Origin: an uncultured Gammaproteobacteria bacterium
Lineage (GTDB): Bacteria > Pseudomonadota > Gammaproteobacteria > Pseudomonadales > Pseudohongiellaceae
Length of the DNA: 38,948 bases
NCBI GenBank assembly: GCA_913054495.1
Contig: CAJXIY010000016.1
Span: 1-38,948 of the forward strand
Direction: 5' to 3'
Shown here: piece after piece, positions 1-38,948 of the stretch
Layout of the letters: the number at the start of each line of letters is the position of its first letter
How positions within the stretch are numbered: position 1 is the first letter of the stretch
Position numbers and translations under genes: made by a program
The notes under the pieces: model-generated
Seen by the model: the letters and a program-made list of their open reading frames with translations, nothing else
The model's database searches: none
What the model was told of the DNA's origin: nothing

Positions 1-182
1 ACAGGATTATTTCGGTTGACTGCACCGCTATTAACCGGACAATAGGCCATCTGTTTCACGATTGAGGCAACTCCCAATAAGCGGGATTTGGGGCGAAAGC
101 TGTCAGGGCAAGAAGGCAAGCTTAGACTTTCGTTATTTGGCGGTTTGGACAATAAGAGTTTACATTAAGGGTGGAGTTGAAC

Positions 183-545
183 ATGAAAAAATTAATGAGC
201 GGTCTGTTAGTGCTTTCCTTGGCTACTTTGGTTGGTTGTGCTGCGGGTGGGCCTCCTCCCGCCGTAGGTGTATGGGGCGTTGAGATGAATACCCCCCTGG
301 GCGCACTCCCAGCTGTCTTGACACTTAATGAAGATGGCACTGGCACCATGGCAGCCGATGCCCTCGGTGAAGCGCCGATCGATGGCATCGTCTACGATGG
401 CAACATGGTCACATTCACGGCAGAAGTCGATGCGCAAGGCCAGATCCTGGTGCTGGAATTCAGTGGCACGGTCGAAGGCGATTCAATTGAAGGTGAATTC
501 GACAGTGATTTTGGTGCCTTCGGCGTAACCGGTACTCGCCAGTAA
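183..545 (+). CDS. small exported lipoprotein, unknown function
   Basis: Encodes 120 residues. The N-terminus is a lipoprotein signal peptide: MKK, a hydrophobic stretch, then a lipobox-like VGC at residues 18-20, predicting a lipid-anchored envelope protein. The mature part is acidic and Gly/Thr rich. It has alternating beta-type segments, for example repeated 'GTxxGDSIEGEFDSDFG'-like strands, which suggest a small beta-barrel or beta-sandwich. I do not recognise a family. The ATG at 183 is preferred over the in-frame GTG at 171 because it follows an AAGGGTGGAG ribosome binding site and begins the signal peptide. The gene is followed by a strong terminator at 605-635, so it is probably monocistronic or the last gene of a unit. 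Confidence 0.75.
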   Translation: MKKLMSGLLVLSLATLVGCAAGGPPPAVGVWGVEMNTPLGALPAVLTLNEDGTGTMAADALGEAPIDGIVYDGNMVTFTAEVDAQGQILVLEFSGTVEGDSIEGEFDSDFGAFGVTGTRQ

Positions 546-604
546 GATTGACCCAAACCCCTGTGAAAGCAGGGTGAACTGGGCGTTTATTCCCGGCCGG
601 AAAT

Positions 605-635
605 AAAAAAGGGTCGCATTGTTGCGACCCTTTTT
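605..635. terminator. bidirectional rho-independent terminator
   Basis: A perfect 8-bp stem GGGTCGCA / TGCGACCC (611-618 with 623-630) encloses a TTGT loop. It is flanked by a run of A on the left and a run of T on the right, so it can terminate the + lipoprotein gene (ends 545) and the minus-strand thioredoxin-like gene (ends 666). Confidence 0.9.
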
Positions 636-665
636 ATTTAACCCGCTTATGCTCGTGGAAGGAGC

Positions 666-1805
666 CTACCTATTGGCCTGCTCCTCAATCTCCAGTGGGG
701 CATAGTAGGTCTCGCCTCGACCCTCTTCAGCGGTCCGTCTTGCGCGCCATTCGGGTCCGGCCGATCCGCCTTCCTCGTAGAGCAGGTCCTGGCGCAGATA
801 GTTCCAGCTATCCGGGTCCAGTTCCTGCGCCATGGTCCAGTAATACTCTGCCTTTTCCTCGTTTTCGTGGGTGAAGTAGTGCGTGCCCAACAAGAAGGCT
901 GGCTGCGCTCTTTCTGCGTCCTCTGTGCGCTGGAAAATATGTCCCAGCACCTGGTCCTTATCCCATACGTAGGGGCTATTGGCGCCATTTATTGCCCAAT
1001 CCCGAACGATGGGCGCATATTCATCGGTGCCGAAGCTGCCGTGATTCTTAGCATAAGTGCCTTCGTTAATCCGGACTACTCTGCCTTCTTCGTCGATCCA
1101 GACTCCCGAAGGAACATTCACCAGGTTGTACAGCGCGCTGATGTGATGATTCACATCGATAATCGCCGTATAGCTGACATTGGCCGCGTCGAAGATTGGG
1201 CCGGCTGCCGCTTCGCCACCCGAATCCTGGGCGACGGAGATTATTTCGAAATTGTTAGTCTTGAGTTCTTCGTAGATTGCCTGCCACACGGGCACGTCTA
1301 ATCTACATCCTCACCACGACGCCCAGGTAAGCAGGAGTACCTTCTTACCACGGAAATCAGATAGCTTGACAAGTTTGCCGTCGCGATCGGCAAGTTCGAA
1401 ATCGGGCGCTACACCACCTTTAAGAAAAGGTGTTCGCTCCAGGGGCATGACACCAAAGCTCCAGATGCCATCTTCGTAATCGGTGACGTGGGCCTGCTGC
1501 AATTTGTCTGCGAGGACCGTCACATTGAACCAGTCCTGACCCGAGCGCCGCACAAACATCTCGCTATCCCGATCCTGTAGCACTGGAATGCAGAGCGCAT
1601 CGAGACAGGCGCCCTCGGGCTTGAGGACGAAATCATTGATTCGCGTTAGATCTTCCGGAGCTACCCATAAATCGGTTGCATCCGGGAGAGTATTCGCCAC
1701 CTCGATGACTCTCTCGTTATAGAGCACCGTCGCGCCCTGGGCGCCGACGATACCGCTAATCAAGAGACCAGCAACGAGGAAGCCGAGAATTTTTAACTTT
1801 TTCAT
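666..1805 (-). CDS. probable selenoprotein, TlpA/ResA-like thioredoxin-fold oxidoreductase (UGA decoded as Sec)
   Basis: Read through a single in-frame TGA (1311-1313), the gene encodes 379 residues. Residues 1-22 form a signal peptide, followed by about 105 residues of unassigned N-terminal domain. From about residue 131 there is a redoxin/TlpA domain (APDFELADRDGK, LSDFRGKKVLLLTWASW). The UGA is codon 165, directly after WASW, where TlpA-type proteins carry the first Cys of their CGPC motif. The next residues are G-C-R-L-D-V-P-V-W-Q, then the usual thioredoxin-fold continuation, a NVPSGVWID segment (cis-Pro loop) and a C-terminal helical extension with TPR-like spacing. The motif is therefore W-Sec-G-Cys-R, with one residue between the redox partners instead of two. 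A SECIS-like hairpin follows the UGA. The alternative is a nonsense-split pseudogene, but reading frame and family similarity are intact on both sides. Predicted role: periplasmic thiol-disulfide or peroxide chemistry. No SelA/B/C/D gene lies in the window. Confidence 0.8.
1272..1306 (-). promoter_or_regulatory. SECIS-like hairpin just downstream of the in-frame UGA
   Basis: On the minus-strand RNA, a perfect 7-bp lower stem GUAGAUU / AAUCUAC (1300-1306 with 1272-1278) starts 4 nt after the UGA. Above an internal loop is a 4-bp upper stem UGCC / GGCA (1291-1294 with 1282-1285), closing a 5-nt apical loop CGUGU. The apical loop begins 20 nt after the UGA and has G as its second base. This agrees with what is known of bacterial SECIS elements: a hairpin inside the coding sequence, an apical loop roughly 16-37 nt from the UGA, and a G near the start of the loop. 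Confidence 0.7.
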
Positions 1806-1885
1806 GCCAGTGTTCTCACCTCTTCTGTATTAGTAGGGATTGCTTGTGCCGGTACTTTAACTACCGGAAGCACCGATTATACTAC

Positions 1886-2434
1886 TTAGATGACATTTCG
1901 GCGAAGGTTGTCAATTACGGATTGCAGGTTCTGCTGCGCATTTGGGCTATTGGGGTGGACCGCAATCAGATCCTCGAAGGCTTGTTTGGCCTTGCCCAGT
2001 TCCTCGCGCTGGATATAGACCAGACCCAATCCAGACAGGGCGCCGAAGTGCCTCGGTTCCAACGACAGGACCTTCTCAATATCGGCGATAGAGGCGTCGT
2101 GGTTGCCAACCATGTAGTAAAGGGTTGCGCGCTGATTCCAGGCCTCGGCGTAATCGGGGAAGTTCTCTATGATGCGGTCGTATATTAGCAGGGCCTCCGA
2201 ATACATCTGGCCATTCATCCGTGCGGAGCCCATTTGCATCAACTCTACAACGGTGGAGTTAGTGTGTTGCAGCCAGATACTCCAGATTCGATTTTCTGTG
2301 ATTCGAATTACCTGGCCATCGTCCGTCTGTTTCAGGGTGACAAAGAGTTCATCCAGACGGGAATCGGTCTGGTCGGTCCATCCCACCGAGGGAGTCAGAA
2401 GAAAACATGAAAGCAGGATTTGAAGCAGGCGCAT
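1886..2434 (-). CDS. exported TPR-repeat protein
   Basis: Encodes 182 residues with an N-terminal signal peptide (about residues 1-20, cleavage after VGWT or nearby). Three tandem TPR units follow from about residue 68: GSARMNGQMYSEALLIYDRI, AWNQRATLYYMVGNHDASIA and ALSGLGLVYIQREELGKAKQ. They show the usual Trp/Leu/Tyr, Gly/Ala and Pro (ENFPDYAEAW, LSLEPRHFGA) positions. TPRs are protein-protein interaction scaffolds, so this is a probable periplasmic partner protein, with no enzymatic motif. It lies 80 nt upstream of the probable selenoprotein gene on the same strand, and the two could be cotranscribed. The function is otherwise unknown. Confidence 0.8.
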   Translation of the reverse strand: MRLLQILLSCFLLTPSVGWTDQTDSRLDELFVTLKQTDDGQVIRITENRIWSIWLQHTNSTVVELMQMGSARMNGQMYSEALLIYDRIIENFPDYAEAWNQRATLYYMVGNHDASIADIEKVLSLEPRHFGALSGLGLVYIQREELGKAKQAFEDLIAVHPNSPNAQQNLQSVIDNLRRNVI

Positions 2435-2647
2435 GATGAGATGCTCAAATTCAGTTACCAGGTGTCGGACATTCCTGGTGTCGGAGTGACCGTCGACACC
2501 ATGGCGTTCAAAGATAGCTCAATTTCAAATACTCTGCAGCAGGAATTTTTCGGGATCTGTGTTCAGCGGAAGATGCAGTGGTATGGCGTCCGCCGCTGCC
2601 GACCTCCCAGGCGACAGGAGTACCACGGCGACTGGTCTTGTCTCGGT

Positions 2648-4267
2648 TCAGTAACCTGCGGCGGATGCCTTCTGCCAGTCCTCGGCGTATCGATCGGGAA
2701 TCGAGTCCGTGAGTAGCTGGTTTTCGATCAGCGGTTGATAGATCTGATCGAAATTTTTCACGCTGCCCTCGTGGCGACTCAGAAGATCCGTCGGGCTGAG
2801 AGCATCCGGGTTAGAAAAGCCCATGGCGCCGCACAGCTCCAGGAATGCATGCACGGTAGCTTGGTGAAACTTATGGACACGGATGGCTTTTTGGGGAACA
2901 TCTATCGCCCTGGCACGGGCCGGGTTCTGGGTGGCGACGCCGGTGGGGCAGCGATTGGTATTACAACTTTTTGCCTGCACACAACCCAGGGCCATCATCA
3001 TCGATCTTGCGGCATTAACCGTGTCCGCACCGACGATAATTTTTTCCAACATATCGAATCCGGTTGAAGTATGTCCGGCACTGATGATCTTGATCTGCTG
3101 GCGCAGGCCTGCGCCTGTTAGCACCTGGTGGATGTAGTAGGTCGCCTCCAGACACGGAGTGCCCAGGCGATTCGAAAATTCCACCGGGGCTGCGCCGGTA
3201 CCGCCTTCGGCGCCATCGATAGTAATAAAGTCCGGCAGGATTTCGGTATCGAGCATGGCCTTGACGATAGCCATGAATTCGGATTTTTTGCCGAGACACA
3301 GTTTGAATCCTACCGGTTTGCCTTCGCTGAGCTCTCTCAGTCTCTGCACGAATTCCAGCAAGCCCTTCGGGGAATTGAATTCCGGATGACTCGGCGGCGA
3401 CAACACCGTCTCCCCGGCAGGGACCATACGAATTGCCGCGATTTCCTCGCTTACCTTGGCGCCGGGTAACACGCCGCCGTGAGAGGGTTTGGCCCCCTGG
3501 GAAAGTTTAATCTCGATCATTTTCACCACATCGAGACCGGCACGCTCCGCAAATGCACTGTCATCGAATCTGCCGTGAGGATTGCGGCAGCCGAAGTACC
3601 CGGTTCCAATCTGCCAGATGATATCGCCCCCATGTTCCAGATGATGCCTGCTGATGCCACCTTCACCGGTGTTGTGGGCGAAGCCACCGAGTTTGGCGCC
3701 TTTATTCAGGGCCGCTATCGCCGTTGAGCTCAGCGCTCCAAAACTCAATGCGGATATATTGAGTCGGGATGCACTATAGCTTCGCCTGCAGGCAGGCCCG
3801 CCGAATTTGACCCTGACATGCTCCTCGGCAACTTCGCGGGTATTGATTGAATGCGCCAAAGACCTGTAACCCTCGGCGAGAATATCTTGTTCTGTACCAA
3901 AAGGTAAGGTATCGCTCGCGCCTTTCGCACGCCGATAGATGAGGCTTCTACGTTCTCGGCTAAAAGGACGCTCCTCAATATTGTTGGCAATGAAATATTG
4001 CTGTATTTCGGGACGAATATACTCAAGCAGATAGCGAATATTGGCGAGAACCGGATAATTCCTCCGCAAATTACTCGCGCTAAAGAACAGCTCGTAAGCT
4101 CCCACCAGAACCCAGGCGAGAAGCACAAGAAAGACCGTGAGCTGTAAAGGCGCGCCAAGGATTGCCAGAATCGAGACTGCGCCGTCTATGCTGCCCCGTA
4201 ACCAGACTAGGCTAAGAGGCATGAAGATGAGAGCGATAGCCCAGTATAGTCTTACCACGGGAGTCAT
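2648..4267 (-). CDS. membrane-anchored FMN-binding glutamate synthase family protein
   Basis: Encodes 539 residues. Two hydrophobic segments (about residues 8-24 and 36-62) precede a domain like the FMN/synthase domain of GltB. Visible motifs are the NISALSFGALS start of the barrel, KLGGFAHNTGEGGIS, the glycine-rich ITIDGAEGGTGAAP loop, and a Cys-rich GCVQAKSCNTNRCPTGVAT segment matching the 3Fe-4S ligands of glutamate synthase. The glutaminase (GATase II) domain and the C-terminal GXGXG repeat domain of full GltB are absent. This is the stand-alone YerD-like subfamily, whose substrate is not known to me. The start is supported by GAGAGG 7-8 nt upstream of the ATG. It is on the same strand as the TPR gene but separated from it by 213 nt. 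Confidence 0.85.
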   Translation of the reverse strand: MTPVVRLYWAIALIFMPLSLVWLRGSIDGAVSILAILGAPLQLTVFLVLLAWVLVGAYELFFSASNLRRNYPVLANIRYLLEYIRPEIQQYFIANNIEERPFSRERRSLIYRRAKGASDTLPFGTEQDILAEGYRSLAHSINTREVAEEHVRVKFGGPACRRSYSASRLNISALSFGALSSTAIAALNKGAKLGGFAHNTGEGGISRHHLEHGGDIIWQIGTGYFGCRNPHGRFDDSAFAERAGLDVVKMIEIKLSQGAKPSHGGVLPGAKVSEEIAAIRMVPAGETVLSPPSHPEFNSPKGLLEFVQRLRELSEGKPVGFKLCLGKKSEFMAIVKAMLDTEILPDFITIDGAEGGTGAAPVEFSNRLGTPCLEATYYIHQVLTGAGLRQQIKIISAGHTSTGFDMLEKIIVGADTVNAARSMMMALGCVQAKSCNTNRCPTGVATQNPARARAIDVPQKAIRVHKFHQATVHAFLELCGAMGFSNPDALSPTDLLSRHEGSVKNFDQIYQPLIENQLLTDSIPDRYAEDWQKASAAGY

Positions 4268-4361
4268 GAAAAAACCTCTCTTAGTTGGATTACGCCGAAC
4301 AAGCTAGACCGGATATATGTTCATTTACATTCGCGCATGTTATGAATGCAGGCATCGTCGA

Positions 4362-5075
4362 CTAAAAATTCATAACAAACGTTACTGATGTTTCTGTATC
4401 CGTCTTCTCACGTCCTGGCGGTACATCGGTTTGATGCTTGATGTTAATCGAAAATCGCAATGACAAATTATTGAGTATTTGGGTTTCAATACTGGTTTCG
4501 GAGCGATAAATGTTTGTCTGACTGCCGGCTTCTGCACTCAGCTGCTGACCGAAGGAGGCAGTATCCGAGATGTTCCAATCGTAGTCGCCGGCGAGCCTTA
4601 CGATGGGCTCATCGAAATCAGAATCATTGAGTCGCGACCAGCGGACACCGACACCCGCGTTTAGGGTCAGCTCCATATCCGCAATGTTACCCAGCAGTTT
4701 GCGACCATAGTTAAAGGTGATGTCGGACTGACTATCGAATCCGCTGAAGCGATCATCCTCATGGGCGAACCGGGTCAGGGAAAAGCTATTCTGGGAAAAC
4801 TCGTAATTGGCGCTGGCAACCGCATAAAATCTTTGCCCGGTTACATCATTCTCATTGGACGTGAACAAGCCATCCAATGAAAACACGTATTCCCACTGAT
4901 CTTGCAGCAAACTAATGCTGCCCGCAAAGTTAAGGGTCTGATCTTCCGTGTTACCCGAAGTAAACAGCGCCCCGAGCTGTATTTCCCTTGTTACCCCATT
5001 TTCTTCCTGGGCAAGGGCGGCATTAGCAGCAAATGCCATGAACGTAAGCATGAATGGAATGGCTATCGATCGCAT
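4362..5075 (-). CDS. DUF481 (YdiY-like) outer membrane protein
   Basis: Encodes 237 residues with a signal peptide ending ANAALAQ (about residue 23). The mature protein starts with the DUF481 hallmark EIQLGALFTSGNTEDQTLNF and continues as amphipathic beta strands with aromatic residues. It ends in V-T-F-V-M-N-F, the C-terminal Phe signature recognised for outer-membrane barrel insertion. Related proteins are described as salt- or acid-induced outer membrane proteins, but their mechanism is not known. The ATG follows a GAAGGAAG ribosome binding site. It is transcribed divergently from sixA, with a 203-nt intergenic region containing both promoters. Confidence 0.85.
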   Translation of the reverse strand: MRSIAIPFMLTFMAFAANAALAQEENGVTREIQLGALFTSGNTEDQTLNFAGSISLLQDQWEYVFSLDGLFTSNENDVTGQRFYAVASANYEFSQNSFSLTRFAHEDDRFSGFDSQSDITFNYGRKLLGNIADMELTLNAGVGVRWSRLNDSDFDEPIVRLAGDYDWNISDTASFGQQLSAEAGSQTNIYRSETSIETQILNNLSLRFSINIKHQTDVPPGREKTDTETSVTFVMNF

Positions 5076-5278
5076 GTTTCGGCTTCCTTCTTTAAAAGCG
5101 CGGCATTCTACATTATTTCGGCAGAAGTGGAACCCGGCTTAGGAAAGCAGAGGAAATGCTTCGCCCGCTATCCCGCGTCAGCTCTGGAGTTGGCCGCGTA
5201 ATTGCGGTATAACTCCGAACTATCTGCCCGGGTCCTGATTTCGTATCGAATAGTAGAGTCAAGCTCTGAAGCCCATCA

Positions 5279-5773
5279 ATGAAAACCCTTTATCTGCTTC
5301 GCCACGCCAAATCAAGCTGGGATAATCCGGAGCTGAAGGATTTTGAGCGGCCACTCAGCGACCGTGGCATCGGCGATGTACCGATAATGGCGGGTCGCTT
5401 CAAGAATACTCATTCGGATCTGGATTGCATAGTCTGCAGTCCGGCTATACGTGCAAAATCCACGGCCAGGCTCTTCGCAAAACAGATTGGCTTTCCCAGG
5501 GATGATATCATCAGCAATCCGGAGCTCTATTTTGCCGGTACCAACATGTTTCTGAAGGCGGCCAGCCTGGTAGATGAAACCTGTGAGTCAGCGCTGCTGG
5601 TAGGGCACAACCCGGCGATCACAGATTTTGTTAATTCGATGGCAGAATCCGACATCGACAATATTCCAACCAGTGGGCTCGTTGAATTGAGTCTGCCCAT
5701 CGAGAGCTGGACCGATGTCCAACTGGGTGAGGCGACATTGGTGAATTTCGATTATCCCAAGAAATTCGATTAA
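5279..5773 (+). CDS. sixA: SixA-family phosphohistidine phosphatase
   Basis: Encodes 164 residues. The N-terminal LLRHAKSSWDN carries the phosphoacceptor His9 of the histidine phosphatase superfamily. SPAIRAKSTA supplies the second phosphate-binding Arg, and LLVGHNP around residue 110 the second catalytic His. The length fits the small SixA family, which dephosphorylates phosphohistidine in proteins; in E. coli the target is the ArcB/PTS-Ntr HPt domain. The actual partner here cannot be read from the sequence. The next gene starts essentially at its stop codon, suggesting cotranscription. Confidence 0.88.
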   Translation: MKTLYLLRHAKSSWDNPELKDFERPLSDRGIGDVPIMAGRFKNTHSDLDCIVCSPAIRAKSTARLFAKQIGFPRDDIISNPELYFAGTNMFLKAASLVDETCESALLVGHNPAITDFVNSMAESDIDNIPTSGLVELSLPIESWTDVQLGEATLVNFDYPKKFD

Positions 5774-5788
5774 ATGTGGTGGCGGAAG

Positions 5789-6259
5789 ATGCACATCAAG
5801 ACAATATTTGGGCCTTTGGTTTTACTTCTCAGTTTCGCGCTGGGCAGTTGCAGCGAGTCAGAAACCGAACCAGGACCTGAACCTGAACCTGAACCGGAGG
5901 CCGAGGCCGGCAGGTGGTATAGTCAAACCCAGGTAGACACCGGAACCATGGTATTCGCTGACAATTGCGCCCAGTGCCATGGTGACAATGCCGAGGGCCT
6001 GGTGAGTGATTGGCGCGCGCGCCTGGACGATGGCTCTTTTCCACCGCCGCCGCTGAATGGGTCGGCCCATGCCTGGCATCATCCAAATTCTGTCTTACTG
6101 CAGGTCATCAATACCGGTGGTGCTGCCTTCGGTGGGAACATGCCTGCTTTCGAAAATGTTCTAAATGAAGCGGACAAGTTGGCTGCAATCGCCTACTTCC
6201 AAAGTTACTGGAACGATGAAATATATGCGCAGTGGCAAAAGATGGGTGGGTCCAATTAG
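5789..6259 (+). CDS. monohaem cytochrome c lipoprotein
   Basis: Encodes 156 residues from the ATG at 5789; an in-frame ATG at 5774 directly abuts the sixA stop. A lipoprotein-type signal peptide ends at LGSC (Cys21). It is followed by a low-complexity Glu-Pro tether (alternating E and P, residues 27-37), then a class I cytochrome c domain with haem motif CAQCH (Cys60, Cys63, His64). A Met in GGNMPAF is the likely sixth ligand. It is probably membrane-tethered and carries electrons in the periplasm. The downstream ChaN-like gene overlaps its 3' end. Confidence 0.85.
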   Translation: MHIKTIFGPLVLLLSFALGSCSESETEPGPEPEPEPEAEAGRWYSQTQVDTGTMVFADNCAQCHGDNAEGLVSDWRARLDDGSFPPPPLNGSAHAWHHPNSVLLQVINTGGAAFGGNMPAFENVLNEADKLAAIAYFQSYWNDEIYAQWQKMGGSN

Positions 6260-7193
6260 AGCACTAGCTGTCGCCGCGGTATTGGTATTCACGGCGGCGG
6301 TACAGGCCCAGGTCGATGTGCCTGCGACCTGGCAGTCGCGACTGTATTCCGACCATCCTCTTGTTGGAAAGATATTCAATAGCAGGACTTCGGAATTTGT
6401 TCCGGTAGATGATCTTCTCGTGACGGTTGAAGGTGCCAGTTATCTTCTGTTAGGGGAGAAGCACGACAATCCCGATCATCATCATTTGCAGGCAGCGATC
6501 CTCAACCACCTGATAGCTCGGCGGGCCGTTTCCCAGGTCGCCTTCGAGATGCTGGATACTGACGCTAGTAATTTGCTGGCGGACATTCAGCAGCAACAAC
6601 TTTCCAGTCTTGACGAGCTCAAGAATTACCTACAGTGGGACGAAGAGGGTTGGGACTGGTCATTTTACGGGCCTCTCGTCGACGCAGTCTATCGCGGGGG
6701 CATTTCAATGGCGGCGGCGAACATCAATTCGGCGCGCATGATGCAGGTGTACAGCGAAGAACTGCCCGCTTCGATCGAGGGGGTATTGGATGCGTCGACG
6801 ATGGAGCAGCTTAACATCGACATCGACGAAAGCCACTGCGGCTTGCTGCCCGAGTCCCAGTTCCCGGCGATGGTGAGGGTGCAACAGTATCGGGACTTTA
6901 TTATGGCAGCCAGTATGAATTCAACGGAGCACGATAAACTCAGTGTGCTGGTCGCCGGTAATTACCATATCCGTCAGGATCTTGGTGTGCCGAACTATTT
7001 GCGTGCCCAGGATCTGCAGCCCGTCGATGTTGCAATAAATAGCAACATTGTGTCGCTATCATTCATGGAGGTGGATCCTGAGATCGCCGATGCGCCTGAA
7101 TACCTGCAACAATTCGGCGCCATTCCAGCCTATGATTTTATCTGGTTCACCCCGGCAATAAGTAACGAGGACTATTGCGCATCACTGCGGTGA
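6225..7193 (+). CDS. ChaN-like haem-binding/Tiki-superfamily exported protein
   Basis: Encodes about 322 residues from the ATG at 6225, the start giving a clean signal peptide (MRSGKRW, hydrophobic, ending AVQAQ). An in-frame GTG at 6246 is a possible alternative. Motifs of the ChaN/DUF399 family are LLLGEKHDNPDHHHLQ near residue 75, VAFEMLD, and a C-terminal VLVAGNYHIRQDLGVP. ChaN of Campylobacter is an outer membrane lipoprotein that binds haem. The Glu/His motifs also resemble TIKI-type proteases, so the activity is not certain. The first 35 nt overlap the cytochrome c gene in another frame, which suggests coexpression, and a haem link would be consistent. Confidence 0.8.
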   Translation: MRSGKRWVGPIRALAVAAVLVFTAAVQAQVDVPATWQSRLYSDHPLVGKIFNSRTSEFVPVDDLLVTVEGASYLLLGEKHDNPDHHHLQAAILNHLIARRAVSQVAFEMLDTDASNLLADIQQQQLSSLDELKNYLQWDEEGWDWSFYGPLVDAVYRGGISMAAANINSARMMQVYSEELPASIEGVLDASTMEQLNIDIDESHCGLLPESQFPAMVRVQQYRDFIMAASMNSTEHDKLSVLVAGNYHIRQDLGVPNYLRAQDLQPVDVAINSNIVSLSFMEVDPEIADAPEYLQQFGAIPAYDFIWFTPAISNEDYCASLR

Positions 7194-7332
7194 TCGAGAG
7201 CCAGCGCTGATGATGTCGCTTAAACAGTGCCACTTAAACAGGACGGCCTTAGACTTGAATAAAACCTGAAATCCAGACACACTTGCTAGGGCCCCGTTCA
7301 GTGGTGCCTTAGCTTCAAGCCGAGATCCCATA

Positions 7333-8085
7333 TTGAGTTTTCGAAATCTTTTATTCGCACTTATTGTTGCCACCCCGGCGGTAGACGGCCAGGTCGCAAC
7401 TACCGATATCGCCTATGATAACGCGGGCGAGTTTAATTTCGTGCGTGTGCAATTTGATACCTATTGGGGTCGAGGTCGCGGTTATGGCCCCTGGGCCATA
7501 GATTTTCCCGATGCCGATGTGAATTTTCTGCGCGGCGTCTCCCGTTTGACCAATGTCCGGGTCATGAGTGAGCCCATCGTTCTGCGCCTGGATGACGATC
7601 AGATATTCGATTACCCATTTCTCTATATGCTGGAGGTCGGGCAGGGCGGTGGCCTGACTCTCAGCCCCCGGGAAATAGAAAACCTGCGGGAGTATCTGTT
7701 GCGCGGTGGTTTTCTATTGGTCGATGATTTCTGGGGCCAGCAGCAGTGGAATAATTTTTACGCCGCCTTCAGCCAGGTTTTCCCGGATCGGGAAATCATC
7801 GAACTGGCGCCGGACCATGAGATTTTTCATGTCTATTATGATATCGACGGCCCCCAGATGATACCGGCCCTGTACCGCTCCGATGAGTACGGCGAGCAGG
7901 GCATCAATTTCGCCACCAACCACGCCATTCTCGATGAAAATGGTCGGATTATGGTGTTGATCAACTGGAATTCCGACATGGGTGATGGCTGGGAGCACAC
8001 CTATCATCCGGCTTACCCAACGCGTTATGCAAATTCGGCTTATCGACTGGGAATTAATTATCTGATGTACTCGATGACCCATTAG
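7333..8085 (+). CDS. exported DUF4159 domain protein
   Basis: Encodes 250 residues from a TTG start, with a short signal peptide ending about VDGQ (residues 1-20). No ATG gives a complete signal peptide. The body matches DUF4159: NFVRVQFDTYWGRGRGYGPWAIDFPDADVNF, YPFLYMLEVGQGGGLTLSPREIENLREYLLRGGFLLVDDFWG (quoted in parts). The second half ends in NYLMYSMTH. DUF4159 proteins resemble a glutamine-amidotransferase-like fold without known activity and often occur in Bat-type operons. The ribosome binding site is weak. A 139-nt gap separates it from the ChaN-like gene. Confidence 0.75.
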   Translation: MSFRNLLFALIVATPAVDGQVATTDIAYDNAGEFNFVRVQFDTYWGRGRGYGPWAIDFPDADVNFLRGVSRLTNVRVMSEPIVLRLDDDQIFDYPFLYMLEVGQGGGLTLSPREIENLREYLLRGGFLLVDDFWGQQQWNNFYAAFSQVFPDREIIELAPDHEIFHVYYDIDGPQMIPALYRSDEYGEQGINFATNHAILDENGRIMVLINWNSDMGDGWEHTYHPAYPTRYANSAYRLGINYLMYSMTH

Positions 8086-8135
8086 CTCGCCGATAGCTAT
8101 CGTCTAATTGAAATAATTATAAAAGGAGGAATCCC

Positions 8136-8906
8136 ATGAAAAAATTCTCATTGCTGGCGACCCTGTGCTTGATGTTCTCAGGTCTCGCTCAGGCCGCACC
8201 CTATGACCACATCCACCTCGCCGCCCCCAGCGCCGAGGACGCAGTTAATTGGTATGTGAAACATTTTGGTGGGGAGCCGGCCCGGTTTATGCGCCGTAGC
8301 GATCCCAATCTTCCTATCGATCGGGTTATGTATGGCAATATCGCGGTGATCTTCTTCGAGCGTGAACCCACTGGTGGGTCCGTAGGTACCGGCGTCGACC
8401 ATTTTGGCTTCTCCATGCCCAATGTGGAAGAAGTCGTAGCCAGTGTGGTTGCCGATGGTGGCACTCAACTCGGTGACCTGATCGAGTTCGGTGGCATGCA
8501 GATTGGTTTTGTCGAAGACCCCTGGGGCACCAAGATCGAACTCATAGATGACGCTGACTTACGCGGCATGCATCACCTGCACCTGTCATCTGCGGACCCG
8601 GAATCGACCCTGCAATGGTACGCCGAAAATTTCGGTGGCGAGAGCGAGATGTTTGCAGGCGCCTTGCCGGGCTTGAATTACGGTGATATCTGGCTGCTGG
8701 TAGCACAGGCCAGAGGCGATATCGCGCCCACCGAGGGCCGCAGCTTCGATCACCTGGGTTGGAATTTTGAAGATCTGGATGCGGGGGCGGAGACATTGAA
8801 AGCCAATGGCGTGGTTTTTTCCATGGACCCACGGGACTATCGCGGCATTCGCATTTCCTTCGCCGAAGGACCTGACGGCGTAAGAATCGAGGTGGTTCAG
8901 AAGTAG
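8136..8906 (+). CDS. exported two-domain VOC (glyoxalase/dioxygenase superfamily) protein
   Basis: Encodes 256 residues with a clear signal peptide (MKKFSLLATLCLMFSGLAQA). It has two tandem VOC modules, about 23-140 and 143-256. Each has a His near its start (DHIHLAA; MHHLHLSS), a central His (GVDHFGFSM; FDHLGWNF) and a terminal Glu (GTKIELID; GVRIEVVQ). This is the metal-ligand pattern of glyoxalase I or extradiol dioxygenases. A strong AAAAGGAGG ribosome binding site precedes the ATG. Periplasmic location is unusual for this superfamily. The substrate is unknown. Confidence 0.85.
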   Translation: MKKFSLLATLCLMFSGLAQAAPYDHIHLAAPSAEDAVNWYVKHFGGEPARFMRRSDPNLPIDRVMYGNIAVIFFEREPTGGSVGTGVDHFGFSMPNVEEVVASVVADGGTQLGDLIEFGGMQIGFVEDPWGTKIELIDDADLRGMHHLHLSSADPESTLQWYAENFGGESEMFAGALPGLNYGDIWLLVAQARGDIAPTEGRSFDHLGWNFEDLDAGAETLKANGVVFSMDPRDYRGIRISFAEGPDGVRIEVVQK

Positions 8907-8993
8907 AGTCTGATTTAGACAACAGCAGATGTAGATCCCGAAGCCGATGCGCAGCCCGGATATTTCACCAGTACGCTTGAAAATTCGGGCTAG

Positions 8994-11708
8994 CTACCTG
9001 TCCATCGGGTTTAACTTATCTGCGTCCACATCCAGTCCTTTTAGCTGCTTTTTTAACTCGGCAGCGCTGAGCTTGCCGTCCCGGTAGAGTCCCACTAGGG
9101 CGGCATGACAAATGTAGTCGGGGCTTATCTCGAAGAACTTTCGAAGCGCTGGCCTGGATTCGCTGAGGCCATAGCCGTCGGTACCCAGAGTCGTGAAATT
9201 GTCCGGCATCCACGGTGCGATACTGTTGGGAAGCGCCTTCATATAATCTGTGACGGCGACATAAACTCCACTCTTATCGGTAAACAATTGCTCAAGGTAA
9301 GGAGTCTTCGATTTGGCAAAGGGATGCAGTCGATTGTGGCGCTCACAGGCTTCCGCTTCCCGGTACAACTCGTTATAACTGGTGACGCTCCAGATCGAGA
9401 CGGTGTGGCCTCTCGCTACCAGCAAGTCGCTGGCGGCAATGGCCTGTTGCATGATCGAGCCACTGGCCAACAGATGAATTTCCCGGTGCTGTGCAGTTTT
9501 CTTCCCGGCGCGCTTTGCCGGTTTCGAACTCTTATACAAATAAGCCCCGGCGATAATCGCCGTATCCAGGTTTTTCTCTGCTGGCATCGGCGGCATGACA
9601 TAATTTTCGTTATAGGCGGTAATGTAATAGAAGATATTTTCCTGCAATTCATACATTCGGCGAATGCCTTCCCGCACGATCACCACCAGCTCAAAGGCGA
9701 AGGCCGGGTCATAGCTCTTTAGATTCGGATAGGTGTTCGCAACTATCTGGGAATGACCATCCTGATGCTGGATGCCTTCTCCATTGAGTGTGGTTCTGCC
9801 GGCGGTGCCTCCGATCAAGAAACCCCGGCACAACATATCACCGCAGGTCCAGATCATGTCGCCGACTCTCTGGAAACCGAAGATTGAATAGAAAAAATAG
9901 AATGGAATCATGGGCAGGCCATGAATAGAGTAGGCGGTCCCGGCCGCAAGAAAAGAGGCGAGGGCACCGGTTTCACAGATTCCCTCCTGTAGGATCTGAC
10001 CGTCTTCAGCCTCTCGATAGGCCGACAGGGTCCCGGCATCCACCGGTGTGTAGCGTTGTCCCTGTAAAGAGAAGATGCCGGCTATCTTGAACAGGGCCTC
10101 GAGGCCGAAGGTGCGTGCTTCATCCGGAACGATTGGCACGATGTATTGGTTCAGCGTTTTATCCCGCAGTAGCGCCGACAGAATCCTTACCAGGGACATG
10201 GTAGTCGACTGTGGTCGCTTGCCTGAACCGGCGAGCAGGGACTCGAATGTTTCCAGGCCCGGCGCCTTCAGTTTTTTGCAATTGCTCTCGCGGACAGGGA
10301 TTGCGCCGCCCAGTTCTGCGCGTCTATCCCTGAGGTATTGCAGCTCCGGACTGTTTTCGGGGGGTCTATAAGACTCGGCGTTTTTTATCGCCTCGTCATT
10401 CAGTGGTATGCCGAAGTTTCTGGCGATTAACAGGCGTTGATCGCCGTCCAGGTTTTTCTTTTGATGTACGGTGTTGCTGCCTTCGGCGCCAATCATGCCG
10501 TCGCCCTTGACGGTCTTGATGAGGATTACTGTCGGCTTGCCGGTATTGTTGATGGCGCGATGATAGGCGCCATAAATCTTGACGGTGTCCTGTCCTCCCC
10601 GCTTGATTTGTTTCACCTCGGCATCTGAGAGCGAGTCCATCATTTTCTCGAGCTCGGGGTTTCCATCTACCCAGTGCTCCCGTTGCCGCTCCCCTGGCAA
10701 TATGGAATAACGCTGGTAATCGCCATCCACACATTCTTCCATGCGTCGTCGCAGCGTGCCGTTCACATCTTCGGCCAGCAGCTTGTCCCAGCCGCCGCCC
10801 CAGATTACCTTGATCACATCCCAGCCGGAGCCGGTGAAGGAGGCCTCCAGTTCCTGAATGATCTTGCCATTACCCCGCACCGGGCCGTCGAGACGTTGCA
10901 AATTGCAGTTTACTACCAATATCAGATTATCCAGTTGTTCTCTCGCTGCGATGTTAATGCTGCCCAGTACTTCCGGCTCATCGGTCTCCCCATCGCCTAT
11001 GAAACACCATACCTTGCCACCGAGCTTAGGCTTCAGCCCGCGATTCTCGAGATACTTGGCGAAGCGTGCCTGGTAAATTGCCGTCGGCGTCGACAGCCCC
11101 ATCGACGCATTCGCCACCTGCCAGTACTCCGGCATAGAGCGCGGGTGAGGATAGGAAGTGAGACCGCCTCCGCTCTGGAGTTCTCGTCGATAGTTCTGGA
11201 AGCGCTTGGTATCCAGCACACCTTCCAGCCAGGAGCGGGCATAGATACCGGGGGACGTATGGGGTTGCAGTATCACCAGGTCGCCGCCGTAATCGGCAGA
11301 TTTTTTACGAAAGAAATGATTAAAACCCACCTCGATCAAGGTCGCGGCAGAGGCGTAGGTGGCGATGTGGCCGCCGACACCGGTGCCGGCATCCTGGCCT
11401 CGCAGCACCATCGCCATGGCGTTCCAGCGCAGGATATTCTCCAGGCGCTGTTCAATCTCGCGATCGCCGGGATAGGGAGGCTGTTCGGAAACATGAATAG
11501 TATTCAGGTAGGGCGTATTGACCGAGGCTGCAGGGTAAGTGATCCGCTGTGTGTTACGCCAATTCGAGAGACCGGCCAATAGTTCATTAACGCCCTCATC
11601 GCCATAGAGGTCATAAACATCCGCCAGTGCTTCCAGCCATTCCCCGGTTTCTTCCGTGGCGAGAGCGACCGTTCCGGTTTCGCTGTTATTCCCTGCTGCG
11701 CTAATCAG
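8994..11708 (-). CDS. aceE: pyruvate dehydrogenase E1 component (homodimeric AceE type)
   Basis: The thiamine diphosphate-dependent E1 decarboxylates pyruvate and acetylates the lipoyl group of E2. The sequence carries SNWRNTQRITYPAAS, GQDAGTGVGGHIATYASAA, the ThDP motif IGDGETDEPE through VVNCN (about residues 236-265), and NGEGIQHQDGHSQI, all typical of AceE. Frame analysis shows AceE-like coding upstream of the first TTG (11579), including EWLEALADVYDLYGDEGVNEL, back to the end of the preceding gene. There is no in-frame ATG, GTG or TTG between 11579 and the upstream stop at 11757. The proposed start is CTG at 11708, forming a CTGA overlap with the upstream stop codon. ATT at 11705, 6 nt after GGGGAG, is the alternative. 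Length is then 903-904 residues, against 887 for E. coli. No E2/E3 gene is adjacent. Confidence 0.92.
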   Translation of the reverse strand: MISAAGNNSETGTVALATEETGEWLEALADVYDLYGDEGVNELLAGLSNWRNTQRITYPAASVNTPYLNTIHVSEQPPYPGDREIEQRLENILRWNAMAMVLRGQDAGTGVGGHIATYASAATLIEVGFNHFFRKKSADYGGDLVILQPHTSPGIYARSWLEGVLDTKRFQNYRRELQSGGGLTSYPHPRSMPEYWQVANASMGLSTPTAIYQARFAKYLENRGLKPKLGGKVWCFIGDGETDEPEVLGSINIAAREQLDNLILVVNCNLQRLDGPVRGNGKIIQELEASFTGSGWDVIKVIWGGGWDKLLAEDVNGTLRRRMEECVDGDYQRYSILPGERQREHWVDGNPELEKMMDSLSDAEVKQIKRGGQDTVKIYGAYHRAINNTGKPTVILIKTVKGDGMIGAEGSNTVHQKKNLDGDQRLLIARNFGIPLNDEAIKNAESYRPPENSPELQYLRDRRAELGGAIPVRESNCKKLKAPGLETFESLLAGSGKRPQSTTMSLVRILSALLRDKTLNQYIVPIVPDEARTFGLEALFKIAGIFSLQGQRYTPVDAGTLSAYREAEDGQILQEGICETGALASFLAAGTAYSIHGLPMIPFYFFYSIFGFQRVGDMIWTCGDMLCRGFLIGGTAGRTTLNGEGIQHQDGHSQIVANTYPNLKSYDPAFAFELVVIVREGIRRMYELQENIFYYITAYNENYVMPPMPAEKNLDTAIIAGAYLYKSSKPAKRAGKKTAQHREIHLLASGSIMQQAIAASDLLVARGHTVSIWSVTSYNELYREAEACERHNRLHPFAKSKTPYLEQLFTDKSGVYVAVTDYMKALPNSIAPWMPDNFTTLGTDGYGLSESRPALRKFFEISPDYICHAALVGLYRDGKLSAAELKKQLKGLDVDADKLNPMDR

Positions 11709-12253
11709 AGGCTCCCCAAATACGAGAAAATCAATTCCGCATCCCTGTCCACACAGCTATCGGCATGGGCGTAAATGTAATCAGCCGACAATCGCTGAAT
11801 CTGGTCGGCTTTGCGGATGACGCTCTTGAAGGCCGGGATTTCCCTCGGTGGCAGGCTGCGGCTGCTGTAAAAATCGATGAGCAAAAGCAGCTCTTTCTGA
11901 TCCAGCACCTGCACAAGTATTTGCGCAATACCCGGCCTGAATTTGTGCCAGGCATAGGCTTCTGCGTAGCAGGCGGCGATGGTCCGTTTCAGATTCAGCG
12001 GCAGTGCCACCTCGGCCGACATGCTGACGATACTCGAGTAGGTTCTGATGATGTCACGGGTCTGCTGCAGGGCCATCGACTCGAAGCGATCACCGGTCTC
12101 CGTGACGCGCAACAGGCGGTTGGCGTCGTATATGGAGTCGGCATAGGCGGCAGTGATACCGGAACACAGCACTGCTGCCAGGCATGGGGCTGCCAGGTGT
12201 CGGAGAGAGAAACTGATTGTTTTGGGAATCTTCACTGATGCTTTGAATACCAC
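11705..12253 (-). CDS. exported protein of unknown function (DUF2059-like), coupled to aceE
   Basis: Encodes 182 residues from GTG 12253, or 176 from GTG 12235. A signal peptide ends ITAAYA|DS. The mature protein is helical with a segment VLDQKELLLLIDFYSSRSL, which resembles the 'FY.S' signature of DUF2059, but I would not press the assignment. Its stop TGA (11705-11707) lies inside the proposed start of aceE, so the two genes are probably one transcript with translational coupling. Why an exported protein should precede pyruvate dehydrogenase is unclear. It is divergent from the MarR gene, with a 234-nt spacer. Confidence 0.7.
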   Translation of the reverse strand: MVFKASVKIPKTISFSLRHLAAPCLAAVLCSGITAAYADSIYDANRLLRVTETGDRFESMALQQTRDIIRTYSSIVSMSAEVALPLNLKRTIAACYAEAYAWHKFRPGIAQILVQVLDQKELLLLIDFYSSRSLPPREIPAFKSVIRKADQIQRLSADYIYAHADSCVDRDAELIFSYLGSL

Positions 12254-12487
12254 GGTTAATGATGTCCGCTATTGTACTGCACCAAAACTCGGGACAACAA
12301 CCGGGACTGGTTCCGCTGCAATCGAACTGGAGCCCACGGCCAGGCCTGCATCCGCATTTTCGAACCGCGCTAACATCGGTGTCGGCCACCGCAGCCAGCA
12401 CCGAACAATTACCGCGCCAGATCAATTGACTGCCGCAGGCAACAATGACAACATGCTGACATTATCGGACCAGGGATTCCGTGACTC

Positions 12488-12928
12488 ATGCACTATCCAA
12501 AACGTATGCTATTTCTCGATTTTGTGCTTTCGGTGTTCCGGCTAAATGGCCTGTTGATCTCCGAAGGCGACGCCATGACCGAAAAGCTGGGCTTGACCAG
12601 CGCGCGCTGGAAGGTGATCGGCGCCATCGCCCTCTCCAGTAAGGGCCTGACCGTCCCTGGCATCGCTCGTGTACTCGGTCAGTCCCGCCAGGCCGTGCAA
12701 CGTATTACCGATGTGATGGTTAGCGACAACCTCTTGTTTTACCAGGTCAATCCCAGGCACAAGCGTTCGGTAACCGTCACCCTTACGGACGCGGGCACGA
12801 AAATTTACAACCTGCTGCGTGAGGTCCAGGATCCCTGGGCGCTTGGCACCACCGAAGACATCCCCATCGAGGAGTTGGAGAGCGCTCTGCGCCTGGTGCG
12901 ACGGCTGATTCAGAAGTTCGATAAATGA
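12488..12928 (+). CDS. MarR-family transcriptional regulator
   Basis: Encodes 146 residues. It is a winged-helix protein with the MarR layout: N-terminal helix, then TSARWKVIGAIALSSKGLTVPGIARVLGQSRQAVQRITDVMVSDNLL as the HTH (quoted in overlapping parts, about residues 37-83). A wing NPRHKRSVTVTLTDAGTKI and a C-terminal dimerisation helix follow. The ligand is unknown. The stop overlaps the start of nnrE/nnrD by ATGA, so the regulator and NAD(P)HX repair enzyme are cotranslated. Target sites are probably in the 12254-12487 spacer, though I see no convincing palindrome there. Confidence 0.85.
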   Translation: MHYPKRMLFLDFVLSVFRLNGLLISEGDAMTEKLGLTSARWKVIGAIALSSKGLTVPGIARVLGQSRQAVQRITDVMVSDNLLFYQVNPRHKRSVTVTLTDAGTKIYNLLREVQDPWALGTTEDIPIEELESALRLVRRLIQKFDK

Positions 12929-14496
12929 CTGATTTCACCACCAAGCTTCCCCGCAATCTATATCGGGCCGCGCAAGTCCGTGAACTCGACCGTATCGCCA
13001 TCGAGGAATTCGACATCGCCGGCTTCAAACTGATGCAGGTAGCCGGGGCGGTCGCCTTCAACCAGCTTTTGGAGGCCTGGCCTCAGGTTCAACACCTGCG
13101 GGTTTTTGTGGGCAGCGGCAATAACGGCGGCGATGGCTACATAGTTGCCGCTCTGGCCCGCGAGCATGGCCTCGGTGTGGAGCTCATCGCAGTTGCTGAC
13201 CCACAGCAACTAAAGGGCGATGCCCGGGCCGCCTGGCAATGGGCCGGGGAACGGGCTGTGCAGGTGATCGCCTATGCCGATTTCCTTGCCGAGGCGCACC
13301 CCACTCATCTGCATACGGTCATCGTCGATGCCCTGCTGGGGACCGGCCTCGATCGAGAAGTTGCAGGTGAGTACAGGCAGGCAATCGAACATATTAACGT
13401 CGCGGCCTGTCCAGTGCTGGCGTTGGATATCCCCTCCGGGCTTAGTGCCGATACCGGGGCGCAACTCGGTATCGCTGTGTGTGCGGATCAGACGGTGACG
13501 TTCGTAGGCATGAAACAGGGCTTGCTGACCTATCGTGGCCGGGACTTCGCCGGCGGCGTTCACTTTTCCGACCTGGATATTCCGGAAGGCATCTACTCGA
13601 CGGCTACGGCGCCGGCGCCATCGGCACTGCGCATCGATATCAATATCACCTCGAAAATCCTGGTACCAAGAACCCGCTCCTCTCACAAGGGCAGTCACGG
13701 TCACGTGGTGGTACTGGGTGGTGATTATGGCTATGGTGGCGCCCCATTGATGGCGGCGGAAGCTGCACTGAGAACCGGCGCTGGCCTCGTTACTCTGATT
13801 ACCCGTAGCAGCCATCGTCCGGCTGTGCTGGCGCGGCGACCGGAACTGATGGTGCTGGGCACCGAGGATGAGGGCGCCGAGGTAGCAGAACAAATATCGA
13901 AGGCCAGCGTCATCGTACTGGGGCCAGGGTTAGGACGCGGACCCTGGGGTCAGGATTTATTCCGACAGGCCTTGAGCGCCCAGGTTGCTCATGACATACC
14001 ACTGGTGATAGATGCCGATGGCTTGAACTTATTAGCCCAGCGCAGCGCGACCGGCGCCCCCTTAAAAAGAGACAACTGGATACTTACTCCGCACCCGGGA
14101 GAGGCGGCAACGCTGTTGGATTGTTCCGTGGCGGAGATTCAGGATGATAGGTTCACCGCCGTAAGGTCCTTGCTTCAACGCTGGGGTGGTAGTTGCCTGT
14201 TGAAAGGGAGCGGCAGTCTGGTCTGCGTCGAAAGCGAAAATGGCGCGCACGCCCAGGTGTTTCTGAGTACCGAGGGTAATGCGGGCATGGCGACCGCAGG
14301 CATGGGTGATGTCTTAAGCGGCATTATCGCGGGTCTCGTTGCCCAGGGTCACAGCGCGCAAACCAGCCTATGTTGTGGGGTCTGCATTCACGGAGAAGCC
14401 GCCGATCTGGCGATGGCAGCGGAGGGTGAACGCGGCATGGTGGCTACGGATCTGTTTCCATTTATCCGCCAGTTAGTGAATCCCTCGATTGACTAA
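12925..14496 (+). CDS. nnrE-nnrD: bifunctional NAD(P)H-hydrate epimerase / ADP- or ATP-dependent dehydratase
   Basis: Encodes 523 residues, the YjeF-type fusion. The N-terminal epimerase domain (about 1-220) has VGSGNNGGDGYIVA and LALDIPSGLSADTG. The C-terminal ribokinase-like dehydratase (about 240-520) has HKGSHGHVVVLGGDYGYGGAP, LGPGLGRGPWG, LVIDADGLNLLA, LTPHPGEAATLL and GNAGMATAGMGDVLSGIIAG. The two activities repair hydrated NADH and NADPH. The start overlaps the MarR stop by 4 nt. The gene stands in front of tsaE as in many gammaproteobacteria. Confidence 0.95.
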   Translation: MTDFTTKLPRNLYRAAQVRELDRIAIEEFDIAGFKLMQVAGAVAFNQLLEAWPQVQHLRVFVGSGNNGGDGYIVAALAREHGLGVELIAVADPQQLKGDARAAWQWAGERAVQVIAYADFLAEAHPTHLHTVIVDALLGTGLDREVAGEYRQAIEHINVAACPVLALDIPSGLSADTGAQLGIAVCADQTVTFVGMKQGLLTYRGRDFAGGVHFSDLDIPEGIYSTATAPAPSALRIDINITSKILVPRTRSSHKGSHGHVVVLGGDYGYGGAPLMAAEAALRTGAGLVTLITRSSHRPAVLARRPELMVLGTEDEGAEVAEQISKASVIVLGPGLGRGPWGQDLFRQALSAQVAHDIPLVIDADGLNLLAQRSATGAPLKRDNWILTPHPGEAATLLDCSVAEIQDDRFTAVRSLLQRWGGSCLLKGSGSLVCVESENGAHAQVFLSTEGNAGMATAGMGDVLSGIIAGLVAQGHSAQTSLCCGVCIHGEAADLAMAAEGERGMVATDLFPFIRQLVNPSID

Positions 14497-14514
14497 GAGT
14501 CGTCCAAGCGCATT

Positions 14515-15045
14515 GTGTCCAACAAAAAACACCATATTAAAGACGAGTCAGCAATGCTGCTCTTTGGTGCCCAAATTGCACAGGCGACTTTCGCCGACCC
14601 CACCACTTCTCTGGCCGACGTAAGCGCCGGCCAGGGTGTCCCCACAATCGGTGGGGTACTGCATCTGCATGGTGATCTTGGTGCCGGTAAAACCACTCTG
14701 ACACGCGGTATTCTGAGAGGCTACGGGTATGCCGGCGCGGTGAAGAGCCCAAGCTATACCCTGGTGGAGGCCTATGAATTCACGCTCTGCAAACTCTATC
14801 ACTTCGATTTTTACCGGCTGAATGATCCGCGGGAAGTGGAATTCCTGGGGGTCGAAGACTATTTCAGCCCGGAAAATCTCTGTATCGTGGAATGGGCTGA
14901 AAGAGGGAGCGGGGCGATTCCACCGGCAGATCTGCGCCTGGATATCGAAATTGAGGGAACGGGACGCCTGCTGGGATGTCAAACAAACTCTGAAAAGGGC
15001 GAGGCCATAGCCAAAAGATTGTGGACCTCAGGCCGAAAGTTATAG
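14515..15045 (+). CDS. tsaE: tRNA threonylcarbamoyladenosine biosynthesis ATPase TsaE (YjeE)
   Basis: Encodes 176 residues. The Walker A HGDLGAGKTTLTRGIL, VKSPSYTLVEAYEF, YHFDFYRLNDPREVEFLGVEDYF and VEWAERG define TsaE, the ATPase partner of TsaD/TsaB in t6A tRNA modification. A GTG start at 14515 gives an N-terminus whose spacing to the first helix matches the E. coli protein. The in-frame ATG at 14554 would shorten that helix. A roughly 12-residue extra loop (DPTTSLADVSAGQG) lies before the beta strand preceding the P-loop. It is 18 nt after nnrD and 31 nt before amiC. Confidence 0.93.
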   Translation: MSNKKHHIKDESAMLLFGAQIAQATFADPTTSLADVSAGQGVPTIGGVLHLHGDLGAGKTTLTRGILRGYGYAGAVKSPSYTLVEAYEFTLCKLYHFDFYRLNDPREVEFLGVEDYFSPENLCIVEWAERGSGAIPPADLRLDIEIEGTGRLLGCQTNSEKGEAIAKRLWTSGRKL

Positions 15046-15076
15046 ACAACGCGGACTATGCCGTCAAGAATTTGCT

Positions 15077-16588
15077 ATGAAATTTCGCATTAGTTTAAAT
15101 CAGTCAGTTGTGGGGGTGATTTCGACCCTCGCGCTGTTAGCCACACCCCTGTACGCCGCCGAAGTGGAGGAGGTGAGGGTGTGGCGCGCGCCGGATCACA
15201 CTCGCCTGGTTTTCGATCTGAGTGAGCGCGTGGATTTCAATCTATTCACCCTGGCCAATCCCGACCGTATTGTGATCGATATTGAGAATTCTTCTCTCAC
15301 AGGCTCGCTTGCCGGGCTGGATCTCAGCGACAGTCCCATCACCGGGATCAGGAGTGGGACCCGAGAGGGCAATACCCTGAGAATCGTGTTGGATATAAAC
15401 AGCGCCGTCGAGCCCTCCGGTTTTAGCCTGGCGCCAAATACCGAGCTTGGGCACCGCCTGGTGGTCGACCTCTACGATGAGGTGCCGGCAGAGGCCGGCG
15501 CGCGCATTGGCAGTGCGATCCGAACGCCGGTGGTGGCCGAGAAGAGAGACATCGTCATCGCCATTTCTGCCGGCCATGGCGGCGAGGATCCGGGTGCACT
15601 GGGAGTCGATAAGCGCATCAAGGAGAAGAACATCACCCTGGCGATTTCCCGTGCCCTGTTCGCCCGATTCAATAGCATGGCCGGTTATAAGCCGGTGATG
15701 ATCAGAAATAGTGATTACTACGTGGAACTAAAACGCCGGCCGGAGATTGCCCGCAATAATCGCGCCGACCTGTTTATTGCTATCCACGCAGACTGGTATC
15801 GTAATAGCAATGCGCGTGGCCTGACTCTCTACGCCTTATCCGGTGATCGCGCGGACCGGGAGAATGCTCGCCGCGTCGCCGACAAGGAAAACCAGGCCGA
15901 TCTGCTGGGAGGCGTCGGTGGCGATCTTAGCCTGGATGTACTGGATGACGACGTGGCCCTGACCCTGGTGTCACTGCAGATGGCCTGGAGCATGGAACAG
16001 AGTCTGATTGCCGGCACCCGGGTGTTGGAATCACTCGATGGTATCACCCGCCTGCGGCGGGACAAGGTTCAGCAGGCTTCATTGCAGGTGCTGAACTCGC
16101 CGGACATCCCTTCGATTCTCATAGAGACCGGTTATCTGACGAACCCCGCCGAGGCGCGTCTGCTCAACAGCCCCGAGTTTCAGCGACGGCTTTCGGCCGC
16201 TATTGCCCAGGGCGTGGTGAATTACTTCTACGACGCACCACCGGATGATTCGCTAATCGCCTGGCAAAAACAGAACGGCATCGTGCCTGGTTCATACACG
16301 GTTAAACGCGGTGACAGTCTCTCGATGATCGCCCTGCGTTTTGGGGTTTCATTGGCCGGCCTCAAAGCCAGCAACGGCCTTGCTAGCAACACGATTCAAA
16401 TCGGTCAGCAACTCAGTATTCCCGGTGGCGTTGGTTCGCAAGCATCCGAGCATACGATTCGCCGGGGTGAAACTCTCTCGGAAATCGCGCAGCAATACCG
16501 GGTGAGTCTCGCCAGCCTGAGGCAGGCCAATAAGCTCTCCGGCGATCGCATTATGATCGGCCAGAAACTCAAGATTCCTGCCAGTTAA
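15077..16588 (+). CDS. amiC: N-acetylmuramoyl-L-alanine amidase with AMIN and LysM domains
   Basis: Encodes 503 residues. Order: signal peptide (1-27, ending LYAA), AMIN domain (about 30-130, septal targeting), Amidase_3 catalytic domain (about 155-385), then two LysM repeats (about 405-448 and 457-501). Zinc and catalytic residues are visible in AISAGHGGEDPGA, the Glu of KEKNITLAISRALF, AIHAD, and the Glu of ILIETGYLTNPAEARLL. It cleaves the amide between MurNAc and the stem peptide during cell separation. Two LysMs and the position before mutL match AmiB/AmiC of pseudomonads; the E. coli gene at this place is called amiB. Confidence 0.93.
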   Translation: MKFRISLNQSVVGVISTLALLATPLYAAEVEEVRVWRAPDHTRLVFDLSERVDFNLFTLANPDRIVIDIENSSLTGSLAGLDLSDSPITGIRSGTREGNTLRIVLDINSAVEPSGFSLAPNTELGHRLVVDLYDEVPAEAGARIGSAIRTPVVAEKRDIVIAISAGHGGEDPGALGVDKRIKEKNITLAISRALFARFNSMAGYKPVMIRNSDYYVELKRRPEIARNNRADLFIAIHADWYRNSNARGLTLYALSGDRADRENARRVADKENQADLLGGVGGDLSLDVLDDDVALTLVSLQMAWSMEQSLIAGTRVLESLDGITRLRRDKVQQASLQVLNSPDIPSILIETGYLTNPAEARLLNSPEFQRRLSAAIAQGVVNYFYDAPPDDSLIAWQKQNGIVPGSYTVKRGDSLSMIALRFGVSLAGLKASNGLASNTIQIGQQLSIPGGVGSQASEHTIRRGETLSEIAQQYRVSLASLRQANKLSGDRIMIGQKLKIPAS

Positions 16589-16720
16589 TAGATCGCCGTC
16601 TCGGCTCCGGTCGTATTACCTCGGGCGCTACCACCACCGTCAGCCATCATTCTAATCCACATCGATGATGCTACAATGCTGAAGCTCCCCACCACTTCTC
16701 CAGCACAGATTCCTTAAAGC

Positions 16721-18538
16721 ATGAAGCGCATTACCGTCCTCAGCCAACGCCTTAGCAATCAGATCGCAGCTGGCGAAGTTGTGGAGCGTCCGGCCTCGGT
16801 GATTAAAGAGTTAATGGAAAACAGTCTGGATGCCGGTGCCGACAGACTGGAAATAGATGTGGAGCAGGGTGGGACAAAACTCTTACGGGTGCGAGATAAC
16901 GGCGCGGGCATTCACAAGCAGGACCTTGCTCTGGCGTTGAGTCGCCACGCTACCAGCAAAATTGCAGAACTGTCAGACCTGGAAAATATTCGCAGCCTCG
17001 GCTTTCGCGGGGAGGCCCTGGCCAGCATCAGCTCCGTCTCCCGACTCAAGCTGACTTCAAAAACCGGGGAGGCTGGCGACGGCAGTGCTTGGAGGGTAGC
17101 GGCCGAAGGTCAGGAAATGGAGGCACAAGTGGCCCCCGCCGCGCACCCCCAGGGGACCACGGTGGAGGTGAGGGACCTATTCTTCAATACCCCTGCCCGC
17201 AAAAAGTTTTTGAAGACAGAGAAAACCGAATTCACCCGTATCGATGAGATTGTAAAACGCATTGCCCTCAGTCGTTTCGACGTGCAGTTCACGCTAAATC
17301 ATAATCAGCGTGCGATTCACAAATTGCTGGCGGCGAAGACCGAGCAGGAACAGCAGCGTCGGGTGGGGCTGGTGTGCGGGCCGGCCTTTGTCGAGAACTC
17401 TGTCTTTGTGGACATGGACGGGCCGGAACTCAGGCTAAGGGGTTGGGTCAGTCTGCCCACGTTCTCGCGCAGCCAGGCCGACCTGCAATACTTCTATGTG
17501 AATGGCCGCATTATTCGCGACAAGTTAGTCACCCATGCGATCAGGCAAGCCTATCGGGATGTGCTGTTTCATGGCCGTCATCCCGCCTATGTGCTTTATC
17601 TGGAATTGGCGCCAGGCGCTGTGGACGTCAATGTACATCCCACCAAACACGAAGTCCGGTTTCGGGACAGCCGTCTGGTACATGACTTCCTGTTCAGCTC
17701 CCTGCATAAGGCCCTGGCGAAGATAACACCGACAGACCAGCTTGCTGCGGCCGACTCAAACCTGCACAGCGGCGCTGCTTTCGGCTCGAGTTATGCCGGG
17801 TCTGGCGCCGACTTCGGCGGCGGGGCGCAGAGTCATTTGTCATTGTCGGAGCCGACGCGTCAATCCTATGGGACTGGTTCTCACGGTTCCGGGCCCGCAG
17901 CTATTCAACAACAGCTCGCCGCATATGCCAGACTCAATGCCGATGACGACGAAGTACCGCCCCTGGGTTACGCCATCGCGCAATTGCACGGAATATACAT
18001 ATTGGCCCAGAACCAGGAGGGATTGATCGTGGTCGATATGCATGCCGCCCACGAACGCATTACTTACGAGCGCATGAAGCAAGCTTGTCAGAACGAAGAG
18101 TTAAAAATGCAGCCGCTATTGGTGCCGCTGTCGATTGCGGTCAGCGCCGCCGAGGCAGAATGTGCCGAGTCCCAGCGTCAGATGCTATTGCAACTCGGCA
18201 TCGAGCTGGAACGGGCCGCTACCGAATCGATTATCGTTCGTCAGATTCCGTCCATCCTGCGCGACGCCGACATCGAACAGCTGGTGCGAGACGTCCTCAG
18301 TGATGTGCTTGAATACGGTAGCAGCGATCGCATTCAGGCACATCAGGATGAGTTACTGTCCACGATGGCCTGTCATGGTTCGGTCCGAGCCAATCGGCAA
18401 CTAAGCATCCCGGAGATGAATGCCTTGCTGCGCGACATGGAAGCTACCGAGCGTAGCGGTCAGTGCAACCACGGGCGACCTACCTGGGTCTATCAATCCC
18501 TGGATGAATTGGACAAGTTGTTTCTTCGCGGCCAGTAA
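16721..18538 (+). CDS. mutL: DNA mismatch repair protein MutL (endonuclease type)
   Basis: Encodes 605 residues. The N-terminal GHKL ATPase has [33 protein letters not shown] and [14 protein letters not shown] transducer domain continues to about 335, followed by a Ser/Gly-rich linker (about 345-400) and the C-terminal dimerisation domain. The last contains [12 protein letters not shown], matching the MutL endonuclease motif DQHAx2Ex4E with Met for Gln, plus [10 protein letters not shown] and [10 protein letters not shown] (CxHGRP). E. coli MutL lacks this motif, so repair here is probably MutH-independent. The gene order is as in other gammaproteobacteria. Confidence 0.95.
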
Positions 18539-18619
18539 TATTGAATACTTAATCAGAAGTTCTCTGGGTATCATTAGCACTCGATCCTTGTTGTACAAGT
18601 CACGCTATTCAGAAAATTT

Positions 18620-19642
18620 GTGAATACCCAAAAATCCAAAGCCGATGTCATCTGCCTGATGGGACCAACCGCCGCAGGCAAGACGGCGATGGCGGTGGAG
18701 TTGGTGCAGCGTCACCGCTTCCAGATTATTAATGTGGATTCCGCGCAGATATACAGGGGCATGGATATCGGTACGGGGAAGCCCGACCGCGACATTCTCA
18801 AGCTCGCTCCCCACAGGATGATCGATATCAGGGATCCTGCCGAAGTGTACTCGGCCTCGAAGTTTCGCCGCGATGTGCTGATTCATATTGACGAGATTTT
18901 AGAGCAGGGGGACACACCCTTATTGGTGGGTGGCACCATGCTTTATTTCAAGGTCTTGCGTGATGGACTGGCCGATATGCCCAACGCGGATTCCGAGGTA
19001 CGCAGAGAAATTGAGGCGTTGGCGGCGGCCGAGGGCTGGGCCAGCGTGCATCGGCAACTGGCCCAGGTGGACCCGGAGTCTGCCGCACGTATTCACCCGA
19101 ATGATCCGCAGCGATTGCAACGTGCCCTGGAGGTGTTCCTGGTATCTGGCAAGACCATGACGCAACTGCATACTGAGGAAAAGATCGCCAGGGGAAAACC
19201 AGTCCAGGCAGGAGAAAACGGGGAAGCGTTCGTCCCTGTCGGCGATCACGATCGAAGGCTGCCCTACAAATTGCATTTTTTCGCAATCCAGACTGGGGAG
19301 CGCAGCGTACTGCACAGCAGGATTGAGCAGCGGTTCATGCAAATGTTACGCGCCGGACTGGTGGCCGAAGTGGAAGCGCTGTACACCAGGGAAGACTTGA
19401 ATCCCCTGTTGCCATCAATAAAATCAGTGGGTTACAGGCAGGTTTGGCAGTATTTGGCGGGCGATTTAAACTATGACGGCATGGTGGAAAAGAGTATCAT
19501 CGCTACTCGGCAGCTCGCTAAACGTCAGCTTACCTGGCTTCGTAGTTGGCAAAACCTGCAAAAATTAGATGATCCCTCGGGAAAAAACAGGGCCAATTCT
19601 ATCGACCAGGTCTTGAATTACTTGGATTCCATCTCTATATAG
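18620..19642 (+). CDS. miaA: tRNA dimethylallyltransferase MiaA
   Basis: Encodes 340 residues from a GTG start, which places MGPTAAGKTAMAVELV about 15 residues in, as usual. P-loop, NVDSAQIYRGMDIGTGKP, HRMIDIRDPAEVYSASKFR, LLVGGTMLYFKVLRDGL, IHPNDPQRLQRALEV and SVGYRQVWQYL are the family motifs. The enzyme adds the dimethylallyl group to A37 of tRNAs that read UNN codons. Between mutL and hfq it forms the familiar mutL-miaA-hfq order; in E. coli, hfq is expressed partly from promoters within miaA. Confidence 0.95.
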   Translation: MNTQKSKADVICLMGPTAAGKTAMAVELVQRHRFQIINVDSAQIYRGMDIGTGKPDRDILKLAPHRMIDIRDPAEVYSASKFRRDVLIHIDEILEQGDTPLLVGGTMLYFKVLRDGLADMPNADSEVRREIEALAAAEGWASVHRQLAQVDPESAARIHPNDPQRLQRALEVFLVSGKTMTQLHTEEKIARGKPVQAGENGEAFVPVGDHDRRLPYKLHFFAIQTGERSVLHSRIEQRFMQMLRAGLVAEVEALYTREDLNPLLPSIKSVGYRQVWQYLAGDLNYDGMVEKSIIATRQLAKRQLTWLRSWQNLQKLDDPSGKNRANSIDQVLNYLDSISI

Positions 19643-19761
19643 AACTTTATACCGAAGTAATGCGTCAGATTGGGATTCCAGTAGCCTGCTTTTGAGACTC
19701 GCCCCATTCTGGCTTCCAGGTCTTTGGAACTATCGCATTGTAGATTGTAAGGAGAAAAATA

Positions 19762-20031
19762 ATGTCGAAAGGACATACGCTACAAGACCCTTTTCTGAAT
19801 GTACTTCGGAAAGAACGCATTCCGGTGTCTATATATCTGATCAGCGGAATTAAACTACAAGGCCAGATCGAATCCTTCGATCAATTTGTAATCTTATTGA
19901 AGAATGCCGTGAGTCAGATGGTCTATAAACACGCCATATCCACCGTCGTTCCCTCTCGTATGGTAAAGATTCCGATACAGGGTTCAGGTGATGCGCCCGC
20001 CGAGGACGTTGCGGAGTCGGGTAACGCCTAG
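19762..20031 (+). CDS. hfq: RNA chaperone Hfq
   Basis: Encodes 89 residues. The Sm1/Sm2 core is present: [40 protein letters not shown], and the [12 protein letters not shown] end of Sm2. The proximal-face Gln, Phe and the K-H residues are conserved. The C-terminal tail is short (about 20 residues) and acidic, unlike the long E. coli tail. A clear TAAGGAG ribosome binding site lies 7 nt before the ATG. Hfq hexamers pair small RNAs with mRNAs. Confidence 0.97.
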
Positions 20032-20057
20032 CAGGCTTAACTAAATGAGGTCAGCGT

Positions 20058-21389
20058 TTGTTTTTTGATCGACCAGAATCTGGTGAGGTTGCCATTCTCG
20101 TCCATATTTCCATTGCATCGGAATCTGAACGAGAGGATCCAACTGAATTCGAAGAATTGGCCCTGTCCGCCGGTGCCATGCCGGTGGCCTACATCACCGG
20201 TTCTCGAAAGAAACCAACACCCGACTATTTTATCGGTGTCGGCAAGTTGGAGGAGATAGCGGCCGCGGTGCAGGCCCACCAGGCGGAGCTGGTGTTGTTC
20301 AATCACGCCCTGTCTCCGAGCCAGGAACGTAATCTTGAGGCCCAACTCGAATGCAGAGTGTTGGACAGAACCGGTCTCATCCTGGATATTTTTGCCCAGC
20401 GCGCCAGCAGCCATGAAGGCAAATTACAGGTCGAATTGGCACAGCTCAGTCATTCGCGAACCAGACTGAAGCGTGGATGGACCCACCTGGACAGGCAAAA
20501 AGGGGGTATCGGCTTGCGCGGTGCCGGCGAGACCCAGTTGGAGCTCGATCAGCGCATGATTGACCAGCGTATCAAGTCCATTAACAAGAGCTTGGGCAAA
20601 GTTAGAAGCCAGCGTAAGCAGGGTCGCCGTTCGCGGCAACGGGCAGAATTGCCAACGATATCGCTGGTGGGGTACACCAACGCGGGCAAGTCTTCCCTGT
20701 TTAACCGCATCACTCAAGCGGATAACTATGTAGCGGATAAGTTGTTCGCCACCCTGGATTCGACCCTGCGACGCATCGATCTGCCGAACTATGGCGCTGC
20801 CTTGCTGGCGGACACAGTGGGCTTCATCAGTCATTTACCCCATGAGTTGGTCGAGGCGTTCCGGGCGACGCTGGAAGAAACCGCGGCTGCAGATTTGCTA
20901 TTACACATCATCGATGCGGCCAATGAATCCCGTCAGGATTTTATTGGCGAAGTAAATTCCGTACTCACTCGCATCGGCGCCGACTCGGCAAGGCAGTTGC
21001 AGGTAATGAACAAGATTGATTTGATCCCGGGCCAGGAGCCTGAGATCCAGCGCGATGAGAGTGGCACGCCGGTACGGGTATGGGTGTCGGCGAAAACCGG
21101 TGCCGGACTGCCGCTGTTGTACACGGCAATTTCAGAATTACTCGCTGGCGCCTTGGTAGAAGCCACTCTGCGACTCGATCCTGACCAGGCACGGCTTCGC
21201 AGCCAGTTGTATACACGGAATTTCATCGAAGCAGAACAGATCGACGAAGCGGGTCATTATCTGTTGAGCTTGAGACTACCGCGCCAGGATCTCGATCGAA
21301 TCCTGCAGCAATCAGGTATTGTCATTCTTAAGAGTAAGCAGTCCGTCAGCAGTGAGCCCGTTGAGCCCAGGACACTTAAGACAGCGTGA
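20058..21389 (+). CDS. hflX: ribosome-associated GTPase HflX
   Basis: Encodes 443 residues from a TTG at 20058 (GAGGT ribosome binding site at about 20047). This start gives MFFDRPESGEVAILVHI, which aligns directly with the E. coli N-terminus. The N-terminal domain has ITGSRKKPTPDYFIGVGKLEEI, LFNHALSPSQERNLE, and GWTHLDRQKGGIGLRGAGE. The G domain carries G1 GYTNAGKSSLF, G3 DTVGFI and G4 NKID. HflX splits stalled 70S ribosomes, notably after heat stress. It follows hfq by 26 nt. Confidence 0.96.
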   Translation: MFFDRPESGEVAILVHISIASESEREDPTEFEELALSAGAMPVAYITGSRKKPTPDYFIGVGKLEEIAAAVQAHQAELVLFNHALSPSQERNLEAQLECRVLDRTGLILDIFAQRASSHEGKLQVELAQLSHSRTRLKRGWTHLDRQKGGIGLRGAGETQLELDQRMIDQRIKSINKSLGKVRSQRKQGRRSRQRAELPTISLVGYTNAGKSSLFNRITQADNYVADKLFATLDSTLRRIDLPNYGAALLADTVGFISHLPHELVEAFRATLEETAAADLLLHIIDAANESRQDFIGEVNSVLTRIGADSARQLQVMNKIDLIPGQEPEIQRDESGTPVRVWVSAKTGAGLPLLYTAISELLAGALVEATLRLDPDQARLRSQLYTRNFIEAEQIDEAGHYLLSLRLPRQDLDRILQQSGIVILKSKQSVSSEPVEPRTLKTA

Positions 21390-21494
21390 ATCTCGACGAC
21401 CAGCTTATCTGATGTGCTCAAAATGCTGTGTAAATCTGCAATAACCCGCTAATATCTAACTTACTGTGTGCTAAGCAAAGCTATGGAGAAACCA

Positions 21495-22694
21495 ATGGCC
21501 TGGAATGAACCTGGAAATAACGGCGGCGACAAGGACCCCTGGGGGGGTGGTGGCCGGCGCGGTGGTGGAGACCAGGGACCACCCGATATCGATAAGGTGA
21601 TTAAAAACCTCAGCAAGAAATTCAATAGTCTGTTCGGTGGCTCCGGTGGCGGATCCAGCAGCGGCGGTGGTGTGTCCAGAGGCCGCGGCTTGTCCGCTGG
21701 CCTCATCGCCGCCATGGCAGCGGTGGTGGCGGTAATATGGGCCTTCACGGGATTTTACATCGTCGACGCAGCAGAACGCGGCGTGGTACTGCGATTTGGC
21801 AATGTACTGGATAACATCGTACAGCCCGGATTACATTGGAACCCGCCCATCATCGACGATGTCCATCTGGTCAATATCCTGGCACTGAATACCCAGACCT
21901 ACGATGCCGGGTCGATGCTGACCACCGATGAAAATATCATCGATATTACCGTTACCGTGCAATATCGGATCGATGATCCGGTAAATTATGTCATCTCCGT
22001 AGCCAGCCCCTTGGGCAGTCTGGACAACGCCGCGGAATCGGCGATTCGGCATGTGGTGGGTGGTAATTCAATGGACCAGATTCTGACCACCGGCCGAGAT
22101 CGGGTTGCGGTGGATGTGGAGGAGCGACTACAGAGTTATATGGATTTGTATAGTACCGGAATCGTGATCAGCCAAGTGAACGTCGTCGATGCGCAACCAC
22201 CGGATGCTGTGAGAGCAGCTTTCGATGATGTGATTCGGGCCCGGGAAGATGAAGAACGGGTACAGAATGAGGCGCTGCAATATTCCAATCGCATCATTCC
22301 AGAAGCACGGGGTGAGGCGCAGCAGCAGATTGAGCGGGCTAACGCCTATAAAGAAGAATCCATTGCCAGGGCCATAGGTGATGCCTCTCGCTTCGAACAA
22401 CAATTGACTGAGTATTTGCTGGCGCCAGAGGTTACTCGACAACGACTTTATATTGATTCCCTGCAAGACGTGATGACCGCCAGCAGCAAGATTTTAATCG
22501 ATGTAGAGGGCGGAAATAACATGTTATACCTGCCGCTGGATCAGATGATGCAGCGTGGTGGTTCGACGGCAAGCAGCACCGCGCAAGAGCTAAGAGATCT
22601 GGCCAATAGAATAGCACCCTATCTGCCTGGACCGGGCGGGACCAATGCGGTGGATCGATCGCGCTTAACCACCAGTGGGCGAGGAGCACGCTAA
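21495..22694 (+). CDS. hflK: FtsH modulator HflK (SPFH/band 7)
   Basis: Encodes 399 residues. MAWNEPGNNGGDKDPWG matches the E. coli N-terminus, and GGAG lies 6 nt upstream, so the ATG at 21495 is chosen over GTG 21468 or ATG 21483. It has a Gly-rich cytoplasmic tail with repeated GGG tracts, one transmembrane helix (about residues 68-88), then an SPFH domain (GFYIVDAAERGVVLRFG, NIVQPGLHWNPP) and a long coiled coil. With HflC it forms a cage around the FtsH protease in the inner membrane. It overlaps hflC by 1 nt (TAATG). Confidence 0.95.
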   Translation: MAWNEPGNNGGDKDPWGGGGRRGGGDQGPPDIDKVIKNLSKKFNSLFGGSGGGSSSGGGVSRGRGLSAGLIAAMAAVVAVIWAFTGFYIVDAAERGVVLRFGNVLDNIVQPGLHWNPPIIDDVHLVNILALNTQTYDAGSMLTTDENIIDITVTVQYRIDDPVNYVISVASPLGSLDNAAESAIRHVVGGNSMDQILTTGRDRVAVDVEERLQSYMDLYSTGIVISQVNVVDAQPPDAVRAAFDDVIRAREDEERVQNEALQYSNRIIPEARGEAQQQIERANAYKEESIARAIGDASRFEQQLTEYLLAPEVTRQRLYIDSLQDVMTASSKILIDVEGGNNMLYLPLDQMMQRGGSTASSTAQELRDLANRIAPYLPGPGGTNAVDRSRLTTSGRGAR

Positions 22695-23563
22695 TGAAAA
22701 ACTTTATTTTGGTTGGATTGGTATTTCTGGTTCTGGTTGTCGGTGGCAACAGCCTGTTCGTGATCAAACAAACCGAACGGGCGGTGATGCTGCAATTTGG
22801 TGAAATAGTTCAGCCCGATATCCAGCCTGGCTTACACGTGAAAATTCCCTGGGTAAACACCGTGCGCAAATTCGATGGCCGTATCCTTACCGAGGATTCA
22901 CCGCAGCAGCGCTTTCTCACCGCGGAGCAGAAATTCCTGGAAGTCGACTCATATGCCAAGTGGCGAATCAAGGATGTGAGACAGTTCTACGTGTCTACCG
23001 GCGGCGACACTGCCATCGCCGGCAGTCGCCTGTCGGAGCGTATTAATGATGGCCTGCGCGACCAGATTGCTTCCCGTACCTTGGTGGAAGTAGTGGCAGG
23101 TGAGCGCGACCAACTGATGTTGGCTCTCACGGCGGAATTGAACGAAACTACGGTGGCCGATCTCGGCGTGGAAATTATTGATGTACGCGTCAAGCGTATC
23201 GATCTGCCCGATGATGTGAGGCAATCGGTGTATGATCGTATGATTACCGAGCGCAATCGGGAGGCCCAGGACCATCGTTCCAGGGGAGATGAACTGGCCA
23301 TTGGCATAAGCGCCGATGCGGAACGGCGGGCTGTAATTTATCGCGCCGAAGCCTATAGGGACGCCGAGCAGATTCGGGGTGAAGGCGATGCACAAGCGAC
23401 TCGAATATATGCCGAGGCCTACTCTAAAGATCCTGAGTTTTATGCATTCACTCGGTCTCTGAACGCCTACCGGGCAACATTCAGCTCGAAAGGGGATATA
23501 TTGCTGCTCGATCCCGACAGTGAATTTTTCAAATACCTTAAAGGTGGAGATCTTCCACAGTAA
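22694..23563 (+). CDS. hflC: FtsH modulator HflC (SPFH/band 7)
   Basis: Encodes 289 residues. An N-terminal transmembrane helix (about 2-20) is followed by the SPFH domain: FVIKQTERAVMLQFGEI, DIQPGLHVKIPWVNTV, FDGRILTEDSPQQRFLTAEQK, GVEIIDVRVKRIDLP. A coiled coil and the C-terminal FYAFTRSLNAYR segment complete it. It is the obligate partner of HflK. The ATG shares its first A with the hflK stop codon, so the pair is translationally coupled. Confidence 0.96.
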   Translation: MKNFILVGLVFLVLVVGGNSLFVIKQTERAVMLQFGEIVQPDIQPGLHVKIPWVNTVRKFDGRILTEDSPQQRFLTAEQKFLEVDSYAKWRIKDVRQFYVSTGGDTAIAGSRLSERINDGLRDQIASRTLVEVVAGERDQLMLALTAELNETTVADLGVEIIDVRVKRIDLPDDVRQSVYDRMITERNREAQDHRSRGDELAIGISADAERRAVIYRAEAYRDAEQIRGEGDAQATRIYAEAYSKDPEFYAFTRSLNAYRATFSSKGDILLLDPDSEFFKYLKGGDLPQ

Positions 23564-23678
23564 GTCGACGGAATTGGGAAACAACCCGTAAACGAAAATT
23601 AATCCGCAAAAACACGCATACCCTGGAGCGTTTTTACCGCCGCGCTTCGGGGTTGCGGTGGGTCTGAGTTTTAGTCGG

Positions 23679-23711
23679 TTCTGGCAGCTTTGCCTGTGGT
23701 AGCTGGCAGAA
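23679..23711 (+). repeat. inverted repeat between hflC and the DUF2065 gene
   Basis: Arms TTCTGGCAGCT (23679-23689) and AGCTGGCAGAA (23701-23711) pair at 10 of 11 positions around an 11-nt loop. No T-run follows, so it is not a classical terminator. It could stabilise or attenuate the operon transcript. Confidence 0.45.
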
Positions 23712-23739
23712 CTGGCTAACAGGGTGAAGAAGCATCGTT

Positions 23740-23925
23740 ATGTGGCATGAATTAGCCGTGGCATTCTGCTTGATGTTGGTAATAGAAGGTATTATTCCCT
23801 TTGTTAATCCCGGACGCTGGCGCCAAATGTTAATGATGCTGGACCAGATTGATGACCGGGCTATGCGCATGATTGGACTCGGTAGCATGTTAAGCGGTAC
23901 TGCGCTGCTCTATTTTATTAATTAG
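23740..23925 (+). CDS. yjeT: small membrane protein, DUF2065 (YjeT-like)
   Basis: Encodes 61 residues with two predicted transmembrane helices: WHELAVAFCLMLVIEGIIPF, and MIGLGSMLSGTALLYFI at the C-terminus. A short loop PGRWRQMLMMLDQIDDRAMR separates them, which is the DUF2065 pattern. E. coli yjeT occupies the same place between hflC and purA. The function is unknown. A GTGAAGAAG stretch lies upstream of the ATG. Confidence 0.88.
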   Translation: MWHELAVAFCLMLVIEGIIPFVNPGRWRQMLMMLDQIDDRAMRMIGLGSMLSGTALLYFIN

Positions 23926-23988
23926 GGGGTCTGTCGGACTCCCGCAACACCAATTAATTGGCATTGAATTCTGGAAAGCGGAATTGAC

Positions 23989-25182
23989 ATGACTTCTGCA
24001 AAGCCCTGGTTATTGCCTGACGGCGTCGAGGAAATACTGCCCGAAGAAGCCCGGAAGCTGGAGTGCCTGCGTCGCCAGCTGCTGGATTTGTATGAATCCT
24101 GGGGTTATCAGTTGGTCATCACCCCACTGATCGAATTTCTCGACTCTCTCCTCGTCGGGTCTTCTCACGACCTCGACTTGCACACCTTCAAGATTACCGA
24201 TCAGCTCAGTGGTCGCATGATGGGTATACGCGCCGATATCACGCCGCAAGCCGCCCGCATCGATGCCCACTGTCTTAATCATGCCGGGCCGGTGCGACTC
24301 TGTTACGCCGATAGCGTGTTGCATACCAGGCCGCGTGGCTTGTTAACCAGTAGGGTGCCGATTCGAGTGGGTGCCGAGTTGTACGGTCATGCCGGCGTGG
24401 AATGTGACATCGAACTGGTGTGTCTCATGCACGCAACCCTGGCAGCAGCCGAGATTGGTGACATTCAGATAGTGCTCGGCCACGTCGGCCTGTTCAGGTC
24501 ACTGCTCACGGTGGCGAAGCTCGAGCAGGCGGTCGAGCAAACTCTGTTCGACGCGGTGCAACGCAAGGCCTATAGCGAGATAGATTCGGTACTGGAGGAA
24601 TCCGTGGCCGATGAGTCGCTGGGAGAGATGTTGAGGCGCCTGAGTCGGCTCAGCGGTGGCGAGGAAACCTTGGTCGAAGCGATCGAAGTTTTTGACAAGG
24701 CGCCAGCTGCTGTCAAGAGAGAGTTACAGGAACTTGTTGCCATTGTTGAAGGCGTGAAAAAGCGTCTACCGGAAATTGTGCTGAACTTCGATCTCTGCGA
24801 ATTACGAGGCTATGAGTATCACACCGGTATTGTCTTTGCAGCCTATACGCCCGAGTATGGACGCGCGGTGGCGAAAGGCGGGCGCTATGATCACATCGGT
24901 GAAGTATTTGGTCGCGCCAGGCCCGCATCGGGTTTCGATAGTGACCTGAAAACCCTGGCTAAATTGAGCGCAAAAAAATATCCGGGCAGAACCTGCATTC
25001 TTGCGCCCAATGATGTGAGTGATGAATTACTGACGCTGGTGACGAAACTCCGTGCCGATGGCTCCATTGTGATCAATAATTTGCGCCCTGAAGCGTTGAC
25101 TGACGAGGACAGGCAAGAGTTAAGCTGTGATCGCCAAATCGTTAGCCGCGATGGTAAATGGCTGGTGGAAGACTTCGATTAA
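23989..25182 (+). CDS. hisZ: ATP phosphoribosyltransferase regulatory subunit HisZ
   Basis: Encodes 397 residues of a class II aminoacyl-tRNA synthetase-like fold related to HisRS: LPDGVEEILPEEARKLECLRRQLLDLYESWGYQLVITPLIEF (quoted in part), ADITPQAARIDAH, GAELYGHAG, FDLCELRGYEYHTGIVFAAY and GGRYDHIGEVFGRARPASGF. It lacks the anticodon-binding domain of HisRS. HisZ activates and gives feedback control to short-form HisG in the first step of histidine synthesis. HisG is not in the window. GGAAAGCGGA precedes the ATG. Confidence 0.94.
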   Translation: MTSAKPWLLPDGVEEILPEEARKLECLRRQLLDLYESWGYQLVITPLIEFLDSLLVGSSHDLDLHTFKITDQLSGRMMGIRADITPQAARIDAHCLNHAGPVRLCYADSVLHTRPRGLLTSRVPIRVGAELYGHAGVECDIELVCLMHATLAAAEIGDIQIVLGHVGLFRSLLTVAKLEQAVEQTLFDAVQRKAYSEIDSVLEESVADESLGEMLRRLSRLSGGEETLVEAIEVFDKAPAAVKRELQELVAIVEGVKKRLPEIVLNFDLCELRGYEYHTGIVFAAYTPEYGRAVAKGGRYDHIGEVFGRARPASGFDSDLKTLAKLSAKKYPGRTCILAPNDVSDELLTLVTKLRADGSIVINNLRPEALTDEDRQELSCDRQIVSRDGKWLVEDFD

Positions 25183-25238
25183 AACCCCAGCCTGCTAGTC
25201 TGTAACTGATGCATCGAGATTGTAGATCGACTGAGTGA

Positions 25239-26540
<1,302 letters not shown>

Positions 26541-26543
26541 TCG

Positions 26544-27455
26544 TTAAATAAGCACTCGCGGCGGCCACAGGCATGCCGCACCCCTGGCGCCGCTGGCATC
26601 ACCGAAGCTCGGGGGGGACAACTCTGTGAGCAGGGTGTCGGTGAACACAAAGTCCTGCATTTCCTTTGGCACCGAAGTGTACAGTTCAGTGATGTTCGAC
26701 AGTCCACCACCAAGTATTATTATGTCCGGATCGATAACATTGACGACCGTGGCGAGGCAGCGCGCCAGTTGTTGGCAGTAAAGACGAATGCATTCTATGG
26801 CCGCTTGATCGCCTCCATCGGCCAGGTGGGCAATTGCCACCGCTTCCCCCTCGCCATCAAAGCCTTCCTGGAATGTTTGTTTTAGACCTCTGCCTGACAG
26901 CACCGTCTCGATGCAGTTAAGCCGCCCGCAATAGCAGCTGCGATCTGCATCGAACAGCTCGCGCACTGTAGCAGGCACGGAATTGTGTCCCCACTCGCCT
27001 GCGATGCGGTTCGGCCCGGTAAGTAATTTCCTGTTGATAACGATGCCACCACCGGTGCCGGTGCCGATGATGACGCCAAATACAGTACTTGAGTCTTTGC
27101 CGGCGCCGTAATGAGCTTCTGACAGGGCGAAACAATTGGCATCGTTCTCCAGGCGGATTTCGTAGCCGAGGCGTTGTTCGAGGTCCTTCTTTAGTGCTCG
27201 ATCGTTGAGGCAAACTGAATTGCAGTTTTTCATTATCCCGCCCGGCATGGATAAAGTGCCAGGAGTCCCTATTCCAACGCTTAGTGGAGTCTTATCGAAA
27301 GTTTGAAGTTCCTCGATGAGACTGCAAAGCGCGTCCAGGGTGCTGTCGTAATTATCCGCCGGTGTATCCCTTCGAATTTTATCTTCGACTTCGCCCACAT
27401 CCGATATGAGCACCCCTTCTATCTTGGTGCCGCCCAGATCTACGCCAATTCTCAT
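26544..27455 (-). CDS. mak: ROK-family sugar kinase, fructokinase (Mak)-like
   Basis: Encodes 303 residues. The N-terminal phosphate loop MRIGVDLGGTKIEGVL, LENDANCFALSEA with catalytic Asp, GVIIGTGTGGG, and GEWGHNSVP are present. The ROK zinc motif CYCGRLNCIETVLSGRG follows, then NVIDPDIIILGGGLSN. The tail GDASGARGAACLWPP resembles E. coli Mak (fructokinase) more than NagK or NanK, but substrate cannot be fixed from sequence alone. An AGGT ribosome binding site precedes the ATG. Confidence 0.85.
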   Translation of the reverse strand: MRIGVDLGGTKIEGVLISDVGEVEDKIRRDTPADNYDSTLDALCSLIEELQTFDKTPLSVGIGTPGTLSMPGGIMKNCNSVCLNDRALKKDLEQRLGYEIRLENDANCFALSEAHYGAGKDSSTVFGVIIGTGTGGGIVINRKLLTGPNRIAGEWGHNSVPATVRELFDADRSCYCGRLNCIETVLSGRGLKQTFQEGFDGEGEAVAIAHLADGGDQAAIECIRLYCQQLARCLATVVNVIDPDIIILGGGLSNITELYTSVPKEMQDFVFTDTLLTELSPPSFGDASGARGAACLWPPRVLI

Positions 27456-27623
27456 ATCGTACCTCGAACACTCCGATCAGTAGTTTGTGACGGCAATATC
27501 ATGTACCAGTGTCACTTTGTGCGGGTTTCAATTTTCCTTGCATAGTACTACAAACCCTCTAGAATCGGCGGTCCGCTTTAATTAATGTTAGAGCGCAAGC
27601 CATAACTCAACATGGGCCGATGA

Positions 27624-28715
27624 ATGACTCGAGCCAGGTATCAACAAGTATCGTTGCAGGATACGCCCTATTACCATTGCATTTCACGTTGTGTGCACCG
27701 CGCCTATTTGTGCGGTGGCGATCCTGTATCCGGTAAGAATTTCGATCATCGCAAGCAATGGCTGGTGACACATATCAAGCAACTTGCCGCCCATTTCTCT
27801 ATGGAAATCTGCGCCTACGCCGTGATGAGTAATCATTACCATCTGGTTCTGTATGTAAATCAAGCGCAGGCGGAAGCATGGACAGACAATGAAGTAATCG
27901 AGCGCTGGACGGCGGTATTTCCACGTAACGGGGCTTTGATTGAGACCCTGCTGAAAAACAAAACCACCAGGGCAGCCCAGAGGCAACTGCAGAAAAATGT
28001 GAGTCTGTGGCGGCAGCGATTGATGGATATTAGTTGGTTTATGCGTTGCCTGAATGAAACTCTGGCCAGGGCGGCGAACAGGGAAGATGAGTGCAGGGGA
28101 AGATTCTGGGAAGGCCGCTTCAAGAGCCAGGCCCTGTTAGACGAAAAAGCCCTGGTTACCTGCATGGCCTATGTGGATTTAAATCCGGTGCGGGCGCACT
28201 TGAGTGATTCACTGGAAGGCAGTGATTTCACCTCTATCCAGGAACGGCTGATCCATCATGCCTGGAAGGTGAAGCACCGCAGTTATCGGCAGCACCGGCT
28301 GCTGACACGGCGCACGAGTAAACACCTGGTTGGGCGTCCATCCACCAAACAGGCAAAACTAAAAGCCCTGGCCAGTCAGCATGGCAGCAATGTAGGTACC
28401 TTACCCCTGACGCAAAAGAGCTACTTCGACTTACTGGATACGACGTGCAAATTATTAGTCAGCGGTGATCGGCTAAAGCCAGAAAATATTCAGCTCCTGG
28501 AGCAGAAGCACCAGGTATTCCAGGAACTGGGCATTCGTGCCGAAGGTTGGCTACGGGGCGTAACTGCATTTCACAAATACTATTCCATCGCCGCCGGTTC
28601 CGAACGTTCGTTGCTTCACTTCCAGCGCAGCCGGATCAGATTGGGGGTAGATCTTAAGCATCCCCATAAGTGGATTAGAGGAGTCCAGTCAGCAAGATTG
28701 TTATACGGTACCTGA
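27624..28715 (+). mobile_element. Y1 (IS200/RAYT-type) HUH transposase
   Basis: Encodes 363 residues. It begins TRARYQQVSLQDTPYYHCISRCVHRAYLCG, the REP-associated tyrosine transposase start (quoted to show the family; key residues are the YYHCISR motif). SNHYHLVLYV is the HUH-type metal site, NHYH in place of the more common NHVH. The catalytic Tyr is in CMAYVDLNPVRAHL, and the RFWEGRFKSQALLDEKA motif precedes it. The protein is longer than typical 150-220 residue RAYTs because of a roughly 140-residue C-terminal extension. It is not inside an obvious IS with clean ends. A long hairpin lies 144 nt downstream. Confidence 0.88.
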
Positions 28716-28858
28716 TCCCAAAACCGTCCGCAGGTCCCCCCGCAATACCAAAACAATACCTTCCCCCGGCGCTCGTCCTGCACCAATCCAATTCCGCAAC
28801 CCTAACCCAAATCATCCAAACCGAAATCAGCAATATGACCTCCTCAATTAGCATTCAA

Positions 28859-28905
28859 TATATAAGGAACACCCAATTAAATAATAATTGGATGTCTCTT
28901 ATATA
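28859..28905. repeat. long imperfect palindrome downstream of the Y1 transposase
   Basis: Arms of 21 nt pair with one G-T wobble and two mismatches around a 5-nt AATAA loop. The core is CCAATTA / TAATTGG and the outer part ATATAAG / CTTATAT. Symmetry extends outward: ATCCAAAC at 28814-28821 is matched by GTTTGGAT at 28939-28946, at nearly equal distance from the centre. The left flank is C-rich and the right flank G-rich. Y1 transposases act on such hairpins, so this is a candidate substrate end or REP/MITE-like element. Confidence 0.55.
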
Positions 28906-29060
28906 GATGAATCGAGCTGTGGGGGGATTTGGCTAAGTGTTTGGATTAGCTGAATATATCGGTGGGGAAATTTGGCAGCGGGGATTTAGGGGGCTGGTCT
29001 ACCATTTATTATTTGTGGCGGCAATTTTCGGAATTTGGCGTGCCAAGCACTAGATATTGT

Positions 29061-29107
29061 TTGACTTTGATTAATTAACACTATATGTTGCGCTCCATAG
29101 TGAGCGC
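29061..29107 (+). promoter_or_regulatory. sigma70-like promoter with adjoining palindromic operator
   Basis: TTGACT (29061-29066), a 17-nt spacer and TATGTT (29084-29089) form a reasonable sigma70 promoter. Starting at the next base is a perfect palindrome GCGCTC-N6-GAGCGC (29090-29107), overlapping the expected transcription start, where a dimeric repressor could sit. The next ORF begins at 29318, so a leader of about 220 nt is implied. Confidence 0.4.
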
Positions 29108-29317
29108 TAACTTATTGATATTTTAGGGCAAGGTAGCGATCCAGGCGGTAAAAAGGCATTGATGGCAATGCTGATTTTAAGTAATTAGATCGTTTCTAAT
29201 TGCAAAACTAAAACCAAGATAGCGACAAAGAGAATAAGAACAAGCACACTACTATCCAGAAAATACCCATTTACTCGAATTTGGAATTTCGTTTGGCAGA
29301 AGCCGGAGTCGCAAGGA

Positions 29318-29494
29318 ATGAATAAAATCGCGCCAGCAGCAGTCGATAAGCCCGTGAATGAAACTGTTATTGAAGACTTATCCGACCGCGACCAACTCTA
29401 TTTGAAGTTAAAGAAAGAAGCAGAGATCAGGATGAAACTTGATGAGTTCGCCAGAGAACTATCTCAGGTGAAGTTGAAGCGGAGCCAGCACTAG
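29318..29494 (+). CDS. small charged helical protein, unknown
   Basis: Encodes 58 residues from an ATG preceded by CGGAG and AAGG. The N-terminus is an unstructured MNKIAPAAVDKPVNETVIED. The rest (LSDRDQLYLKLKKEAEIRMK and on to the C-terminus LKRSQH) is a highly charged amphipathic helix, probably a coiled coil. It has no signal peptide or transmembrane segment. Codon use looks like coding sequence and a promoter-like site lies upstream. I do not recognise a family, and its reality is not certain. Confidence 0.5.
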   Translation: MNKIAPAAVDKPVNETVIEDLSDRDQLYLKLKKEAEIRMKLDEFARELSQVKLKRSQH

Positions 29495-29669
29495 AACCCC
29501 GTCTCTGATTCTTGCGACAACACTGATTAGCCAGACTACTCACTGCCTCTGTCCCTCCCGCGAATCTCTTAAAATATTGCCAGTATTGTCCCGGGGGATG
29601 TAATTCTCCATTGCAGGCGTTACCATTAGGACCACCCTTGGTTCTTTTGGCTTATCCACAGATATTCCC

Positions 29670-30050
29670 ATGGCTGCAACTGGAAAAACCCGATTTGTCC
29701 TATACCTGACAGCTATTGTCCTCCTGCTATCCGGCTGTGCGGGAAATTCTGCTTATACACCCCTGTTGCGCGCCGACCCTGCAATTGGTGGAGAGTTCAC
29801 CAGAGCGCCACGTACTCTCAGACTGTATTATGATGCCTTGCCGGATGTATCTCGAAGCGACGTCAGCCTAACCGGGCCGGCTGGCGATTATCCCTTACGC
29901 GGCCTGCATACCATGGCGGCGGATGATCTTATGACGGAGATTATGGAGCCGCTCACAGCGGGTGAATATACGGTGCGCTGGACAACAGTCGTCGGTGAAG
30001 ATCCTTCGATACATCAAGGCTCATTCAATTTCTCCGTGCGTGCAGATTAG
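29670..30050 (+). CDS. CopC-domain-like lipoprotein
   Basis: Encodes 126 residues. The signal peptide ends at the lipobox LSGC (Cys about residue 23). The mature part follows the CopC/YobA sandwich pattern: TPLLRADPAIGGEFTRAPRTLRLYYDALPD (key: 'ADPA.G', 'P..LRL.Y'), then PLTAGEYTVRWTTVVGEDPSIHQGSFNFSV, corresponding to the CopC 'L..G.Y.V.W..vS.DGH...G...F.V' end. The N-terminal His that ligates Cu(II) in true CopC is absent, and Asp-Pro-Ser-Ile-His replaces the DGH turn. Copper binding is therefore doubtful. Confidence 0.65.
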   Translation: MAATGKTRFVLYLTAIVLLLSGCAGNSAYTPLLRADPAIGGEFTRAPRTLRLYYDALPDVSRSDVSLTGPAGDYPLRGLHTMAADDLMTEIMEPLTAGEYTVRWTTVVGEDPSIHQGSFNFSVRAD

Positions 30051-30518
30051 TTAGAAACCTCGCTTCTATCAATTTGCAGGTGTTCTGGATCCTCCTGGTG
30101 AAAATCAATAACCACTTCTGACGCAGACCGACGATAGCAGCAGAGCGAGAAACGGAATCATCCCTCCTGCATTAGATGCGCGACTGAATAACACCCAGAC
30201 CAGTCTGCTAGTGGCAACGCTGGTCAGATAAACGACCCGCCATAGGATGGAGTAAGACAAATCCGTATTGCTTGGTCTGTATATAGGATTTAGGCTGACT
30301 ATCCCTGACTGAAGTGATCCAAATTTCCATGCACTTCCGCTGTGCCGGCGATATAATGCCCGAGCCGCTGTGACCCTCCCCGCTGAGATTTCCTCATAAA
30401 TCCCCAGCGTGTCACTTCGGCTATGGAGTTATTAAAGAATTAGAGCACGCAGATACGATCGGTGCTGCACCAAAGACTGCAGGCATCTATTTTTTGCCCG
30501 CACGGTAGGGGAGTTGAA
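30051..30518. other. 468-nt intergenic region before the amine oxidase gene
   Basis: No supported gene. A short hydrophobic minus-strand frame exists at about 30105-30260, but it has no ribosome binding site or recognisable family. The promoter of the amine oxidase cluster should lie in the last 200 nt, though I see no clear consensus boxes. Confidence 0.5.
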
Positions 30519-32111
30519 ATGAAGAAGTTAGTAACGAGACGAGAGCTGCTGACTTTGATTGCGGCGACCGGCACCAGCAGTGCCGTACTCGGCGCCAGCG
30601 CCGCCATCGGATTGATTCCCGATACCCAGGTGAGCAACCCCCAAATTCCTCCCATAGATGCCGCCAACCGACCCATTGTGGCCATACTGGGCGCCGGCAT
30701 ATCCGGCTTAACGGTGGCCTATGAACTAAAGAAAGCCGGCTACGAGTGCGTAATTCTCGAGGCCGCTCCCAAGGCCGGTGGTCGGGTTAAGACCCTGCGA
30801 TCCGGCGACATCATCGATGAAGTAGGTAATCCACAGCTAGTAGAATTCGATGATGAACCCCACATGTATTTCAATGCCGGCGCCGCCCGTATTCCCAGCA
30901 GTCATCGTAATATCCTGCATTACTGCAAGGAATTGGGTGTCGAGTTGGAAGTCTTTATCAATGAGAATAAGGAAACCTGGTACCAGGATGACGCCATGCT
31001 CGGGGGCAAACGCGTCAAGAACATCCAATTTACCACCAGCGCCAGGGGGTTCATGGCGGAGATTCTGGCGAAAAATTTCGATCGACATGCACTCGATCAG
31101 CCACTCAGCGAATATGAAGCAGAAGCCCTGTTAGGCGCCATGCGATCCTTCGGTGATCTCAGCGAGGGCGATCTCTACAAAGGCAGTTTTCGGGCTGGTT
31201 ATCGCTCCGGCGGTTTTATCGATCACGGCGTGCAGAAAGACATTATCGCTCTCAGTGAACTATTGAAGTCCCGCTTCATGAGAAGTGCGCTCAATGCCAA
31301 CGAAGGTGACACCGGGCCAATTCTGTTTCAGGCCGTGGGGGGAATGGACAAGATCGTGGACGGGTTTGTCAGGCAACTAGAGGATAAGATTTACTACAAC
31401 GTCATCGTGAGTTCAGTGCAATTGGCCGCAGACAAAGTCAATATTACCTACGAAAGCGGCGGATCGAAATATTTACTGGAAGCAGACTATTGTTTCAACT
31501 GTATTCCAACCCACCTGATGGCAGGTATCGATAATAACTTTCCGCCTGAGTATATCAAGGCGATGAGCTACCCGAGGCGAGGCACAGCCTACAAGTCCGC
31601 ATTTCAAACCAAGACCCGTTTCTGGGAAAAGGAAGACATCTACGGCGGCATCAGCTGGACCAATCAACCGATGCGACAGATCTGGTATCCCACTCACGGA
31701 ATGCATAAGGAGAAGGGGGTAATACTGTCCGCCTACAATTACGCCGATCCTCTGCACTTTACTCGCCTGTCCCAGGAAGATCGCCTGGAATCCGTGATCC
31801 GACAAGGCGAGAAACTACATGCCGATTATCGCCAACAAGTAGAGAAGGGTGTCACCGTCGCCTGGCATCGCATGAATCATATGCTGGGTTGTTCTGCGCG
31901 TTGGGGACGTGGCGATGATATGCCACAGGAAGTAGAAAGCCTGTATCGCACCCTGCAGCAGCCCGCGGGTGGCCGTCACTATGCCATCGGTGATCAGGTT
32001 TCCATGCACTCTGCATGGCAGGAAAGTGCGGTGCTGTCTGCCCATTGGGCGATCAATCACATGGTTGAACGACAGGCAAGTACCGGCAACTTGCCCGCTC
32101 AGAAACTTTAG
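30519..32111 (+). CDS. exported flavin monoamine oxidase family protein
   Basis: Encodes 530 residues from the ATG at 30519, chosen because GGGGAG lies 6-7 nt upstream and it begins a Tat-like signal (MKKLVTRRELLTLIAATG with twin Arg and a hydrophobic stretch). The FAD-binding Rossmann motif VAILGAGISGLTVAYELKKAG lies around residues 54-74, Glu81 binds ribose and PKAGGRVKTL completes the GGR motif. A substrate domain follows, and the C-terminal FAD segment is GGRHYAIGDQVSMHSAWQE. The family oxidises amines to imines. The next gene is a dihaem cytochrome c, so the electron acceptor may be a cytochrome rather than oxygen. RidA genes follow. Confidence 0.87.
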   Translation: MKKLVTRRELLTLIAATGTSSAVLGASAAIGLIPDTQVSNPQIPPIDAANRPIVAILGAGISGLTVAYELKKAGYECVILEAAPKAGGRVKTLRSGDIIDEVGNPQLVEFDDEPHMYFNAGAARIPSSHRNILHYCKELGVELEVFINENKETWYQDDAMLGGKRVKNIQFTTSARGFMAEILAKNFDRHALDQPLSEYEAEALLGAMRSFGDLSEGDLYKGSFRAGYRSGGFIDHGVQKDIIALSELLKSRFMRSALNANEGDTGPILFQAVGGMDKIVDGFVRQLEDKIYYNVIVSSVQLAADKVNITYESGGSKYLLEADYCFNCIPTHLMAGIDNNFPPEYIKAMSYPRRGTAYKSAFQTKTRFWEKEDIYGGISWTNQPMRQIWYPTHGMHKEKGVILSAYNYADPLHFTRLSQEDRLESVIRQGEKLHADYRQQVEKGVTVAWHRMNHMLGCSARWGRGDDMPQEVESLYRTLQQPAGGRHYAIGDQVSMHSAWQESAVLSAHWAINHMVERQASTGNLPAQKL

Positions 32112-32188
32112 TAAATATGGCAGTCTTGCTTGTGAACAGATTCGCGCAACAGCTAAGTAGTAGTCTAGGCAAACCCACCGGAATCGAA

Positions 32189-32833
32189 ATGACTAAAATC
32201 TTTGGAAAAATCACCGCGACAGTGATGGTCTCGCTGTTGGCAATGCAACAGAGCGCGAATGCGCAGCAATATGAGTTACTCGAGTCTTCGAACCAGGCGC
32301 TCAGCATTAAAATCTGTGCGACCTGTCACGGCTCCTATGGTCATGGCAACCCCGTAGTAGGGGGACCGAGTCTCGCCGGGCTGGAACCTTGGTATATCAA
32401 GAAGCAGCTGCAGAATTTTCGATCCCGGTATCGGGGCACTCAGGTGGACTATCTGCCAGGCTTTGAGATGCGTGCTTCAGTCGAAACCCTGAGCGACGAG
32501 GAAATAGAGTCACTGCTTGTTTCCATACAAAGCTGGGAGGCGAGGAAACCTGTAGCAACGATCAGCGGTGACAGTAGTCACGGCTCCGAATTATATGCCA
32601 GTTGCGCCGCTTGCCATGGCGCCAGTGGCGAAGGCAACGAGCTCCTCGGTGCCCCCGGCCTGGCCGGCAGAGATGACTGGTACATGCTGCGGCAGCTGAA
32701 AATTTTCAAGTCTGGTTATCGCGGTAGCCACCCGGATGATAGCGGCGGAGCACAGATGCGAGCCGGTATGCAGGCGCTTCAGACTGACCAGGACATGAAC
32801 GATGTGCTCGCTTATATCGGTACACTGGAATAA
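32189..32833 (+). CDS. dihaem c4-type cytochrome c, periplasmic
   Basis: Encodes 214 residues from the ATG at 32189, which begins a proper signal peptide (MTKIFGKITATVMVSLLA, cleavage after ANA). The in-frame ATG at 32117 would place 24 residues before it. There are two homologous class I haem domains, CATCH (Cys43, Cys46, His47) and CAACH (Cys139, Cys142, His143). Each is followed by GxPSLAG / GAPGLAG and a later Met ligand (FEMRAS; AQMRAG). This is the c4 pattern. It lies 77 nt after the amine oxidase and is a natural electron acceptor for it. Confidence 0.9.
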   Translation: MTKIFGKITATVMVSLLAMQQSANAQQYELLESSNQALSIKICATCHGSYGHGNPVVGGPSLAGLEPWYIKKQLQNFRSRYRGTQVDYLPGFEMRASVETLSDEEIESLLVSIQSWEARKPVATISGDSSHGSELYASCAACHGASGEGNELLGAPGLAGRDDWYMLRQLKIFKSGYRGSHPDDSGGAQMRAGMQALQTDQDMNDVLAYIGTLE

Positions 32834-32955
32834 AGAACAAACACACCAACAGAGATTGACTGCAGCGCAGGAAAAATTGATCCCCTTTACTGGCGCTAAC
32901 GAGTCCCTGGACTTTCTAACTGGCCAGAGCCTTACGACTAACAGAGGACATAGTA

Positions 32956-33636
32956 ATGCCGAGAAAAGTAAAGCAAGACACCGTAGCAGAAGTCAGCGAA
33001 CAAGCTGAAGAAGTGGTAACAGAGGACGAGGTTGAGTCGAAATCGGTTCTCCCGCAGGTGAGCAATTTTAATTTGGCCCTCATTACCGGCTTGGGCCTGG
33101 CAGTTGTGATTGTCGTGGTCAGGATGGCAGGTGGCGGTAGTACCGACGAAGTGGCAGCGGTAGACGATGCGCCGGTCGCCGAGGTCGTAGCGGCAGTAGA
33201 AACAGCGTCGGCAGCGGCCCCGATTGCAACCAGCATCGGTGGCATCGAGCGCAAAGGTGAAGGCAGGCATTTCTATACCACCATAAAAATTCCGGCCGGG
33301 GCAGAGACGCTATATTTAAGTGGTTCCGGCGCATCCCGTAAAGAAGATGGCAGCATGGGGACAATGGAAGAGCAGACCCGAAGTACTTTCGCGAATTTCA
33401 AAACCACCCTGGAGGCAGAAGGCTGGTCAATGTCCGATATTGTCCAGGTAAGAGCCTTCGCCGTCGCCGGTGAGTACGGGGTGCTGGATTTCGACGGATT
33501 TAATCGCGCCTACCGAGAGTTTTTCGGTAGTGAAGATAATCCGCTGAAACCGGTACGTTCCTTCGTCCAGATAGCAGGCCTGGTGGTACCAGGCTGGCTG
33601 GTAGAAATTGAAATCAGGGCTGTCAGAGTACCCTGA
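32956..33636 (+). CDS. membrane-anchored RidA-family protein
   Basis: Encodes 226 residues. An acidic N-terminal tail (1-36) precedes one transmembrane helix (about 38-57, NLALITGLGLAVVIVVV) and an Ala/Val/Asp-rich linker (60-92). A RidA (YjgF/UK114) domain runs from about 98 to the end. The catalytic/carboxylate-binding Arg is present in PVRSFVQIAGL, as in E. coli RidA FPARSC, and both Glu residues of the VEIEI strand are kept. RidA hydrolyses reactive enamines and imines. The enzyme domain is probably periplasmic, though the topology signals are weak. The position after an amine oxidase and cytochrome c fits hydrolysis of the imine product. Confidence 0.85.
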   Translation: MPRKVKQDTVAEVSEQAEEVVTEDEVESKSVLPQVSNFNLALITGLGLAVVIVVVRMAGGGSTDEVAAVDDAPVAEVVAAVETASAAAPIATSIGGIERKGEGRHFYTTIKIPAGAETLYLSGSGASRKEDGSMGTMEEQTRSTFANFKTTLEAEGWSMSDIVQVRAFAVAGEYGVLDFDGFNRAYREFFGSEDNPLKPVRSFVQIAGLVVPGWLVEIEIRAVRVP

Positions 33637-34029
33637 TAGCCTCCACAATTGACTCGCAGCACAGCGCGCAATCACCGAGACGCCGCCAGTGAATGCCATT
33701 CAAATCGGGGCTAAATCGGGCTTAGTCCAGTTGCTGTTGGAATAGTCAGGTCGCACGCTCTGCGTCTGTATACGCATGATCCCAGGCATTGTGACTAACC
33801 CCGGGCAGTTCCGTGTGACGCATATCGGCGCCGAGGGCCTCTCCGCGAACAGTGTGGCGCAGAGAACATCGCTGCAGTTGTGACTATTCGTTGGGTAGGG
33901 AATGCATGGGCTTCTCTCGAATCGAGTCTACTGTCCTTGATTTATTCCAATTCTGGGAATACTGGGTAAGAATGACACTGTAAGATGCTCCTAAACTCGA
34001 ACAACAATCAAGAAAGGAAAGGAATTGCA
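33637..34029. other. 393-nt region between the two RidA genes
   Basis: It contains the 3' end of a decayed esterase gene on the minus strand (33722-33880). Otherwise it is non-coding, with an AAGAAAGGAAAGGAA ribosome-binding stretch for the second RidA at its right end. Confidence 0.6.
33722..33880 (-). pseudogene. remnant of an alpha/beta-hydrolase (esterase) C-terminus
   Basis: The minus-strand frame reads EALGADMRHTELPGVSHNAW, then DHAYTDAERAT, stop (TGA at 33746-33748), LFQQQLD, stop. The GVSHNAWD segment is the catalytic-His region at the end of phospholipase/carboxylesterase or prolyl-oligopeptidase-like proteins. There a Trp-Leu-Phe usually follows the DAE helix, so the TGA is most simply a mutated TGG. 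Nothing recognisable continues upstream beyond about 33880, so the gene is truncated. Confidence 0.6.
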
Positions 34030-34479
34030 ATGAACAAGTTCAAGATGCTGGCCTCAACATTCATATTACTGGCTCTGCTGGTTTCAAACCTGGCTCATGG
34101 ACAGGAGAGAAACTATATCAATGCCCGCAGCGCAACAGAATCAGGCGCGCCGCCGTTCAGTGGGGCAGTGCAGATAGGAGAGACGCTATACCTGTCCGGT
34201 ATGCTCGGTCTGGTCAATGGCCAGGTTCCCGATGATCCGGCGGAAGAAGCCCGATTGGTACTGGACTCGATCAAAGCCACGCTGGAACAGGCCGGCATGA
34301 CTATGGATGACCTCGTATACGTGCAAATTTTCTGCTCCGATGTTGCCCACTACGACGCTTTTAACGCGGTGTATCGCACTTACTTTACGCGGGAATTTCC
34401 TGCCAGAGCGTTTCTTGGTGCGGGCACCCTGCTGTTCGATGCGCGCTTCGAAATACAGTCAATTGCAGTGAAGCGGTAG
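34030..34479 (+). CDS. exported RidA-family protein
   Basis: Encodes 149 residues from the ATG at 34030, preceded by AAGGAA. An N-terminal signal peptide (MNKFKMLASTFILLALLVSNLAHG) leads into a full RidA domain: FSGAVQIGETLYLSGMLGLV, ATLEQAGMTMDDLVYVQIFC, YFTREFPARAFLGAG. The Arg of the active site is kept (FPAR), but the later Glu of the IEIE strand is Gln (FEIQSIAVKR). It may therefore not be a true imine hydrolase. It is the second RidA in the amine oxidase cluster. Confidence 0.85.
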   Translation: MNKFKMLASTFILLALLVSNLAHGQERNYINARSATESGAPPFSGAVQIGETLYLSGMLGLVNGQVPDDPAEEARLVLDSIKATLEQAGMTMDDLVYVQIFCSDVAHYDAFNAVYRTYFTREFPARAFLGAGTLLFDARFEIQSIAVKR

Positions 34480-34483
34480 CGTA

Positions 34484-34562
34484 GGGGCAGATCTATTTTT
34501 AGTGGTACCGGACTTTCATCCACCGCATTTGCTGCCAAAAGCAGAAAAATAAATCTGTCCCC
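34484..34562. repeat. REP/MITE-like palindromic element
   Basis: Outer arms GGGGCAGATCTATTTTT (34484-34500) and AAAAATAAATCTGTCCCC (34545-34562) are inverted copies differing by one indel and one base. Inside are two smaller hairpins: GTGG...CCAC around 34502-34523 and CTGC-CAAAA-GCAG at 34532-34544. The element lies exactly between the convergent RidA and FAH genes. I recall repeats with the AAATAAATCTGTCCCC end from other proteobacterial genomes near Y1 transposases, but cannot check it here. Confidence 0.6.
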
Positions 34563-34575
34563 TTGGGCTTGTCCC

Positions 34576-35733
34576 TTAGTTAATACGAAAACTATCGACG
34601 GGGGGCAGTTGGGCGCCCGAAAGATTGTCCGGGAGATCTTCACCGGCCACCACATCGTGTATTAATGTCCCGATGCCTTCGATGGTGGCCTCGATGCGCT
34701 CACCCGGCTGGAGATAGCCGCTGCGGACGCCGGTTTCAAATCCCGCCAGGGAAGTGCCGCCAGTGGTGCCGCTGTTGAGCACATCACCGGGAAACAGGGT
34801 AATCAGGGAAGAAGCATATTCCATGAGTTCCCAGATATTGAAGATCATGTCTCCGGCCCTGGCCTCCTGCACCACCACGCCATCTATGGATAGCCGTTGG
34901 TGCAGACGCTCCATGGGATCGCCGTAGAATTCCTTCGGTGTAATCCACGGCCCCTGGGGTGCGAAGGTGTCGTGGCCCTTGCCGACAAACCAGTCAGACC
35001 GACGGGTTGCATTGGGTCCCCGGCCACCCCGATCTGAAATGTCGATGGTTACCATGTAGCCGAACACGTAGTCCTGGGCATTCTCGGCCGCAATATATTT
35101 ACCGGTGCGGCCGATCACTGTACCAAACTCGATCTCCCAGTCGGTTCGGGTCCGGCCCTGGGGAATAACGATGTTTTCACCGGTGCCGATGACTGCGCCT
35201 CTGCTCGGCTTCAGAAACAGATAGGGAAGTCCCCGGTTCTCACGACGCTCCCGGCTGGATACCGCCAGTTCCTCTTCGCTACAACCCTCGCAAATATGGG
35301 TGTAGAAATTTCCCGCCGCGTTCATTATCTTACCCGGGTACTGGATTGGCGCCTGCAGGTCGACAGCGGCCACATCATGAATGAAGCCGGGACGATTGCC
35401 TGGCGCAAGCATGTCTGCTTCCACCAGGTGATTGACGATTTCGTACAGGCGCAACTTGAGGCCGTACTCATAAAGACCGATGAGACCGAGCATGTCATCG
35501 GGAATGGCCATTTCCGGATAGGCCGGGTTCTGTTGCAGGTTGTCGTTGGCGGCGTGAATCTCTACCACCAGCGTATCGCGCAGTACCAAACCAATGGTCT
35601 GCCTGCCATCGGCGGCAAAGGTGGCGACATGAAATGGCTCGGCGCTCGTTGTCGCCTGCGCCGACACTTGCTCGGGGGTCAGCGCCAGCGCCGCCACGAA
35701 GTAAACAGCTATAGCAGTAGATGTAATACGCAT
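34576..35733 (-). CDS. exported fumarylacetoacetate hydrolase (FAH) family protein
   Basis: Encodes 385 residues from the ATG at 35733, with AGGAG 8 nt upstream (TTG 35739 is also in frame). A signal peptide ends VSAQA (about residue 26). The C-terminal FAH domain has metal ligands in TDWEIEFGTVIGR (Glu-x-Glu) and TIDISDRGGRG (Asp), the Lys of FVGKGHDTFAP, and the glycine-rich end DVLNSGTTGGTSLAG. Relatives hydrolyse or decarboxylate beta-diketo or ring-cleavage acids in the cytoplasm. An exported one is unusual. SMP-30 lies upstream on the same strand, 136 nt away. Confidence 0.87.
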   Translation of the reverse strand: MRITSTAIAVYFVAALALTPEQVSAQATTSAEPFHVATFAADGRQTIGLVLRDTLVVEIHAANDNLQQNPAYPEMAIPDDMLGLIGLYEYGLKLRLYEIVNHLVEADMLAPGNRPGFIHDVAAVDLQAPIQYPGKIMNAAGNFYTHICEGCSEEELAVSSRERRENRGLPYLFLKPSRGAVIGTGENIVIPQGRTRTDWEIEFGTVIGRTGKYIAAENAQDYVFGYMVTIDISDRGGRGPNATRRSDWFVGKGHDTFAPQGPWITPKEFYGDPMERLHQRLSIDGVVVQEARAGDMIFNIWELMEYASSLITLFPGDVLNSGTTGGTSLAGFETGVRSGYLQPGERIEATIEGIGTLIHDVVAGEDLPDNLSGAQLPPVDSFRIN

Positions 35734-35869
35734 GGTCAATTCTCCTGTTTTATGTGGGGTTCAGATGACCAGGTAAACCTGGTTTTATTCACGGGTATCG
35801 AAGTACTCTAATTCATAAATTTTACTGTGAGTTTCTTGCACTTATTATTCCTGCTGCGCCTGCCGTGTT

Positions 35870-36829
35870 TCAGCGTCGGGTTCCGGTGATGTCAGTCCTG
35901 AAGCTGAACAATGTCTTGCCCGCGGTGACATACAAGGTGCGCAAATCGGGCCCGCCAAAGGCAGCATTGGTGATGGTGTCCTCGGGAATCGGAATGTGCT
36001 CGAGCAGTTCACCGCTCGGCGTGAACACATGGATACCGGCTACGGTAGCTAAGGTTTCGCTTGTCCCGCGCAGCTGGTTCAGCCCTGCGGCGACATACAA
36101 ATTGCCCTCGCTATCGATGGTCATGCCGTCGCCGCTGCGCCCCGGAAAGAAATCGTGAAACACCCGCATATTACTGACGGTGCCGGCCCGGCTCAGATCA
36201 TAGGCGCGGATCAGCCGCGGCCCCTGCGCACCCTGGTCGGTCTCGATGACGTACAGGGTCGAGTCATCCGGCGAAATTACGATGCCGTTGGGGCGAATCA
36301 CCTCCGGCTCGGTAAGGATGCGTTCGATGCTACCATCCGGATCGATCCGGTAGACGCCATGCACACCAGTCTGCTCTGGGGTGATGTTAGCCCCAGGTCG
36401 ATCGGTGAAATAAATACGGCCGCGGCCGTCGAAGGTCAGGTCGTTCGGCTGATGAAGCTGCTTGCCATTGTAGCCATCGGCGAGGACCTTGATCACACCA
36501 GTGTCCATGTCAGTCCGCGTCACCCGCGGCAACACCGAAACCCCGTCACCGCCTTCGCAGGCCAGCAGTCGCCATTCGCTGTCGAAGAGCAGCCCGTTCG
36601 CACGGTGGCTGGGCTGGCGGAACGTAGAGAGTACCCCGTCGGTGGATAGTTGCATTATCCGATTATTGTAGAGGTCGGTGAAAAATACTGTCCCATCTTC
36701 AGCTACCGTAGGTCCCTCTGTGAAGGCCACCGTTGCAGCAACTGACAGGGATCGGGCCACTTCCGGCTCGGCACCGACCGCGACCAGCGGCACCAGAAGG
36801 GTCATCATCCAAATGGCAGCTCGTTTCAT
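35870..36829 (-). CDS. exported SMP-30/gluconolactonase-like beta-propeller
   Basis: Encodes 319 residues from the ATG at 36829 (GGGGAG upstream; the longer frame start at 36883 would precede a poor N-terminus). The signal peptide MKRAAIWMMTLLVPLVAVGA is clear. The SMP-30/LRE-like domain includes FTEGPTVAEDGTVFFTDLYN (metal Glu), HRANGLLFDSEWRLLACEG, QPNDLTFDGRGRIYFTDRPG (Asn-Asp), IRPNGIVISPDDSTLYVIET and RSGDGMTIDSEGNLYVA (Asp). The calcium/zinc site of lactonases (Glu, Asn, Asp) is conserved. It may hydrolyse a lactone in the periplasm. It is probably cotranscribed with the FAH-type gene. Confidence 0.87.
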   Translation of the reverse strand: MKRAAIWMMTLLVPLVAVGAEPEVARSLSVAATVAFTEGPTVAEDGTVFFTDLYNNRIMQLSTDGVLSTFRQPSHRANGLLFDSEWRLLACEGGDGVSVLPRVTRTDMDTGVIKVLADGYNGKQLHQPNDLTFDGRGRIYFTDRPGANITPEQTGVHGVYRIDPDGSIERILTEPEVIRPNGIVISPDDSTLYVIETDQGAQGPRLIRAYDLSRAGTVSNMRVFHDFFPGRSGDGMTIDSEGNLYVAAGLNQLRGTSETLATVAGIHVFTPSGELLEHIPIPEDTITNAAFGGPDLRTLYVTAGKTLFSFRTDITGTRR

Positions 36830-37212
36830 AGGGTCACTCCCCTCTGTCTCAGCTTTACAGTTCTGGAACTGTGTGAACACCAAGAATAGGAGCTACCCCC
36901 GTCGAAGTCCACGGCTTCGTCCTCTGCGGCTCGAACTCGCAGAGCAATGGATTCCACAATGAAGCATCTACCAGCAGAGTTAATGGCGCCAGGAGAGGAC
37001 TTGAGAAAAACCTCTAACTAGTTGAATATATTGAGTTGTAGAGCTCATCGATTGTCAAAGTGTTACTACCTGTGTTACTACAAACTCTAGTCATTAGTGC
37101 CTAGATTGCCGACTATTTGGAGCCAATTTGACGACTTGCCCGAGATCATGACTGTTCCATTTCTGTAAGTTCCGGATTTCAGCGTTGAATGCGTTCGCTT
37201 TTGGCGGTGATT
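36830..37212. other. 383-nt intergenic region
   Basis: No gene seen. It contains a tandem direct repeat GTGTTACTAC at 37060-37069 and 37072-37081 (12-nt period). A stretch at about 37100-37200 is probably the outer end of the IS30-type remnant. A T-arm-like hairpin near 36924-36945 is not part of a complete tRNA. Confidence 0.5.
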
Positions 37213-37395
37213 TCAACTGATCGATGCAATACACTCGTTAAATTTGTAAGCCGGCGTCTTAAAACCCAAAGTCTCTCTCGGCCGTTCATTTAACCTTCGT
37301 GTTACCTTGTTCAAATGTGTTTGTGAATGTACCGACAAATCCGTCCTCTTGGGAAAGTACTGTCTTAGTAGTCCATTCGTATTTTCATTTGAGAA
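37213..37395 (-). pseudogene. IS30-family transposase fragment (C-terminal end)
   Basis: The minus-strand frame reads SNENTNGLLRQYFPKRTDLS, then LNKVTRRLNERPRETLGF, KTPAYKFNECIAS, stop. This is the conserved C-terminal end of IS30 transposases, including the last catalytic Glu region (NENTNG). Everything upstream of about 37395 is unrelated, so about 80% of the gene is missing and the element is dead. Confidence 0.85.
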
Positions 37396-37623
37396 AACAC
37401 AATAATCAGATTCATGAATCAAAACCCGAAGAAGCGGGTTGCCTATAAAAGAAAGGAACAGGAAAAGAAGCGAAGCATTCTTACAGGGGGCATACGGTCA
37501 TGGAAAACTGCAACGGCATGATTGTTAAAGCTGCGGCCAGCCCAGTGGTAACCTCCCAGTATAGATTGCAAAGCACGTGAGGTTAACGGCGATCTGAAAG
37601 CTTGCAATTGGTGTCTTTATCCT

Positions 37624-38091
37624 TCACGCAGATGCATGCAGCATATCTTCTACAACTGATGGAGGAATCTGCACGATTGCATAGTTTTGATCTATGACTC
37701 TTTGCTTTATTTTTGTGGATGAGGTTCGGGGATTATAGCTGACTTGAACAATCTTCTTCCCAGCCGCTTCTAAATAGGCTTCTACTGCAAGATTATGCGG
37801 TTTGTCTCCCCAATCCTCTCCGATCACAAAAATATCGACATTCAACTCCTTGCAGGCAGAGACATATTCAAGTTCATGGTAGGGCCGTACTAGATCGACA
37901 CAGTGTAAAGCATTAAGCATTTCAACGCGTTGGTCGAGCGTAATAATGGGCACATTGGGCTTATAAAGGTTTACTATCTCATCGGATGCCACGCCTACCG
38001 CAAACGTATCTCCCAAAGTTTTGCAATATTCTAGCAATGCAAGGTGACCCACATGCAATAAATCAAACGTACCTACTGTATATACAACCAT
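37624..38091 (-). CDS. cytidylyltransferase-like nucleotidyltransferase
   Basis: Encodes 155 residues. GTFDLLHVGHLALLEYCKTL carries the HxGH motif, and RTSSTKIKQR the ISTT-type nucleotide motif. The SDEIVNLYKPNVPIITLDQRVEML region is as in glycerol-3-phosphate (TagD) and phosphoethanolamine cytidylyltransferases. It probably transfers CMP to a phospho-alcohol. The C-terminal tail of 25 residues after the motif is not recognised. It is divergent from the CDP-alcohol phosphatidyltransferase gene, with a 147-nt spacer, and could supply its substrate. Confidence 0.82.
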   Translation of the reverse strand: MVVYTVGTFDLLHVGHLALLEYCKTLGDTFAVGVASDEIVNLYKPNVPIITLDQRVEMLNALHCVDLVRPYHELEYVSACKELNVDIFVIGEDWGDKPHNLAVEAYLEAAGKKIVQVSYNPRTSSTKIKQRVIDQNYAIVQIPPSVVEDMLHASA

Positions 38092-38238
38092 AGTGTAATT
38101 TTTATCCTTTGATCAGAATTGACCTCGCCGCTATTATAGCACACCAGCCCCAAGCCAGGAGGCATTCAAGTAATGCCTATCTAATAGGCTTACATATTCA
38201 AACAGATCAGTACAAAAGTGCCCTGGAAAGGAAGTACG

Positions 38239-38895
38239 ATGAAATCGCAAAGCTCAGATCCTCAAGAGTTACAACCTGCTTCTATTCTCTCTTATGTCAG
38301 AGACCCTCCCAACTTATGTTCACTTGCCGGGTTAGCTTGCACAATACTGGCTATTTATTACAGCATATTGGGCGTTTACTCCGCTGTAATGATTGGCATG
38401 ATCTGGGCGGTTGCTTTTGACTGGGCTGATGGACTTATTGCTCGCCAAATGAAGGGGCGAACAGGTGACGATCGAACCTTTGGTGGACAACTTGATGTCG
38501 TAATAGACATCGTGAGTTACGGAGTCACTCCCGCCATTCTTCTTTTGAGTTATGGCAAATTCGAACCGATATTTCTAGTCGGCGCATTTCTGATGGTTGC
38601 CGGTGCTGCGATAAGATTGAGCTACTTTAGTACATTTGGTCTTTCTGGTGGTTCGAAATACACAGGGTTGGCTCTCGATAACAATAGTATAGTTCTCGTT
38701 TTCCTATTTTTATTTGAAGGCTTTTTTAGCGAGGGCACTTTCGTCTATGCTCTCTATGCCTGCAGTCTAGTACTCACTGCTTTGAATGTGTCACAGATCA
38801 AAACGCCCAAACTTTCCGGAAATCCGGTGAATGTATTCATATTAGCTGCTTATACACTTGGGGTGACCGCCTTCTACGGCTGGCAACTATTGTAG
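38239..38895 (+). CDS. CDP-alcohol phosphatidyltransferase family membrane protein
   Basis: Encodes 218 residues from the ATG at 38239 (AAAGGAAG 5 nt upstream; the in-frame GTG at 38218 is less likely). It has about six transmembrane helices. The catalytic motif is D-W-A-D-G-L-I-A-R, a 12-residue spacer, then G-G-Q-L-D-V-V-I-D. This matches the family pattern Dx2DGx2ARx8Gx3Dx3D except that the spacer is 12 rather than 8. The acidic Asp residues that bind metal are all present. The family joins a CDP-activated headgroup or diacylglycerol to an alcohol. The window ends 53 nt after the stop. Confidence 0.85.
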   Translation: MKSQSSDPQELQPASILSYVRDPPNLCSLAGLACTILAIYYSILGVYSAVMIGMIWAVAFDWADGLIARQMKGRTGDDRTFGGQLDVVIDIVSYGVTPAILLLSYGKFEPIFLVGAFLMVAGAAIRLSYFSTFGLSGGSKYTGLALDNNSIVLVFLFLFEGFFSEGTFVYALYACSLVLTALNVSQIKTPKLSGNPVNVFILAAYTLGVTAFYGWQLL

Positions 38896-38948
38896 AAAAG
38901 CTGGACCACGTCAACGCGACACGATTGGAAGCCCAGATGTTGATAGAA

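Follow-up and report, generated by a model that had tools for sequence, protein, structure and literature searches.

A probable UGC-containing ResA/TlpA-like selenoprotein from an uncultured gammaproteobacterium and its conserved SECIS-type hairpin

We analyzed a stretch of 38,948 nucleotides from the genome of an uncultured gammaproteobacterium (the window). Near one end of the window, on the minus strand, is a gene that very probably encodes a genuine selenoprotein: UGA codon 165 would be read as selenocysteine (Sec), and the product is probably an exported thiol-disulfide oxidoreductase that resembles ResA and TlpA (our rough probability for this reading is 0.88). The recoding of UGA is nearly as certain as computational evidence allows, and the fold and the conserved residues are computationally supported as well. 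Export, activity, the direction in which electrons flow, the part played by Cys67 and Cys72, and the nature of the substrate are inferred. The family that the protein belongs to is already catalogued, so no new kind of system is opened here.

The gene, its in-frame TGA, and its homologues

The initial annotation described a gene at 666-1805 with TGA as codon 165. This was correct except for the strand, which is minus; we rejected the plus-strand reading of the region, which has several stops in frame 1 and no coding frame. On the minus strand, the gene has 379 codons with a single TGA, a terminal stop, and no frameshift (Table 1), and the one TGA joins the two halves in the same frame, as had been stated. 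The codons around the active site (TGG GCG TCG TGG TGA GGA TGT AGA) read WASW-U-G-C-R, which is the W-Sec-G-Cys-R site with one residue between U and C that was originally proposed. The protein thus contains a WAxxUGC motif (W161 A162 S163 W164 U165 G166 C167).

Table 1. Features of the selenoprotein gene, with positions in the window
Feature	Position	Strand	Basis or remark
Selenoprotein gene, 379 codons plus stop, TGA 165 as selenocysteine	666..1805	-	Frame, Pfam, homologues
Signal-peptide-like N terminus, residues 1-22	1740..1805	-	Judged by eye only; modelled with low confidence
N-terminal, mainly beta domain, residues 23-118	1452..1739	-	pLDDT 83-95 per ten-residue block
Cys67-x4-Cys72 pair	1590..1607	-	Invariant in 26/26 aligned proteins
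ResA/TlpA-like thioredoxin-fold domain, residues 121-250, N-V-P at 230-232	1056..1445	-	Sequence and model
Sec codon TGA, residue 165	1311..1313	-	TGA in 25/26 and TGC in 1/26 homologous loci covering the residue
U-G-C redox motif, Sec165-Gly166-Cys167	1305..1313	-	Invariant in 26/26 aligned proteins (Sec counted as Cys)
SECIS-type hairpin core UGCC-CGUGU-GGCA, loop starting 20 nt past UGA, G at loop position 2	1282..1294	-	
Predicted lower SECIS stem	1272..1306	-	Much weaker conservation across the family
C-terminal helical region, TPR-like, residues 263-362	720..1019	-	Model

Ordinary gene calling splits this probable redox enzyme in two, and the gene is a clean example of the problem. The half before the TGA is an ORF of 164 amino acids (1311-1805) and the half after it is an ORF of 214 amino acids (666-1310), which is listed as 209 amino acids because the ORF tool starts at a GTG. 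The fused protein matches AhpC-TSA from Pfam with 58 bits across residues 132-244, which span the TGA (the cut-off is 26 bits), and it matches Redoxin with 53.2 bits. Separately, the two halves match AhpC-TSA in register with 28.3 and 18.9 bits, and the lower score is below Pfam's cut-off.

If UGA were generally recoded in this organism (as tryptophan, for instance), or were read through without selenium, then the frame would also be open past the TGA, as it is. A non-overlapping scan of the window found 14 frames that are joined by a TGA and have 60 codons or more to either side of it. Only in the selenoprotein frame do both halves exceed 150 codons (172 and 214); in each of the other 13, one half or both are short, while the TGA of the selenoprotein lies at a redox position. 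Together with the Sec machinery in this genome, and with the lack of an above-cut-off selA in any of the three genomes with Cys forms (see below), this makes general recoding or selenium-free readthrough extremely improbable.

A scan of our genome collection yielded 28 homologous loci, of which 26 cover residue 165 (L033 and L035 do not). The initial annotation suggested checking what homologues have at this position, and they have TGA or a cysteine codon: 25 have TGA and one (L021) has TGC. The homologues are labelled as Gammaproteobacteria/Pseudomonadales, Hydrogenedentota, Planctomycetota, Chloroflexota, Acetobacteraceae, and Actinomycetota, among others, and the identity of their best segments ranges from 30% to 97%. 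Among 58 relatives of the window's genome, 17 (the window's own genome included) have a long match with E < 1e-100 and one internal TGA each. (Extra TAA or TAG codons were counted in three of the 17, and these are the terminal stops.) Across the class, only 2 of 369 genomes besides the window's own contain the family at E ≤ 1e-40, so the UGC family is patchy within the class, with the proviso that divergent members may score below this limit. Of 396 genomes from the phylum to which the Actinomycetota locus L031 belongs, 21 have a match. Their active sites have TGA in 17 cases and TGC in two (L092 and L098), and no active site is visible in the other two (L091 and L094). The three Cys forms keep the one-residue spacing (C-G-C) and are useful natural controls for the exchange of Sec and Cys.

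The SECIS-type hairpin

To the initial annotation we can add a strongly supported SECIS-type hairpin that is common to several phyla. We compared 45-nt stretches from the active sites of 68 of 72 loci; the other four (L033, L035, L091, and L094) lack the motif. As a condition of the comparison, W-Q, W-R, or W-D had to stand nine residues past the Sec. This rule sets part of the 3' stem equally for TGA and TGC forms, and it did not eliminate any locus with the motif. Several loci are one gene that was fetched twice, and merging identical stretches left 52, of which 49 have TGA and three have TGC.

All 49 of the distinct TGA stretches form the four core pairs (20-32, 21-31, 22-30, and 23-29, with wobble allowed). 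All 49 also have a five-base loop whose second base is G and whose next base is G or U (G25, G/U26). The loops are CGTGT (34 stretches), CGGGT (8), GGTCT (4), AGGTT (2), and AGTTT (1). If the pairing partner is slid by 1 to 3 bases, then pairing drops to 0-8 of the 49. The pairs and the loop rule together are found at just 3 of the 1,248 TGA triplets in the window (both strands). A looser rule, which accepts any nearby Watson-Crick hairpin of 4 bp whose loop follows the G rule, fits 44 of the 49 TGA stretches, one of the three TGC stretches (L092), and 54 of the 1,248 TGAs in the window.

None of the three distinct TGC stretches has all four core pairs, and L098 keeps three of them. This bears on whether codon 165 could be a nonsense mutation, which would make the gene a pseudogene, or a sequencing error for TGC or TGT. 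TGA is one base away from the cysteine codons, and three distinct homologous stretches do have TGC there. Against this, separate assemblies with the labels Gammaproteobacteria, Planctomycetota, Chloroflexota, and Actinomycetota have TGA at this same codon; the codons past the TGA stay conserved; and the complete set of core pairs occurs only in TGA forms. We consider a mutation or a sequencing error to be extremely improbable. The proposal that this is a selenoprotein is instead borne out by several computational lines: the conservation of the TGA, the hairpin, and the sel genes.

The hairpin agrees with a published model of the bacterial SECIS element (bSECIS), which has an apical loop of 3-9 nt, an upper stem of 4-16 bp, a G within the first two positions of the loop, a spacing of 16-37 nt from the UGA, and a minimum free energy (MFE) of at most -7.5 (PMC13188914). 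In the window, the loop has 5 nt, the core stem has 4 bp, the G is at position 2, the spacing is 20 nt, and the 44 nt from the UGA have an MFE of -14.7, which is within the limit of the model. A search against Rfam gave no SECIS match: there were six weak matches below the gathering score, and none of these lie over the hairpin.

Much of the hairpin follows from the sequence of the peptide, so about a third of shuffled sequences also form it. Specifically, 35% of synonymous shuffles form a Watson-Crick hairpin on average, as compared to 32 of 35 actual TGA sequences, and in a divergent subset, 12 of 15 sequences form it, as compared to 5.6 expected. Between roughly one quarter and one half of the synonymous shuffles satisfied a permissive hairpin rule (for 14 sequences), and because shuffles fit this rule so often, we replaced it with the fixed-position test. 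The folding energy of the SECIS region is mildly lower than that of synonymous shuffles (mean z = -0.60 across the 35 TGA sequences, with 10 of 35 under -1). When dinucleotide shuffles were made of the window's sequence only, z ranged from -0.73 to -3.31, varying with the stretch that was folded. Because folding energy gave weak evidence, we relied on the pairing at fixed geometry and on codon conservation.

The test of codon conservation used 15 divergent members (L023 drops out near the TGA because of how its sequence was cut in parsing) and ranked windows of eight codons that had at least 200 codon pairs. Among 244 such windows, codons 169-176, which lie over the hairpin, have the greatest excess of identical synonymous codons. 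Of 385 pairs, 329 are identical, as compared to 168.8 expected, which is an excess of 0.42 per pair. Outside codons 169-176, the best of the listed windows reach 0.15 (codons 159-166) and 0.14 (codons 364-371).

Selenocysteine machinery

If UGA165 encodes Sec, then SelB carrying Sec-tRNA(Sec) would bind the hairpin 20 nt past the UGA and Sec would be inserted. As the initial annotation recommended, we looked for selA, selB, selC, and selD, and all four are present in the window's genome (3.39 Mb; completeness 99.31). The tRNA-Sec (selC) scores 63.7 bits, above Rfam's cut-off of 47, although that cut-off is not very specific (5 of 14 control genomes pass too). ARAGORN also calls a tRNA-Sec, with the anticodon TCA. 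SelA scores 572.7 bits and SelD scores 274.9 bits; one and two of the 14 controls, respectively, are over the cut-offs for these proteins. SelB is split across the ends of two contigs, C143 (5436-6509, plus strand) and C151 (5147-6025, minus strand). The piece on C143 has 305 bits, which is over the cut-off, and the piece on C151 has 85.4 bits, which by itself is under it (2 of 14 controls pass). The two pieces cover positions 2-342 and 329-580 of the profile, with a slight overlap, and the split is probably a break in the assembly instead of a lost gene.

We also asked which genomes with the family have SelA. In a first set, SelA was over the cut-off in 18 of 22 genomes with TGA forms and not in the one genome with a Cys form (L021). 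In a second set, it was over the cut-off in 17 of 18 genomes with TGA forms and in none of three with Cys forms. In both sets, selA was the only machinery gene sought, and the completeness of the Cys-form genomes was not given. The genome of L021 (G068) is common to both sets, and its SelA match has only 24 bits. The first set comprises 23 genomes, with three of the 26 loci left out (L015, L017, and L020). The second set draws on 17 of the 21 matches in the phylum of L031: two genomes were already in the first set (G078 and G079), and two have no active site shown (G499 and G570). Among the relatives, SelA is present in 36 of 58 genomes, many of which have SelA without the selenoprotein gene, and in 15 of the 17 that carry the gene. 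The two exceptions are G017 and G019, and G017 has a tRNA-Sec over the cut-off despite showing no SelA. Altogether, SelA was not found in 4 of 22 (first set), 1 of 18 (second set), and 2 of 17 (relatives) genomes with TGA; incomplete assemblies are a likely, though unproven, explanation. These counts should not be summed, as the sets overlap in genomes: for instance, G039 is in both the relatives and the second set, and L013 and G025 are another overlap.

Protein architecture, activity, and known families

A model of the protein from AlphaFold2, built with 25 aligned members, has a pLDDT of 85.6 and a pTM of 0.85. It agrees with the originally proposed ResA/TlpA-like fold. Foldseek matched the central domain to a chain of ResA (3c71, E = 3.0e-11), and the closest structural matches are effectively ties: 4nmu_A and 3gl3_C (Z = 18.0 each) and 1st9_A (Z = 17.5, rmsd 2.2, 136 residues aligned). 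The best sequence matches in the PDB include 3kcm and chains of ResA (E = 2-3e-15). In the predicted model, the central domain is a TlpA-like thioredoxin fold with a proline at the place of the cis-proline. The domain shares its fold, the position of the first redox residue, and the conserved N-V-P with ResA, TlpA, and CcmG. Unlike those proteins, it does not have a CxxC active site: in U-G-C or C-G-C, there is just one residue between the redox residues, and the protein has extra N- and C-terminal regions.

The C-terminal extension had been noticed in the initial annotation, and it is real; what was missed is an N-terminal domain that is modelled with confidence and contains two cysteines that do not vary. 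The N-terminal domain (residues 23-118) has no match in Pfam, and searches with the whole model barely probe it. When folded by itself and without an alignment, this domain has a pLDDT of 43.9. In the C-terminal region, TPR_2 is found at E = 0.01 in 12 of 26 homologues and not in the window's protein, whose C-terminal half matches TPR_2 with E = 0.064. Eight positions are invariant across the 26 aligned proteins: Cys67, Cys72, residue 165 (Sec or Cys), Gly166, Cys167, Asp217, His220, and Pro232. The Cys67-x4-Cys72 pair is as conserved as the catalytic pair, also in the Cys form L021. (This alignment leaves out the Cys forms L092 and L098.) A second alignment also contains L034, which has a truncated predicted N terminus, and here Cys67 is nearly invariant.

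Is the protein mainly a peroxidase, instead of a disulfide oxidoreductase? The best Pfam domain is AhpC-TSA, and the family was named "Prx-like (UGC-containing)" in 2008 (PMC2398784). Chains of the peroxiredoxin type (PrxQ, BCP, AhpE, and 5enu) align to the model with Z = 14.4-16.0; however, ResA and a DsbE-like chain rank above them (Z = 17-18) and also belong to the top matches by sequence in the PDB. Peroxiredoxins have a TxxC motif, and by inspection, this is absent: W-A-S-W precedes the Sec. Also, the Sec takes the place of the leading Cys in CxxC, another Cys follows two residues later, and the N-V-P motif is present. A primary role as a peroxidase seems less likely to us, but it is a serious alternative.

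For the favored reading, a thiol-disulfide oxidoreductase, we can suggest how the enzyme might work. The 379-residue product, with its N-terminal domain, ResA/TlpA-like domain, and TPR-like helical region, would probably be exported. Sec165 might attack a disulfide (or a sulfenic acid) in a periplasmic substrate, and Cys167 would then resolve the intermediate, giving a Sec165-Cys167 selenenylsulfide. Re-reduction could be by an electron donor in the membrane or by the invariant Cys67/Cys72 pair.

A more speculative idea combines the hairpin with the second cysteine pair. First, the residues after the active site, (L/V)-(P/S)-(V/G)-W-Q, may be kept largely as the spelling of the SECIS hairpin, so that RNA decoding shaped this peptide throughout the family. 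Two of the three Cys forms read L-V-G-W-Q and L-G-A-W-Q, and the third has lost one pair through a changed codon. Also, relative to the commonest pairs, L095 has both bases swapped at 18-34, 19-33, and 21-31 (the swaps at 19-33 and 21-31 are seen in L095 alone). These paired changes replace Leu with Val and Gln with Asp, and the stem is kept. Second, Cys67-x4-Cys72 in the added N-terminal domain might pass electrons to Sec165. We view the two parts together as possible but doubtful. If true, the protein would be a self-contained selenium-thiol relay, unlike ResA and TlpA, and RNA decoding would shape the protein sequence of a whole family. The one-residue spacing of U-G-C and the conserved second cysteine pair are oddities that can be tested biochemically.

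The initial annotation considered the protein to be "undescribed-looking," which we cannot uphold, as the family appears in PMC2398784, in PMC13188914, and in NCBIfam as NF041054. A single Prx-like sequence from the Sargasso Sea with a UXC motif had already been listed (PMC1088965). The 2008 survey of GOS data described "Prx-like (UGC-containing)" proteins with pfam00578 and the motif UGC, with 46 Sec sequences and 855 Cys homologues (PMC2398784). A review from 2026 lists a "UGC-containing TlpA disulfide reductase family protein" and cites PMC2398784 and PMC5029168 for it (PMC13188914). The pfam00578 domain, the U-G-C motif, and the mix of Sec and Cys homologues are shared with our protein; this likeness rests on the descriptions in PMC2398784 and PMC13188914 and not on a comparison of sequences. 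As far as those descriptions go, they mention neither a Cx4C domain at the N terminus nor a TPR-like tail nor a SECIS element. A search of the main text of PMC5029168 with six terms gave no match, and the main text of PMC12013277 does not contain ResA, UGC, thioredoxin, AhpC, or TlpA. Among open-licence papers, we found none on the function of the UGC family, none for "WAxxUGC" or for selenoproteins of Pseudohongiella, and none that combine "redoxin domain-containing" with selenoprotein terms.

By far the best match in NCBIfam is NF041054 (WAxxUGC_long, "ResA-like WAxxUGC motif-containing protein"; E = 2.4e-74), which matches all 26 of the aligned homologues at E ≤ 1e-5. NF041054 describes the same WA-x-x-U-G-C motif and a long form with N- and C-terminal regions past the redox domain. 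Yet the window's protein has just 250.7 bits, as compared to a cut-off of 300. We scored eight members, and five were below the cut-off (the window's protein, L013 at 252.1, L022 at 277.5, L021 at 294.6, and L064 at 222.5) and three were above it (L031 at 542.0, L025 at 571.3, and L026 at 303.8). By inspection, the two highest scorers, from Actinomycetota and Chloroflexota, do not have a signal-peptide-like start, whereas the window's protein does. Given its score, we place the window's protein in a divergent branch within the known UGC-containing TlpA/Prx-like selenoproteins and not in NF041054 itself; this branch escapes the cut-off of a curated NCBI family model.

We compared the gene neighborhoods of the window and 20 other loci, and there was no neighbor in common beyond close relatives and none that points to a substrate. 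Directly upstream of the selenoprotein gene (1886-2434, minus strand) is a gene for a small protein that contains TPR repeats and whose N terminus resembles a signal peptide; it does not cluster with any ORF from the 20 other loci. On the other side, a small ORF with a lipoprotein-like N terminus (171-545, plus strand) is convergent with the selenoprotein gene. Between them, near 600-645, we noticed by eye an inverted repeat between a run of A and a run of T, which looks like a terminator for both genes. Elsewhere in the window's genome (G000), contig C1 contains a second redoxin-like frame with an in-frame TGA (at about 2906-3217 on the plus strand, or 1407-1718 of L068). It reads SADW-U-PYCK, with the TGA at the position of a UxxC motif, and it is probably another selenoprotein.
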